From Desulfovibrio sp. (GTDB lineage: Bacteria; Desulfobacterota; Desulfovibrionia; Desulfovibrionales; Desulfovibrionaceae), in assembly GCA_031272405.1 (NCBI GenBank), contig JAISTW010000024.1, positions 1 to 35,586 of the forward strand: 35,586 nucleotides of DNA. The letters run 5' to 3'. The notes under the pieces are model-generated. The model had not been told where the DNA came from. It saw nothing but the letters and a program-made list of their open reading frames with translations, and ran no database searches. The translations under genes and the position numbers were made by a program. Below, in pieces: positions 1-35,586 of the stretch (positions are counted from its first letter, which is position 1; each line of letters opens with the position of its first letter).

Positions 1-336
1 CTCGTGGCAGTTCCCGATGCATATGCCTTTACAACAAGAGTCCGTATTTCAGGAGATGCGGTTTTCATGCGGCTGAGTATAAATTTTTTCTATATAAAAT
101 GAAAGTTAAATTGCTCTAAGCACTATTTTATATTCGATAACATTATTTATGATATATTATACCAATGAATTGATTTATGTGCTATACTATATCTCGTTCA
201 TAGGGCAGGACAGGTGAAGTACATGTACTTCCTGCCATACGGGGTAGGTATACTACCTCCCCTTGAAAGGTGCGCCACCCATAAGCCATAATTTGGCAGG
301 AGGCGGTTTGTGAAATGCTCCGATAACAAAAACGCT
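1..336. other. Non-coding AT-rich left edge
   Basis: No convincing gene lies here. Roughly positions 75-200 are strongly AT-rich compared with the GC-rich genes that follow, and positions 204-279 hold a cluster of inverted repeats listed separately. No clear rho-independent terminator for the M15 peptidase gene, which ends at 337 on the minus strand, is visible. The composition suggests an intergenic or foreign-derived segment, but nothing identifies its origin. Confidence 0.6.
204..279. repeat. Cluster of three adjacent inverted repeats
   Basis: Three hairpin-capable repeats lie head to tail. The first is a perfect 16-bp palindrome at 216-231, with outer arms GGCAG (204-208) and CTGCC (232-236) across a one-sided bulge. 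The second pairs 241-250 with 254-262 (GGGG-T-AGGTA against TACCT-CCCC) around a 3-nt loop. The third pairs GGTG (269-272) with CACC (276-279), and CCTT (261-264) can alternatively pair with AAGG (267-270). None is followed by a T-run on either strand, so these are not ordinary terminators. A structured RNA, a mobile-element end or a protein-binding site are all possible. Confidence 0.55.
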
Positions 337-1224
337 CTACTGGTCGTTCAGCAATTCCGGGCGGTACTCAAAGTGCATGTAGTCAAAGGAATGCCATTTG
401 CCGCCCCAGATGAAGCCTTCTGACTCAAAAGCGTCCACGACGGACTGCGGCCAGTTTTGCCTGGCTTTTCCCAGGGCTTCCGGGGAGATCGGCCACTGCC
501 AGTACGGCCCGGTTCCGACATTCAAATCTATGGCCACGCCGAAAGAGTGAGGGGAAAGTCTGCCGCTGCCGCTGACCGTCCGCCACATAAATGTGCCTTC
601 CAAGGGGAAAATATAGTGTCGCAGGCTTGGGTCGTGTCTGACGAGATCCTGCAATTTTTCCCCCACGCGTTCCAAGGCGTCCGCCGCGCCCTGGCGGCTG
701 TTGAAAAGCAGTTTGTGCCCCATGAAGGAAACCTCACGGCAGTTGCCGGCCGCCTCAAGCGCGTTGTTACCGTAAAGCAGGCGCAGCAGGGCTTCATTGC
801 GCACCCTGCCGGGATCAAAGCCCGGCGGGGGAGTACGTCCGTTTACCCCGCGCGGGTAGGGTTGAACCAGGGAAGCGCACAGCGCCTGATCTTCGCTGGC
901 CTGACCAAAGCGGTCTGACAAAACGGACGGCGGCGGGCAGCCCTCAATCGGGCTGAAAAGCAGACGGCGTTGTCCGGCGCGCAGGTACAGATTGTCGCCG
1001 GCCCATTCCAGGGTCAGGCACGCCTCCGGGTAGGCTCTGACGAAGCGTTGGGCCGTGGCTTCCATGTCGGCTCGATCCATCTTTTTTTGTCTGTCCGGCG
1101 GATTCAGGCCGTTCGTCCATTCGGACCTGTCATCCCGTCCAAATACGGGCGACGCGCTGACAGCGAGGAAAACCAGAGAAAGACAGAGCAACGGAAACGC
1201 GGCGCGTTTGCAGACGGGATTCAT
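337..1224 (-). CDS. Secreted M15-family zinc peptidase (D-Ala-D-Ala carboxypeptidase/endopeptidase type)
   Basis: A 295-residue exported protein with a signal peptide (about residues 1-29: basic start, a hydrophobic run, then ASPVFG). The C-terminal third carries the M15 zinc signature: His226-x6-Asp233 in SPHSFGVAIDLN, and His284 inside DYMHFEYRPEL, preceded by the GFIWGGKW block typical of CwlK/VanY-like members. Such enzymes hydrolyse peptidoglycan stem peptides in the periplasm; carboxypeptidase or endopeptidase activity cannot be told apart by eye. The first ~140 residues are not recognised. The start lies 18 nt after the fsr-like stop and gives a clean signal peptide, but its Shine-Dalgarno is weak. 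It is the last gene of the long minus-strand run, and translation may depend on read-through from upstream. Confidence 0.8.
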   Translation of the reverse strand: MNPVCKRAAFPLLCLSLVFLAVSASPVFGRDDRSEWTNGLNPPDRQKKMDRADMEATAQRFVRAYPEACLTLEWAGDNLYLRAGQRRLLFSPIEGCPPPSVLSDRFGQASEDQALCASLVQPYPRGVNGRTPPPGFDPGRVRNEALLRLLYGNNALEAAGNCREVSFMGHKLLFNSRQGAADALERVGEKLQDLVRHDPSLRHYIFPLEGTFMWRTVSGSGRLSPHSFGVAIDLNVGTGPYWQWPISPEALGKARQNWPQSVVDAFESEGFIWGGKWHSFDYMHFEYRPELLNDQ

Positions 1225-1242
1225 GGAGGGCCGCCGGAAGAA

Positions 1243-2442
1243 TCAGGCTTTCCCCGGCTCCGTCCTGGGCTGATCGGGCAAAAAGACGGTGAGCAGACCC
1301 ATCAGGGGGAGAAAGGAGCACAGGCTGTAGACCAGATCAATGCTGGTCAGGTCCGCGAGCTTGCCGAGCAAGGCCGCGCCGATGCCGCCAAGTCCGAAGG
1401 ACAGGCCGAAGAACAGGCCCGCGACGGCGCCCACATGGCCAGGTGTGAGTTCCTGGGCGAAAACCACAATGGCCGAAAAGGACGAGGCCATGACAAAGCC
1501 GATAAGCGCGGCCAGAACAGCCGTGCCGCCCAAATCCATGTAGGGCAGGGCCAGGGTGAAGGGCGCGGCCCCCAGGATGGAAAACCAGATGACCGGCTTG
1601 CGCCCGAAGCGATCGCCCACCGGCCCGCCCAGGTAGCCGCCCAGGGCGATGGCGCCCAGAAACAGGAAAAGATATATCTGCGATGTCTCCACGCTCACGT
1701 CGAAACGGTTGATGAGGTAGAAAGTGAGAAAATTGGCCAGACTCACGGTGTATATCTGTTTGGAGGCCATCAGCACAAAGAGTACCGCCAGGGCGCGTTT
1801 CCACGCGGGATGCGGCGCCGCCTTTTTTTTCGTCTGTTTGTCCCGGGTCGCGGAGCGGTTTTGCCGGGTCACCCAGCGGGCGATAAAAAGGAGGGTAAGG
1901 CAGCAGGCCAGGGGAATACAGGCAAAGAGGGTAAGGGATTTTTGTCCGTGGCCCAGAACAAAGGCGGCCGCGATGAGGGGGCCGACAGCCTGGCCGAAAT
2001 TGCCTCCGACCTGGAAGATCGCCTGGGCGCGGCCGAATTTGCCGTCCGCGGCCATGTAGGCCACGCGGGAAGACTCCGGATGGAAGACGGCCGAACCTGC
2101 CCCCAGCAGAACGGAACCGGCCAGCAGCCAGACATAGCCGGCGGCATAGGCCATGCAGACAAGCCCCACCACGGTGAAGGTCATGCCTGTAGGCAACAGA
2201 TGCGGGCGCGGGTGCTTGTCCGTGTAAAAGCCGATGGCCGGTTGCAGGACAGAGGCGCACATCTGGTAAGCGAAGGATAAAAAACCGATCTCCGTGAAGT
2301 TCAGATCGAAATTGTCCTTGAACAGCGGGTAGAGAGCGATAACCAACGACTGCGTCGTGTCGTTGAGGCAGTGGGCCAGGCTGATCAGACCAAGCACGCG
2401 CAACGGGTTTGAGCGGGCGGTCTTGTCGTGGGCGGAAGTCAT
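1243..2442 (-). CDS. fsr: MFS exporter, fosmidomycin-resistance (Fsr) family
   Basis: A 399-residue major facilitator. The N-terminal half follows the Fsr family closely: ISLAHCLNDTTQSL in helix 1, then IGFLSFAYQ, a TDKHPRP loop, and the hallmark VFHPESSRVA followed by QAIFQVGGNFGQ. About twelve membrane helices are expected, with a basic central loop (TKKKAAPHPAWKR). Members export fosmidomycin and related compounds by proton antiport; the natural substrate is unknown. The reading frame stays open far upstream, but the start is placed at the ATG at 2442. Homology begins just after it, and its ATGA overlaps the stop of the DUF3179 gene, a normal translational-coupling arrangement. Confidence 0.85.
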   Translation of the reverse strand: MTSAHDKTARSNPLRVLGLISLAHCLNDTTQSLVIALYPLFKDNFDLNFTEIGFLSFAYQMCASVLQPAIGFYTDKHPRPHLLPTGMTFTVVGLVCMAYAAGYVWLLAGSVLLGAGSAVFHPESSRVAYMAADGKFGRAQAIFQVGGNFGQAVGPLIAAAFVLGHGQKSLTLFACIPLACCLTLLFIARWVTRQNRSATRDKQTKKKAAPHPAWKRALAVLFVLMASKQIYTVSLANFLTFYLINRFDVSVETSQIYLFLFLGAIALGGYLGGPVGDRFGRKPVIWFSILGAAPFTLALPYMDLGGTAVLAALIGFVMASSFSAIVVFAQELTPGHVGAVAGLFFGLSFGLGGIGAALLGKLADLTSIDLVYSLCSFLPLMGLLTVFLPDQPRTEPGKA

Positions 2443-3611
2443 TTCCCGGGTTGGCCCGTGGCCGGCGCGTTTTTTTGTTGGGATGCGGCGCCCGGCGGGC
2501 TGAGTTGGAGCAGCTCTGGCGCCACTTCGCCGGGGCCGGGTATGGCGAAGGTTTCCGGATTCATGCTGGACCAGGCAAACCACATGGAATAGCAGCCGTA
2601 GATCTGTTTCATGGAAGCGCCCTGCATGTTGCCTTCCAGAGCCTTGCCTGTGGCGGGGTCCCACACGCTCCTGGTGGTGAGGTCAATCAGTTTTCCGTAC
2701 TGCGTGGCGAACAAAAAGGGTTCGGCCCATATCTGGCGGTCAAAGACGCGCACGACATCAAGTTTTCTGTCATGTACGGCAATCAGAGCCGCTGGGCCGA
2801 GAAAAAAGTTGACCGCTCCGCGTTTTTTGACGTGAGCAATGTCTATAGCCAGCAGAAAGTTGTTGTACTCCAGGCAGAGCATGGGCGTTTTTTTTGGAAA
2901 ACGCTTGTCCAGACGCTGAATGGGATACACCAGGATATCGTTGTCGTAATAGGTGCCCCGTCTCAGGTAGTTGCCGTAAGGGTCACGGCCGTAGGGCCGG
3001 TTGCCCGGAGGCATGGCCAAAACCTGCGCGTCCGGGAAGATTTTGCTCGCCGCGCCCCAGTTTGTCCAGAAAACAGGCAACATGGGCATGCCCCGGCCGA
3101 GGAGCGGCCCATCGAAAGCCATGCCGCTTTCCTGGAGCCAGAGGCTGCCGGAATTGCGGTCTATGAGCACGCTGTTGCCGTCGTAAAGTCTCCCTTCCAG
3201 GTCGAAGATGAGATTGAGTCCCTGCATTTCGGCGTTGTAGGCCATAAGTGTGCCCGTGATGGGACAGTACGTGATGGCGTAGGCGACATCGTCAATGACT
3301 TCATTGACCACCTGGTGCCAGACCAAGATGCTCTGTGGGTAAATGTGCGGGCCTGTCGGCAGGATGACGACAAAAACAGGCTCGTCCCGGCTCACGTTCA
3401 GATCGGCGTCAAGCACTCTGTCGTAACGGGGGCGATAGAGCGCCGGTATGGCGCCGTAGCTCACGCTCGTTTGCACGAGTTTGTTGCTGACGGCGGCGAG
3501 TTGTTCCAGATTTTTGGGTCTGGCTGTCGCGGATTGGGGCAGGATAAAAAAGCCGCAGAACAGGGCCAGAGCGGCAAAGAAATACGCGGACGCCGTTTTT
3601 TGCTCAGTCAT
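2439..3611 (-). CDS. Exported DUF3179 domain protein
   Basis: A 390-residue protein with an N-terminal signal peptide or anchor (a hydrophobic run followed by PQSATARP near residue 32), so it is likely periplasmic or membrane-tethered. The middle carries the DUF3179 pattern: AYAITYCPITGTLMAY, then LYDGNSVLIDRNSGSLWLQ, then the GPLLGRGMPMLP and FWTNW blocks. The biochemical role of DUF3179 is not known. The start at 3611 is chosen because it begins the signal peptide and its ATG overlaps the rmlD-like stop by 8 nt; the longer open frame upstream shows no homology. It is translationally coupled at both ends. The ITYCPITG cysteine is a family feature, but no heme or metal motif is evident. Confidence 0.8.
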   Translation of the reverse strand: MTEQKTASAYFFAALALFCGFFILPQSATARPKNLEQLAAVSNKLVQTSVSYGAIPALYRPRYDRVLDADLNVSRDEPVFVVILPTGPHIYPQSILVWHQVVNEVIDDVAYAITYCPITGTLMAYNAEMQGLNLIFDLEGRLYDGNSVLIDRNSGSLWLQESGMAFDGPLLGRGMPMLPVFWTNWGAASKIFPDAQVLAMPPGNRPYGRDPYGNYLRRGTYYDNDILVYPIQRLDKRFPKKTPMLCLEYNNFLLAIDIAHVKKRGAVNFFLGPAALIAVHDRKLDVVRVFDRQIWAEPFLFATQYGKLIDLTTRSVWDPATGKALEGNMQGASMKQIYGCYSMWFAWSSMNPETFAIPGPGEVAPELLQLSPPGAASQQKNAPATGQPGK

Positions 3612-4515
3612 TGTTGTCGGCCTCAAGGATGCTGTACAGATAATCGCGCAGGGCCTGGGGCCAGGGACGGGGGGCATGGTTCAGAAAGCCGGCCAGTTTG
3701 CTCGTATCCAGAACGGACCAGGCCGGACGTTTGGCTTTCTGGGGCCATTGCTCCGAGCTGACGGGGACGACGCGGCAACGGCAACGGCTCAGGGTGATGG
3801 CTTCCGAGGCCAGTTCCGCCCAGGTGGCCTGCCCTCCATTGACCGCGTGCCAAAGGCCGGTAGCGCGTTTTTCAGCCAAAGCGACGCTCCAATGGGCCAG
3901 ATCCAGACTATAGGTGGGGGAGCCTGTCTGATCAAAAACAACCTGCACGCTTTCAGCGTGTTTGGCCTTGTCGAGAATGGTCTGCACGAAGTTTTTTCGG
4001 CCGGGCCCAAAAAGCCAGGCCGTGCGCACAACACACGTCCTTTCGGCCAGTATCTCCAGCACAGCCTGCTCTCCGGCAAGTTTTGTGCTTCCGTAGACAG
4101 AAATGGGCTTGGGCGTGTCCTGCTCGGTCCAGGCTACGTTTTTCTGTCCGGAAAAGACAAAATCCGTGCTGAAGTGTACAAGATGCCCATGTCCGAGGGA
4201 TTTGAGCGTCCGGGCAAGGGCGTCGGGCAGTGTGCAGTTCAGAAGCCGGGCCTGTTCGGGCTGGGCTTCGGCTTCCTCCACCTGGGTCCAGGCCGCCGCG
4301 TTGAAGACGACGTCCGGGCCGCTCTGAGCGAGGCGATTGGTAAGAAAAGCGATGTCCGTGATGTTGCCGTCAGCCCGCCCCAGGGTTTCCACATGCCAGC
4401 CGGCCTGCGTCAACGTCCGGGTCAGGGCCTGCCCCAAAAGGCCGGTGGCGCCTCCCAGCACCAGGGCTTTGGGGGCGGCTTCTCTGACTGTTTCGGATGA
4501 TCCTGGACTTTTCAT
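3604..4515 (-). CDS. rmlD: RmlD-like dTDP-4-dehydrorhamnose reductase (SDR superfamily)
   Basis: A 303-residue extended short-chain dehydrogenase. The Rossmann motif GGATGLLG lies at residues 21-28, after a ~15-residue N-terminal extension. FSTDFVFSG is near 115-123, and the catalytic Tyr141-x3-Lys145 sits in VYGSTKLAGE, all typical of RmlD/RfbD sugar-nucleotide reductases. RmlD makes dTDP-L-rhamnose using NAD(P)H in the cytoplasm. No rmlA, rmlB or rmlC is present here. The gene sits inside an ABC transporter/exporter run, so it may instead act on another nucleotide sugar. It starts 15 nt after the second ABC ATPase, has no obvious Shine-Dalgarno, and its end overlaps the DUF3179 start. Confidence 0.78.
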   Translation of the reverse strand: MKSPGSSETVREAAPKALVLGGATGLLGQALTRTLTQAGWHVETLGRADGNITDIAFLTNRLAQSGPDVVFNAAAWTQVEEAEAQPEQARLLNCTLPDALARTLKSLGHGHLVHFSTDFVFSGQKNVAWTEQDTPKPISVYGSTKLAGEQAVLEILAERTCVVRTAWLFGPGRKNFVQTILDKAKHAESVQVVFDQTGSPTYSLDLAHWSVALAEKRATGLWHAVNGGQATWAELASEAITLSRCRCRVVPVSSEQWPQKAKRPAWSVLDTSKLAGFLNHAPRPWPQALRDYLYSILEADNND

Positions 4516-4530
4516 GAACAGTCGGGGTGT

Positions 4531-5589
4531 TCAGTCGCCGCTGAACCAGTACGGTTTGAGCAGCAACAGGCCGCAGGTTTCACCTACCTCCGGGCCGGGC
4601 GTGTGGCGGCTTTTTTGCACACGCAAGTCCTGGCCGTGCACAGAGAACTGATAGTCAACGATTTCGCCAAGAAAAGATTTGCGGGTCACGGTTGCGGCAA
4701 TGTGGCCCCTGGTATTGAAGTCGATTTCTGACGGGCGGCTGGCCAGCGTCAGAGTCGGATCGTCTTTTATTTGCTCCGGCGGCGTGAGCGTCGCCGGCAG
4801 AGGGGTTTTTCCGTCAAGGCTGGGTCTGCCGTCGGACAGGCGACCTGCCGTGAGAAAATTGTGCAGTCCGATAAAGCTGAACACAAACTTGTTGGCCGGC
4901 TTATTGTACACATTGAGCGGGCTGTCTATTTGCTGCACGACTCCCAGTTTCATGACCAGGATGCGGTCGGACAGAGCCATGGCTTCGGACTGATCGTGAG
5001 TGACATAGATGATGGAAAAACCGTATCTTCGCTGCAGATCTTTGATTTCAAAACGCATTTCCTCGCGCAGGTGGGGATCGAGGCTGGAGAGCGGCTCATC
5101 CAGCAACATGACATCAGGATTTATGGCCAGCGCCCGCGCCAGGGCGACACGCTGTTTGCCGCCGCCGGAGAGGTTTTCCGGACTGCTTTGGGCCACGTTG
5201 AGCAGATTTGTGGCTTGCAGCGCTTCGCGCGCGCGCGAGGCGACTTCGGAAGCTGGAAATTTGCGTATGCGCAGGGGAAAGGCCACATTTTCATAGACAG
5301 ACAGGTGGGGCCAAACGGCGAAGGCCTGAAAAACCATGCCGAAATCGCGTTTTTCTGGAGGGAGATAGAAATTTTTGGCGCTTGAGGAAAGCAGACGCTC
5401 GCCCACAGAGATTTCGCCCTCGTCCAGATCCTCAAAACCGGCTACCATGCGCAGCGTTGTCGTCTTGCCGCAACCCGAGGGGCCGAGCATGGAAAAACAC
5501 TCGCCCTTTTCGATGGAGAGATTGAGCTTGTTCACAGCCGTCACCTGGCCGAACTGCTTGGTGACATTGGTCAGACGCACATATGACAT
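4531..5589 (-). CDS. ABC transporter ATPase (FbpC/PotA type), second ATPase of the operon
   Basis: A 352-residue nucleotide-binding subunit. Walker A GPSGCGKTT is at residues 36-44, the Q-loop in VFQAFAVWPHLS, Walker B MLLDEPLSSLD at 161-171 and the H-loop in YVTHDQ. A C-terminal TOBE-like region begins around residue 235. This is the layout of ferric-iron, polyamine or phosphonate importers. The ABC signature reads LSGGGKQR instead of LSGGQQQR, with Gly144 replacing the usual Gln. Only 1 nt separates it from the permease stop (TGACATG), so coupling is near certain. It is the second ATPase gene flanking one permease; the other, at 7279-8400, has a canonical signature. Confidence 0.88.
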   Translation of the reverse strand: MSYVRLTNVTKQFGQVTAVNKLNLSIEKGECFSMLGPSGCGKTTTLRMVAGFEDLDEGEISVGERLLSSSAKNFYLPPEKRDFGMVFQAFAVWPHLSVYENVAFPLRIRKFPASEVASRAREALQATNLLNVAQSSPENLSGGGKQRVALARALAINPDVMLLDEPLSSLDPHLREEMRFEIKDLQRRYGFSIIYVTHDQSEAMALSDRILVMKLGVVQQIDSPLNVYNKPANKFVFSFIGLHNFLTAGRLSDGRPSLDGKTPLPATLTPPEQIKDDPTLTLASRPSEIDFNTRGHIAATVTRKSFLGEIVDYQFSVHGQDLRVQKSRHTPGPEVGETCGLLLLKPYWFSGD

Positions 5590-5590
5590 G

Positions 5591-7282
5591 TCAGCCCCGC
5601 TGGTATCTTGCGCTCACGCGGTTGATGACGGTCTGTCCGGTGATGATGAGCACCAGGGCAACCCCGGCCAGAGCCGCCGAGACGACGGTTTCCCCGTCTT
5701 CGTTCAACGTGTATATGGCAACGCCGACAGTGCGGGTGGTAGGCGCGTAGAGCATGATGGAGACGGTCAATTCTCTGAGGGAGGGCAGGAAAATGAGAAA
5801 AAAGGCCGCCAGCATGCCCGGCCGCACCAACGGCAATACAATGTCCCTCAGGGTTTGCCACATGGTCGCCCCGCAGGCGCGAGCGGCTTCCATCAGGGAA
5901 TCATGCACCTGCTCCAGCGCGGCGGAATTGGCTTTGAGCGAAAAGGCCATATAGCGGGCGATATAGGCCACCAGAATGATCCAGACGGTGTTGTACAGAT
6001 TGACGCCGTATTTGCCGCTCCAGGCCAGGATAACGCCCAGCGCGATGACCGAGCCCGGCACGGAGAAGGGCAGCATGCCGAGAAATTCGAGAATTCCCTT
6101 GCCCCGGACTTTCATCTTGACAATGACATAGGAAATCATCACGCCGGCGAACATGGTGATGAAGGCGGCCGACAACCCAAGGGTGACGCTGTTGAAAATG
6201 GCGTCCTTGGTGATTTGGTATTCAAAAAGAATGAACTTGTAGTTGTCCAGGGAGAGATTTTCAGGGGTGAAAGGCAGTCCGTAGGTTTTCAGGCCGCCTA
6301 CAAGGAAGATCACCACTGTGGGCAACACGATGGTAAAGCCGATGTAGGCCAGGCAGAAAATCAGCAACGGCCAGCGCAGGGCGCGCAATTTGAGTTCCAC
6401 CGGCCGAAAGCTCTTGCCGGCAATGATCTGGTACCGCCCGCGTCCGAGCACTTTGCCCTGCAGCCAGATAATGAAGGCGGCGGAAACAACCAGCACCGAG
6501 GCCAGCACCGTGCCTGTGCGTATGGAGGCGAAACTGCCCGCGCTTTCGTGTATGCGTTCGTAAATGAGCGTCGGGATGTTGTAAATGCCGTTCTCTATGC
6601 CCAACACCGCTACCGTGCCGAAGTGGGCCATGGAGTAAAGCATGATGAGCAGCGAGCCCGAGAGTATGCTCGGCAGCACCAGCGGGATGGTTATCTTGCG
6701 GGTGATGGTGAACAGCCCTGCCCCGGAAATGCGGGCGGACTCCTCCAGCGTGGGGTCCATACGCTCCAGCGCTCCGCAGACCTGGATAAAAACAAAGGGG
6801 AAAAGATACATCACTTCCACAGCCATGATGCCGAGATAGCTGTATATATTGAAGACGGGCTCTTCAAGCCCGAACGTGTCCATGAAGAAACGGTTTATGT
6901 AGCCGGCTCTCGGGGAGAGCAACATTTTCCAGGCCAGAGCGCCTATGAAGGACGGCAGCATAAAGGGCACCAGAAACATGCCGCGCATGAATTTTTTGAA
7001 GGGCAAGTCCGTGCGCGTGACCAGCCAGGCGAAAAAGGTGCCCACAATGGTGCTGCCTATCGTTGTGCCCGAAGCGATGAAAACGGAATTGAGCAGAGCC
7101 TGATAGGTTTCTTGCTCGCTCAACACGGCGACGACGTCAGTCAGGTTGAATTTGCCGTTGGCCCAAAACGCGTTGAGAAAAATAAGCAGCACCGGAACCG
7201 CGACAACAATGACCAGGATCGCTATGGACAGGCCGAGTATGAAATGGGCGGCGCCAAAGCCGCTTTTGCGGGACGCGCTCAT
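5591..7282 (-). CDS. ABC transporter permease with two fused membrane domains (FbpB/ThiP type)
   Basis: A 563-residue inner-membrane protein holding two BPD-type permease domains in one chain, with about twelve helices. Two EAA coupling loops are visible: EESARISGAGLFTITRKITIP in the first half and MEAARACGATMWQTLRDIVLP in the second. FbpB and ThiP homologues are organised this way, so one polypeptide supplies the whole membrane channel. Its start overlaps the stop of the upstream ATPase (ATGA at 7279-7282), and its stop is followed 1 nt later by the next ATPase start. Each coupling loop could in principle dock a different one of the two ATPases, but this is inference. Confidence 0.9.
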   Translation of the reverse strand: MSASRKSGFGAAHFILGLSIAILVIVVAVPVLLIFLNAFWANGKFNLTDVVAVLSEQETYQALLNSVFIASGTTIGSTIVGTFFAWLVTRTDLPFKKFMRGMFLVPFMLPSFIGALAWKMLLSPRAGYINRFFMDTFGLEEPVFNIYSYLGIMAVEVMYLFPFVFIQVCGALERMDPTLEESARISGAGLFTITRKITIPLVLPSILSGSLLIMLYSMAHFGTVAVLGIENGIYNIPTLIYERIHESAGSFASIRTGTVLASVLVVSAAFIIWLQGKVLGRGRYQIIAGKSFRPVELKLRALRWPLLIFCLAYIGFTIVLPTVVIFLVGGLKTYGLPFTPENLSLDNYKFILFEYQITKDAIFNSVTLGLSAAFITMFAGVMISYVIVKMKVRGKGILEFLGMLPFSVPGSVIALGVILAWSGKYGVNLYNTVWIILVAYIARYMAFSLKANSAALEQVHDSLMEAARACGATMWQTLRDIVLPLVRPGMLAAFFLIFLPSLRELTVSIMLYAPTTRTVGVAIYTLNEDGETVVSAALAGVALVLIITGQTVINRVSARYQRG

Positions 7283-8400
7283 GATCCGGCCCCCCGTGAT
7301 CCTCCTCCGGCGGACACGTTGTCCGCAGGCGCGTCAAACCAGTGCAGATTGTGAAAACTGAGGGCGCAGGCGTCCCCTTCCTTGAACATGCGGTTTCTGT
7401 CCAGGGCTTCGTGGGTGTCCACGCTGACGCGCAGGGAGTGACCGTCAAGGTCTACCAGGTAGTCCATGACCGGCCCCAGAAAACTGGACCGGCGCACTTT
7501 GCCGGACAGGCATGGACTGCCGGCCGGGGCCTCGTGGTCAATGCATACGTCAGTGGGGCGGAAGCCGGCCAACTTGTTCGCCCCGGGCGGGCAGGCGTTT
7601 TCCGCCGCGGGCAGGGGTTGGCTGCCCACAAGGCATATCCCGCCTTCATTGCGCACCGGCAACAAGTTGGCCACGCCCATAAAATTGAAAACAAAAAGGT
7701 CGGCCGGCTGTTCAAAGATTTCCACCGGGCTGCCGGTCTGGCGCAACCCTCCGTTTTCATCCAGAATGGCCAATCTGTCGGACAGAGCCAGGGCGATTTC
7801 CTGATCGTGGGTGACATAGAGCACGGTGACATTGAGTTTGTGCTGGAGTTCCTTGATTTCAAAACGCATTTCCTCGCGCAGGTTGGCGTCCAGGTTGGAA
7901 AGAGGTTCGTCCAGCAACAGCAGCGCCGGTTTGGCCACCAGCGCTCTGGCCAGAGCCACCCGCTGCTGCTGGCCGCCCGAAAGCTCCGACGGCAGACGTT
8001 TTTCCAGTCCTGCCATATTGACCAGGGTTATGCTTTCCATCGCCCTGTCCTGTATCGTCTGTCGGGGCAGGCCAGCCAGTTTGAGCGGATAGGCCACATT
8101 GTCGAAAACGCTCAAATGCGGCCATACGGCGTAGTCCTGGAAGACAACGCCGAGGCCGCGTTGTTCCGGAGGCAGGTGTATGCCTTTGTCCGCCTGGCTG
8201 ACCACGGCGTCTCCTATGCGGATAGTGCCGGCGTCCGGCGTCTCAAAGCCGGCGATCAGGCGCAGGAGCACAGTTTTGCCGCATCCGGAAGGCCCCAGCA
8301 GGGTAAAACATTCGCCGTGCTCAATGCGTAATGAAAAGTTGTCGAGAACCTGGTGGTTCCCGTAATGTTTGGAAACGTCCTGCACAAGGATTGTCGCCAT
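7279..8400 (-). CDS. ABC transporter ATPase (FbpC/PotA type), first ATPase of the operon
   Basis: A 373-residue nucleotide-binding subunit. Walker A GPSGCGKTV is at residues 36-44, Q-loop VFQDYAVWPHLS, canonical signature LSGGQQQR at 140-147, Walker B LLLDEPLSNLD, and the H-loop at His198. A C-terminal TOBE-like domain follows, with a Gly/Ser/Ala-rich tail. Walker A ends Lys-Thr-Val where Lys-Thr-Thr/Ser is usual. The fold matches ferric-iron, spermidine or phosphonate type importers. It follows the substrate-binding protein gene by 20 nt, with a weak GGCGAG ribosome site, and overlaps the permease start. Together with the second ATPase it could form a heterodimer. The substrate is unknown. 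Confidence 0.9.
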   Translation of the reverse strand: MATILVQDVSKHYGNHQVLDNFSLRIEHGECFTLLGPSGCGKTVLLRLIAGFETPDAGTIRIGDAVVSQADKGIHLPPEQRGLGVVFQDYAVWPHLSVFDNVAYPLKLAGLPRQTIQDRAMESITLVNMAGLEKRLPSELSGGQQQRVALARALVAKPALLLLDEPLSNLDANLREEMRFEIKELQHKLNVTVLYVTHDQEIALALSDRLAILDENGGLRQTGSPVEIFEQPADLFVFNFMGVANLLPVRNEGGICLVGSQPLPAAENACPPGANKLAGFRPTDVCIDHEAPAGSPCLSGKVRRSSFLGPVMDYLVDLDGHSLRVSVDTHEALDRNRMFKEGDACALSFHNLHWFDAPADNVSAGGGSRGAGS

Positions 8401-8420
8401 GTTGCGCTCGCCGTGGGATG

Positions 8421-9416
8421 TTACTTTTTTTGCAGCGTGTCCACGAATTTTTTGACGGTGCTCTCTTTTTTGGCCATCATTTCCGGGTAATTGATTTTGA
8501 TGGAGCGCTTGAGGGCCTCGGACGGCTGGGGCAGACCGTATTTGGACGGCATGCTGACATCGTCGCGCGCGGGCAGGGTGCCTTCCTCGGCGATGAGGGT
8601 TTGCGCTTCCTTGGAAAGCAGGTAGTCCACAAATTTTTTGGCGGACTCCATATTGGTCGCGTTTTTGATGATGGCCACAGGACTCGGCGCTATAAGCATT
8701 TCAGGAGGGTAGACAAGGGCCAGTGGAGCGCCCTTGGCGATTTTGTCGTTGGCTATATAGTCCACAGCCAGGGATGCCGCAAGTTCGCCGGAGGCCGTGT
8801 CGTCGACCACCTGGCCGGATCCTTTGCCTATTCTGGCCTTGTTGGCGGCCAGTTTATCGAAAAATCCCCAGCCGAACTGTTTTTCCAGCAGAGCCACGCT
8901 CATGTATGCCGTTCCGGAAAGGGCCGGATTGGCGATGCCGAAGGCGTTTTTGTAGGGCGGCGTGAAAAGATCATCCCAGGCGCGGGGAGGATTTTTAATG
9001 GACTTCGTGTTGTAGGCTATGCCCAGCGTTCCGAGGCGCGCCGCCGCGAAATGGCCGTCATAGTCATTGAACGGGTTGAGATAGTTGGGGTCTTTTGTCG
9101 CCTGGGAGACGTATTTTTCCAGTTTGCCCTCTTCCTTCATTTTGTAGAAATCGGGGACCTCGCTCGTCCAGAGCACATCCGCCAGAATTTTGCCGCTCTC
9201 GTGTTCGGCGGCAATTTTGGCCATGAGTTTGCCCGCGCCGGCCGATTGGTAATCCATTTTGATATCAGGGTATTTTTTGATGAAGCCGTCCCTGATGCGG
9301 CCGATGAGGGATTCCTTCATGGATGTGTAGACGATAAGGGACTGGCTGGCGGCTTCAGCGGCAAGGCCCAGCATGAAAACAGCAGCGAGCATGAGTGTGA
9401 TCAAACGGTTGCGCAT
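8421..9416 (-). CDS. ABC transporter periplasmic substrate-binding protein (AfuA/FbpA-like)
   Basis: A 331-residue exported protein with a signal peptide ending near AEAASQ (about residue 24). The mature part begins LIVYTSMKESLI, the usual start of family-1 binding proteins for ferric iron, 2-aminoethylphosphonate, thiamine or sugar phosphates. It also has the YNTKSIKNPPRAWDDL and YIANDKIAKGAPLALVYP blocks common to this group. The adjacent tyrosine pair that holds iron in FbpA is not seen, so iron is not assured. The ribosome site GAGGAG lies 6-7 nt before the ATG, the best in the operon, fitting the need for a large excess of binding protein. It is the first gene of an apparent eight-gene run. 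Confidence 0.85.
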   Translation of the reverse strand: MRNRLITLMLAAVFMLGLAAEAASQSLIVYTSMKESLIGRIRDGFIKKYPDIKMDYQSAGAGKLMAKIAAEHESGKILADVLWTSEVPDFYKMKEEGKLEKYVSQATKDPNYLNPFNDYDGHFAAARLGTLGIAYNTKSIKNPPRAWDDLFTPPYKNAFGIANPALSGTAYMSVALLEKQFGWGFFDKLAANKARIGKGSGQVVDDTASGELAASLAVDYIANDKIAKGAPLALVYPPEMLIAPSPVAIIKNATNMESAKKFVDYLLSKEAQTLIAEEGTLPARDDVSMPSKYGLPQPSEALKRSIKINYPEMMAKKESTVKKFVDTLQKK

Positions 9417-9453
9417 GGTTGTCTCCTCGGGGATGGCGTTTATCCGGATTGCC

Positions 9454-9471
9454 CGCCAGCGTGTTCTGGCG
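9454..9471 (-). promoter_or_regulatory. Leader hairpin before the binding-protein gene
   Basis: CGCCAG (9454-9459) and CTGGCG (9466-9471) form a perfect 6-bp stem with a 6-nt loop, about 37 nt before the binding-protein start. It has no T-run, so it is more likely a 5' leader structure or operator than a terminator. Confidence 0.4.
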
Positions 9472-9489
9472 ACTCCATTTGTTTGAGTG

Positions 9490-9519
9490 ATTGTTGCGCC
9501 TGTTTCTTGCGAAAGTCAA
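9490..9519 (-). promoter_or_regulatory. Possible sigma70 promoter of the ABC operon
   Basis: Read on the minus strand, TTGACT (9514-9519) is followed after 18 nt by AACAAT (9490-9495). The -35 box is good and the -10 box only fair. The position, about 75 nt before the binding-protein start and after the end of the reductase gene, is plausible. No clear Fur-type operator was recognised. Confidence 0.4.
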
Positions 9520-9547
9520 CAACCCGAACGGGAAGTTTCAGGGCTTT

Positions 9548-10111
9548 TCAGGCATTGCCTTGCGCGTGTTTGTTTTTGCTTATCCAGGCGTGGAATTCCT
9601 TCAGAAAAGCAGCGAGGTAAGAGCGCGTTCTCTCTGTGCCGATGCCGCCGTCCTGCGCGAAAAAATCCTGCGTATACTGCAAATATATTTCAGGGCGCGT
9701 CATTTGGACAAAACCCAAAAAACCCAATACTGAGCGCAAATGGGCCTGACACACGGCCGTCCCCACCGCGCCCGGGCTCATGCCCAAGCTCGCGACGCAT
9801 TTACCTGTCCATACGCCTTTGCCGTAGGGGCGGCTTCCCCAGTCCAGCGCGTTTTTGAGCACGGCCGGGAAACTGCGGTTGTATTCAGGCGTGACGATGA
9901 GTACGCCGTCGGCGTCAGTCACGCTTTTTTTCATGGCCGTGACGGAGGCCGGGAGATCGTTTTCCAGGTCTTCGTTGAAGAAGGGAATGTCATGCAAGTT
10001 GACGAAATTGAAATGGAACTGCTCCCGGCACAGCATCTCCAGAGCCTCAGCCAGTTTTCTGTTGAGGGAATTCTTGCGCAGAGAGGGAACGATAACAGCC
10101 AGAGTGTACAT
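9548..10111 (-). CDS. NADPH-dependent FMN reductase family protein (ChrR/azoreductase type)
   Basis: A 187-residue flavodoxin-fold reductase. The N-terminal phosphate loop follows the family pattern: PSLRKNSLNRKLAEAL near residues 9-24. The second signature, VTPEYNRSFPAVLKNALDW around residues 78-96, is the flavin-contacting block of NADPH:quinone/chromate/azo reductases such as ChrR. These cytosolic FMN enzymes reduce quinones, chromate, azo dyes or free flavin with NAD(P)H; the true substrate cannot be read from sequence. The gene is divergent from the EamA exporter across 192 bp. It has only a modest AAGG ribosome site, and ends 131 nt before the ABC operon, so it may be transcribed separately. 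Confidence 0.85.
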   Translation of the reverse strand: MYTLAVIVPSLRKNSLNRKLAEALEMLCREQFHFNFVNLHDIPFFNEDLENDLPASVTAMKKSVTDADGVLIVTPEYNRSFPAVLKNALDWGSRPYGKGVWTGKCVASLGMSPGAVGTAVCQAHLRSVLGFLGFVQMTRPEIYLQYTQDFFAQDGGIGTERTRSYLAAFLKEFHAWISKNKHAQGNA

Positions 10112-10132
10112 GAGGATTACCTTTTTTTATTG

Positions 10133-10161
10133 TTGACGCTGAACGGTGTTTTTTCTAACAA
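10133..10161 (+). promoter_or_regulatory. Sigma70-like promoter P1 for the EamA gene
   Basis: TTGACG (10133-10138), a 17-nt spacer and TAACAA (10156-10161) make a good sigma70 match pointing toward the EamA gene. The start of transcription would be near 10168, giving a leader of about 135 nt. Confidence 0.5.
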
Positions 10162-10223
10162 TCCGCATGCGGGGAGCATAACAGCAAAAAAGGCGATTGT
10201 CACCTTGCCTGTCGTGCCGAACA

Positions 10224-10252
10224 TTGACCGGCATCTCCGACAATAATACACT
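10224..10252 (+). promoter_or_regulatory. Sigma70-like promoter P2 for the EamA gene
   Basis: TTGACC (10224-10229), a 17-nt spacer and TACACT (10247-10252) form a second forward promoter match. It lies closer to the gene, with predicted initiation near 10259 and a leader of about 45 nt. Which of P1 and P2 is used cannot be decided from sequence. Confidence 0.5.
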
Positions 10253-10303
10253 GGCTCCAATATCGGCGGTCAACACGGGTGAAATCACGGGAAAACTGAC
10301 GGC

Positions 10304-11143
10304 GTGGATTCATTTGTCTTTTTTGTGGTGCTCGGCTCGGCGGTGTTGCATGCCGCATGGAATGCCATCGCCAAGGGCGGTTCGGACCAGCTTGTCGAGA
10401 CGTCCATCATCGCGGCCGGGGCCGGGTTTGCCGTCATTCCGGCATTGCTGTTTCTGCCTCCGCCGCTTCCGGAAAGCAGGATATATCTTTTCGGCTCGCT
10501 GTTCTGTCACTTTTTCTATTACCTGTTCATTGCCCTCGCCTATCGCAGGGTGGACATGAGCTACGCATACACCATCATGCGCGGGGCCGCTCCTTTGTTC
10601 ACAGCTCTTGTTTCCGTGTGCGTGTTGCGTGAGGCGCTTTCCCCCGGCGGATGGGCGGGCGTTTTACTGCTCAGTTTCGGTGTTCTCGCGCTCACCGCCG
10701 ACGCGGCGCGGCGCGGCGCGTTCAGCGGAAAGGCCACGCTTTTCGCGCTGGCCAACGCTTTCGTGATCATGGGCTACAGCATTGTGGATGGGCATGGGGT
10801 GCGCGTTTCAGGCCACACTCTGTCCTACATCTGCTGGATGTTCTTTTGCAACATTTTCCCCATCACCCTCTATGCCCTCATCGCGCGCCGGAGCGGCTAC
10901 TTCCGTTACGTCAAAACGCGCTGGCGACAGGGCCTGTGCGGCGGCGCGTGCAGCATGGCGGCCTATGGTCTCGCCCTGTGGGGCATGACCCGCGCCCCCG
11001 TGGCCATGGTCACCGCCCTGCGGGAGACCTCCGTAGTCTTCGGCGTGGTTTTCGCCGCCATCTTTCTGAAAGAAAAACTCACCTCCGCCCGAATCGCGGC
11101 TGTTGTTCTCGTCCTTGCCGGCGCCATCGCCATGCGGATATAG
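10304..11143 (+). CDS. EamA-family (DMT superfamily) transporter
   Basis: A 279-residue membrane protein with about ten helices in two EamA repeats. The first repeat includes LHAAWNAIAKGGSDQ and ends with REALSPGGWAGVLLLSFGVLAL. The second ends with LKEKLTSARIAAVVLVLAGAIAM, the characteristic repeat-terminal pattern of the drug/metabolite superfamily. Members export amino acids, metabolites or drugs; the substrate is not predictable. The start is the GTG at 10304, because the first helix begins right after it; a GGGA element lies about 12 nt upstream. Two forward promoters precede it. It is convergent with the UDP-xylose synthase gene, with only 3 nt between the two stop codons. Confidence 0.85.
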   Translation: MDSFVFFVVLGSAVLHAAWNAIAKGGSDQLVETSIIAAGAGFAVIPALLFLPPPLPESRIYLFGSLFCHFFYYLFIALAYRRVDMSYAYTIMRGAAPLFTALVSVCVLREALSPGGWAGVLLLSFGVLALTADAARRGAFSGKATLFALANAFVIMGYSIVDGHGVRVSGHTLSYICWMFFCNIFPITLYALIARRSGYFRYVKTRWRQGLCGGACSMAAYGLALWGMTRAPVAMVTALRETSVVFGVVFAAIFLKEKLTSARIAAVVLVLAGAIAMRI

Positions 11144-11153
11144 TTTTTATATC
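11137..11153. terminator. Small AT-rich palindrome spanning both convergent stop codons
   Basis: GATATA (11137-11142) and TATATC (11148-11153) pair around a GTTTT loop. The stop codon of the EamA gene and that of the UDP-xylose synthase gene both fall inside the element. It is symmetric and could act weakly in both directions, but the stem is AT-only apart from one pair and lacks a following T-run. Confidence 0.3.
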
Positions 11154-12103
11154 AGACCGGCCTTGAGCCGTCCTTCAAAGTAGGCTATGGTTTCGGCAAG
11201 GCCGTCTCTGAGGGGGACAGCCGGTTCCCATCCGAGTTTTTTCCGGGCCAGGCTTATGTCAGGCCGGCGTTGCCTTGGGTCGTCGTTGGGCAGGGGCTTG
11301 TGTATGATGGCGGAACGGCTGCCCGTGAGCTCCAGCACTTGCCCGGCCAGGTCGCTTATGGAAAATTCGCCCGGATTGCCCATGTTCATGGGGCCGATGA
11401 AGTCCTCCGGCGAGGCCATGAACAATATCATGCAGTCAATGAGGTCATTCACGTAACAGAAAGAGCGTGTTTGACGGCCGTCGCCGTAAATGGTGATGGG
11501 CTCGTTCTTCAGGGCCTGGACTATGAAGTTGGAGACGACGCGACCGTCGTTGGGATGCATCCTTGGTCCGTATGTGTTGAAGATGCGGCCGACCTTTATG
11601 GGGAGGCCGCTTTGCCGCCAATAGGCGAAAAAGAGAGATTCGGCGCAGCGCTTTCCCTCGTCGTAGCAGGAGCGTATGCCATTGGGGTTGACGTGTCCCC
11701 AATAGTCTTCCGTCTGCGGGTGCACTTCGGGGTCTCCGTAGACCTCGCTGGTGGATGCCTGCCAGATGCGCGCCTTGAGCCGTTTGGCAAGGCCGAGCAT
11801 ATTGATGGCCCCATGCACGCAGGTTTTGATGGTTTGCACGGGATCGTGCTGGTAGTGGACAGGAGAGGCCGGGCAGGCCAGATTATATATCTCGTCTACT
11901 TCCACATAAAGAGGGAAGGTAACGTCGTGGCGGATGAGTTCAAAGCGCCTGTCATCCATGAGGTGTTCCACATTGGAGCGCGCGCTGGAAAAGAAATTGT
12001 CCACGCAGAGAACCTCGTGCCCGGCCTCAAGCAGGCGCTCGCAGAGGTGGGAACCCAAAAAGCCGGAACCGCCGGTTACAAGCACGCGTTTTCTGGTATG
12101 CAT
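11147..12103 (-). CDS. UDP-glucuronate decarboxylase (UDP-xylose synthase)
   Basis: A 318-residue extended SDR. It carries the NAD-binding GGSGFLG at residues 11-17, the [14 protein letters not shown] block with Thr118/Glu120, and catalytic Tyr147-x3-Lys151 in SCYDEGKR. The [21 protein letters not shown] and [12 protein letters not shown] segments are hallmarks of UXS. The enzyme oxidises and decarboxylates UDP-glucuronate to UDP-xylose in the cytoplasm, supplying cell-surface glycans. The start at 12103 is fixed by a perfect AGGAGG (12109-12114) five nt upstream, although the frame is open for nine more codons. It follows mqnC by 38 nt and probably shares its transcript; no functional link to menaquinone synthesis is known. 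Confidence 0.9.
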
Positions 12104-12141
12104 GGTTTCCTCCTGTGTTTGTTCGGGCACTGGCCGATATG

Positions 12142-13248
12142 TCAGCCTTGGCTGACGGGCGTATAGTCCATGGTGCGCTGTACCGGGGTAAAACCGGCCG
12201 CCCGGATGATTTTGTGTATCTCCTCGCGGTTGAGACGGTAGGATACCCCGGCGGCGGCCACGACATTTTCCTCAATCATCAGGGAGCCAAAGTCATTGGC
12301 GCCGTAAAAAAGGGCCAATTGAGCCGTCTGTGGCCCCATCGTCACCCAGGATGCCTGAATATTCGGCACGTTGTCGAGAACCAGCCGGGAGACGGCAAGC
12401 AGCCTCAAATAGGCCGGCGCGGGCAGGGGGAGCCGGGAGATTTTGGTGTTTGCCGGCTGGAATGTCCAGGGGATGAAGGCGGTGAAGCCTCCGGAGCGAT
12501 CCTGCAGGGCGCGCACGGCAAAGAGGTGGTCCAAACGGTGTTCCGGAGCTTCCTCATGACCGAACATCATGGTGGCTGTGGAGCGCAACCCGAGTTTGTG
12601 CGCTTCCTCCATAACGAACAACCACTCGTCGGCGGAACATTTGTTGGGGGAAACCCTTCGTCTGATCTCATTGTGCAGAATTTCCGCCCCGCCGCCAGGC
12701 AGGGAGCGAAGGCCGGCTGCCTTGAGCCGGGAGAGCACTTCCGGGACAGGCAGGTTGAACTTCCGCGACCAGAAAAATATTTCCGGCGGCGAAAAGGCGT
12801 GAATATGGAGATCGGGCCATGTCGCGCTCAGCCAGCGCAGCAGATCTTCGTACCATTCCAGGGGCAGATCGGGATGGTGACCGCCCTGCAACAATATTTG
12901 CGTACCGCCCAGAGTCAGCATTTCTTCGATCTTTCGCCGCATTTCCTCCCGGCTGACGACATAGCCGCTTTCGCTTTCAGGAGCGTGGAAAAAGGCGCAG
13001 AATCGGCAGCCACACACGCATATGTTGGAATAGTTGATGTTGCGGTCTCCAACGTAAGTCACCACCGGCTCCGGATGCAGGCGCATACGCGCGGCATGGG
13101 CCAAAGCTGCCAGGGTGTGCAGACTGGCCTTGTAATACAGCATGTCGGCGGCGTTTCGGTCAAGGCGTTCCCCGCGCGACGCAATCCGGGCCGCCTCAAG
13201 CGTATCGGCGTTTTCTTCGAGGGGACTGTGGGCGGGGTCAAAAAGCAT
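12142..13248 (-). CDS. mqnC: Cyclic dehypoxanthinyl futalosine synthase MqnC (radical SAM)
   Basis: A 368-residue radical SAM enzyme. The [4Fe-4S] motif C-x3-C-x2-C is at Cys77, Cys81 and Cys84 within [16 protein letters not shown]; Cys79 is an extra cysteine inside the motif. [19 protein letters not shown] and [10 protein letters not shown] follow as in MqnC. It cyclises dehypoxanthine futalosine in the futalosine route to menaquinone. The start is placed at 13248, the ATG that overlaps the end of mqnE by 11 nt; a start nine codons further up would lack homologous sequence. It pairs with the paralogous mqnE just upstream, so two consecutive pathway steps are co-transcribed. Confidence 0.92.
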
Positions 13249-14383
13249 GATCCGCCTCGGAAAGCCCGGGGGCAAGGTTTTCGAAAACGGCGTTGCGACG
13301 CACGGGCCTGAATCCCGAACAGCGTATCATGGCTTCCAGTTCCCCGATTGTCAGCCCTTGAGAGGACTCGGCGCCGGCCATGTGGCCGATGCGTTCCTCG
13401 ACAATGGTTCCGTCCAGATCGTCAGCGCCGTACCAGAGGGCTGTTTGCGCCGTCTTTGCCCCCATCATTATCCAATAGGCCTTGATGTGGGGAATATTGT
13501 CCAGCATCATGCGTGCGACGGCGACGGTGCGCAGTTGATCCAGGCCGCGTTGCGGCCCGGCTTTGTCTTCTGGCAGCACCAGGGCGCTGTTTTTTGTCAG
13601 GAAAGGCAGAGGAATAAAACAGGTGAATCCGCCGCTTTGGTCCTGTTGCTCGCGCAGACGGCACAGGTGATCCACGCGCTGGGCAAAGGTTTCCAAATGG
13701 CCGAAAAGCATGGTGCAGTTTGTTTTTATGCCCAGCGAGTGAGCCTCGGCAGAAATGCGGAGCCAGGCGGCGGCATCGGCCTTGCGTGGACATATTTTTT
13801 TGCGCAATGTGTCGTCGAAAATTTCCGCCCCGCCGCCGGGCATCATGACGAGGCCGACGGCCTTAAGCCGTTTGAGCGTTTCCAGGGTGCTTATGCCTTC
13901 AAGATTGGCCAGATGCGCTATCTCCACCGGAGTGAAGGCCTTGATCGGGATGTTGGGGTTATATGCCCGCACGGTCCGGAAAACGTCCTCAAACCAGGTC
14001 AGAGACAGGGATGGATGGCAACCGCCCACAAAGTGCATTTCGTCCAGATGCAGCGGGCTCTGATCCACAGCGCGCAAACGCGACAAAATATCCTCTTTGC
14101 TCAGGACAAAAGCGCCCGGCTCGTCTTCCCCGCTGCGGCGGAAGGCGCAAAAAACGCAATCGTTGACGCAGATGTTGCTGTAATTGATTTGCCTGTTGAC
14201 CACATAAAAAACCGCGTCTTTGTGCAGACGCGCGCGGACGTGCATGGCCAGCGCCCCCAGGGCGGTGCTGTCCGGGCAGGCGAAAAGGGACAGCCCGTCG
14301 TCATAACTCAGTCTGCGGCCGGCAAGGACTTTGTCGTATATGGAAGAAAGACCGAGTTTGGCATAGCAGCGCGCGTCAAGCAT
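13238..14383 (-). CDS. mqnE: Aminofutalosine synthase MqnE (radical SAM)
   Basis: A 381-residue radical SAM enzyme with C-x3-C-x2-C at Cys72, Cys76 and Cys79 (ICVNDCVFCAF). MHFVGGCHPSL, FTPVEIAHLA, MMPGGGAEIFDD and TNCTMLFGHLET follow as in MqnE. It adds the adenosyl radical to 3-[(1-carboxyvinyl)oxy]benzoate to form aminofutalosine in menaquinone synthesis. It is paralogous to the adjacent MqnC but distinguished by GGCHPSLSLTWFED. AGGAAA lies upstream of the ATG and a good promoter lies at 14434-14463. MqnA, MqnB and MqnD are not in this window. Confidence 0.92.
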   Translation of the reverse strand: MLDARCYAKLGLSSIYDKVLAGRRLSYDDGLSLFACPDSTALGALAMHVRARLHKDAVFYVVNRQINYSNICVNDCVFCAFRRSGEDEPGAFVLSKEDILSRLRAVDQSPLHLDEMHFVGGCHPSLSLTWFEDVFRTVRAYNPNIPIKAFTPVEIAHLANLEGISTLETLKRLKAVGLVMMPGGGAEIFDDTLRKKICPRKADAAAWLRISAEAHSLGIKTNCTMLFGHLETFAQRVDHLCRLREQQDQSGGFTCFIPLPFLTKNSALVLPEDKAGPQRGLDQLRTVAVARMMLDNIPHIKAYWIMMGAKTAQTALWYGADDLDGTIVEERIGHMAGAESSQGLTIGELEAMIRCSGFRPVRRNAVFENLAPGLSEADHAF

Positions 14384-14433
14384 CTGAAATTTCCTGTGCG
14401 GCGGCGACGCACGGACGCCGCGCCGATTTTGCT

Positions 14434-14463
14434 TTCTTACCCCTGTTCAGCCCGTTCTGTCAA
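14434..14463 (-). promoter_or_regulatory. Sigma70 promoter of mqnE-mqnC
   Basis: On the minus strand a consensus TTGACA (14458-14463) is followed after 18 nt by TAAGAA (14434-14439). Predicted initiation near 14427 gives a short leader of about 43 nt to mqnE. Confidence 0.6.
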
Positions 14464-14541
14464 CGCGCCGGTTGATCTGCCCCGCGGAATGCATAGCGCC
14501 TGCTTGTCATGGCCGGAGCGACAGGTTAGACTGTTCGGCGC

Positions 14542-17500
14542 ATGTCCAGTCTCACCCAGATAAAAGCCTCTGCCGGCTCGGGCAAAACATATGCCCTCAT
14601 CCAGAATTTTTTGAACTTGCTTCTGGACTGTTCTCCTTCGGGATATTTGCCGACCGGCATCGTGTCTCCAGCCTGTTCGCTCGCGCCAAACTCCCTGATG
14701 AGGGCGAACGCGTCGTCCGACCTCGACAATATCCTGGCCGTCACCTTCACCAACGCGGCCGCCAACGAAATGCGCGATCGCGTCCTTGGCAACCTCAAGA
14801 CAGCCGCTCTGGGCATGTCTCCCTCCATCCCGGTGGAAGGACTCTCGCGGGATGTCGCCGAACAGTGGACAGATGCCATCCTCCAGGATTTCAACTCCCT
14901 CAATATCCGCACCATTGACAGTCTGCTGCTCCGCATCGTGTATGCGGCCGCCCTTGAACTTGGTCTGCATCCGGACTTTGCGCCTGTCTTCGACACCCGC
15001 GAAGCCATTGAACCCTATCTGGACGTATTCATGGAGAGAGCTTGGCAGGGCGATGTTCTTGCCGGCGACATGGTGAAGAATATCTGCTCTGTCCTTGTGC
15101 GGCACGAACAGGTCAAAGGATTCTGCGACAACAACTCGTTGCTGGACGCCGTCACCATGATGCTGGACGCTGTTCTTAAGGGCAAACTGCATGACCTGAC
15201 TCCGCCCGAACTGCTGGAGGCGCGTCTGAAAACAATAGAACGCGAAGCGCCGGCAGCGGCTACGGCTTTCCTCAACCGTGTCGAAGAGGCGGGCATGACC
15301 GGCGACCTGCACAAAAATTCCTTGGCGGCTCTGTTCCGTCTTGGCGCGGGTGACAGAAAATGCCCCACGACATATCTGACAAAAGAACATTGTGAAGATA
15401 TGTTCCGTAAGAACATACACATACCGGACTCCGTCCGGACGGCCTTCGACGCGTTTGCTCTCATGGCCCCCCGCTGGGGCCATGAAAGAGCGCTGTTGGC
15501 CCACGCCGTTGGCAATTACGGCCTTGCGGATTTGGCCCGCATTTTGGTGGAGGCGTTTCGACTGAACATGCGTCAGGATGGCCTGCTCCCCATAATCCTT
15601 GTTCCGGAACTCGCACGTAAAGCCCTTGAGGCAGAAAACGGTGTGCCGGATATGCTCTGCCGCCTGGGGAATCTGTTTACCCATTTTCTGCTCGACGAAT
15701 TCCAGGACACAAACCGCGAACAATGGGCCGCCATGCGTCCGCTGGTGGAAGAGGCGCTTGCGCGCGGTGGTTCCCTGACCTGCGTGGGAGACGGCAAACA
15801 GTCCATTTACGGGTGGCGGGACGCCGATCCGGAACTTTTCGCCGTTGTCTTTCAGGATAAAGGCCTTCTGCGCATCGCCGGCGAACCCTTCATCCGGATT
15901 CTGCCGTATAACTGGCGCAGCCGACCGGCCATCATCTCCTTCAACAACGCCCTGTTCGGCGCCTTGGCCCTGAAGGGCGTGGCCGAGGCCGTGATGGCGC
16001 GTCTGCTGGGGGAAGATGAGTCATCGGACAGCGTCGCTGCCCAGGCAGAGCTACTCAGGCAAAATTTCTCCGGCTGTGAACAAAAAAGTCCGAAATCAGA
16101 CGAAATCAACGGCGAAAGCGGTTTTGTCCGAATAGAGACACTTGTCTCAGAAGAAAAAAAAGAGACTTTCGACCTGCTCTTTCTGGAACGTTGTCGGGAT
16201 TTGCTGCGGGAAGTGCATGAACGCAGGCCTTGGAGCGATATACTCGTGCTGGTGCGCGGCAATGAGCAAGCTGGAATGATCACCGAACGCTGTCTGGAGG
16301 AAAATATCCCCGTCGTCACGGAAAACAGCCTCCTGCTGGCCGAACACTGTTTGATTCGGCAAACCATCGCTTTCTTGCGTTTTCTGGACAAACCCGACGA
16401 CATCGCTTTCTGGACCGTTATCAGCGGCAGGGTGTTTTCCCCAATCCTCGACCGGGAAGGGATTACGCCGCGCAAACTGGAGGATTTTCTGTTCGCGAGG
16501 GCGCGGCATACGAGTCTTTCCGCCCAGTTCGCCGTTCTCTGGCCGAGCGTCTGGGGCGTGCTGGAATTCTTTAAGGAACAGGCCGGGCTGCTCGGCATCT
16601 ACGATTTGGTCCATGAATGGTACGCTCGTATGTCCCTGGAAGAGCGTTTTCCACAGGCTGTCCCCTTTGTCCAACGTTTTCTGGAAACGCTTTTCACGGC
16701 GGAGAACAAGGGAGTGGCCTCAATTTCCGAATTTCTCCGTTTATGGGAACGGGCGCGGCTGGAAGAAAAACTGCCTCAGCCGGAAAATATGGATGCCGTG
16801 CGCGTTATGACCATACATAAGGCCAAGGGGCTGGAAGCGCCCGTGGTTATTGTAGCCGGCGCCAATTACACGACTAGGGACAGAATTTGTCCGACTCTCC
16901 GCGTTTTCGACGATCTGCGCCTCGTCGTCTCCAACGGATCCCTGCTGGCGCCGGAGGCGCGGCAGGAAGAGCGGGGCAGACAGGCTTTGGAAAACATAAA
17001 TCTGCTTTACGTCGCTCTGACCAGAGCCCGGGAAGAACTGTACGTGTTCGTGGAACAGCGCAAGAGACAAAAGAGAGGCGTTGGCGATGTGTTGCCCTAT
17101 CTGGCGCAAGCGGCCGGGTATGACAGCCCGGACATGAGCCTGGGAACTGTCCCTGCCCCGCGGCTTCGGCTGGAAGGGCAACCGGAACAAACGACGGAAG
17201 CTCTCGTTCACGGCTTGCCCGTCAAGGCAGAATCCCGGCCTGAAGAACCCGTTGTCCGGATTGAGGACGAAGCCGGTGAATCCCATCTCTATCTGGAGAC
17301 GGGCCAGCGTACGCCTTTTTTGCTTTTCTCTTGGCGCAAACCATTTCTACCCGCCCTGAAGCGCGTTTTGGACGATTTCGCCGACGAAAAAACCGCTCGG
17401 GCATTGGTGCTGTTGCCCAACAACAGGCCTCGGCGCTGGCTCCGCCGCCTGTATGAAATCGAGCGCCGGATGCCGCCCCGAATGCTTACCATTGAAGAAG

Positions 17501-20241
17501 CTGTCCGTTTGACCCACGCCCATGCCAGAGGGCGGATCAGGCGCGCAGCCAATCCCGGTAAACCGGTCAATCCCGTCAAAAGGCTCAACCATCTTGACCG
17601 GGCGGCGCTGCTGCGCGACTGCGTTCGCCGTGTTGGGGAACACGACCCGGTCTTGGGAGCGCACTTCGCCCATATGAGCATTACGGAATTTTTCCCCTGG
17701 GGACAGCGTTTGGGTGAAATTCTTGAGGAAATGCTCATTTGTCAGGCGACAGAGCAGAATGCGACCGGCATGGACGTCGAAGTTGGCCCGCACGCGGCGG
17801 CTCTGTTGGGTAGCCTGGGCACATTGTTCCATGCCTACCGCGACGCGCTGGAGCAAGGCGGATGGACAACTCCCGGGCTGGATCACGCCGTGGCGGCCGG
17901 AACAGACCCGCCCTCCAGTCTGTTGCCAGGACCGGAGCGCATCGTGTTCATAGCCGGTTTTTACCTGCCGGCTCGCACGGAAGACGCCTTCCTGCGCAAA
18001 CTCTGGCAGGCCGGAGCTCATGTTTGTTTGCATACGGATCCATATCTCGAACATTTCGCATGCGCGGAACACAAACGCTGGATGCGGCGCTGGCACGCCG
18101 TTGGTCAGCGCGTTGAAGAAGATGAAACCTCTGATATCCCCGTTGTACGTTTTTTCCGCGGGCATGACGTTCATTCCCAACTGGCCCGCCTTCGGGAATG
18201 CCTGCAGAGCACATCCGGTTCAACAGTCATCGTGCCGGGGGACAACGCCATATTGTCGCCCCTATTGCGCAGCTTGCCGGAGCGCGACGTCAACATTTCC
18301 ATGGGGCGGCCTCTGGCTCGCTCGCCACTGTGTCTGCTTGTTGAAAACCTCTTGCGCATGCAGGCCAACAGTTTTGAGGGGCATCTCTTTTACTGGCGAG
18401 ATATGTTGCGTTGTCTGCAACACCCATACCTGAAGCGTCTGCGCCTGGTGGATAATCCTGGCGAAGTTCGCTCGGATGACGTAACTCGAAACAAACTCCA
18501 CAGCGCTCTTCAACTGCTCTGCGCGCGCGTCAGGACAGGATCGCGTTTCGTCAGCCCTGAAGATCTGATCCGGGAGTCCAGCCCGCAAATGAGTCCCGCC
18601 GAAATCCGCATGCTCGCCGAAACCCTGCGTACCCTGTTCATTCCCCTTATGGGCATGACGACAACGGCCCAAGCCGCCGATTGGCTGGAGAACCTCTGCC
18701 GCCACATTGAGGAACACGGCGGCGAACCGGATGTGCGGGACGTACGCCGGCTGCGCCGTGCCGTCATTCCACCTCTGAGCGGGAACAGACTCAGGGATGA
18801 AGCCTTCCCCCAGAACACGCTGTTTGCCATTGTACGGGAATTGATACAAAAAGAACGCATCCCTTTTGAAGATGAGCGGTTCACTGATATACAGATTTTG
18901 GGCATGCTGGAAACGCGACTCCTGCATTTTGAACGGGTTTTTATAGTGCAGGCCACGGATGCCTGCCTGCCCGGCAGTCCGCCCCACGACACCTTGTTGC
19001 CGGAATCCCTTCGGCAGGCCTTGGGCCTGCCGGACGCCGCGCGCCGGGAAAACATGGTCGCACACACCCTGTACCGGCTCTGCGCTGGCGCGGGAGAAGC
19101 GTATTTTCTCTGGCAGGAGGGCGGCGGCGCCTCGACCATTATGGACGGCAAGCACGAACGCAGCCGTTTTGTGGAGCAGTTTATCTGGCAGGAGGAACGC
19201 CGGAGAGGACAGATTTTGACGCCCGGCGTCCCTCCCCTGTTTGTCGCCCGGCGCCGGGCGCGGCCTGAAGCGAAGGTTTTTCGGGAGATGGAATGCGGCG
19301 ACGCCGCGCGCGTCGTCCTGAACGAACTTTTGCGCAAGGGGGTGTCGGCCAGCCTGCTGGACGGTTATTTGCGCTGTCCGCTTGCCTTTGCCTACAGATG
19401 CCTGTGCGGGCTTGGCAGGCCGGAAGAGATGCTTGAGGGAGATGATCCCCCGGCTGTGGGATACTGTCTCCACAACACGTTACGGGATATCTACAGCCCG
19501 TACGTCGGGAAAACATTTCTGCCTGCGGAAAGCATCAGTTTGACAGCGCTGCGTCACGCTCTGGAGCGCGCCATGGACAAAGACAACCTGCGCGACAAGC
19601 TCCCTCCTGCCGCCTGCGCCATACTTAGGGCCGCGGGCGAACACCGGCTTTGGCGCTACATACGGGCCCAGAAACATCCCATCACTGTTCTGGCTCTGGA
19701 AGAGCCGGCACAGGCCGCAGTATCCCTGGCAAACCCATCGGGCGTTTGGCCCGGTGGCCAAACTTCAGACATTCCGTTACGCGGAGTACTGGACAGGCTG
19801 GAGCGCCGGGACGGTCTGCTCTATGTGCTGGATTACAAGAGCGGCGGCGCTGCTGTCCCCAAGGCGGATTTCTGGAATGACGGGGATTTTTTCGCCTTGA
19901 CGGCGGCTCTTGGCGCGGACTGGGAAGCGGAGAACGCCGCGGTGTTTTTGAATCGGTTGCGCGCCGACCTGCGTTCTTTGCAGCTGCCCTGCTATGTGCG
20001 CCTGTTGGCGGAGACGCGCCTCGCCGAAGACATAGGCGGCGCGGCCTTCGTGCTGCTCAGGGAAGACGGCAGGCACGCGCCGCTCTATACGGCCGACGGT
20101 GCCGACGAGCGTCGGGCCGGAGTTCAAGCCTGCGCCGATCTGTTGAGGGCGACGATCAATCATTTGGCCCATGTGGAAAAATTTGAGCCCTTGCCCGGCA
20201 GGCAGTGCGACTATTGCGACTTTATTGATTTGTGTCGGTAA
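14542..20241 (+). CDS. Single-chain AddA-AddB: UvrD-like helicase fused to iron-sulfur exonuclease
   Basis: A 1899-residue protein with no internal stop. Residues 1 to about 850 are an AddA/RecB-type superfamily 1 helicase: Walker A ASAGSGKT (9-16), DEFQDT (385-390), GDGKQSIYGWRD (about 416-427), NWRS (457-460), MTIHKAKGLE (756-765) and LLYVALTRAREE (821-832). About 90 low-complexity linker residues follow. From residue 924 (TPFLLFSWRKPFL, then LLPNNRPRRWL) the sequence resembles the start of an AddB-like subunit. It ends in a RecB-family nuclease: GYCLH (His1644), Asp1751 and DYK (Asp1764-Tyr-Lys1766). Iron-sulfur cysteines are Cys1612, Cys1889, Cys1892 and Cys1898. Such enzymes resect double-strand breaks for RecA. 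The AddA-type C-terminal nuclease is absent. The ribosome site is weak. Confidence 0.88.
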   Translation: MSSLTQIKASAGSGKTYALIQNFLNLLLDCSPSGYLPTGIVSPACSLAPNSLMRANASSDLDNILAVTFTNAAANEMRDRVLGNLKTAALGMSPSIPVEGLSRDVAEQWTDAILQDFNSLNIRTIDSLLLRIVYAAALELGLHPDFAPVFDTREAIEPYLDVFMERAWQGDVLAGDMVKNICSVLVRHEQVKGFCDNNSLLDAVTMMLDAVLKGKLHDLTPPELLEARLKTIEREAPAAATAFLNRVEEAGMTGDLHKNSLAALFRLGAGDRKCPTTYLTKEHCEDMFRKNIHIPDSVRTAFDAFALMAPRWGHERALLAHAVGNYGLADLARILVEAFRLNMRQDGLLPIILVPELARKALEAENGVPDMLCRLGNLFTHFLLDEFQDTNREQWAAMRPLVEEALARGGSLTCVGDGKQSIYGWRDADPELFAVVFQDKGLLRIAGEPFIRILPYNWRSRPAIISFNNALFGALALKGVAEAVMARLLGEDESSDSVAAQAELLRQNFSGCEQKSPKSDEINGESGFVRIETLVSEEKKETFDLLFLERCRDLLREVHERRPWSDILVLVRGNEQAGMITERCLEENIPVVTENSLLLAEHCLIRQTIAFLRFLDKPDDIAFWTVISGRVFSPILDREGITPRKLEDFLFARARHTSLSAQFAVLWPSVWGVLEFFKEQAGLLGIYDLVHEWYARMSLEERFPQAVPFVQRFLETLFTAENKGVASISEFLRLWERARLEEKLPQPENMDAVRVMTIHKAKGLEAPVVIVAGANYTTRDRICPTLRVFDDLRLVVSNGSLLAPEARQEERGRQALENINLLYVALTRAREELYVFVEQRKRQKRGVGDVLPYLAQAAGYDSPDMSLGTVPAPRLRLEGQPEQTTEALVHGLPVKAESRPEEPVVRIEDEAGESHLYLETGQRTPFLLFSWRKPFLPALKRVLDDFADEKTARALVLLPNNRPRRWLRRLYEIERRMPPRMLTIEEAVRLTHAHARGRIRRAANPGKPVNPVKRLNHLDRAALLRDCVRRVGEHDPVLGAHFAHMSITEFFPWGQRLGEILEEMLICQATEQNATGMDVEVGPHAAALLGSLGTLFHAYRDALEQGGWTTPGLDHAVAAGTDPPSSLLPGPERIVFIAGFYLPARTEDAFLRKLWQAGAHVCLHTDPYLEHFACAEHKRWMRRWHAVGQRVEEDETSDIPVVRFFRGHDVHSQLARLRECLQSTSGSTVIVPGDNAILSPLLRSLPERDVNISMGRPLARSPLCLLVENLLRMQANSFEGHLFYWRDMLRCLQHPYLKRLRLVDNPGEVRSDDVTRNKLHSALQLLCARVRTGSRFVSPEDLIRESSPQMSPAEIRMLAETLRTLFIPLMGMTTTAQAADWLENLCRHIEEHGGEPDVRDVRRLRRAVIPPLSGNRLRDEAFPQNTLFAIVRELIQKERIPFEDERFTDIQILGMLETRLLHFERVFIVQATDACLPGSPPHDTLLPESLRQALGLPDAARRENMVAHTLYRLCAGAGEAYFLWQEGGGASTIMDGKHERSRFVEQFIWQEERRRGQILTPGVPPLFVARRRARPEAKVFREMECGDAARVVLNELLRKGVSASLLDGYLRCPLAFAYRCLCGLGRPEEMLEGDDPPAVGYCLHNTLRDIYSPYVGKTFLPAESISLTALRHALERAMDKDNLRDKLPPAACAILRAAGEHRLWRYIRAQKHPITVLALEEPAQAAVSLANPSGVWPGGQTSDIPLRGVLDRLERRDGLLYVLDYKSGGAAVPKADFWNDGDFFALTAALGADWEAENAAVFLNRLRADLRSLQLPCYVRLLAETRLAEDIGGAAFVLLREDGRHAPLYTADGADERRAGVQACADLLRATINHLAHVEKFEPLPGRQCDYCDFIDLCR

Positions 20242-20252
20242 GTTGAAAAATA

Positions 20253-20414
20253 ATGTTAAAATATTCCAATTTGTTATCATACCGTCCGGACATTGACGGC
20301 TTGCGGGCGCTGGCCGTTGTCGGCTATCGCGCCTTACCAGGACTACAATCACCTGTCCACAGCCGGAAGCGAATTTCTGGCCGAGCGCGTCCTCGGAACT
20401 GTTTTGGCGAATGG
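20253..20414 (+). pseudogene. Gutted OafA-type acyltransferase (acyltransferase_3/SGNH) remnant
   Basis: From the ATG at 20253 the frame reads MLKYSNLLSYRPDIDGLRAL and then AVVG, the unmistakable N-terminus of OafA/YrhL-type membrane acyltransferases. Homology stops after about 24 residues. From 20335, in the +1-shifted frame, it reads YQDYNHLSTAGSEFLAERVL, matching the DxxHLSxxG end of the C-terminal SGNH domain of the same family. Both ends of one gene therefore survive while roughly 600 codons between them are gone and the frame is broken. The remnant begins 11 nt after the helicase-nuclease gene and its C-terminal end runs into the 3' end of selC. It is not functional; a peptide could be translated but would not be an enzyme. 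Confidence 0.7.
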
Positions 20415-20505
20415 CGGGGACGCACAGGTGTCGAACCTGCCGCAGACCGCAAAGCCTGCCACCGGTTTTGAAGACCGGGCGCCACACCGGTGACGAAACG
20501 TCCCC
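20412..20505 (-). tRNA. selC: tRNA-Sec (anticodon TCA), CCA encoded
   Basis: On the minus strand the sequence folds as a bacterial selenocysteine tRNA. The 8-bp acceptor begins GGGGACGT and ends GCGTCCCC, followed by discriminator G and an encoded CCA (20412-20414). The 6-bp D stem is CGTCAC/GTGGCG with a tetraloop. The anticodon arm CCGGT-CTTCAAA-ACCGG has TCA at 20469-20471. The long variable arm is GCAGGC/GTCTGC, and the T arm contains GTTCGA. The 8-bp acceptor, extended D stem, long variable arm and UGA-reading anticodon together exclude serine or leucine tRNA. It implies that the genome decodes UGA as selenocysteine; selA, selB and selD are not in this window. Confidence 0.96.
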
Positions 20506-20514
20506 ACTGCGAAA

Positions 20515-20543
20515 GATATACTCGCATCCCCGCCGTCAGGCAA
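20515..20543 (-). promoter_or_regulatory. Sigma70 promoter of selC
   Basis: On the minus strand TTGCCT (20538-20543) is followed after exactly 17 nt by TATATC (20515-20520). The -10 box ends 9 nt before the first base of the mature tRNA, the close spacing expected for a tRNA promoter. Confidence 0.65.
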
Positions 20544-20569
20544 GAGGTAATTTTCGCGTCCGCCCTGTT

Positions 20570-21886
20570 TCAGAAATGCGCGTTGAAAAAATACAGGCAG
20601 AAAGACCACAGCGTCCCGCCGATCAGGAACAGGGCCGTTGGGAGCGCGAGGCGGCGCAACATGGCCGGCAGACTGATGGAAAAGTATTCACCGGTCACCA
20701 CAAGACACACATGCACCGGCGAGAGCAGTTGTCCGCAATTGCCGGCCACAGTGGCCAGGACGATCAGCGGCGCCGTATACGGGGAAAGGCCCGGCGTGGT
20801 GTGCAACACCCCAAGGAGGATGGGGAAACACATGCCCACATAACCCACCATTACGCCTGCCAGCACGCCGCAAAGCAACGGCACGGCGATAAAGGTCAGC
20901 GCGACGAGCGGAACCGTGACGCCGATATGGTTGAAGGCATCCACAATGCCGGCCGCCCGAACGACGTCCTTGAAGACGAACAGCGCCAGCAGGAGCAGCA
21001 TCATCCGCGCCATGCCGCGGTTGAAGGCGGTGGCGTGCAGGGGTTCGGACAGATCGCGGCGTCCCTGCCACAGGGCTGTGCCTGTTCCTAGGGTCAAAGC
21101 CACAGAAAAGGCGGCCTGTCCGGGGAGATTGGGGAACAGCCTGTCAAAAACAAGGCCGAAGACGCCCGCGCCGACCAAAGTGACCACCACCGGCAGAGCG
21201 TTCAGCAGGGCGGCGAAGAGACTTTCATCTGTCTCCTGTTTTTGGGACGCGTCGGACGCGGTGTGAAGCTCGACCGAATTCTCAATGTTGCGCAGATAAA
21301 AAAAACAGCCCAGGCCGAGCGACATAAACACCAGGGGGAAAGTATAGCGCCAGTACAGGGTCAAGGGTATCTGCAACAGGGAGCAGATGAGCGCATACCC
21401 TGGGTAAAGCGGCCAGGCCAGTTCCCAGATGTGGCGAAACCAGTAGTTGATGAGAGCTTTCCTGCGTTCGGATATCCCCGTTCCCTCAGCGGCGGTACGT
21501 ACCATGGGGCAGGAGAAAAGCGCGCCGCCGGGCATGGGTAAAAGCCCGACTAGGGCGGGGAAAAGCACCAGTCCTATGCGCTTGCTGCCCAGATGCCGCT
21601 CAAGCCCGGTTACAAGTTTTTTGCTCTGGCCTGTGGCATCCTGAAGACGCGAGAGGAACATTATCAGAAAAATCATCAGACACAGAAACAGAAAATCAGC
21701 GTTGCCAAGCACGCCAGCCAGGATAGACGGCCACGAATACGGATGAAGATTGGAAAAAAGGGCTGTTTCCATGCAACCGGCGCCTATGGTCAGCCATAGG
21801 GGCACTCGAAAACGCAACAGTATGATGAACGTTGCGCACACCGCCAGCAGCTTGCACAGTGCGAGGGTCATCGGAGAAAAATCCAT
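20570..21886 (-). CDS. DUF401 family membrane permease
   Basis: A 438-residue integral membrane protein with around ten or more helices. GLLPMPGGALFSCPMV around residues 110-125 is the hallmark of the DUF401 family, followed by NYWFRHIWELAWPLYPGY. The second half repeats a similar topology with GVMVGYVGMCFP and ATVAGNCGQLLSPVHVC, reminiscent of GntP/anion-type permeases. The transported substrate is unknown. The start is set at 21886, because AGGAG lies 5 nt upstream; the alternative ATG five codons earlier would place that ribosome site inside the gene. It is divergent from the HPt gene and lies just upstream of selC on the same strand. Confidence 0.8.
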   Translation of the reverse strand: MDFSPMTLALCKLLAVCATFIILLRFRVPLWLTIGAGCMETALFSNLHPYSWPSILAGVLGNADFLFLCLMIFLIMFLSRLQDATGQSKKLVTGLERHLGSKRIGLVLFPALVGLLPMPGGALFSCPMVRTAAEGTGISERRKALINYWFRHIWELAWPLYPGYALICSLLQIPLTLYWRYTFPLVFMSLGLGCFFYLRNIENSVELHTASDASQKQETDESLFAALLNALPVVVTLVGAGVFGLVFDRLFPNLPGQAAFSVALTLGTGTALWQGRRDLSEPLHATAFNRGMARMMLLLLALFVFKDVVRAAGIVDAFNHIGVTVPLVALTFIAVPLLCGVLAGVMVGYVGMCFPILLGVLHTTPGLSPYTAPLIVLATVAGNCGQLLSPVHVCLVVTGEYFSISLPAMLRRLALPTALFLIGGTLWSFCLYFFNAHF

Positions 21887-22020
21887 ATTTGCTCCTGTCA
21901 AGGCGAAGTGATTTCTGACGTCGTGCCGCCGGACGGGCCGCGCCGTTCAGGCATGAAATTTTTCAAAATAAACAGACAATTACAATTTTTTAATGATTTT
22001 TTGAAAAACCCCTTGCCATA

Positions 22021-22049
22021 TTGCCCTTTGGCCGCATATTTTATAGAAT
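22021..22049 (+). promoter_or_regulatory. Probable promoter of the HPt gene
   Basis: TTGCCC (22021-22026), a 17-nt spacer and TAGAAT (22044-22049) point toward the HPt gene. An overlapping alternative uses TTGCCA at 22013-22018 with ATATTT. The flanking DNA at 21957-22010 is very AT-rich and could serve as an UP element. Confidence 0.5.
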
Positions 22050-22096
22050 GTCGTCAGCAACTTCCACCCACATTTGACCGGAGAAAGAAGGTCGTT

Positions 22097-22435
22097 ATGA
22101 ACGAAGAAGTACTTGACTGGAAAGAAGCCATGGCGCGTGTGCTCAATAAACGGGAGCTCTATTGCAAGCTGCTTGGCAAGTTCATTGACTCGGAACAAAA
22201 CAGCGGCGCGAAGATAGCCGATGTCCTCAATTCCGGAGATGCGGAAGAAGCGCGCAGACTCGTGCATACCACCAAGGGCGCCGCCGCCAATCTTGGCGCA
22301 AAAGCATTGGCCGCCGCGGCCCTGGAACTGGAAATGGCCATCAAGGCCAACGCGGACACAAGCACGGCCATGGCTCATTTCAACTCTGCCCTGACCGACA
22401 CGCTTGTGGCCATGCAGGCATTCCAGGCGCAATAG
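22097..22435 (+). CDS. Stand-alone histidine phosphotransfer (HPt) protein
   Basis: A 112-residue protein that is essentially one HPt domain. The phospho-accepting His57 sits in RRLVHTTKGAAANLGA, followed by the helix LAAAALELEMAIK. HPt proteins pass phosphoryl groups between receiver domains in multi-step phosphorelays. No kinase or response regulator is adjacent, so its partners are elsewhere in the genome. The start at 22097 follows an AAGAAGG ribosome site. The frame is open for 63 further codons upstream, but those lie over the promoter and AT-rich leader and show no domain. The gene is monocistronic, closed by the terminator at 22489. Confidence 0.85.
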   Translation: MNEEVLDWKEAMARVLNKRELYCKLLGKFIDSEQNSGAKIADVLNSGDAEEARRLVHTTKGAAANLGAKALAAAALELEMAIKANADTSTAMAHFNSALTDTLVAMQAFQAQ

Positions 22436-22488
22436 TCAGAACGGCAGTCTGACGTTACAGTTTTCATCGGTTTCCCGGCGCGCAAGAA

Positions 22489-22517
22489 AGCCGGCTCAAA
22501 GTTTGTTTGAGCCGGCT
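22489..22517. terminator. Strong bidirectional rho-independent terminator
   Basis: A perfect 12-bp stem (22489-22500 with 22506-22517) encloses a 5-nt loop. The core AGCCGGCT is GC-rich. On the plus strand it is followed by CTTTG; on the minus strand the complement gives a TTTCTTG tail. It lies between the convergent HPt gene and the glycogen operon and would end both transcripts. Confidence 0.85.
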
Positions 22518-22530
22518 CTTTGTGCAACAA

Positions 22531-25500
22531 TTATCCCCAGATGATCAGACCGGTTTCCAAAGGTGATTCCAGCCCCTTGTGCATGGGCATAAAGCGGATG
22601 CCGTAGCGGTACAGCCCGGTGTGGGCGGGAATATAGGCGCCGGAGAATTCCACTCCGCCGGATGTCTTTTTGCCGACAAGACGCAACGTTTCGGGATTTC
22701 CCTTGAAATTGCCGTTAGCGTACACAGGCCCCATCACAAGCTGGGCCAGAATTTCTCCAGGCTCCATAACGCCCGGGTCAATACGCACCCTGATGCTGAC
22801 AGGTTCCCCACAGGTCATGGAGTTGTTTTGCAAGCCGCTGACGATGATTTCCTCTATTTTTATGGAGCGGAAGCGCGTTGCCAGGTCCTTCTGCCAGACG
22901 GCCAGTTCTTTGCCCAACGTCCAATTATCCTGAGCCAGAGTCTCCCGACGTTTGGCGGCCGGAACATACGCCCAGTCGACGTAATCCCGCAACATGCGGT
23001 TGGAGCTGTACATGGCCGTCAAACTTTTCAGCGAACGTTTGGAGGTGTCAATCCAGCCTTTGGGCAAGCCTTGGTCGTCCCTGCTGAAATAGAGAGGCAC
23101 GACGTTTTCTTCAAGCAACGTGTACAGCGAGGCCGCGTCGTCATAGTCGCTCTGCGGTTGCAAAGGCAATTCCGTGGTCAGCACGGTGCCAATGGTCCAG
23201 CCGTTGGCGCGGTTGTATCCCTCGCACCACCAGCCGTCGGAAATGCTGAGGTTGATGCCGCCGTTAACGGGCAATTTCATGCCGCTTGTCCCCGACGCCT
23301 CGTGCGGCCTGCGCGGTGTGTTGAGCCACACGTCGCAACCCTGGGAGAGCAGACGGGAGACTCCAAGATTGTAATTTTCGATGAAGAATATCTTTCCCAG
23401 AAAGCGCTCATCAAGGGACAGACGTATCACCTGCTGGATGAGATCAATGCCGGGCTCGTCGGCTGGATGCGCTTTGCCCGAGAAGATGAAGCAGACGGGC
23501 CTGTCAGGATTGTTCAGAATTTTCGCCAGTCTGTCGGGGTCGGCGAAAAGCAGGGTGGCCCGCTTGTAGGGGGCGAAACGACGCGCGAAACCGATGAGCA
23601 GGGTACTCGGGATGAGGTGGTTCTCCATTTGGCGACGCTTGTCGCGGGGGAGTTTGAATTTTTCCATAATGCCAGCTATCCTGAAGTGCAGATATTCCAG
23701 CAGCGCCTCTTTTTGCGATAGATGGGCAGCCCAGTAGGCGTCGGCCGGTATCCCGTCCACCTTTTGCCAGACAGGGGAATCCGGCGGCGCTGAAATCCAG
23801 TCCGGCCCGAGATGGGCGTCCAGAATTTCACGCATGTGCGAGCCCACATACGAGGGCGTATGCACGCCGTTGGTGACGTAGTGAATGGGCGTTTCCGCCT
23901 CCGGCAGTCCTTTCCAGAGATTGCTCCACATGCGACGCGAAACCTCGCCGTGCAGACGGCTCACGCCGTTGGCGCGGAAGGAAAGACGCAGAGCCAGCAC
24001 CGTCATTTCAAAGTGCCCGGCATTGCCTCCTTCTATCTGGCCCAGGTTTACGAAACTCTGCCAGTCAAGGCCAAGATTTCCGGCTATACCGCTGAAATAG
24101 CGTTCCATGAGATCCAGGGCGAAGGCCTCGTTGCCAGCCGGCACAGGCGTATGAGTGGTAAAGATGGTGTTGGCCCTGACAGCCACCACCGCCTCTTCGT
24201 AGCTCAAACCGGTGGCCATGAATCCGTGCAGGCGCTCCAGGGCCAGGAAGGCGGAGTGCCCTTCATTCATGTGATAGACGCGCGGCTCAATGTCGAGTTT
24301 TCGCAACAGCCGCACGCCGCCGATGCCGAGAAGCATTTCCTGCAACAGGCGGATTTCGCGGTTGGCCTCGTAGAGCCGGTCCGTGATGTGACGATCTTCA
24401 TCCGTATTGCGGCGCGTGTCCGTGTCCATAAGATACAGGGAAATTCTGCCGACCTGCATTTTCCACACTCTGGCGTAGCAGATGCGGCCCGGCAAATCCA
24501 GCTGGATAAATACGGGTTCTCCGGCCTTGTCGTACATCATGCTCACGGGCAGGTGCGCGAAATTGTTGACTGGATAGCGGGGGATCTGCCGTCCGTCCTC
24601 GCTGATTTCCTGCATAAAATAGCCGTTTTTGTACAAAAGCCCGATGCCGACCAGAGGGAGGGCCATATCCGAGGCCGATTTGAGGTGGTCGCCGGAAAGC
24701 ACCCCCAGGCCGCCGGAATAGATGGGCACTGACTCGTGCAGCCCGTATTCCGTCGAAAAATAGGCGATGGGATGCTCCGGCGTCAACTCGTCGCTCAGGG
24801 AGCGCTGCGGTTCGGCCATATATTTGTCAAATTCCTGCAGAACATCCTCGTACAGCGCGCGGTATTCCGCATTGTTCACCAGGTGGGTCAGGCGTTCCTG
24901 GTCAACTTCTTCTATCATGCGCAGCGGATTGTGGGATTCTTCCCAAAGCTGGGGATCCAGCCTGAAGAAAAGATCTCTCGCTTTCTCGTTCCAGCACCAC
25001 CACAGGTTCGCGGCAAGATCGCGCATCCTGGCGAATTCCTTGGGCAATACGGGTACGGCCATGATCTGGCGCAAAAAGGGCGTCACAGTGGAGGAGGCGG
25101 ACAGTATCCTGACCAACTCCCGGTGGCTCGTTACGGCGGCGATGCGTCCTTCCGCCTTGTCCAGAGCCATTCTGAACGCCTTGAGATAATTTTCGTAAAA
25201 ATGCTGCCAGGAGGTTTTTTCCGCCAGAAGGCGCGCGTTTTTGCGCCTCAGGTCCATGTGCTCCACAGCGCCGCTGATGGAGTTCATCACGGCGCTGTGC
25301 AGGGCGTCTATACACTGTTCCTGGGCCAGTCCGCGTCTGGGCAAAACAAAAACACCGGGATACGGTTCGGAAATGTCCGAAGACATGCCCTTGGCCCACA
25401 TGCCGAATCCGGAAAGGTCGGTGGTGAGAGTCGGCACGGCCCAGGCCGCGCATTCCTGCGGCGTGTATCCCCAAGGCTCGTACCAGGACGGGAAGAATCC

Positions 25501-26778
25501 CGCGTCGCATGCGGAAAGCACTTCTTCATAGGGCATGTTCAAAAAGCCGTCATGTCCGTCAAGCATGGCCGGTATGAAAATCACCTTGACTGGCCGTTCC
25601 GGTCTGTTGTCGAGACCGATGCGGCGGCAGAGGTTGATGACGGGGTCTTCCGGCGCGTTCCAGACATTGTGCGTGCAGATGAAGGGATTACCGTTGTCGC
25701 TGGCCTGCGGATCGCCGGAAATGGCCGCCTCGTTGACGCCGGTATGCCCTCCCATGATCAGGCAGAACACAAGCACCGACGTCTCCGTGCCGGAAATGCT
25801 TTTGGCGGCTCGGCCCAGGGCTTCCAGAAAAACATCCACGCCCTTGTTGTGCATCTCATAGCGTCCGGAGATGACGAAGACCATCGTTTGCTCGAGCAGC
25901 CTGCAACGCAGGAAGCGCTCCGCGGCGGCCATGATTTGGGCACGTCTGATCAGCGGTTCGGTTCTGTCTTCCGAATAATCGGGTATGACGCGCAAATCCA
26001 GGCCGTTCAGCGTAATCGTGTCGGGCTGGCGGCCCAGAAAAATGGAAGACTCCACGCCGGTGATGGGGCTGACGGTGGTGAAGGCGTCAGCCTCCCTGGC
26101 CGAGATGCTTTCCATGGAAAATTTCGCGGTAATGTTGAGCGACGCGGCCTCCTGAGACGGATTGAGACTGCGCAGGTTGCTGTATATGTCCCGTCCTGTG
26201 CCGGCCAGAGCCCGGCCCAGCATGGTGGCGTGCGTGGTGAAAACCGTGCCCACCCCCGGCGCCATTTTTTTGAGGGTCAGCAGACCGGCCCCGCACATCC
26301 ACTCATGGAACAGGGCGACGGACTTGTCGCCCAGCGGTTCCACCAGCGTCTCGTGGATGGTGGATATGACCTCTCCGCAGGCGGAAGAGAACATGACCGG
26401 CTCTATATAGTCCCATCCCCCGGAAAGCGAATCCACACCGTAGTTTTTCCACAATTCGTAAAGGAGCTGGTTGCTGGAATAACGATTGGCGAAATCCACC
26501 AGAATGGCCTTGGGACGCCCGGGAATATCCCAGCGCCCCAGACGGCATTTGAGATTTTTAAGGGCCAAAGCCGTGCGCAGGGAATCCCAGGCCTGCTCCT
26601 CCGTTTCCTCAAAGCCGGCGTTACGCTGCAAATCCGGTCCAAGGAGGAAATAGTCCTCACCGAAGGTTTCCACAGACTGCAAGGCCTTGCTGCTTATAAC
26701 GGAGTAAATGCCGCCCACTTTGTTGCAGACTTCCCAACTGACTTCAAAAAGCGTGACGGTGGAATTGTTGAAATCCAT
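22531..26778 (-). CDS. GT3 glycogen synthase fused to GT35 alpha-glucan phosphorylase
   Basis: A 1415-residue two-enzyme protein. Residues 1 to about 570 resemble GT3 (eukaryotic-type) glycogen synthase: it begins FEVSWEVCNKVGGIYSV, has FTTHATMLGRAL, and carries the catalytic-type EPWGYTPQE (about Glu434 and Glu442). From about residue 575 it is a phosphorylase with the DUF3417 N-terminal region (DLAANLWWCWNEKARDLF). YFSTEYGLHESVPIYSGGLG and FTTHTPVPAGNEAF follow, as does the PLP lysine at about residue 1168 in EASGTSGMKLP. The first half would elongate glucan from a nucleotide sugar; the second would release glucose-1-phosphate from it. GGAG lies 6-7 nt before the ATG. It is the last gene of the glycogen operon. 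Confidence 0.9.
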   Translation of the reverse strand: MDFNNSTVTLFEVSWEVCNKVGGIYSVISSKALQSVETFGEDYFLLGPDLQRNAGFEETEEQAWDSLRTALALKNLKCRLGRWDIPGRPKAILVDFANRYSSNQLLYELWKNYGVDSLSGGWDYIEPVMFSSACGEVISTIHETLVEPLGDKSVALFHEWMCGAGLLTLKKMAPGVGTVFTTHATMLGRALAGTGRDIYSNLRSLNPSQEAASLNITAKFSMESISAREADAFTTVSPITGVESSIFLGRQPDTITLNGLDLRVIPDYSEDRTEPLIRRAQIMAAAERFLRCRLLEQTMVFVISGRYEMHNKGVDVFLEALGRAAKSISGTETSVLVFCLIMGGHTGVNEAAISGDPQASDNGNPFICTHNVWNAPEDPVINLCRRIGLDNRPERPVKVIFIPAMLDGHDGFLNMPYEEVLSACDAGFFPSWYEPWGYTPQECAAWAVPTLTTDLSGFGMWAKGMSSDISEPYPGVFVLPRRGLAQEQCIDALHSAVMNSISGAVEHMDLRRKNARLLAEKTSWQHFYENYLKAFRMALDKAEGRIAAVTSHRELVRILSASSTVTPFLRQIMAVPVLPKEFARMRDLAANLWWCWNEKARDLFFRLDPQLWEESHNPLRMIEEVDQERLTHLVNNAEYRALYEDVLQEFDKYMAEPQRSLSDELTPEHPIAYFSTEYGLHESVPIYSGGLGVLSGDHLKSASDMALPLVGIGLLYKNGYFMQEISEDGRQIPRYPVNNFAHLPVSMMYDKAGEPVFIQLDLPGRICYARVWKMQVGRISLYLMDTDTRRNTDEDRHITDRLYEANREIRLLQEMLLGIGGVRLLRKLDIEPRVYHMNEGHSAFLALERLHGFMATGLSYEEAVVAVRANTIFTTHTPVPAGNEAFALDLMERYFSGIAGNLGLDWQSFVNLGQIEGGNAGHFEMTVLALRLSFRANGVSRLHGEVSRRMWSNLWKGLPEAETPIHYVTNGVHTPSYVGSHMREILDAHLGPDWISAPPDSPVWQKVDGIPADAYWAAHLSQKEALLEYLHFRIAGIMEKFKLPRDKRRQMENHLIPSTLLIGFARRFAPYKRATLLFADPDRLAKILNNPDRPVCFIFSGKAHPADEPGIDLIQQVIRLSLDERFLGKIFFIENYNLGVSRLLSQGCDVWLNTPRRPHEASGTSGMKLPVNGGINLSISDGWWCEGYNRANGWTIGTVLTTELPLQPQSDYDDAASLYTLLEENVVPLYFSRDDQGLPKGWIDTSKRSLKSLTAMYSSNRMLRDYVDWAYVPAAKRRETLAQDNWTLGKELAVWQKDLATRFRSIKIEEIIVSGLQNNSMTCGEPVSIRVRIDPGVMEPGEILAQLVMGPVYANGNFKGNPETLRLVGKKTSGGVEFSGAYIPAHTGLYRYGIRFMPMHKGLESPLETGLIIWG

Positions 26779-26820
26779 ACGATCTCCAAGGGTTAAGGGA
26801 ATAGGCCCAAAAATGCGGCC

Positions 26821-28080
26821 TTATTTCTTCTGTTGCGCGTCGGTCTTCTTCTTTGGGGGGCGCGCGCGCCCGCCCGCGGTCTTCTTTTTTGACGCGGCCT
26901 TTTCCGCGGCGGCAAGGCGCATCTCAAAATCGGCCAGCACGTTCATATAGGTGATGTAGGCGTCATAGGGACTTTCAAACGGATTGGACCTGTCCGCAAG
27001 ATACCCTGTAAACCATTTTGTGGAGATATTACTGAAATGTTCCGCCGTCTGCAAGCGTTCATAGTCATGGATCAGGCCGGCGTCACCCAAGGCGCGGACG
27101 CGTCCGTCCAGGGCGTAGAGGGCATGAACGGCGTCTTTTTGCATGTCGTTGCCGAGCCACATGGTGAGATCCCGTTCGTTGTCCCGCCAGGAGACAAGAT
27201 CCAGCACATCAACTTCGCCCTTGGGTTCAATTTTTTTGGCTGCCTCGGACGGAGTCATGAAGCTGAAGCGTTTGTCCGCCAGCATGGCTGCCGGAAAGGC
27301 TTCCATAAAGTCAAGGATGCCGGACTCCTTGTCATGGCGCATGCCAAAGGCGTGGTAGTCCCAGTACAGGTTGATGATGTCGGCGTCGTCCGCTCCGGAG
27401 CACCATCCGGCAAATTTTTCCGTGGTCAGGGGCCAGCCGGACCATCCCCTGTTGCTGAATCTGATGCTCACATCCTCGGAAAGGAGCATGTTGCGCAGCA
27501 AAAGCCGCGGTTCGGCCAGACCCGGGGCGGTGTACACATAATTGGGACTGCGCCAGCCGAGCACATGCTCCGCCCCTTCGGCCAGAATGGCCTTGAACCC
27601 CAATGCCTTCAGCGCCTGCGCCAGTTCGTTGCTGTACATAAATTCCGTATTGCGGAAGGCGAGCGGCTTTTTGCCGAAAATGCCCTTCAACCGGAGGCTG
27701 TGCTCCTTGACCTGCCGTTCGAACTCCTGTTCGGAATAGAGAAAGGCCAGGGAATAGGCCGAGGGGCCGGACACGAATTCCACGCAACCGGTTGCGGCGA
27801 GCGCCTTGAAGCCGTCAATGACTTCAGGGGCGTACTGTTCGAACTGGTCAAGGGCCGTGCCGGAAATGGCGAACGAACATTTGAAAGCCTTTTTATGCCG
27901 ACGGATGAGCTTGAGCAAAAGGTCGGTCATGGGCAGGTAGCAAGAGCGAGCTATGGCTATCAGGGCGTCACAGTTGCGGTCGTCGTCCTCGTAGACGGAG
28001 TTCTGACCAATGTCGAACACGGTGTATTTGCGCAAACGGTAGGCTTCATGCACGTCAAAACACAAGCAAAGGGCAGGCAT
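26821..28080 (-). CDS. GH57 family glucan-acting enzyme (alpha-amylase-like)
   Basis: A 419-residue GH57 protein. The predicted nucleophile is Glu146 in FRNTEFMYSN and the predicted acid/base is Asp241 in LYWDYHAFG; both regions match the two GH57 catalytic blocks. The family includes alpha-amylase, 4-alpha-glucanotransferase and branching enzyme, and the exact activity is uncertain. The C-terminal ~26 residues form a lysine-rich, proline-containing tail (KKKTAGGRARPPKKK) that looks disordered. The start at 28080 shares its A with the upstream stop (TAATG) and has GGAGG 9 nt upstream; the open frame before it overlaps the neighbouring gene. Its place between glycogen synthase genes supports a role in glycogen turnover or branching. 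Confidence 0.82.
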   Translation of the reverse strand: MPALCLCFDVHEAYRLRKYTVFDIGQNSVYEDDDRNCDALIAIARSCYLPMTDLLLKLIRRHKKAFKCSFAISGTALDQFEQYAPEVIDGFKALAATGCVEFVSGPSAYSLAFLYSEQEFERQVKEHSLRLKGIFGKKPLAFRNTEFMYSNELAQALKALGFKAILAEGAEHVLGWRSPNYVYTAPGLAEPRLLLRNMLLSEDVSIRFSNRGWSGWPLTTEKFAGWCSGADDADIINLYWDYHAFGMRHDKESGILDFMEAFPAAMLADKRFSFMTPSEAAKKIEPKGEVDVLDLVSWRDNERDLTMWLGNDMQKDAVHALYALDGRVRALGDAGLIHDYERLQTAEHFSNISTKWFTGYLADRSNPFESPYDAYITYMNVLADFEMRLAAAEKAASKKKTAGGRARPPKKKTDAQQKK

Positions 28081-29399
28081 TATTGACATCCTCCTGTAAC
28101 ATCCCGATAAATAGCCATAAGTTGAACAGCCACATTCTCCCAGCGAATGGATTTCATTTCCTGTCGGCAGTTTTTCACCAGTTCGGCCGCCAGACAGGGA
28201 TAGCGCAGCACAGCGCATATTTTGTCAGCCATATCGCGTGTGTCCCAGAAATCCGCCTTGAGGGCGTGCTTGAGCACTTCCGAAACGCCGGACTGTCGTG
28301 AAAGCAGCACAGGCACGTCGTAGAGCATGGCCTCCAGAGGGGTGATTCCGAATGGTTCGGACACGGAAGGCATGACATACAAATCGCTCAGGGCGAACAT
28401 GCGGTCGACTTCCTCGCCGCGCAGAAAACCCGCAAAGTGAAAGCGGTTGCCTATGCGCAATTGTCCGGCGCGCCGTATGAGCATAGGTAGCATGTCGCCG
28501 CTGCCCGCCATGAAAAAACGCACGTTCGGCATTTTCCGCAAAACCAGACGAGCCGATTCCATAAAATATTCCGGCCCCTTCTGAAAGGTCACCCGACCCA
28601 GAAAGAGCACCCGTTTCTCATGGCGGATGCGGGGCGGCACAACATAGCGCCGCTCCACCTCATGACGGGCCACGGCATTATGCACCACGCTCACTTTTTG
28701 GGCGGGCACCCCGTAACGCTCCACCACGGTCTTGCGGGTCAGGTGGCTTACGGCCACCACCCGGTCTGCGGACATAAGTCCGGCCCGCTCCATGCCGGCC
28801 ACCTGCTCGTTGATGTTTTCACCGCTGCGGTCGAATTCCGTGGCGTGGATGTGCGCCACCAGGGGCTTGCCGGTCAGGGCTTTGACCAGCATTCCGGCAG
28901 GATAGGTCATCCAGTCGTGCACATGGATTACGTCGAAGGATTCCCGCAGGGCGATGGCGGCCGCAAGACGGCTGTAGCGGCGCACTTCGCCCATAAGGTC
29001 GGGTCCGTAACCGCCCGAGAGCTCATAGGTGAAGGAGCGGCCGCTTTGGCGGCGTCGGTATGTTTCGCCCTGTTGTCTGAGCCATTCCACGGATTGAGCA
29101 TAAGACTCCGGCGTGAGATAGGGGAAGATTGGGCTGTCCACGCTGAGAAAGCGTATGCTCTCCCGCCAGGCGTTTTGAGCGGCCTCGTCCATGCGCAGGG
29201 CCATCTCTTCGTTGATGAGCGCGCCAGACGCGGACGCCAGACGCAGGAAATCGTTGGCGCCGCCCCTATCCGCGCGCGGCAGCACAAAAATGATTTCCGC
29301 TCCCGCTCTGGCCAAGGCCTGCGTCATGCCGAAGCAGGCCGTGCCCAAGCCGCCGCTGATATGCGGCGGGAATTCCCAGCCAAACATAAGTATGCGCAT
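28080..29399 (-). CDS. GT4 glycogen/starch synthase-like glycosyltransferase
   Basis: A 439-residue GT-B glycosyltransferase. It starts MRILMFGWEFPPHISGGLGT, the synthase-type N-terminal donor loop. VIHVHDWMTYPAGML lies in the middle, then VLFLGRVTFQKGPEYF and the retaining GT4 motif SEPFGITPLEAMLYDVP near residue 350. It probably extends an alpha-1,4-glucan from ADP- or UDP-glucose in the cytoplasm. The start at 29399 is chosen because homology begins there; the frame is open 19 codons further, into the end of the debranching gene, without conserved sequence. The ribosome site (GGGG) is mediocre. It overlaps the next gene by one base. Confidence 0.85.
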   Translation of the reverse strand: MRILMFGWEFPPHISGGLGTACFGMTQALARAGAEIIFVLPRADRGGANDFLRLASASGALINEEMALRMDEAAQNAWRESIRFLSVDSPIFPYLTPESYAQSVEWLRQQGETYRRRQSGRSFTYELSGGYGPDLMGEVRRYSRLAAAIALRESFDVIHVHDWMTYPAGMLVKALTGKPLVAHIHATEFDRSGENINEQVAGMERAGLMSADRVVAVSHLTRKTVVERYGVPAQKVSVVHNAVARHEVERRYVVPPRIRHEKRVLFLGRVTFQKGPEYFMESARLVLRKMPNVRFFMAGSGDMLPMLIRRAGQLRIGNRFHFAGFLRGEEVDRMFALSDLYVMPSVSEPFGITPLEAMLYDVPVLLSRQSGVSEVLKHALKADFWDTRDMADKICAVLRYPCLAAELVKNCRQEMKSIRWENVAVQLMAIYRDVTGGCQ

Positions 29400-29428
29400 T
29401 ACATTGCCCCAGCGGTCTTTGCCCGGCG

Positions 29429-31486
29429 TCAGGCCGGAGTCATCAGGGCGCGGCACACGCCGGCCGTATCGCCTGAGGGCGGGTTGGCCAAGCGGAGCGC
29501 GAGCAGTTTTTCCCAGTACTCGTATTCAGCGGGCGCGGCTTTTTTGAGGCGGAGCACAAGCCGCAGGCATTCGGCCACGCTCCAGGCCTGATGTATGCAG
29601 CCGTTGGGACGATAGGGCGGGGACGCGTCAAAAATTTCGGAAATGCAGCCCAGCCCGGCATCGGCCAAATGATCGCTGAACAGGGGGGTCAGGGTGTCCA
29701 GCAGGCCGGAAACGGCGCCCTGCATATCCCAGGCCGTGCGCAGGAGGGCGTCTCCATAATGGCCCAGCAGCCAGGGCCAGACCGTGCCCTGGTGGTAGGC
29801 CGCGTCGCGTTCTTCCGGGCCGCCTTCATACAGTCCCTTGTAGGCCGGATTGGCGGGGGAAAGCGTGCGCAGGCCGAAGGGCGTCAGGAGACGGTTGCGC
29901 ACGCACTCGACCACAGACGGCTGATAGCGTTCTTCCAGAACGGGGTAGGGCAGGGAAACGGCGAAAATTTGATTGGGCCGTATGGACTGATCCAGCATGC
30001 CGTTACGCCAGACGTCGCCCAGATGGCCGCCCTCCCGCGCTACCCAGAAGTGTTCGAAAAAGGCGGCCCTCATGTCCCGCAGGGCATCCGTCGCTTCCCA
30101 ATCCGGCTCGCGGAACCGGTTCGCCAGATAATCCGTAAAAGCCAGCGTGTTGTACCACAGGGCGTTGATCTCCACGGGGCACCCGTGGCGCGGCGTCATC
30201 GGACGGCCGCCCGAGTTGGCGTCCATCCAGGTGAGTTGGGTGTGGGCGTTGCCGGCGTGCAACAGGCCTTGCTGATCCACGAATATGTCCAGACCGGGGC
30301 CCTGGCGGTATCCCCGCACGATGAGCTTGAGGGCCGGCCAGAACTGCTCGCGCACCAAGCCCAGCCCATCCGGATTTTCCTTGAGGAAACATTGCACGGC
30401 AAAGGCGAACCACAGGGCGGCGTCGGCGGAATTGTAGGCGTTGTCGCCGTCTTCCACAAAGTAGTTCGGGGCCAGTCCGTTGCGCAGCGCCCCGGCTATC
30501 TGCCTGAGGGTTTTGAGTCCGAACTCGGTTTCGCCGTTCAGAAAGGTCAGACCGGGCAGAGATATGAGCGTGTCCCGGCTCCAGGAATCAAACCAGTGGT
30601 AGCCCGCCAGAACGGCGGGACGCCGGGACGGCGTGGAAATGCAGAACTGGCGGGCGGCTTCGCCGAGAACACCGACAAGACCGGGGCCATTGCGTCCGGC
30701 TTGGGCACGTTTGCATTCCCGCTTCCACAGTTTTTTGATATCCTCTTCACAAGGCGTCGTTCCAAAAGTCACAAAGACGTCCTGTCCGTCTTTCAGGGGG
30801 ATGGACAGGACGCCTGGCAGGAAGAGATCTTCAAGGTCGGGGAAACCGCGTTCGGCTTCCTGAAAATATTCGACATTGTAGTACCAGTCAGGCGACGGCG
30901 AAAATTCGTGTTTCGCGTTCGTCTGCACATACAGGGTCGGCAGGCCCGTGTAGGGGGCGATGGCGAAGCCGTTGTCCAGCGGACTGGTCGCCGTGTTCAG
31001 CGCCGGGTTGGCATGCGTGAGCGAGTGAAAATGGCGAAAGGCCAGCAAGGGCTTTAAAACAAGGCGCAATTGCGGCGTGCCGGGGCCGCTCTGGAAGCTG
31101 TATCGCGCCGCGAGGCGGCTGACGCCCGGCGTCAGGAGCATCTCCCGGCTGATTTTAACGTCGCCGATGCGGTATTCAAAAACAGGCCGGTCTTCCAGCT
31201 GAAAGCGTTCAAGATATTGGTGCCCGCCGGGATGTATCACTTCGGGATGTTGGCGGGTGGAAATGAAGAATTCCTTGCCGGCCCCGGCGACGGATTCTTC
31301 CAGGGTTGAGAGCAGCACATGCCGCCCGTGTTTGGTGTTGACCGTCAGAAGACCATGATATTTTCTTGTGTTGCAGCACAATATGCTGCTGGAAGCGTAA
31401 TCGCCGAGGCCGTTGGTCAACAGCCATTCCTTGCGCAACGCTCTGCGGGTGTTCTGACAGGCGGCCTTGTCAAAGCTGAAACGCAT
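29429..31486 (-). CDS. Amylo-alpha-1,6-glucosidase (glycogen debranching enzyme, GDE_C family)
   Basis: A 685-residue enzyme. The N-terminal beta-rich domain has WLLTNGLGDYASSSILCCNT and RKYHGLL, the usual opening of bacterial debranching proteins. The C-terminal (alpha/alpha)6 barrel has GYHWFDSWSRDTLISLPGL (about 295-313), then NYFVEDGDNAYNSADAALWF, LTWMDA and YHQGTVWPWLLGHY. It removes alpha-1,6-linked glucose at glycogen branch points in the cytoplasm. The sequence upstream of the ATG reads GAGGTGGG, an acceptable ribosome site. It is the first gene of the four-gene glycogen operon and lies behind the promoter at 31558-31587. Confidence 0.9.
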   Translation of the reverse strand: MRFSFDKAACQNTRRALRKEWLLTNGLGDYASSSILCCNTRKYHGLLTVNTKHGRHVLLSTLEESVAGAGKEFFISTRQHPEVIHPGGHQYLERFQLEDRPVFEYRIGDVKISREMLLTPGVSRLAARYSFQSGPGTPQLRLVLKPLLAFRHFHSLTHANPALNTATSPLDNGFAIAPYTGLPTLYVQTNAKHEFSPSPDWYYNVEYFQEAERGFPDLEDLFLPGVLSIPLKDGQDVFVTFGTTPCEEDIKKLWKRECKRAQAGRNGPGLVGVLGEAARQFCISTPSRRPAVLAGYHWFDSWSRDTLISLPGLTFLNGETEFGLKTLRQIAGALRNGLAPNYFVEDGDNAYNSADAALWFAFAVQCFLKENPDGLGLVREQFWPALKLIVRGYRQGPGLDIFVDQQGLLHAGNAHTQLTWMDANSGGRPMTPRHGCPVEINALWYNTLAFTDYLANRFREPDWEATDALRDMRAAFFEHFWVAREGGHLGDVWRNGMLDQSIRPNQIFAVSLPYPVLEERYQPSVVECVRNRLLTPFGLRTLSPANPAYKGLYEGGPEERDAAYHQGTVWPWLLGHYGDALLRTAWDMQGAVSGLLDTLTPLFSDHLADAGLGCISEIFDASPPYRPNGCIHQAWSVAECLRLVLRLKKAAPAEYEYWEKLLALRLANPPSGDTAGVCRALMTPA

Positions 31487-31557
31487 AAGCCCACCTCACT
31501 ACTGATTCACGCCGCCAATGACGACAGACGGGAGGGGTGTCTGTTCCCTCGTCTCCT

Positions 31558-31587
31558 AGATTAGAGCCAGAAGAGGCATTTTGTCAA
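31558..31587 (-). promoter_or_regulatory. Sigma70 promoter of the glycogen operon
   Basis: On the minus strand a consensus TTGACA (31582-31587) is followed after 18 nt by TAATCT (31558-31563). An A/T-rich block just upstream (about 31605-31660) could be an UP element. Initiation near 31551 gives a leader of about 65 nt that can fold a bulged hairpin (GACG and AGGG pairing with CCCT and CGTC). Confidence 0.65.
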
Positions 31588-31659
31588 GGAATGATAGGCG
31601 GCGGTGTAAAAAATTCATTTTTTTCAGCAGATTTTGATAATATATTGTTTTTACTGCAT

Positions 31660-32271
31660 TTATGACAGCTCCTGGCGGTATTGCAGCGACTGGCGCAGGG
31701 TTTCCCTGTCCATGTATTTGACTTCGGCGCCCAGGGGAATTCCCTGGGCCAGACGGGAGATTTTCAGGTTCGGGAAGCGTCCGCCCACGAGGCGTTGGAT
31801 GAAGGACGCCGTGTTTTCCGCCTCCAGCGTCGCCCCCAGGGCCAGCACAAGCTCCCGGATTTCGCCTTCGGCCAGGCGTCGTAAAAGCCTGTCCGTGTCC
31901 AGCGTCCGCGAGTCCCGTTGGGCGAGCGGTTCCAGAAGACCGCCCAGGATCATATACTGGCCGTGATAGAAGCCGCCTTCGTCCAGGGCGAGCATGCTGT
32001 CCCATTCGGCCACCAGACACAGCATGTCCCGGCCGCGTTCAGCGTCCGCGCAGATGGCGCAGGGGTCATCCGCGGTAAGGCCGCCGCAGCGCGAACAAAG
32101 ACGCAGGGCGTCACGCAGGCCGTATATGCCCGAGCCGAGCCGCCGCACTTCGGATTCCGGCCAGGCGAGCAGAGCCATGGCCGCGCGAAGGGCTGATTTG
32201 GGCCCCATCCCGGGCAGGCGGGCCAGTTGCTCCACAAGCGCCTTGAGAGGCGCCGGCGCGCGTGGGTGCAT
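31660..32271 (-). CDS. recR: Recombination protein RecR
   Basis: A 203-residue protein of normal RecR length. It has the N-terminal helix-hairpin-helix (LARLPGMGPKSALR), a four-cysteine zinc site (Cys59, Cys62, Cys71, Cys74) and a Toprim domain (MLCLVAEWDSMLAL to TLEAENTASFI). It ends in a C-terminal segment with ISRLAQGIPLGAEVKYMD. RecR works with RecO, and RecF where present, to load RecA on single-stranded gaps. It follows ebfC by 12 nt. The dnaX-ebfC-recR order is the common bacterial arrangement. Confidence 0.96.
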   Translation of the reverse strand: MHPRAPAPLKALVEQLARLPGMGPKSALRAAMALLAWPESEVRRLGSGIYGLRDALRLCSRCGGLTADDPCAICADAERGRDMLCLVAEWDSMLALDEGGFYHGQYMILGGLLEPLAQRDSRTLDTDRLLRRLAEGEIRELVLALGATLEAENTASFIQRLVGGRFPNLKISRLAQGIPLGAEVKYMDRETLRQSLQYRQELS

Positions 32272-32283
32272 TCAGACCATGTC

Positions 32284-32595
32284 CTAGAACATGCCGGGAA
32301 TCTTTATGCCGCCTGAAATGGAGTTCATTTCCCTTTCCAGGCTCTCGCGGGCGATGCGACCGGCTTCGTTGACGGCGGCGGTCACGAGATCCTGCAACAT
32401 TTCCACGTCTCCGCCTTCCAGGGCCTTGGGGTCAATAGTCAGCCTCACCAGTTCCTGTTTGCCGGAAACCTCGGCCTTGACCATGCCGCCGCCGCTGGAC
32501 GCCTCATAGACATGCTCCGCCGCGTCCTGCTGGAGTTTGGCCAGTTTTTGCTGCATAACCTGCGCCTGACGCAGGATGTCGTTCATATTGCGCAC
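32284..32595 (-). CDS. ebfC: Nucleoid-associated protein EbfC/YbaB
   Basis: A 103-residue YbaB/EbfC protein: MNDILRQAQVMQQKLAKLQ, then VYEASSGGGMVKAEVSGKQE and ALEGGDVEMLQDLVTAAVNEA. The family forms a tweezer-like dimer that binds DNA. A GTG start at 32595 is preferred over the ATG three codons later, because the GAGGAG ribosome site lies about 7 nt from the GTG but about 16 nt from the ATG. It lies between dnaX and recR, as in most bacteria. Confidence 0.94.
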   Translation of the reverse strand: MRNMNDILRQAQVMQQKLAKLQQDAAEHVYEASSGGGMVKAEVSGKQELVRLTIDPKALEGGDVEMLQDLVTAAVNEAGRIARESLEREMNSISGGIKIPGMF

Positions 32596-32643
32596 GCGTG
32601 TTCTCCTCGTTTCTCATGTTTGACAGTCACAGTGTCTTCCGGT

Positions 32644-34188
32644 TCAAATTTTCTTTTTACATCCGTCAATCCGCGCGCCGAGCACCTCCAGGCAGGGGGC
32701 CAGTTCCGGGCGTCGGCTGAACTCGAGCGCCATTTCCGACTCTGTGCGCGCCGCCGGCGCGGTGAGCAGGTCAATTGGGGGGACATCGGTTCCGTTGGCG
32801 GCGCAGTAGGCTTTCAGCGCCGCCCCAAAGACCGGACGCTGCCGTTCGAGTTGTTCCCCGACTGTGGCGCCGTTCGGCCTGACGGTCAATCCGGGGGGCG
32901 CGTCTTTCCATTCCACGTCCAGCGAAGCCAGCAGGGACGCGTGCGGAGCCGATCGTCCGGCTTCCCTTTCCGCCGCGCAAAAAGCGCAAAAACCCGTCCA
33001 GTCGGCTTTGCCCCGGCGCGCCGGGGCTAGTGGGGCCTGCACGTTTGGCCCGGCCTCGCCCTCTGGCCCGCCTTCAAGTTTGTACACGGGCGCGAGACGC
33101 GGCAGCATGACCAGATGGAACAGAAGCAGCTCCAGGGCCGCGCCGGGTTCGAGACCGTAAACGATGCCGCGCCGGGCCTCCAGGGCCATCTGCCAGGCGG
33201 CGTGCAGGTGGGCTGCGGAAAAATGCCGGGCGGCATCCTTCAGGAAGGTTTCCTCATCGGCAGACAGCCCCAAAGAAGGCGCCACGGCTTCTCCGCCTTG
33301 CCGCAACAGGCACAGATCGCGCAGACGGGCTATGAGTTCGCGTACGAAAAAGCCCGTGTCCAGGCCGTCTTCCAGCATGCGCCGGCATATTTCGGCCGCT
33401 GCCGCGCAGTCCTGGCCGCGCATGGCCTCGAACAACCCGGCAAAGACTTCCTGCCCGGCCACACCCAGCACTTCGCGGGTTTCGGCGGCGGTCAGGCGCT
33501 CCGCGCCCAGGGCCAGAACCTGATCCAGCAGCGACATGCCGTCGCGCACGCTGCCGGCCGCGCGCCGGGCGATGAGGCGGGCGGCGCTTTCCTCGAAGTC
33601 GATGCCCTCCTTGCCGAGCACTTCGGTGAGGCGGCGGAACAGGGCATCTTCGGACAAATGCCGGAACACGAAGTGCTGGCAACGGCTGACGATGGTCACG
33701 GGAAACTTGTGCGCCTCGGTGGTGGCGAACACGAAGACAACGCGCGGCGGCGGCTCCTCCAGAGTTTTGAGAAGCGCGTTGAAGGCGTGACGGGAAAGCA
33801 TGTGGGCTTCGTCAATGATGAAAATCTTGTAGCGGCCCTCCATGGGCGCGTAACCGATGTTTTCCCGCAGGGCGCGGGCGTCGTCCACGCTGTTGTTGGA
33901 GGCGCCATCAATTTCGGTCACGTCTATGTGGGAACCCAGAACGATGGCCCGGCACTGGGGGCATTGGTTGCACGGCTCCGGAGCGGGCGCATGGGCGCAG
34001 TTGAGCGCCTTGGCGAAAATGCGGGCGACAGTGGTTTTGCCCACGCCGCGCGTGCCGCTGAGCAGATAGGCCGGTGCCGGACTGTCTGTTGCCGCAGCGC
34101 GCGAAAGCACGGCCTTGACCATATTCTGTCCCGCCACTTCGGCGAAGCTCTGGGGCCGGTATCTCGCGGCCAGCGAAGCCCTCTTCAT
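32644..34188 (-). CDS. dnaX: DNA polymerase III subunit gamma/tau
   Basis: A 514-residue clamp-loader ATPase. Walker A GTRGVGKTT is at residues 45-53, the zinc-binding cysteines at Cys64, Cys73, Cys76 and Cys79, Walker B with DEAH at 126-129, and FATTEAHKFP (sensor 1) follows with the LLKTLEEPP stretch. The C-terminal part is variable and shorter than in E. coli tau. It loads the sliding clamp and links the replisome. No slippery A-run lies at a useful internal place, so a frameshifted gamma product is not predicted. It starts 22 nt after ilvE with a weak ribosome site and precedes ebfC. Confidence 0.95.
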   Translation of the reverse strand: MKRASLAARYRPQSFAEVAGQNMVKAVLSRAAATDSPAPAYLLSGTRGVGKTTVARIFAKALNCAHAPAPEPCNQCPQCRAIVLGSHIDVTEIDGASNNSVDDARALRENIGYAPMEGRYKIFIIDEAHMLSRHAFNALLKTLEEPPPRVVFVFATTEAHKFPVTIVSRCQHFVFRHLSEDALFRRLTEVLGKEGIDFEESAARLIARRAAGSVRDGMSLLDQVLALGAERLTAAETREVLGVAGQEVFAGLFEAMRGQDCAAAAEICRRMLEDGLDTGFFVRELIARLRDLCLLRQGGEAVAPSLGLSADEETFLKDAARHFSAAHLHAAWQMALEARRGIVYGLEPGAALELLLFHLVMLPRLAPVYKLEGGPEGEAGPNVQAPLAPARRGKADWTGFCAFCAAEREAGRSAPHASLLASLDVEWKDAPPGLTVRPNGATVGEQLERQRPVFGAALKAYCAANGTDVPPIDLLTAPAARTESEMALEFSRRPELAPCLEVLGARIDGCKKKI

Positions 34189-34210
34189 CTCGGTGTCGCC
34201 CGCTTTTTCA

Positions 34211-35131
34211 TCACAGGCTGTAGCGGCTCAACCAAGAAGCGTATCGCGGATTGTCGCCCTTGGCGATGCGGAAAAATTCCTGTTGCAGACGCTTGGTCAC
34301 CGGTCCCGCCTTGCCCGCTCCTATCACGCGGCGGTCAAGCTCACGGATGGGAGTCAGCTCGGCAGCCGTGCCGGAGAAGAATGCCTCGTCGGCGATATAG
34401 AACTCGTCGCGGGTGAACTGCTGTTCTTCCACCATGTAACCCAGGTCACGGGCCACCTTGATGACGGAATCCCGCGTGATGCCCCCCAGAATGGATGTCC
34501 AGGGTGTGGTTTTGATGACGCCCTCGCGCACGATGAAAATATTTTCGCCCGAAGCCTCGGAGACGAAACCGGCCGTATCCAGCATGACGGCCTCGTCGTA
34601 GCCGTCTTCCTTGGCCTCCACCTTGGCCAGGATGGAGTTGATGTAATTGCCGGAGGCCTTGGCCTTGGTCATGAGCGTGTTTACATGCATGCGGGCGAAG
34701 GAGCTGGTTTTGACGCGGATGCCCTTTTCCAGTGCTTCCGCCCCCAGATAGGCGCCCCAGGGCCATACGGCGATGATAGTGTTGACCGGGTTGTCTCCGG
34801 GGTAGACGCCCATTTCTCCGCAACCGACAAAACTCAGCGGCCGCACATATCCCTCCCTGAGCTTGTTGGCCTTGAGCGTTTCCAGACATGCCTCGGCTAT
34901 CCGCTCCGCCGTCCAGGGAATGTTCAGACGCAGAATTTTGCCCGAATTGAGCAGGCGCGTGCAGTGGTCGTGCAAACGGAACACGGAGGAACTCCCGTCC
35001 GAGCAGGAATAGGCGCGCATGCCCTCAAAAACGGCGCTTCCGTAATGCAGGGCGTGGCAGAGCACATGCACCCGGGCTTCGTCCCAGGGAACCATTTTTC
35101 CGTCAAACCAGATAAATTGCGTTGTTTCCAT
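34211..35131 (-). CDS. ilvE: Branched-chain amino acid aminotransferase
   Basis: A 306-residue class IV PLP transaminase. FIWFDGKMVPWDEARVHVL opens the protein, then HYGSAVFEGMRAY. Predicted PLP Lys158 lies in TKAKASGNYINS, followed by MLDTAGFVSEASGENIF and LGGITRDSVIKVA. This agrees well with IlvE of about 300 residues. It interconverts leucine, isoleucine and valine with their keto acids. A GGAGA ribosome site stands 3-7 nt before the ATG. It is the first gene of the run ilvE-dnaX-ebfC-recR; pairing with replication genes appears to be positional rather than functional. Confidence 0.95.
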   Translation of the reverse strand: METTQFIWFDGKMVPWDEARVHVLCHALHYGSAVFEGMRAYSCSDGSSSVFRLHDHCTRLLNSGKILRLNIPWTAERIAEACLETLKANKLREGYVRPLSFVGCGEMGVYPGDNPVNTIIAVWPWGAYLGAEALEKGIRVKTSSFARMHVNTLMTKAKASGNYINSILAKVEAKEDGYDEAVMLDTAGFVSEASGENIFIVREGVIKTTPWTSILGGITRDSVIKVARDLGYMVEEQQFTRDEFYIADEAFFSGTAAELTPIRELDRRVIGAGKAGPVTKRLQQEFFRIAKGDNPRYASWLSRYSL

Positions 35132-35166
35132 ATCTTCTCCAGGTTTCAGGCAGGGGAAAATTCGGG

Positions 35167-35186
35167 AGGCAAAATTTCCTTTGCCT
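35167..35186 (-). promoter_or_regulatory. Hairpin in the ilvE leader
   Basis: AGGCAAA (35167-35173) and TTTGCCT (35180-35186) form a perfect 7-bp stem around a 6-nt loop, 36 nt upstream of the ilvE start. It could be an operator or leader structure; no leader peptide rich in branched-chain codons was found beside it. Confidence 0.4.
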
Positions 35187-35204
35187 AGATAAGGCTTTTA
35201 TGTG

Positions 35205-35234
35205 TTGACAAAGTGACTCCTTTTTTGATAGGAA
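35205..35234 (+). promoter_or_regulatory. Possible forward promoter upstream of the integrase-like fragment
   Basis: Consensus TTGACA (35205-35210) is followed after 18 nt by TAGGAA (35229-35234), a weak -10. It would drive transcription toward the integrase-like fragment and the structured element further right. Confidence 0.3.
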
Positions 35235-35321
35235 TGACACGCGTTTCACAGATAAACCCAGTGAACACTATGCCTCATCGGTAACAAATCGGGGAAATGG
35301 GGCACTTCACAGGGGAATCGC

Positions 35322-35408
35322 ATGAGCAAGCCTGACCGGATAGTATCAAAAAAATATCAGGGCGTCTATTGGAGAGAATCATCGAGGGTGTCACCTTATA
35401 AGAGATAA
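35322..35408 (+). pseudogene. Integrase-like N-terminal fragment (28 codons)
   Basis: A 28-codon frame starts at an ATG 6-7 nt after an AGGGG ribosome site and reads MSKPDRIVSKKYQGVYWRES before diverging and stopping. The SKK-aromatic-x-GV-aromatic-x-RES pattern is how many phage-type tyrosine integrases of this bacterial group begin. No continuation of an integrase is found in any of the three forward frames up to the window end. It is therefore most likely the decapitated start of an integrase gene, left by deletion or rearrangement. The match is short and made from memory. Confidence 0.45.
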
Positions 35409-35512
35409 AAGTTCATCGATATTACCGTTGACCCGAAATCTCCCGAACAGTGCCAGACTCACATTAACTGAGGTAGTCGCGATTTGATCTGACAGTGTCC
35501 CTTGTCAAAAGA

Positions 35513-35580
35513 GGGGAACTCCGTTTTGATGGAAGCATATACACACCATCAACCGGGCACCGTGCCCACGGAGTATCCCC
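35513..35580 (+). promoter_or_regulatory. Three-way-junction inverted repeat masking a ribosome site before an ATG
   Basis: An outer stem pairs GGGGA (35513-35517) with TCCCC (35576-35580) and ACTCCGT (35518-35524) with ACGGAGT (35568-35574): 12 bp with one bulged A. It encloses two hairpins: TTGATGG/CCATCAA (35526-35532 with 35546-35552) and GGGCAC/GTGCCC (35555-35560 with 35562-35567). The right strand of the outer stem contains GGAG (35570-35573), spaced 7 nt from an ATG at 35581 that continues past the window. As RNA it would form a compact multibranch fold that hides the ribosome site, as translational riboswitches do. No known class was recognised. A mobile-element end is an alternative. 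Confidence 0.5.
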
Positions 35581-35586
35581 ATGGAA

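Follow-up and report, generated by a model that had tools for sequence, protein, structure and literature searches.

A single open reading frame on the forward strand (14542-20241) of the window, by which we mean the whole stretch of 35,586 nucleotides of Desulfovibrio sp. DNA that was analysed, encodes an AddA-like helicase and an AddB-like protein in one chain, and the only nuclease of that chain is the one of AddB. Judged by its sequence, the protein is a reduced single-chain derivative of AddAB, neither canonical AddAB nor RecBCD. The sequence facts are strong; the activity of the fused protein we infer from them, and it would probably consist in always resecting the 5' strand, with no Chi needed to spare the 3' strand.

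The frame is unbroken, as the first-pass annotation had described: it holds 1899 codons plus a stop, with no internal stop in the translation of the window, and at such a length and degree of conservation chance would be no option for it. Its two parts meet in an 85-residue junction (residues 839-923; 17056-17310, forward strand), delimited by homology, codon usage, start codons and model confidence (pLDDT), at the position occupied in relatives by the nuclease and stop of AddA and by the start of AddB. In a structure model of residues 1-933 (mean pLDDT 82) the helicase is well ordered and is followed by a short ordered helix and strand (residues 847-868). From about residue 871 onward the mean pLDDT is 29-48 per block, and this part of the junction is predicted to be a disordered, flexible tether. 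The AddB-like sequence begins at residue 924, where it had been placed from the first reading.

Joined genes of this kind could be produced by an assembly or sequencing artefact, with an indel or a misjoin putting a nuclease-less addA and an adjacent addB into one frame. The fusion is known from one assembly, and the corresponding gene pairs of the genus are mostly out of frame (of 63 same-strand pairs, 49 are offset by two, 9 by one, and 5 are in frame), so that one indel could join the two reading frames. Such an origin is nevertheless quite improbable. Homology to P0002, the nearest AddA relative (51% identity), holds the AddA frame through residue 876 (position 17169); no homopolymer of four or more bases lies in 17169-17311; and in each of the nine 120-base windows across the junction frame 0 scores best by codon usage (narrowest margin at 17062-17181). 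In relatives AddB starts shortly upstream of the conserved core, by a few residues, with a Met or, in L039 and L040, a Val, whereas here the sole in-frame start in 17169-17311, and from the ATG of residue 865 to the core, is a TTG at 17215, with no ATG and no GTG (another TTG, at 17320, is already inside the core). We take the fusion as real, as read from a single assembly that is 80.65% complete.

The first part of the protein (residues 1-838; 14542-17055, forward strand) is an AddA-like SF1A helicase of the UvrD/RecB type, as indicated by Pfam, PDB searches, conserved sites and the structure model. Pfam places UvrD-helicase at residues 5-434 and UvrD_C at 710-837, and the NCBIfam matches in this half are of the AddA/RecB type, all below their curated cut-offs. 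A single-sequence PDB search with the fused protein returned helicases only, the best being AddA (3u44_A, E 1.7e-19). The helicase motifs are kept, and only one of 83 near-invariant helicase sites of the genus is changed. These residues mark the helicase half as an intact 3'-5' motor. A search with P0002 (E<=10) found no second AddA in the window's assembly, at its completeness of 80.65%.

The AddB half consists of a helicase-like region of the Chi-scanner type (residues 924-1600; 17311-19341) and an iron-sulfur PD-(D/E)XK nuclease (residues 1601-1899; 19342-20238), both on the forward strand; the latter was found as PF12705 (PDDEXK_1) in a search with the whole protein (E 4.6e-25). A model of the AddB half built from 27 sequences (mean pLDDT 83) has its closest fold in AddB (4cej_B, E 7.5e-22), and the AddB chains are followed by RecC, a subunit of RecBCD, with AdnAB ranking lower. 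By sequence, a 17-row AddB profile matches AddB in the PDB (3u44_B, E 7e-11); a narrower sequence search of the AddB half against the PDB returned mainly designed helical proteins and no AddB, and the NCBIfam addB_alphas match is weak (residues 1253-1512) and below its curated cut-off. The AddB of Bacillus subtilis is about 13% identical to the window's protein in the fold alignment.

All nuclease residues named in the first-pass annotation are where it put them: His1644 (19471-19473), Asp1751 (19792-19794), Asp1764-Tyr-Lys1766 (19831-19839), the first iron-sulfur ligand Cys1612 (19375-19377) and the remaining ligands Cys1889, Cys1892 and Cys1898 (20206-20235), on the forward strand in each case. 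In the genus alignment every one of the 64 other AddB rows that extend to those columns has the His-Asp-Asp-Lys set. The four cysteines are complete in 62 of 63 other rows, and in the remaining one (L085) a base is unread.

The window's sequence has a long end branch in the AddA and AddB tree described below (1.79, against a median of 0.21), and 8 of 99 conserved AddB sites are changed in it. These values might point to a decaying copy, in which function is being lost after the fusion and the branch reflects relaxed selection. We consider this quite unlikely: the helicase half has its single changed site in 83, the catalytic triad and iron-sulfur cysteines are intact, 1899 codons are free of stops, and five other rows deviate in AddB as much or more (L062, 14/104; L064, 11/104; L059, 10/104; L089, 8/104; L087, 8/100).

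The absence of the AddA nuclease from between the helicase and AddB, as claimed on first reading, was borne out. Pfam, alignment with P0002 and the structure model reveal no such nuclease in the linker (residues 839-923). A nuclease hidden in residues 833-923 was rejected, because the tether is too short for a domain of about 180 residues; structure prediction shows only the 85-residue linker there, disordered from about residue 871, and local homology to P0002 ends at residue 876, before the nuclease of P0002.

We surveyed a genus sample of 79 genomes, 73 of which had a helicase match at 1e-30; 75 loci were taken, with 5 more from the order. Not one pair is fused among the 64 genus loci in which both genes were long enough to examine. 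AddA lies upstream of AddB on the same strand in 63 of these, and within 184 bases in 62 of the 63; at L062 addA and addB are on opposite strands and not fused. Four candidate fusions were rejected, since a single in-frame stop separates the frames in G009, G032 and G057, and 60 bases do so in G030.

Among the 72 AddA tails in the survey, three ended at a contig end before the domain, leaving 69 to be judged. The nuclease motif is present in 61 of them (L092, which runs to the contig end, is included), and the catalytic Lys is replaced by Arg (DYR) in two (L061 and L088). The whole domain is deleted in another six (L039, L040, L048, L051, L095 and L096), whose tails of 86-112 residues end soon after a conserved WLP(R/H)LKI stretch. 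Genome G014 carries a second AddA, with DYK (L062).

The earlier picture of a single chain without an AddA nuclease stands, and no other pair of the genus shares the fusion (0/64). The nuclease loss is not peculiar to the fusion: the six nuclease-less relatives have separate genes, so fusion is not needed for the loss. Together with the predicted disorder of the tether, these relatives would also fit a protein that in practice works as two polypeptides, made from an internal start or by proteolysis of the tether and associating as usual, the fusion fixing their stoichiometry only. The lack of an in-frame ATG or GTG from residue 865 to the AddB core speaks against this, and we hold it to be unlikely; a single working chain remains our preferred reading.

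Across the order, 248 genomes were searched (those with a completeness of 90% or more, together with that of the window), and 218 had an AddA match at 1e-15. Among the matches listed, a few of whose loci were read, members of the family outside the genus either have frames longer than 1100 residues or match P0002 into its nuclease. In another genus of the family (L120-L123), addA and addB lie in one frame with a single stop codon between them. Two other families of the order have ORFs of 175-183 residues with AddA-nuclease motifs, situated near the helicase in L114 and L119 and between the helicase and AddB in L116 and L117 (L118 is partial), and a free-standing AddA-type nuclease gene thus appears to exist in these families. 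In a third family (L067-L070) AddA is a helicase only, and AddA-type nuclease motifs are found at the N-terminus of AddB. The small ORF of L119 (4885-5433) also gave a weak search match (18.5 bits), and it shares with L067 the invariant Gly, His, Glu, Arg, Asp, Lys, Gln and Tyr of the AddA nuclease; displaced nucleases other than these two were recognised by eye from their motifs.

A nine-row AddA-nuclease profile that includes L119 and L067, one example of each displaced form, found no match at E<=10 in the window's assembly (80.65% complete). On four control genomes with the domain, which offer no free-standing nuclease gene, the same profile gave E values of 4.2e-52 or better. It also found no match at E<=10 in G001, G003, G010, G035 and G087, and two weak matches in G086 (E 0.015, on the AddB frame, and E 0.21, on a 509-residue frame). 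Since the window's assembly is incomplete, a nuclease encoded elsewhere could be missing from it, and the small nuclease ORFs of the other families, like the nuclease domain ahead of AddB in L067-L070, would be models for an ordinary two-nuclease AddAB in new packaging, with its second cutter supplied in trans by an unassembled gene. That arrangement is very unlikely, as the profile, which includes both displaced forms, was without a match in the window's assembly and also in three near-complete relatives with a nuclease-less AddA (G010, 100%; G035, 99%; G087, 99%).

In a 37-row helicase tree, to which nine database proteins were added, the window's protein is sister to P0002 (SH-aLRT 100), and the group around both also takes in the six nuclease-less relatives as well as L044/L111, which keep the nuclease. 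In a 31-row tree of AddA and AddB together (the seven nuclease-less rows and 24 chosen others), the supported branches force three changes. A single loss was rejected, with one clade of all seven nuclease-less rows at p-AU 0.007; one clade of the six other rows was rejected as well (p-AU 0.0014). Placing the window with L039 and L040 passes the topology test, with a log-likelihood 14.6 higher than that of the free tree, and so does placing it with L048/L051/L095/L096 (p-AU 0.078); the length of the window's branch makes its placement less sure. From these trees, at least two losses of the AddA nuclease in the genus are firmly indicated, and three fit best.

P0002 keeps its AddA nuclease (a search with its last 203 residues picks up that domain in other AddA proteins), and the window's protein is without the WLPRLKI stretch present in the other nuclease-less AddA. 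This combination points to a single deletion running from the interdomain linker as far as the AddB start, so that nuclease loss and fusion may be one and the same event. Starting from an ordinary addA-addB pair, an in-frame deletion, or a small series of them, would have taken out the AddA nuclease together with the addA stop and the addB start, and would have left the interdomain linker of AddA running into the AddB core.

The RecJ of the same genome (L129) is nearest by identity to that of G001 (79% over 237 residues), with G086, G087 and G003 at 70-73%, whereas the window's AddA is only 45-47% identical to the AddA of these four. With RecJ close and AddA diverged, the fusion locus may either have been replaced from elsewhere or be fast-evolving. 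Ten ORFs flank the fusion (two of them alternatives for one place), and only an ABC ATPase matches the short flanks of the relatives, with three weak matches. Just upstream, on the opposite strand, are two adjacent radical-SAM genes of the CofH/MqnC type (12142-13275 and 13238-14383). A second fusion in the window (22531-26778, reverse strand) encodes a 1415-residue protein with a glycogen synthase region (residues 12-346), DUF3417 and a glycogen phosphorylase region (834-1182), and adjoins GH57, glycosyltransferase and debranching-enzyme genes.

Searches for further AddA-AddB fusions, which scored only candidates sharing most words, returned two proteins. Among the best 120 of 227 matches, P0042 (2265 residues) was the only further protein long enough for both halves, and a search with the AddB half (98 matches) gave no other protein of more than 1148 residues; P0218 (2202 residues), found by a length-restricted search, is 74% identical to P0042. 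In both, a single chain carries the AddA helicase as well as AddB, and the AddA nuclease has its catalytic Lys changed to Pro and has lost the motif His and Gln. Their local identity to the window's protein is 23% and 25%, and, unlike it, they still hold a remnant of the AddA nuclease. Their sequences mark them as a fusion independent of the window's, with an inactivated AddA nuclease, and our guess is that their host belongs to the Bacteroidota. With the nuclease absent in one and dead in the other, both fusions that were found have the AddB cutter only. Scanning genome contigs with P0001 gave no match, and scanning with the P0042/P0218 alignment gave two Bacteroidota loci with AddB frames of 975 and 991 residues, not fused. 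In the published literature on AddAB, most subscription papers apart, we found no AddA-AddB fusion.

The window's protein shares with AddAB / RexAB (Bacillus subtilis; PDB 3u44, 4ceh, 4cej) the SF1A motor of AddA with its motifs, the helicase-like scanner fold of AddB, the intact C-terminal iron-sulfur nuclease of AddB and the order of AddA before AddB. Those enzymes have two chains and two cutters, whereas here there would be one chain and one cutter, on the 5'-strand side. Because two features that define AddAB are lacking, namely the C-terminal nuclease on AddA and, at the level of the gene, the separate subunits, the protein does not count as canonical AddAB. RecBCD has one nuclease only, of the AddA type, on RecB; RecC, the AddB-like subunit, is not known to have an active nuclease, and RecD is a second motor. 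The suggestion made on first reading, that a one-nuclease enzyme would be nearer to RecBCD, had the matter the wrong way round: we reject a RecBCD-like reading because the retained nuclease is that of AddB, with its residues intact, while the AddA-type nuclease kept by RecBCD is gone, so that the two are mirror images. The window's assembly gave no match to RecC.

AdnAB of mycobacteria consists of two chains with a motor and a nuclease on each; these are related motor-nuclease chains, but the window has one frame and one nuclease. Dna2 / Bad also joins a helicase and an iron-sulfur nuclease in one chain, and differs from the window's protein in its domain order and its SF1B motor; it is not known to have an AddB scanner. 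In the Wolbachia of isopods the entire nuclease domain of AddA is described as naturally lost, and, according to the work cited there, repair can still operate without it (PMC4224334); unlike in the window, a premature stop in addA is responsible, and addA and addB are separate genes (PMC4224334). As far as these sources go, nuclease-less AddA is thus already known and the parts are familiar, and what is unfamiliar is the one-piece, one-cutter form.

In the AddAB of B. subtilis the 3' strand is cut by the AddA nuclease and the 5' strand by the AddB nuclease, and Chi protects the 3' strand against the former (PMC4824097). We carry these strand roles over to the window's enzyme by analogy: with the 3'-strand cutter lost and the AddB nuclease kept, probably only the 5' strand is trimmed. 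The motor would unwind a broken DNA end, the 3' strand would pass intact through the scanner of AddB, and only the 5' strand would be cut, by the AddB nuclease. The product would be a 3' overhang for RecA (present in the window's genome) from the first step, as made by AddAB after Chi. Mapped through the profile alignment, F210 and the latch residue E129 of B. subtilis AddB correspond to F1140 and E1063, both kept, and their equivalents are conserved in all seven nuclease-less rows. Chi may therefore still be read, perhaps for pausing; the conservation is suggestive only, and gives no sign that Chi reading was given up. If still read, Chi could pause or hold the enzyme, with no 3'-strand cutter left to switch off.

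We also found AddB columns that deviate in all three nuclease-less groups from the 57 reference rows of the genus (among which L053 and L066 have an unknown AddA). At a threshold of 0.7 there are 26 such columns, a total that 15 of the 576 overlapping control sets also attain; 11 of the columns precede residue 1030, a number attained by no control set. The corresponding numbers are 8 columns (reached by 44 control sets) with 3 before residue 1030 (19 sets) at a threshold of 0.8, and 2 columns (42 sets), both before residue 1030 (2 sets), at 0.9. These counts are to be read with the cut at 1030 picked post hoc, with control sets that are not independent and with indels in the region. Window residues 960, 964, 978 and 1015 (17419-17586) are changed in 7, 7, 6 and 3 of the seven nuclease-less rows, respectively, and the 57 other rows have His (79%), Trp (84%), Leu (98%) and Ala (98%) there. 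Parallel changes in the AddB N-terminus after loss of the AddA nuclease are therein suggested, as a lead only.

In the accepted picture AddAB has two nucleases, one per strand, and Chi shields the 3' strand from one of them. A broader and more tentative idea, which we rate as possible rather than probable, is that the AddA nuclease is a detachable module: in this order it would have been deleted in some lineages, inactivated by point mutation in others, and elsewhere turned into a small gene of its own or attached to AddB, while all through the genus the nuclease of AddB is retained. Nuclease-less AddAB would then be a constitutive, Chi-independent machine for 5'-strand resection, the N-terminal domain of AddB, around the channel for the 3' strand, would be changing along with it, and the window's chain would be its most reduced natural form. 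Lineages with a 5'-strand cutter only raise the question whether Chi regulation is dispensable for natural break repair, and they may serve as ready-made natural mutants for testing it. The single-chain version would in addition offer a simple enzyme of fixed 1:1 stoichiometry for studies of mechanism and structure.
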